A stretch of 10,320 nt of DNA from Coriobacteriia bacterium (lineage in GTDB: Bacteria > Actinomycetota > Coriobacteriia > Anaerosomatales > Anaerosomataceae), in the NCBI GenBank assembly GCA_016938395.1, contig JAFGUS010000224.1:1-10320 (forward strand), given 5' to 3'. The notes under the pieces are model-generated. The model searched no databases. It had not been told where the DNA came from and saw only the letters and a program-made list of their open reading frames with translations. A program made the position numbers and the translations under genes. Positions within the stretch are counted from its first letter, which is position 1; each line of letters opens with the position of its first letter. Positions 1-10,320 of the stretch are shown piece by piece.

Positions 1-255
1 CACCACATACTCCGGGTGGGCTGCCTCGAACGCCGGGATGAGCACGTCGAAGAGCCCCGAGTCCTGAGTGGAGGTCGTGGACGCGAGGATGAGCTTCGTC
101 GGCTCAGCCGTCGGCTCTTCGGCAGCGGGCTCCTCGGCGGGTGGCTCTTCCGCGGACTCCTCCGCGGCACAGCCGGCAAACGCGAAGAGAAGCGCTAAGG
201 CCAGGACGAGAACGGCGAGTCGCCAGACGGCAAACTCCTTCAAGCGGTCGATCAT
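1..255 (-). CDS. tupA: Tungstate ABC transporter substrate-binding lipoprotein, N-terminal part (runs off the window)
   Basis: This gives the first 85 codons of an extracytoplasmic binding protein that would deliver tungstate (possibly also molybdate) to a TupBC-type ABC importer. Residues 1-28 form a signal peptide with a basic start (RLK) and a hydrophobic core. They are followed by the lipobox FAGC with Cys29 as the lipidation site, so the protein should be a membrane-anchored lipoprotein. Residues 30-52 are a low-complexity Glu/Pro/Ala linker. The mature domain opens with LILASTTSTQDSGLFDVLIP (55-74), the conserved N-terminal block of the TupA family, whose T/S-rich motif contributes to oxyanion binding. 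The ATG is supported by AAAGGAG five bases upstream. That Shine-Dalgarno is the 3' end of a Moco/Tuco-type riboswitch, which independently fits a Mo/W role. The family call rests on this block and the riboswitch context, because the rest of the protein lies outside the window. Confidence 0.85.
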   Translation of the reverse strand, partial: MIDRLKEFAVWRLAVLVLALALLFAFAGCAAEESAEEPPAEEPAAEEPTAEPTKLILASTTSTQDSGLFDVLIPAFEAAHPEYVV

Positions 256-262
256 GGTTGCT

Positions 263-361
263 CCTTTCCGAGTACGGGAGGCAGGTCCGTTTCCGGGTCC
301 CACCCTGTCGGCCCTGCGTCCGTGGCGGCCGCTCTTCCGCGGTAGGCGCACAGGGCTCGGA
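263..361 (-). promoter_or_regulatory. Molybdenum/tungsten cofactor (Moco/Tuco) riboswitch in the tupA leader
   Basis: Read on the minus strand, the leader has the landmarks of the Moco RNA motif in the right order. CCGAGCC opens it (360-354). CCG-GAAA-CGG forms a GNRA-capped hairpin (296-287). The invariant block GCCTCCCGT (282-274) follows, and CTCGGAAAGG (272-263) ends it. UCCGAG (361-356) pairs perfectly with CUCGGA (272-267) as the closing P1 stem. CCCTGT (354-349) can pair with ACAGGG (307-302) inside it. The terminal GGAAAGG runs directly into AAAGGAG, the ribosome binding site of tupA. Ligand binding would therefore most simply hide the Shine-Dalgarno and block translation when cofactor is plentiful, as described for Moco RNAs. 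The tungstate-transport context favours the tungsten-cofactor (Tuco) variant. Whether the P3 element is present cannot be decided by eye. Confidence 0.85.
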
Positions 362-369
362 GACTGTGG

Positions 370-388
370 CCCGTGCATCGGGCACGGG
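370..388 (-). promoter_or_regulatory. Stem-loop just upstream of the riboswitch
   Basis: CCCGTGC and GCACGGG form a perfect 7-bp stem with a 5-base loop (CCGAT). It lies within the predicted tupA leader, eight bases before the riboswitch P1 stem. It is not part of the Moco RNA consensus I know. It may be a 5' protective hairpin or a folding-order element; its function is unknown. Confidence 0.45.
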
Positions 389-399
389 TATCGACCAGA

Positions 400-427
400 A
401 GTGTACCGCAACGGCGCGCGCGAGCAA
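400..427 (-). promoter_or_regulatory. Candidate promoter for tupA and its riboswitch leader
   Basis: TTGCTC (427-422) and TACACT (405-400) are separated by 16 bases and match the sigma-70-type -35 and -10 boxes at 3 and 4 of 6 positions. Transcription would begin near 393-391. The leader would be about 137 nt and would include the stem-loop and the whole riboswitch. The placement is sensible, but the boxes are not strong. Confidence 0.4.
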
Positions 428-477
428 CCGCGGCGCCCGACGTGGGGAGTGTGAGCATGTGCGACATGGGCGCACCG

Positions 478-502
478 GCGTGGTCTTCTCAGACCGCCAC
501 GC
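478..502 (-). terminator. Probable terminator hairpin after the LysR gene
   Basis: Five bases past the LysR stop codon, GCGT-GGC-GGTCT pairs with AGACC-ACGC around a GAGA tetraloop. This makes a 9-bp stem interrupted by a 3-base bulge. No U-tract follows, which is common for hairpin terminators in high-GC bacteria but makes the call uncertain. It would separate the LysR transcript from the riboswitch-controlled tupA transcript. Confidence 0.4.
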
Positions 503-507
503 GCTCG

Positions 508-1395
508 CTACAGCGCGCCCCGCAGGTGGTTGGCGAGCGCCTCGCTCGCTCGCGTGAGGGTGCGGCGCGGGAGCACGAGGAAGAGCGGACGAGCCGCCGG
601 GAAGCCGGCTCCCACGATCTGCGCCACGGTGCCCAGACCGATGGCCTTGTCGGCCACCTGGGCACTCACGATGCCGAGCCCCATGCCACCCTCGACCGCG
701 CTTACGATTGCCTCGTTCGTCCCCAGCTCCATGACGACCTTGAGCTCGGAAGGCTCCACGCCGCTGCTCCGTATGACGTCTTCTGCGGCCGTGCGGGTAC
801 CGGAGCCGGCCTCGCGGACGATGAACGGCTCGTCGGTCAGATCGGAGAACGCGAGCTTCGGGCGCGACGCCAGCTTGTGCCCCGGTGGACAGATGAGGAG
901 AAGGTCGTCGCTGCCGAGCTGCTCGTAGTGCACGCGAGCCCCGTGGACCTCGGCGCCCGACATACCCAGATCGGCCTCGCCCTCCTCGACGTGAGTGACA
1001 ACGTCCGCCGAGTCGTACACGCGTAGCGTGACGCCAACCTCCGGAAACTCCTTCAGGAAGCTGCCGAGGATGCGGGGCAGCAGGTACTGGCCGGGCGTCG
1101 TGCTCGCCGCAACGGTGAGACGCCCGCCAACGACGTCGGAGAGCGCATCGAGCGCGCCGCGGGCGTCATCGAGCTCCTCGAGGATGCGGCGCGCGTACGG
1201 CAACAGCGCACGACCCGCCTCGGTGAGCTCCACCTTGCGGTAGCCGCGATCCAGGAGCGTGGCACCGACGTCGGATTCGAGGGCCTGGATCTGCATCGTC
1301 ACCGCGGGCTGGGACACACCGAGTATTCGCCCCGCCTCGGAGAACGACTGGTGGTCGACCACCGCCACGAAGGTCCTCAGTTGGCTCACGTTCAC
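508..1395 (-). CDS. LysR-family transcriptional regulator (CysL-like effector domain)
   Basis: This is a 295-residue protein, the normal length for the LysR family. Residues 3-61 are the winged helix-turn-helix: QLRTFVAVVDHQSFSEAGRI is followed by the recognition helix around GVSQPAVTMQIQALE (26-40). A linker helix spans about 62-90. Residues 92-295 are a periplasmic-binding-protein-like effector domain that begins GRLTVAASTTPGQYLLPRIL, a CysL/CbbR-like opening seen in regulators that sense small anions or metabolites. The GTG start is preceded by GGAGGAG six bases upstream and gives the canonical short N-terminus. The next gene in the same direction encodes a tungstate-binding lipoprotein, so a role in oxyanion or Mo/W transport control is plausible but unproven. 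It could equally autoregulate or act on the divergent Fur-metal transporter operon, with which it shares a 167-bp intergenic region. Confidence 0.9.
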   Translation of the reverse strand: MNVSQLRTFVAVVDHQSFSEAGRILGVSQPAVTMQIQALESDVGATLLDRGYRKVELTEAGRALLPYARRILEELDDARGALDALSDVVGGRLTVAASTTPGQYLLPRILGSFLKEFPEVGVTLRVYDSADVVTHVEEGEADLGMSGAEVHGARVHYEQLGSDDLLLICPPGHKLASRPKLAFSDLTDEPFIVREAGSGTRTAAEDVIRSSGVEPSELKVVMELGTNEAIVSAVEGGMGLGIVSAQVADKAIGLGTVAQIVGAGFPAARPLFLVLPRRTLTRASEALANHLRGAL

Positions 1396-1482
1396 GCGCG
1401 GCTCCTCCCTGCTGCCTGGTGCGCTCCCATGCTACCGCAACCCGCACCTGTTTGAGTCGCGCGTGTGTGTGGGACACTGTGC

Positions 1483-1505
1483 TAAGTGAGAAGGGTTCTC
1501 ACTTA
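1483..1505. promoter_or_regulatory. Perfect inverted repeat, candidate Fur-family operator
   Basis: TAAGTGAGAA and TTCTCACTTA are exact 10-bp reverse complements separated by GGG. The site is 57 bases before the GTG of the Fur-family gene and 87 bases from the LysR start. Its length and symmetry fit a dimeric Fur-type repressor, and its position suits autoregulation of the fur-cbiMQO operon. The sequence is not the classical Fur, Zur or Nur box, so the cognate protein is inferred from proximity only. Confidence 0.65.
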
Positions 1506-1506
1506 C

Positions 1507-1522
1507 CGCCGGGGAGCCGGCG
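1507..1522 (+). promoter_or_regulatory. GC-rich hairpin in the Fur-operon leader
   Basis: CGCCGG and CCGGCG form a perfect 6-bp stem with a GGAG tetraloop. It starts two bases after the 10-bp inverted repeat and ends 24 bases before the Shine-Dalgarno AAGGAGA (1547-1553). It could be a leader RNA structure or part of an extended operator. No U-tract follows, so a plain terminator is unlikely. Confidence 0.4.
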
Positions 1523-1562
1523 AAGCGAAAGTGTCGATCCTGTCGGAAGGAGATGCGATCCG

Positions 1563-2051
1563 GTGACACCCATCACGAAGACACCGGGGCAGCCGTGTCG
1601 AGAGGCTTCACCCGCCGCCCTCGCCCACGTCGGCGCCGCCCGCACTCTGTACGGCCACGCCCGCATGAGCGACCAGCGCGCAGTCATCGCCGAAGCCGTT
1701 CTCACCCTGGACTGCGCGTTCACCGCCGAGGAGTTACATCAGGCGCTCACGGACAGCGACCACCGGATCGGCCTGGCTACCGTGTACCGTGCGCTGTCCG
1801 CCATGCAGGCCGCGGGCACGCTCGCTACCGCGGGCCAGCGTGACGGCTCGGCACTCCTCGCCCGCTGCGGAAGGAACGACCATCACCACCACCTGGTGTG
1901 CACCATGTGCGGCCGTGTCGTTGCGGTGGACTGTCCGCTCGGCGCGTCGGTACTCGACGCCGCGAAGCGTGACGGACACCTGGTGACACGCCACGAGATA
2001 ACGCTCTACGGACTGTGCGCCACCTGCCGCACCGACGGAGGCGAGGTCTGA
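1563..2051 (+). CDS. Fur-family metalloregulator
   Basis: This is a 162-residue Fur-superfamily DNA-binding repressor. The core starts at RMSDQRAVIAEAVL (34-47), equivalent to the RxTxQR helix of Fur proteins. The recognition region GLATVYRALSAMQAAGTL (70-87) contains the signature TVYR. The dimerisation domain has a His run (107-110) followed by LVCTMC (111-116), and the C-terminus has CATC (152-155). Together these give the two CxxC pairs of the structural zinc site. The GTG start has AAGGAGA nine bases upstream. It leaves about 33 residues before the usual Fur N-terminus; an internal ATG at 1665 would give a shorter form beginning inside the first conserved helix and is less likely. The stop overlaps the CbiM start by ATGA, so the regulator is cotranscribed with a metal importer. 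That suggests a Zur- or Nur-like role (zinc or nickel/cobalt sensing); the metal cannot be read from sequence. Confidence 0.88.
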   Translation: MTPITKTPGQPCREASPAALAHVGAARTLYGHARMSDQRAVIAEAVLTLDCAFTAEELHQALTDSDHRIGLATVYRALSAMQAAGTLATAGQRDGSALLARCGRNDHHHHLVCTMCGRVVAVDCPLGASVLDAAKRDGHLVTRHEITLYGLCATCRTDGGEV

Positions 2052-2914
2052 TGTCACACATCCACATCCCCGACGGCGTTCTCCCTGTCTGGCTCTGGGC
2101 AGGGGGCTGGCTTCTCGCGCTCGGGCTGATCACGCTGGCAGCCCGATTCGGCGGGCGTGCCGGCGCGCGGCGGGCGGTCCCGCTCATCGGCGCCGTCTCG
2201 GCGCTCGTGCTCGTTGCGATGTCGAGCGAGATCGTGCCCATCGCCTACCACATCAACCTCACGGTCGTCGCCGGCGTGCTGCTCGGCCCGTGGCTCGGCG
2301 CCATCTCGGCGTTCATCGTGGTCCTCGTGCTCGCGCTCCTCGGCCACGGTGGCATCACCGTTGTAGGCCTCAATACGCTCATGATCGCCGCCGAGATGGC
2401 GATCGGCTGGGCGCTCGTCCGAGGCGGGGTGCGCCTGATCGGCCGCACGCGTGTGGGTGTCGTATCCGGTGTGGCGACCGTGCTGACGCTCGCGATCACG
2501 ACCTCGCTGCTCGTGGGCATCGTGGCGCTCGCGGGCACGGGTGGGGCCATTCGCGAGACCGGCGCACTCGACCCCGAGACGCTCGAGTTCCGCGACCCGT
2601 TCTCCGAGGGCGTGTTCTCGCTCGGCCTGCTCGGTGGCGAACACGAACACGACGCCAAAGCGGACGCCGACCATGAAGGAGAGACCGCCGAGGAACACGC
2701 AGCGCATGCCGAGGAGACGCCCGAGCCCGGACTGAACGTCGGGCGGTTCGCCGCGGTGGTCTTCACGCTGGGGCCGATCGGCTGGGCGCTCGAGGCGCTC
2801 GTGACGGCCGCGATCATCGGGTACGTGGCGCGCGTGCGCCCCGGCCTCGTCTTCGAAGGTGCGCTCGCAGCCGATCACCGCCCGCGCTACGGCGATGAGC
2901 AGGGTGGCCATTAG
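2051..2914 (+). CDS. cbiM: CbiM/NikM-like substrate-specific subunit of an ECF metal transporter, with His-rich loop
   Basis: This is the membrane subunit that binds the transition metal, usually cobalt or nickel, and passes it through the CbiQ-CbiO energising module. The N-terminus MSHIHIPDGVLP matches the family motif MHIPDG but has four extra residues. Further signatures are AYHINLTVVAGVLLGPW (65-81) with the conserved metal-site histidine, LLGHGGITVVGLNTL (96-110), and a last helix with ALEALVTAAIIGYVARVRPGL (246-266). About six hydrophobic helices are visible. Before the last helix is an extra loop of roughly 65 residues, whose segment 196-222 is rich in His, Asp and Glu and probably binds metal. 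At 287 residues it is longer than typical CbiM (about 220-250). The ATG has GGAGG nine bases upstream and overlaps the Fur stop. No cbiN/nikN gene follows. Confidence 0.88.
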   Translation: MSHIHIPDGVLPVWLWAGGWLLALGLITLAARFGGRAGARRAVPLIGAVSALVLVAMSSEIVPIAYHINLTVVAGVLLGPWLGAISAFIVVLVLALLGHGGITVVGLNTLMIAAEMAIGWALVRGGVRLIGRTRVGVVSGVATVLTLAITTSLLVGIVALAGTGGAIRETGALDPETLEFRDPFSEGVFSLGLLGGEHEHDAKADADHEGETAEEHAAHAEETPEPGLNVGRFAAVVFTLGPIGWALEALVTAAIIGYVARVRPGLVFEGALAADHRPRYGDEQGGH

Positions 2915-3711
2915 TGGACGTCACCGCCGTCGACCGCTCGGCCGTCACCGGCGTCTCGCCGCTGCATCGCGCCGCGCCCGGCACCAAACTCGTCGGCACG
3001 GCGCTGGTTCTGGCGGCGGTCGTTATGGCCACCGACCCGCTCGTGATCGCAGCTGTCGCACTCGCGCTCGTGGCGGTGGCGGCGTCGTTGCGACTGCCGC
3101 TCAAGGAGATGCTGCCGCTCGCGCTCTACCCCGTGGTCTTCGCGGTGGTCTTCGCGTTCGCCGCTGCGCCGGGTCCCGTCACCGGCGCGCTCATCGTACT
3201 CAAGGCCGTGACCGCCGCACTCGCCGTGGTGGTCCTCATGTTCACTACGCCGTACCCGCAGGTCTTCGCACCACTCCAGCGCATCACGCCCACGCTCGTG
3301 GGCGATGCGCTGCTCATGACGTACCGCTCGCTCTTCATCCTCGCCGAGAAGTCGGCGGACCTGCTCCGCGCCGTGCGGTTGCGCGCGGGAATCTCGGCGC
3401 GGCAGCCGATCCGCGGTGCGCGCGCCACCACACGCGCCCTCGGCGGGCTGCTGCTCTACTCCTTCGACCTGTCGCAGCGCGAGTACGACATCTTGCGCCT
3501 CAGAGGGTACGAAGGCGGGCTCAAGGTCACACCCAAGGTGAGCACGGCGCCGGCCGCAGACGTGGCCTCGATCGTGTTCGGCGCGGCCGCGCTCGCGCTC
3601 ACGCTCGTCTTTCGCTTCTCACCCCCGCTCGCCGGCTACGCGTGGATCGCCGCGCTGGTCGCGTCAGTCGCGCTCGCCCTCGGCATTCTCCTCGGACGGA
3701 GGCCCCGATGA
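2914..3711 (+). CDS. cbiQ: CbiQ-like transmembrane (T) component of the ECF metal transporter
   Basis: This 265-residue membrane protein couples the ATPase to the metal-binding subunit. Hydrophobic helices lie at roughly 27-58, 67-84, 90-112, 217-234 and 240-261. The family's two cytoplasmic coupling motifs are present: SADLLRAVRLRAG (147-159) and YDILRLRGYEG (191-201), which in ECF transporters insert into grooves of the ATPases. The GTG start shares its first base with the TAG stop of cbiM (TAGTG), and the Shine-Dalgarno is weak, so translation is probably coupled. The 3' end overlaps cbiO by ATGA. No internal frame problem is seen, and the length is normal for CbiQ. Confidence 0.9.
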   Translation: MDVTAVDRSAVTGVSPLHRAAPGTKLVGTALVLAAVVMATDPLVIAAVALALVAVAASLRLPLKEMLPLALYPVVFAVVFAFAAAPGPVTGALIVLKAVTAALAVVVLMFTTPYPQVFAPLQRITPTLVGDALLMTYRSLFILAEKSADLLRAVRLRAGISARQPIRGARATTRALGGLLLYSFDLSQREYDILRLRGYEGGLKVTPKVSTAPAADVASIVFGAAALALTLVFRFSPPLAGYAWIAALVASVALALGILLGRRPR

Positions 3712-4670
3712 ACCCGCACACCCACGACGTCACCGACCACACACCGGCCGACGGCGCCCACGGGCACGGCCCTCACGACCACGGCGGGCCGCTCCATCAC
3801 ACACACGACCACGGGCCGCTTGCCGGCGCCGAGGAGGTCGTGCGCATCAGTTGCGTGCGTCACACCTACGAGGACGGGACGAGCGTGCACCTCTGCGGCC
3901 TCGACTTCCTCGCCCACCGGGGTGCGCGCGTGGCGGTGCTCGGCCCCAACGGCGCGGGTAAGACCACGATGCTCTTCCACATCCTCGGACTGCTCACGCC
4001 GCAGGAGGGTGAGGTACGCGTCTTCGGCGTGGAGCCCGCGGTCGAGTGGCGGGCCATCCGCCGTCGCATCGGCGTGGTGCTGCAGAACGTGGACGAGCAG
4101 CTTCTCGCGCCAACCGTGCTGGACGACGTCGCATTCTCGCCCCGCCAGTACGGCCTTCCTGAGACCGAAGCGCTCGAGCGCGCACACCACGCGCTCGGCC
4201 TGCTCGACATCGAGCACCTCGCGGACCGCGTGCCACACAACCTCTCCGGCGGCGAGAAACGCAAGGTGGCGCTCGCCGGCGCGCTCGTGATGGACCCGGA
4301 GCTGCTCGTGCTCGACGAGCCCTTCGAGGGCCTGGACCCCACGTCGCGAGCCGGTCTCCTCGGCCTGCTCGACACGCTCGCCCGCGAGCGCGGCATGACG
4401 ATCGTGCTCACTACGCACGACATCGACACGGTGCCCGAGTTCGCCGATTTCGCCTACGTGCTCGGCCCGGGCGGGAAGATCGCGCTCTACGGCACACCGG
4501 AGGAGCTCTTCGCGAGCGCCGACGTGCTCGCCGAGGGCAACATCAAGCCGCCGGTCTTGGCCGAGCTCTTCGCGCGACTGCGCGAGCGGGACCCCGGCGC
4601 GCCGGCGCCTGCTCTGTCGGTTGCCGAGGCCGTCGATGCGCTCACGGACTGGAAGAGCTGCAACGAGTGA
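3708..4670 (+). CDS. cbiO: CbiO-like ATPase (A component) of the ECF metal transporter, with His-rich N-terminus
   Basis: This is a 320-residue ABC ATPase that powers CbiMQ. Walker A GPNGAGKT (79-86), Q-loop LQNVDEQLL (125-133, matching the CbiO-type QNPDDQ), signature LSGGEKRKVALAGAL (179-193), Walker B LLVLDEP (199-205) and the H-loop His237 are all intact. CbiO-type features follow, including the YGTPEELF block at 261-268. Unusually, residues 1-40 precede the ABC fold and contain about a dozen histidines alternating with Asp and Gly, a likely metal-binding or storage tail. The ATG has GGAGG five bases upstream and overlaps the cbiQ stop. A start further in would lose the His tail, but no comparable Shine-Dalgarno was found there. 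The ATPase itself should be functional; the substrate metal is not determined. Confidence 0.9.
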   Translation: MNPHTHDVTDHTPADGAHGHGPHDHGGPLHHTHDHGPLAGAEEVVRISCVRHTYEDGTSVHLCGLDFLAHRGARVAVLGPNGAGKTTMLFHILGLLTPQEGEVRVFGVEPAVEWRAIRRRIGVVLQNVDEQLLAPTVLDDVAFSPRQYGLPETEALERAHHALGLLDIEHLADRVPHNLSGGEKRKVALAGALVMDPELLVLDEPFEGLDPTSRAGLLGLLDTLARERGMTIVLTTHDIDTVPEFADFAYVLGPGGKIALYGTPEELFASADVLAEGNIKPPVLAELFARLRERDPGAPAPALSVAEAVDALTDWKSCNE

Positions 4671-4733
4671 CGCCGGTCATTCGGACACGGTACCCCTGTG
4701 CGTCGAACGGCCGCTGCCCCCGTACCCCACGGA

Positions 4734-4753
4734 GGTGCTCGGACGAGCCAACC
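4734..4753. terminator. Weak bidirectional terminator candidate between convergent genes
   Basis: Between the cbiO stop and the permease stop (103 bp), GGT-GCTC can pair with GAGC-CA-ACC around a GGAC loop. The stem is 7 bp with a two-base bulge. It has no T-tract on either side. Position is the main argument for it. Confidence 0.25.
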
Positions 4754-4773
4754 GCCGCGTACGCGTTCTACGC

Positions 4774-5928
4774 CTACCCCACCGACACGATCGAGCCCAC
4801 CGCCATCAGCAGAAGCGCCACGAGCGCGAGGCCGAGCGCGACCGGGCTTCCCCACACGCCGAGCGTCCACGCCGGGTCCCGCACCTCGCCGCTCCGCTGA
4901 GCCTCTCGGTACATCGGCAGCGTGATGAGCGCGAGTACGAGCGCCGTGGCGCCAGCGGCAAGACGGAGCCACTCGAGAAACTGCCACACTCCCAGCCACA
5001 GCACGAGAAGCGACGGAAGCGTAGCGGCGAGCCAGGCCATGCGCGGGGAGGCACCGGTGCGCTCGTGCACGATGTCGGCGAGCGCGAGCGAGACCGACCA
5101 GTAGCTCGTCACAAGTGCGGCGACGATCAGCACCGAGCCGACCGTGGCCGCCCACGGACCGATCGCCGCAGAGATGCCGATGATGGCGACCTCAGTGACT
5201 TCGGCAGATACGCCCAGCGCTACGAGCGCCACGAGCGCGGTCAGGACACCGTTGATGGCAAGGCCGATCATGATTGCGCGGACCGCGCCGCGCGCGTCGG
5301 GAGCGAGGCCCTTCACAACCTGCGGGACACTGTAGAAGGTCCAGTACGCGTACATCACCATGCCGTACAGAGCGAGCCAGCCGGTCGTGCCGCCCCCTCC
5401 CACAGGCGCAAGGCGGAACGGTACGCCCACGGCTCCAACGCCGATCGCTAGCGCGAGACCGCCCAGAACGAGCGCGCCGAACCGCTCGGCAACACCCACC
5501 GCCTTCAGGCCGAAGAAGACGACACCCGCCGAGACGACGTAGACGAGCACCTCGGCAACACGCCCGGGAAGCCCGGTGAGACCAGCGACGATCTCGCCGG
5601 CGCCGGAGACGTACGCCGCCAGGTTAGCGAGGAACGCGACGCTCAGGAGCGCGAACACCGCCCAGAGCAGCCAGCGCCCCACGCGCCCGCGCATCACATA
5701 GAGGCGCATCAGTTCGACGACCTGCAGGTGACGTCCGGTGCGGAAGAGCACCTCGGCGAGCATGAGGTGCACGAGCGCACTCGCCGCCCACGCCACCGGC
5801 AGGATGAGCGCGAGGCCGACCAGGCCGACACGCTCGGCAAGGTACGGCACCGCCATGATGCCCGCGCCGACACCGGCGCCCACCATGAGCGACGTGGCCT
5901 CCCACTGGGTCAGACGGTGTTCGGTCAC
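4774..5928 (-). CDS. Amino-acid permease-like integral membrane protein (APC superfamily, HAAAP-like)
   Basis: This 384-residue, very hydrophobic protein has about 11 predicted membrane helices and a short cytoplasmic N-terminus. The first helix, WEATSLMVGAGVGAGIMAVP (9-28), has the Gly-rich unwound motif typical of APC-superfamily amino acid transporters. The overall pattern, with a proton- or sodium-coupled LeuT-type fold, resembles the aromatic/hydroxy amino acid permease group. The substrate is not recognisable. The GTG start is chosen because GGGAGGAG lies four bases upstream and because translation from it starts directly at the membrane domain; the open frame continues upstream as non-membrane, Arg/Ser/Pro-rich sequence that overlaps the end of the GNAT gene. 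It is 79 nt downstream of the GNAT stop in the same direction, so it may be the last gene of the flavodoxin-radical SAM-GNAT operon, exporting or importing a related metabolite, or an independent unit. Confidence 0.8.
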   Translation of the reverse strand: MTEHRLTQWEATSLMVGAGVGAGIMAVPYLAERVGLVGLALILPVAWAASALVHLMLAEVLFRTGRHLQVVELMRLYVMRGRVGRWLLWAVFALLSVAFLANLAAYVSGAGEIVAGLTGLPGRVAEVLVYVVSAGVVFFGLKAVGVAERFGALVLGGLALAIGVGAVGVPFRLAPVGGGGTTGWLALYGMVMYAYWTFYSVPQVVKGLAPDARGAVRAIMIGLAINGVLTALVALVALGVSAEVTEVAIIGISAAIGPWAATVGSVLIVAALVTSYWSVSLALADIVHERTGASPRMAWLAATLPSLLVLWLGVWQFLEWLRLAAGATALVLALITLPMYREAQRSGEVRDPAWTLGVWGSPVALGLALVALLLMAVGSIVSVG

Positions 5929-5943
5929 GAGACTCCTCCCCTG

Positions 5944-5962
5944 TGCGGACGATGCGGACGAT
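5944..5962. repeat. Short tandem repeat before the permease gene
   Basis: The 9-base unit TGCGGACGA occurs twice in immediate succession, plus one further T. It is 15 bases upstream of the permease start codon, just before its Shine-Dalgarno. It may be chance, a slippage product or a small binding site. Confidence 0.5.
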
Positions 5963-6007
5963 ATGGCGCCGATGCGCACGTGTCCCGCGCCTGACGGTCC
6001 GGGCCCT

Positions 6008-7108
6008 TCACAGCGTGGCGATCTCGATGTAGGGCACCCGTCCGTCGAGGCGCGCGGATGGATCCTCGTCGAACGACAGCGCGTAGAGGTCGCTCCGGTA
6101 GGTGATGTGGGGGAACCGGCGAACGACGCCCAGGAGCGGGTCGGCATCGGCCAGACCGACCATCAGGTACGCCTTCCCCAGCACGCGGGCATGGGCGGCG
6201 GCGGCCGAAACGAGCGCGCGCGCAACGTCCGGATCGTCGCCTTCAATGCACGTGCATGCGGCGAACGCGAGCGGAATCGCCGCACCCGGCGGCGTGAGCG
6301 GGGGCGCTCCGAGCGCGCGGGCGACGAGATCGTAGAGAGGGCGCAGACGCCTGAGGCCGGGCCCGTACGCCTCGACGATGTCCTGCTTGTACGCGCTCTG
6401 GTCCCAGACCGCCATGGTGCCGACGATACTCCCCTCGCGGCGCGCGACGAGGACATCGTCGACACCCAATCTGCGCAGGACGCGGCCGCCCGTGAAGTCG
6501 TCGAGCGTGTAGGCCGGGAAGAACTGCCGGCGCAAACCCTCGGCGCGCAGGAAGGCGACAACCTCGGGAAGGGTGGTTGCCGAGGCCGGCTGCACCTCAA
6601 CGCCGGGAATCCGGAGGATGGGTCGCTTGCGCAGGACGATGGCGCAGGTCGTCAGCCCCGACACGCGAACAGCCCGGATTCCCGCCGGCGGCCTCGCACC
6701 CACGAGCGCCCCCGCGGCACGCGGGTTCTCCCGGGCGATCACGCCGAAGTACAGCAGCCCGGGCGGGCTGAGCTCGCGCATGACTCGCGCTCCTCTCGGC
6801 ACAAGCCACCGGCCGCGGAACTCCCCCGCGATCCTGATCTGCCCGATGTAGCCGAGCGCGGACTCTTCGCCGGAGACGAACGACCGCCGCTCGGCCCGAC
6901 ACGCGATGCCGGCAAGCGCGCCGTCCGGCAGGTGGCGCGCGACGAGCACGTCACACGGGTCACCCATGGTCGTGGTCCCTAAGAAGTAGTCCGGCTCGCG
7001 GGCGAAGCGCACCGCCACGTCGCCGGGCATCGCAACGGACCCGACGAGCGCGCGGACATCGGGCTCGTCGGCCGGGGTGGCCAGGCGGATGTCGAAGGTT
7101 CCGGTCAT
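6008..7108 (-). CDS. Tandem GNAT-fold N-acetyltransferase
   Basis: This 366-residue protein is about twice the length of a single GNAT domain. The first domain (about 5-160) begins DIRLATPADEPDVRALV, a standard GNAT opening. It contains LGYIGQIRIAGEFRGRWL (85-102), which corresponds to the beta-4/motif A region and acetyl-CoA pyrophosphate loop, although the Q/R-x-x-G-x-G/A pattern is imperfect. The second domain (about 170-345) has DDVLVARREGSIVGTMAVWD (217-236) and a following helix DPDVARALVSAAAAHARVLG (292-311), but its acetyl-CoA loop looks degenerate. The family would transfer an acyl group from acyl-CoA to an amine; the acceptor is unknown. The ATG has a modest AGGGG five to six bases upstream. 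The gene is 31 nt after the radical SAM gene and probably cotranscribed, which suggests it modifies the product or peptide that the radical enzyme acts on. Confidence 0.75.
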   Translation of the reverse strand: MTGTFDIRLATPADEPDVRALVGSVAMPGDVAVRFAREPDYFLGTTTMGDPCDVLVARHLPDGALAGIACRAERRSFVSGEESALGYIGQIRIAGEFRGRWLVPRGARVMRELSPPGLLYFGVIARENPRAAGALVGARPPAGIRAVRVSGLTTCAIVLRKRPILRIPGVEVQPASATTLPEVVAFLRAEGLRRQFFPAYTLDDFTGGRVLRRLGVDDVLVARREGSIVGTMAVWDQSAYKQDIVEAYGPGLRRLRPLYDLVARALGAPPLTPPGAAIPLAFAACTCIEGDDPDVARALVSAAAAHARVLGKAYLMVGLADADPLLGVVRRFPHITYRSDLYALSFDEDPSARLDGRVPYIEIATL

Positions 7109-7139
7109 GGCGCCCCTGTCCCCGTGTGGGTCTCGCCGC

Positions 7140-8471
7140 TCACCGCGTCCCCAGTCTCATGCCCTGCTTCTTGAACGACTCGCGACGGTAGACCGGGTTG
7201 TACGCGAGGTAGATCGCGAGCCGCTCCAACGAAGCCATATTCGTCGCCGGATCGAGGACACGTCGCAGGATCGAGCCGGGACTGTTCCAGCGCTGACGGC
7301 ACGCCCACGCGACCTCGGTGAGTTCGTCGGCGGTCATGCGCGCGGGACGAAACGCCGCGTGGTTGAAGCGGTACTCCGGATGCAGCCACCATCGCCCGTC
7401 GTAGAGCAGACGGCCCTCTTCGGCCAAGCGGGCGTACAGCGGCGTGCGCGGGTACGGCATGAGCACGTTGAACGCCGCGAACGTGAATCGGTTGGCGATC
7501 GCCCACTCGCAGGTCTCCTCGATCGACCCCACGGTGTCGTGATCGTAGCCGAGGGTCAGCGCGGCCCACGTCTGCAGGTGATGCGCACGCAGGAGGGCGA
7601 TCTCCTCGGCATAACGCTCCGACGCGGCGAGGTTGGGACCCTTGCGCGCGGCGCGCAGATCGGCCGGCTCGAGCGACTCGAAGCCGATGACGTTGCCGAG
7701 GCAGCCGCTTGCCGCGAGTAGCTCGAGAAGCTCCGGGTCGCGCGCGTGGTCGATGGACGATTGCGAGACCCATCGCACCTTCAGCGGCACGAGCGCCCGC
7801 ATCAGTCCCTTGGCAGCCTCGGGGTCGGCGACCAGGTTGTCGTCGACGAAGAAGAGGTCGCGTCGCCCCGCTGTCTCGATCTCGGCGATAACCTCGGCCA
7901 CCGGCCGCACGTAGTGCCGATGGCCGAAGTACTCGCAGACCGCACAGAACTCGCACTTGTGGCGGCACCCGCGGCCGAACTGCAGCAGGCTCACCGGGAG
8001 GTAGCCCTTGCCGGCGTAGAGCGTGCGCCGCGGCACCACGCCGGGCTGCGGCACACCCAGGGCGCCGTCGTAGCGCGGCGCAAGACGCCCGTCGGCCGCA
8101 TCGGAGACGATGCGCGCCCAGACGGTCTCGGCATCGCCGGTGCACACGGCATCGGCGTGCTCGGCCACCTCGTCGGGCAGCAGGGTGGCGTGCATACCGC
8201 CCATCACCACCGGCACGCGACGCGCACGGAACTCGCGGGCGATCTCGTAGGCGCGTCGTGCGGTGAAGGTCTCAACGGTGATCGCCACGAGGTCCGTGGG
8301 GGCGTCGTAGTCGATCTGGTCGATGCGGTCGTCGGTGAGCGTGAGGTCAACCCCGCTCGGCGTCAGGCCGGCGAGCAGTCCGAGCTGCAGCGGCTCCATG
8401 CGGGCCTCGTCGATGAAGCGGTCGTCCCGCTCCGTGCGGCCGAGCGTGGGCTTGACGAGCGTGACGTGCAT
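7140..8471 (-). CDS. B12-binding-domain radical SAM protein
   Basis: This 443-residue protein has an N-terminal cobalamin-binding-like Rossmann domain (about 1-130). It opens MHVTLVKPTLGR and contains PTDLVAITVETFTARRAYEI (58-77) and VPVVMGGMHATLLPDE (86-101), typical of BchE/HpnP-type class B enzymes. The radical SAM domain (about 160-370) holds the 4Fe-4S cluster motif CRHKCEFC (Cys169, Cys173, Cys176) plus an adjacent Cys179, then FFVDDN (207-212) and IGFESLEP (262-269). A C-terminal domain (370-443) has no clear match. The canonical DxHxxG lower-ligand motif is absent: the expected place reads TDDRIDQI. If cobalamin binds, it would do so without that histidine. The reaction could be methylation or a rearrangement; I cannot name it. 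The start has GGGGAGGG six bases upstream. It is 16 nt after a flavodoxin gene, a credible electron donor. Confidence 0.88.
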   Translation of the reverse strand: MHVTLVKPTLGRTERDDRFIDEARMEPLQLGLLAGLTPSGVDLTLTDDRIDQIDYDAPTDLVAITVETFTARRAYEIAREFRARRVPVVMGGMHATLLPDEVAEHADAVCTGDAETVWARIVSDAADGRLAPRYDGALGVPQPGVVPRRTLYAGKGYLPVSLLQFGRGCRHKCEFCAVCEYFGHRHYVRPVAEVIAEIETAGRRDLFFVDDNLVADPEAAKGLMRALVPLKVRWVSQSSIDHARDPELLELLAASGCLGNVIGFESLEPADLRAARKGPNLAASERYAEEIALLRAHHLQTWAALTLGYDHDTVGSIEETCEWAIANRFTFAAFNVLMPYPRTPLYARLAEEGRLLYDGRWWLHPEYRFNHAAFRPARMTADELTEVAWACRQRWNSPGSILRRVLDPATNMASLERLAIYLAYNPVYRRESFKKQGMRLGTR

Positions 8472-8487
8472 GCCGAGCCCTCCCCGC

Positions 8488-8994
8488 CTACCCCGCTGAC
8501 GACACCGCCCGGGCCAGCTGCTCGCCCCACGCCCGCGCGCGCTCCAGCTCGCCCTCCTTGAGCGGTCCGTACGTGTCGGTCACCAGGAACTTCTCGGGTG
8601 GGGCGACCTGCCGATAGCCTGCGCGGGCAAGCGACTTCCCTATGCGCTTGGCCGCGCTGCCCGGCGACCACCAGATGCGGGTCTCGAACGTCGCGTACCC
8701 CGCGGAGCCCGTGGGAAGTCCCTCCAGCCAGGAGCGCATCGACGGGTGGTCGAGGTCGGCGGGATGATCGCGGTGCTTCGGGTCGGTGCCGATCGTGCGG
8801 CGCATGGTGTCGGTGGGCAGGGCGAAGCCGAGGAGCGGCGAGCCGGCCACGACGAGGTCGGCCGCCTCCACCAGCTCATGCGTGGCGCCATCGGTGGGCA
8901 GCGCCTCGGCACCCTCCCCGATCCCCTCGGCGATCGCGCGCGCGATCGCGGCAGTGTTACCCCAGAGCGACTCGTAGACGACCACAGCGCGCAT
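8488..8994 (-). CDS. Flavodoxin-domain protein
   Basis: This 168-residue protein has the flavodoxin fold. It begins MRAVVVYESLWGNTAAIARAIAEG, in which YESLWGNT (7-14) is the phosphate-binding loop for FMN. The second conserved strand and loop are ADLVVAGSPLLGFALP (45-60). The middle region (61-110) has a Trp-rich patch (RIWWSPG, 106-112) that may shape the flavin site, and the C-terminus returns to a flavodoxin-like strand and helix. It is expected to be a cytoplasmic one-electron carrier. Its stop lies 16 nt before the radical SAM start, so the two are almost certainly cotranscribed and the flavodoxin may reduce that enzyme's 4Fe-4S cluster. The ATG is supported by AAGGAG five bases upstream. 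The alternative of a menaquinone-independent oxygen-stress flavodoxin cannot be excluded. Confidence 0.88.
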   Translation of the reverse strand: MRAVVVYESLWGNTAAIARAIAEGIGEGAEALPTDGATHELVEAADLVVAGSPLLGFALPTDTMRRTIGTDPKHRDHPADLDHPSMRSWLEGLPTGSAGYATFETRIWWSPGSAAKRIGKSLARAGYRQVAPPEKFLVTDTYGPLKEGELERARAWGEQLARAVSSAG

Positions 8995-9069
8995 GCGTAC
9001 TCCTTCGTCGGCTGCCTGTGTGATGCACCTCGGAGAGTGTACCCGTCGCAGAACGCCGCCGGGGCCTTT

Positions 9070-10125
9070 TCACGCCACCGAGTGTCCGGCTCTGGTGAGG
9101 GCTTCGCGTGCGCGCCCCAGTACCTCGGACTTCACGAGCACGTAGTCGGTGTCGTAGGTGGACACGGCGAAGATGCTCACCCCGGCTGCGGCCAGAGGCA
9201 CTGCGATGCTCGCGAGCACGCCGGCGAGCTCGAAGGCGAGCGGCCCCTCTACGGCGAGAGCCCGCCACCCCGGCTCGACCACGGCGTCTGTGGGAACGCA
9301 CGCCTCGTCACAGACGATCGAGAGTTCGTCGCTCGTCCGCGTGATCGAGAGGAGCGCGTCCCCGGTCGCCCACGCGGGGTGCGCCGAGTCCGCAGCGAGT
9401 CTGACGATCGCCAGCGGGTAGGGGAGCACGCGCAGCACGAGCGGCCGCGGTGCCGCCACGGCCTCGGGCCCGGTGAATCCGGGCGTGACGACCGTGCCCT
9501 CGAAGGCCCCGGCTGCCCGGTCCAGCACGTAGTCCCGGACGTCGGCGGGCCAGAGCGCGATCGTGTCTCGGAACCGTACCGGATCGCCCGCGAACAGTGC
9601 GCGCACCGCTTCCTCGTATCCCGGCTCGTTGCCGGCGATCGACGACACGAGGCGGTAGGCGATCTCTCGCGCGCGGCGCAGGCGGTCCGGCGCGGCTGCC
9701 ACCTTACGGGCCTGCTCCACGAGCTTTCGGAGTGTCACCGATGCCCCTCCGGGCTGCGTACTGAGCCACTCCCAATGCCGGGGCAACAGTGTCACCTCGC
9801 GCCCGACCACCCCGAGTCTCGGGCGACCGGGACCGCGTTGAGATGGGGCCGCGGATCCGGCATCGGGAGCCTCGACTTCGCGATCGTCAGGCGCACCGGC
9901 GAGGGCTCGGGCCGCGGCCGACAACCTCGCACGCACATCCGCAACGCTGCCGCGGAGGTCGAGCTCGAGCTGCTCGGCGGTTTCGTCGTCGAAGACGAGG
10001 AGCGGACGCTGGTCCCCCGACTCGGCGAGCAGCTTACACGCCTCGGCGACGCGGTCGGGCGGGCCGGCGGCTATGCGCTCGGTACCCGCGAACGCGGTAC
10101 ACGATGTCGATCTGCGTGGATCCAC
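9070..10125 (-). CDS. DUF2239 domain fused to a C-terminal ACT-type domain
   Basis: This is a 351-residue two-part protein. Residues 8-204 match DUF2239: TSCTAFAGTERIAAGPPDRV, then LLVFDDETAEQLELDLRG (42-59), GPGRPRLGVVGREVTLLPRHWEWL (98-121) and GYEEAVRALFAGDPVRF (169-185). Residues 228-351 match ACT-type amino-acid-sensing proteins: LVLRVLPYPLAIVRL (229-243), SITRTSDELSIVCDE (260-274) and AGVSIFAVSTYDTDYVLVKSE (314-334). Neither half has a catalytic motif, so it is probably a small-molecule-binding or regulatory protein. The GTG start is chosen because GGGGGAG lies three bases upstream and because the promoter at 10192-10220 places transcription near 10185. The next in-frame GTG (10179) would then have a leader of only about six bases and no Shine-Dalgarno. 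The flavodoxin gene follows 75 nt downstream in the same direction. Confidence 0.85.
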   Translation of the reverse strand: MDPRRSTSCTAFAGTERIAAGPPDRVAEACKLLAESGDQRPLLVFDDETAEQLELDLRGSVADVRARLSAAARALAGAPDDREVEAPDAGSAAPSQRGPGRPRLGVVGREVTLLPRHWEWLSTQPGGASVTLRKLVEQARKVAAAPDRLRRAREIAYRLVSSIAGNEPGYEEAVRALFAGDPVRFRDTIALWPADVRDYVLDRAAGAFEGTVVTPGFTGPEAVAAPRPLVLRVLPYPLAIVRLAADSAHPAWATGDALLSITRTSDELSIVCDEACVPTDAVVEPGWRALAVEGPLAFELAGVLASIAVPLAAAGVSIFAVSTYDTDYVLVKSEVLGRAREALTRAGHSVA

Positions 10126-10176
10126 GGTCTCCCCCGGATAGCATCGGCACTGGTTTCGCGCGCGCACGTGCACGCG

Positions 10177-10187
10177 CACACGGTGTG
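10177..10187. promoter_or_regulatory. Inverted repeat at the predicted transcription start
   Basis: CACAC and GTGTG are reverse complements around a single central base. The site coincides with the +1 position expected from the promoter at 10192-10220, where a repressor would block initiation. The arms are only 5 bp, so chance is possible. Confidence 0.3.
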
Positions 10188-10191
10188 GTGA

Positions 10192-10220
10192 ATTCTACCC
10201 AGGTAAAATTAGGGCGTCAA
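10192..10220 (-). promoter_or_regulatory. Sigma-70-type promoter of the DUF2239-ACT gene
   Basis: On the minus strand TTGACG (10220-10215) is followed after exactly 17 bases by TAGAAT (10197-10192). These match the -35 and -10 consensus at 5 of 6 positions each, with ideal spacing, inside a locally AT-rich patch that stands out from the surrounding DNA. Transcription should start near 10185 and give a leader of about 60 nt. Confidence 0.75.
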
Positions 10221-10320
10221 GCACGGTGTCCGCGGTGACTGCACGCGACGTCATCCCCGCGTCGCCCGCCCGCCGCGTCTACCCGAGGAACCGCCTCACG
10301 AGCGCCGCACGGTGCACGAG
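10221..10320. other. Right-edge sequence without an assignable gene
   Basis: On the minus strand the last bases of the window read as 13 sense codons ending in TAG at 10279-10281 (LVHRAALVRRFLG), with GC-rich third positions, which could be the 3' end of a gene lying further right. On the plus strand a GTG at 10229 opens a frame that also stays open to the edge, with no convincing Shine-Dalgarno. The two cannot be distinguished from this window. A 6-bp pairing GCGACG/CGTCGC just below the minus-strand stop might be a terminator stem. Confidence 0.2.

Follow-up and report, generated by a model that had tools for sequence, protein, structure and literature searches.

What does the leader of a putative tungstate-uptake gene respond to, the cofactor of tungsten or that of molybdenum, and by what means would it act on the gene? 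The question is raised by one end of the window (the whole stretch of 10,320 nucleotides that was analysed), where a sequence-only reading had placed a riboswitch of the Moco RNA family before a gene named tupA. Since 2008, tungsten sensing has been told apart from molybdenum sensing in this family by the neighbouring genes in 19 organisms that carry P3-less RNAs. In the present study, we asked the question of the P3 stem separately for each next gene and for each genome, and the relatives of the window RNA add evidence for the 2008 proposal on which Moco-family RNAs sense tungsten. The reading that we favour, and consider probable, is that a P3-less Moco-family riboswitch controls translation of a tungstate-transport operon, with the tungsten cofactor, or a closely related form, as the ligand.

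Aptamer in the window

When the whole window was compared with 4227 families by cmscan, RF01055 (the Moco RNA of Rfam) matched positions 374..244 of the minus strand over model positions 1-135, with 55.1 bits against a gathering threshold of 36 and an E value of 2.9e-11. By covariance model, the aptamer is beyond chance, and this Infernal/Rfam check bears out the family that had been named from the letters. The motifs on which that assignment was built are all found, namely CCGAGCC, the CCG-GAAA-CGG cap (which is P4), GCCTCCCGT and CTCGGAAAGG. In the cmscan alignment, P1, P2, P4, P5 and the GNRA (GAAA) tetraloop on P4 are all present (Table 1), and the RNA stands before a Mo/W transport gene; the gene itself is visible to residue 85 and is assigned as tupA via its relatives. 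No P3 stem lies between P2 and P4: the P3 columns are deleted in the alignment and the 5-nt linker CGACA takes their place, so that the earlier suggestion of a P3-less form also holds upon inspection. The overlap with the Shine-Dalgarno sequence of tupA had likewise been read correctly: GGAG is the 3' strand of P1, and this overlap is kept in 58/58 tupA-first leaders of the class to which the closest relative (L001, see below) belongs, each with an ATG or GTG 5-8 nt after the 3' strand of P1. However, P1 is not the perfect 6-bp helix that had been described; it has 4 contiguous Watson-Crick pairs (CTCC/GGAG), which cmscan extends by a single U-A pair beyond a bulged C, before a mismatch. Similarly, the proposed span of 256-427 does contain the aptamer, but is wider than the stretch from P1 to P1, and its part from 375 to 427 contains most of an upstream hairpin (P0) and a weak promoter-like pair. 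Along the minus strand, the order is thus the LysR gene, the promoter-like pair, P0, the Moco RNA and the gene start. The folding energy of the window leader (z -1.13) is uninformative on its own.

Table 1. Features of the leader and its neighbouring genes, in coordinates of the window
Feature	Position	Strand	Basis
LysR-family regulator gene, upstream of the leader, same direction	508..1395	minus	NCBIfam NF040786, 264.7 bits (cut-off 250)
Weak promoter-like pair, TTGCTC (427-422) and TACACT (405-400), 16-nt spacer	400..427	minus	comparative script, no shuffled control
P0 hairpin, 7 pairs, loop 5, GC-rich, upstream of P1	370..388	minus	strict definition, found in 44/58 class tupA leaders
Aptamer core, P1 to P1	261..362	minus	RF01055 match, coordinates rechecked, structure counts
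P1	362-359 with 264-261	minus	part of aptamer core
P2	356-345 with 321-311	minus	part of aptamer core
Linker CGACA in the place of P3	310-306	minus	part of aptamer core
P4, GAAA loop 293-290	305-294 with 289-279	minus	part of aptamer core
P5	278-277 with 269-268	minus	part of aptamer core
GGAG, 3' strand of P1 and Shine-Dalgarno of the gene starting at 255, 5-nt gap	261..264	minus	sequence; same geometry in 58/58 class tupA-first leaders
Start of tupA, lipoprotein-like N terminus, 85 aa, leaves the window	1..255	minus	tblastn relatives; full protein of L001

The downstream gene and its operon

The 85-residue piece, which contains the stretch STTSTQDSGLF, gave no Pfam match itself. By tblastn, relatives of the piece were found at at least 37 loci, the best among the matches listed being L001, which is 66% identical in the best segment. 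The full protein of L001 matches Pfam PBP_like_2, PDB 3lr1 (a periplasmic tungstate-binding protein in its depositors' naming) at E 2.2e-69, and NCBIfam TupA (NF041772) at E 1.5e-59 with 201.5 bits, under the strict cut-off of 400. Through these relatives, the claim that the leader precedes tupA is supported. In L001, tupA is followed by genes for a permease (E 3.8e-44 to the TupB model, under the cut-off of that model), an ATPase with a TOBE domain, a fused MobA-FdhD and MoeA. The operon of the relatives may be written as tupA, tupB, tupC, a mobA-fdhD fusion and moeA, and beyond base 1 the operon of the window is presumed from them. The fusion of FdhD (formate-dehydrogenase sulfurtransferase) to MobA would be compatible with a tungsten formate dehydrogenase.

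Conservation of the RNA among relatives

RF01055 exceeded the cut-off in 12/12 loci (L001-L012), although the L007 copy is some 5 kb upstream of the matched gene, and the RNA is present in 68 of 197 sampled genomes of the class of L001 (below, the class). Removal of six spurious sequences by hand from 313 parsed RNAs left 307 unique RNAs in 295 operons: 123 from the class, 6 from other actinobacterial classes, 28 from Pseudomonadota and 150 from Bacillota, whose loci are the best-scoring part of the match lists and thus a non-random sample. On stretches fetched around the matches, the first downstream gene was assigned by tblastn with a protein panel, and P3 was called by script and not with a new covariance model, because a MAFFT alignment mixing the RNAs with and without P3 misplaced it. 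Script and printed cmscan alignment agree for 10/10 RNAs having both. Some calls were set by hand: L147, L272 and L311 as having P3, L237, L253, L247 and L314 as P3-less, and L242 and L199 as unknown (L242 is P3-less by cmscan, yet was counted as unknown); L240 was set as P3-less by eye. Outside the 307 RNAs are 16 loci without a parsed RNA, all read by cmscan, among which only L088 has tupA first and was added by hand as P3-containing.

All 58 tupA-first RNAs of the class (57 loci) are without P3, four of them corrected by eye (L237, L247, L253 and L240), as are all 42 leaders of MopB-type (molybdopterin-oxidoreductase) genes in the class and the six tupA leaders of other actinobacterial classes. 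Each of the 28 parsed Pseudomonadota RNAs has P3 and precedes moaA (L147 set by hand), and two unparsed ones, L142 and L146, look like them in both respects. Judged by eye, five of the six leaders from other actinobacterial classes have a GC hairpin and a T-rich tail after the aptamer. Leaders L009-L012 and L044 of these classes are like the window leader in having a P3-less aptamer before tupABC-type genes, but differ in that the GC hairpin and T-rich stretch come right after the aptamer, with the coding match about 310-375 nt further on (by eye). This arrangement suggests transcriptional control, and the expression platform thus appears to differ among actinobacterial classes while the aptamer persists.

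An alignment of 40 of the 64 listed tupA leaders, its rows chosen by hand, was compared with 500 shuffles. The structure pairs in 88.4% of its cells against 75.9% in the shuffles, none of which reaches the observed value. Changes on both sides are seen in 24/36 pairs, including 7 that belong to the added hairpin, and in 17/29 pairs when that hairpin is left out.

Other arrangements of the RNA were also observed. In Bacillota, tandem RNAs of the Moco family stand before a single gene (L258, L262, L264, L267 and others), and in L242, L217, L258, L284 and similar loci, the gene after the RNA encodes a long protein that is secreted or rich in repeats; for L242 and L217, the initial part of this protein has no Pfam family match. 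Upstream of many MopB-type leaders of the class (for example L071, L076, L077 and L081), a palindrome of the type TTGTAAC-N4-GTTACAA was seen by eye, resembling the site of a regulator.

P3 and the metal

As reported in Regulski 2008 (PMC2408646), 58 of 176 RNAs were without P3, and 17 of the 19 organisms that carry RNAs of this form showed signs of tungsten-cofactor use, although the assignment of tungsten use itself drew on homologues of tupA and tupB. The window RNA resembles the P3-lacking type of that report in the absence of P3, the context of tungsten transport and a ribosome binding site within P1, and Actinobacteria are among the groups named in its abstract. By comparison with the text of the paper, the leader described here adds a GC-rich hairpin upstream of P1.

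When the operons of all groups are counted, those beginning with tupA number 78 without P3 and 2 with it (L332 and L088, the latter by cmscan), whereas those beginning with modA number 5 without and 13 with P3 (Fisher p 1.5e-10, uncorrected for kinship). The single genomes of the class point in the same direction. In searches of 50 of the 68 genomes that carry the RNA and of 20 without it, TupA was found in 44/50 against 3/20 (Fisher p 1e-8) and the N-terminal domain of AOR in 45/50 against 8/20 (p 4e-5), whereas ModA exceeded the cut-off in 7/50 against 11/20 (p 8e-4). Genes of tungsten use, which would be expected with the P3-lacking (Tuco) type, accompany the RNA in the relatives of the window. 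There are exceptions. P3 is present in 4/13 operons that begin with a tupB-like permease, and one of the two modA operons of the class (L070) is P3-less. Furthermore, the rule that connects P3 with the metal is imperfect because in genome G046, which has AOR and no TupA, a gene of another type is preceded by an RNA with a P3-like hairpin. With these exceptions, the pattern of operons fits the proposal of Regulski 2008 that P3-less RNAs sense the tungsten cofactor.

A different explanation, which seems unlikely to us, is that the same translational riboswitch is blind to the difference between the tungsten and molybdenum cofactors, or senses metal-free molybdopterin, and that the absence of P3 follows lineage. 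In the class, the leaders of tupA and of MopB-type genes lack P3 regardless of the gene, and in Bacillota, both moaA and moeA operons have the two forms, P3 being absent in 6/11 moaA-first operons of that group and in 5/23 moeA-first operons. According to a 2024 paper (PMC10845959), the exact metabolite has not been identified even for E. coli. However, within Bacillota the form still tracks the transporter, with ratios of P3-less to P3-containing operons of 14:2 for tupA and 4:12 for modA (Fisher p 0.001, for best-scoring loci and uncorrected for kinship). In addition, the class offers a natural contrast to its P3-less RNAs on tupA: G037, the only class genome with four P3-containing RNAs (by script or cmscan), one of them before ModA, has ModA and is without TupA and AOR. 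The RNAs of L252 (two RNAs) and L316, from the same genome, have, besides P3, about 25 additional nt inserted in the loop of P5. Sensing of the tungsten cofactor remains our preferred reading of the P3-less RNAs, although, as reported in Regulski 2008 (PMC2408646), deletion of P3 from the E. coli RNA led to loss of control and not to a switch of metal.

Among other literature, two reviews (PMC9971707 and PMC10043782) list the tungsten cofactor as a riboswitch ligand, with reference to the 2008 paper. For Dehalogenimonas, a Moco riboswitch is described upstream of moaA (PMC13390414). In the passages considered, a description of Geobacter tupABC (PMC2996986) makes no tie to Moco RNA, and PMC13396061 concerns an unrelated RNA. 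Among titles and the beginnings of abstracts in open-licence literature, no later paper was found that deals with P0 or with P3-less RNAs of this class.

Possible mechanism of control

An ample supply of the tungsten cofactor, or of a closely related form, would lead to its binding at the junction of P2, P4 and P5 and to stabilization of P1; with P1 formed, the GGAG Shine-Dalgarno of tupA would be held in a helix and translation would fall. When the cofactor is scarce, P1 would open and tupA would be translated. We infer the ligand and its binding, and the direction of control, down with the cofactor, is carried over by analogy from the E. coli moaA RNA. That RNA is like the one in the window in belonging to the same family, in having the ribosome binding site in P1 and in translational control; it differs in that P3 is present and in preceding moaABCDE, and it was reported to be unresponsive to the tungsten cofactor (PMC2408646). 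In the predicted ensemble, forcing P1 costs 0.7 kcal/mol and opening the Shine-Dalgarno 1.7 kcal/mol relative to the free ensemble; the two states are therefore close, and a ligand could decide between them. Such close states in the model agree with what has been reported for the moaA RNA of E. coli, in which P1 mediates repression (PMC2408646). An alternative CCGAG/CTCGG pairing that would free the Shine-Dalgarno was considered and rejected, its probability being 0.03-0.05 per pair against 0.32-0.34 for P1. The window leader is short, needs no terminator and lends itself to testing as a simple translational fusion.

Upstream hairpin and promoter region

P0 is absent from the Rfam model and is a lineage-specific addition to a known RNA family. 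It was defined strictly as a perfect stem with 6 or more pairs, at least 4 of them G-C, with a loop of 3-8 nt, ending 2-13 nt before P1. The strict form was used because a looser definition, which found hairpins in 51/63 tupA leaders (20 shuffles: mean 25.1, maximum 29), also placed them in 12/42 MopB-type leaders (mean 8.65, maximum 12). Under the strict definition, the 44 class tupA leaders with P0 (Table 1) compare with 5.4 on average and at most 11 of 58 in 100 dinucleotide shuffles, and thinning of related aptamers leaves P0 in 23/35 or 9/19 leaders. Four of the six tupA leaders of other actinobacterial classes also have it (L040 included). By the same definition, P0 was found in 0/42 MopB-type leaders of the class (shuffles mean 1.6), in 0/19 other leaders of the class and in 0/12 Bacillota tupA leaders, the last figure saying little because the shuffles also gave 0. 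The letters of P0 vary, with 32 distinct first hexamers among 44, but its covariation score lies above all 500 shuffles in the 40-row alignment, in which 35/40 rows meet the strict definition and thus bias the score towards P0; one of five measures of its pairs in this alignment, pairs changed on both sides, was not above the shuffles.

In 44/48 leaders with P0, the best -10-like hexamer within 28 nt ends 4-14 nt above the hairpin, as counted by a script without a shuffled control. This spacing makes a start of the mRNA at P0, or slightly upstream of it, likely. A strict consensus scan of positions 200-700 found no promoter and no terminator. One possible explanation, to which we give an even chance, is that the tungstate leaders of actinobacteria are composite: P0, its letters free and its pairing kept, would stand at the start of the mRNA, after the -10 element and before the P3-less aptamer, and work together with the switch; the P3-less RNAs that precede enzyme genes in the class are without it. 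As for its role, one may guess that it protects the 5' end of mRNA that is not being translated, or that it isolates the folding aptamer.

It is very improbable that a protein bound at this inverted repeat (388-370), for example the neighbouring LysR-family regulator, is the main control and the RNA minor: a LysR relative lies upstream of at least 30/58 class leaders, most of them searched over only about 500 nt upstream, and the place of the repeat below the -10-like hexamer could be that of a repressor, but, unlike a protein site, its letters change between species, while those of the aptamer are kept.

Three further observations concern the window. The fold predicted for its leader pairs GGUCGAU, close to the start of the mRNA (about 397-391, minus strand), with AUCGACC in codons 2-4 of tupA (about 254-248), perhaps by chance; the 5' half of this pairing was not seen in L001. 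A match to Magnesium-II at 9928-10033 of the minus strand (23.5 bits, under the cut-off of 40) lies inside the open reading frame 10179-9070 and is likely a chance match. On the plus strand, positions 1419-4670 encode a FUR-family regulator and, after it, CbiM, CbiQ and an ABC ATPase; the tungstate genes thus have a cluster for cobalt or nickel uptake next to them.
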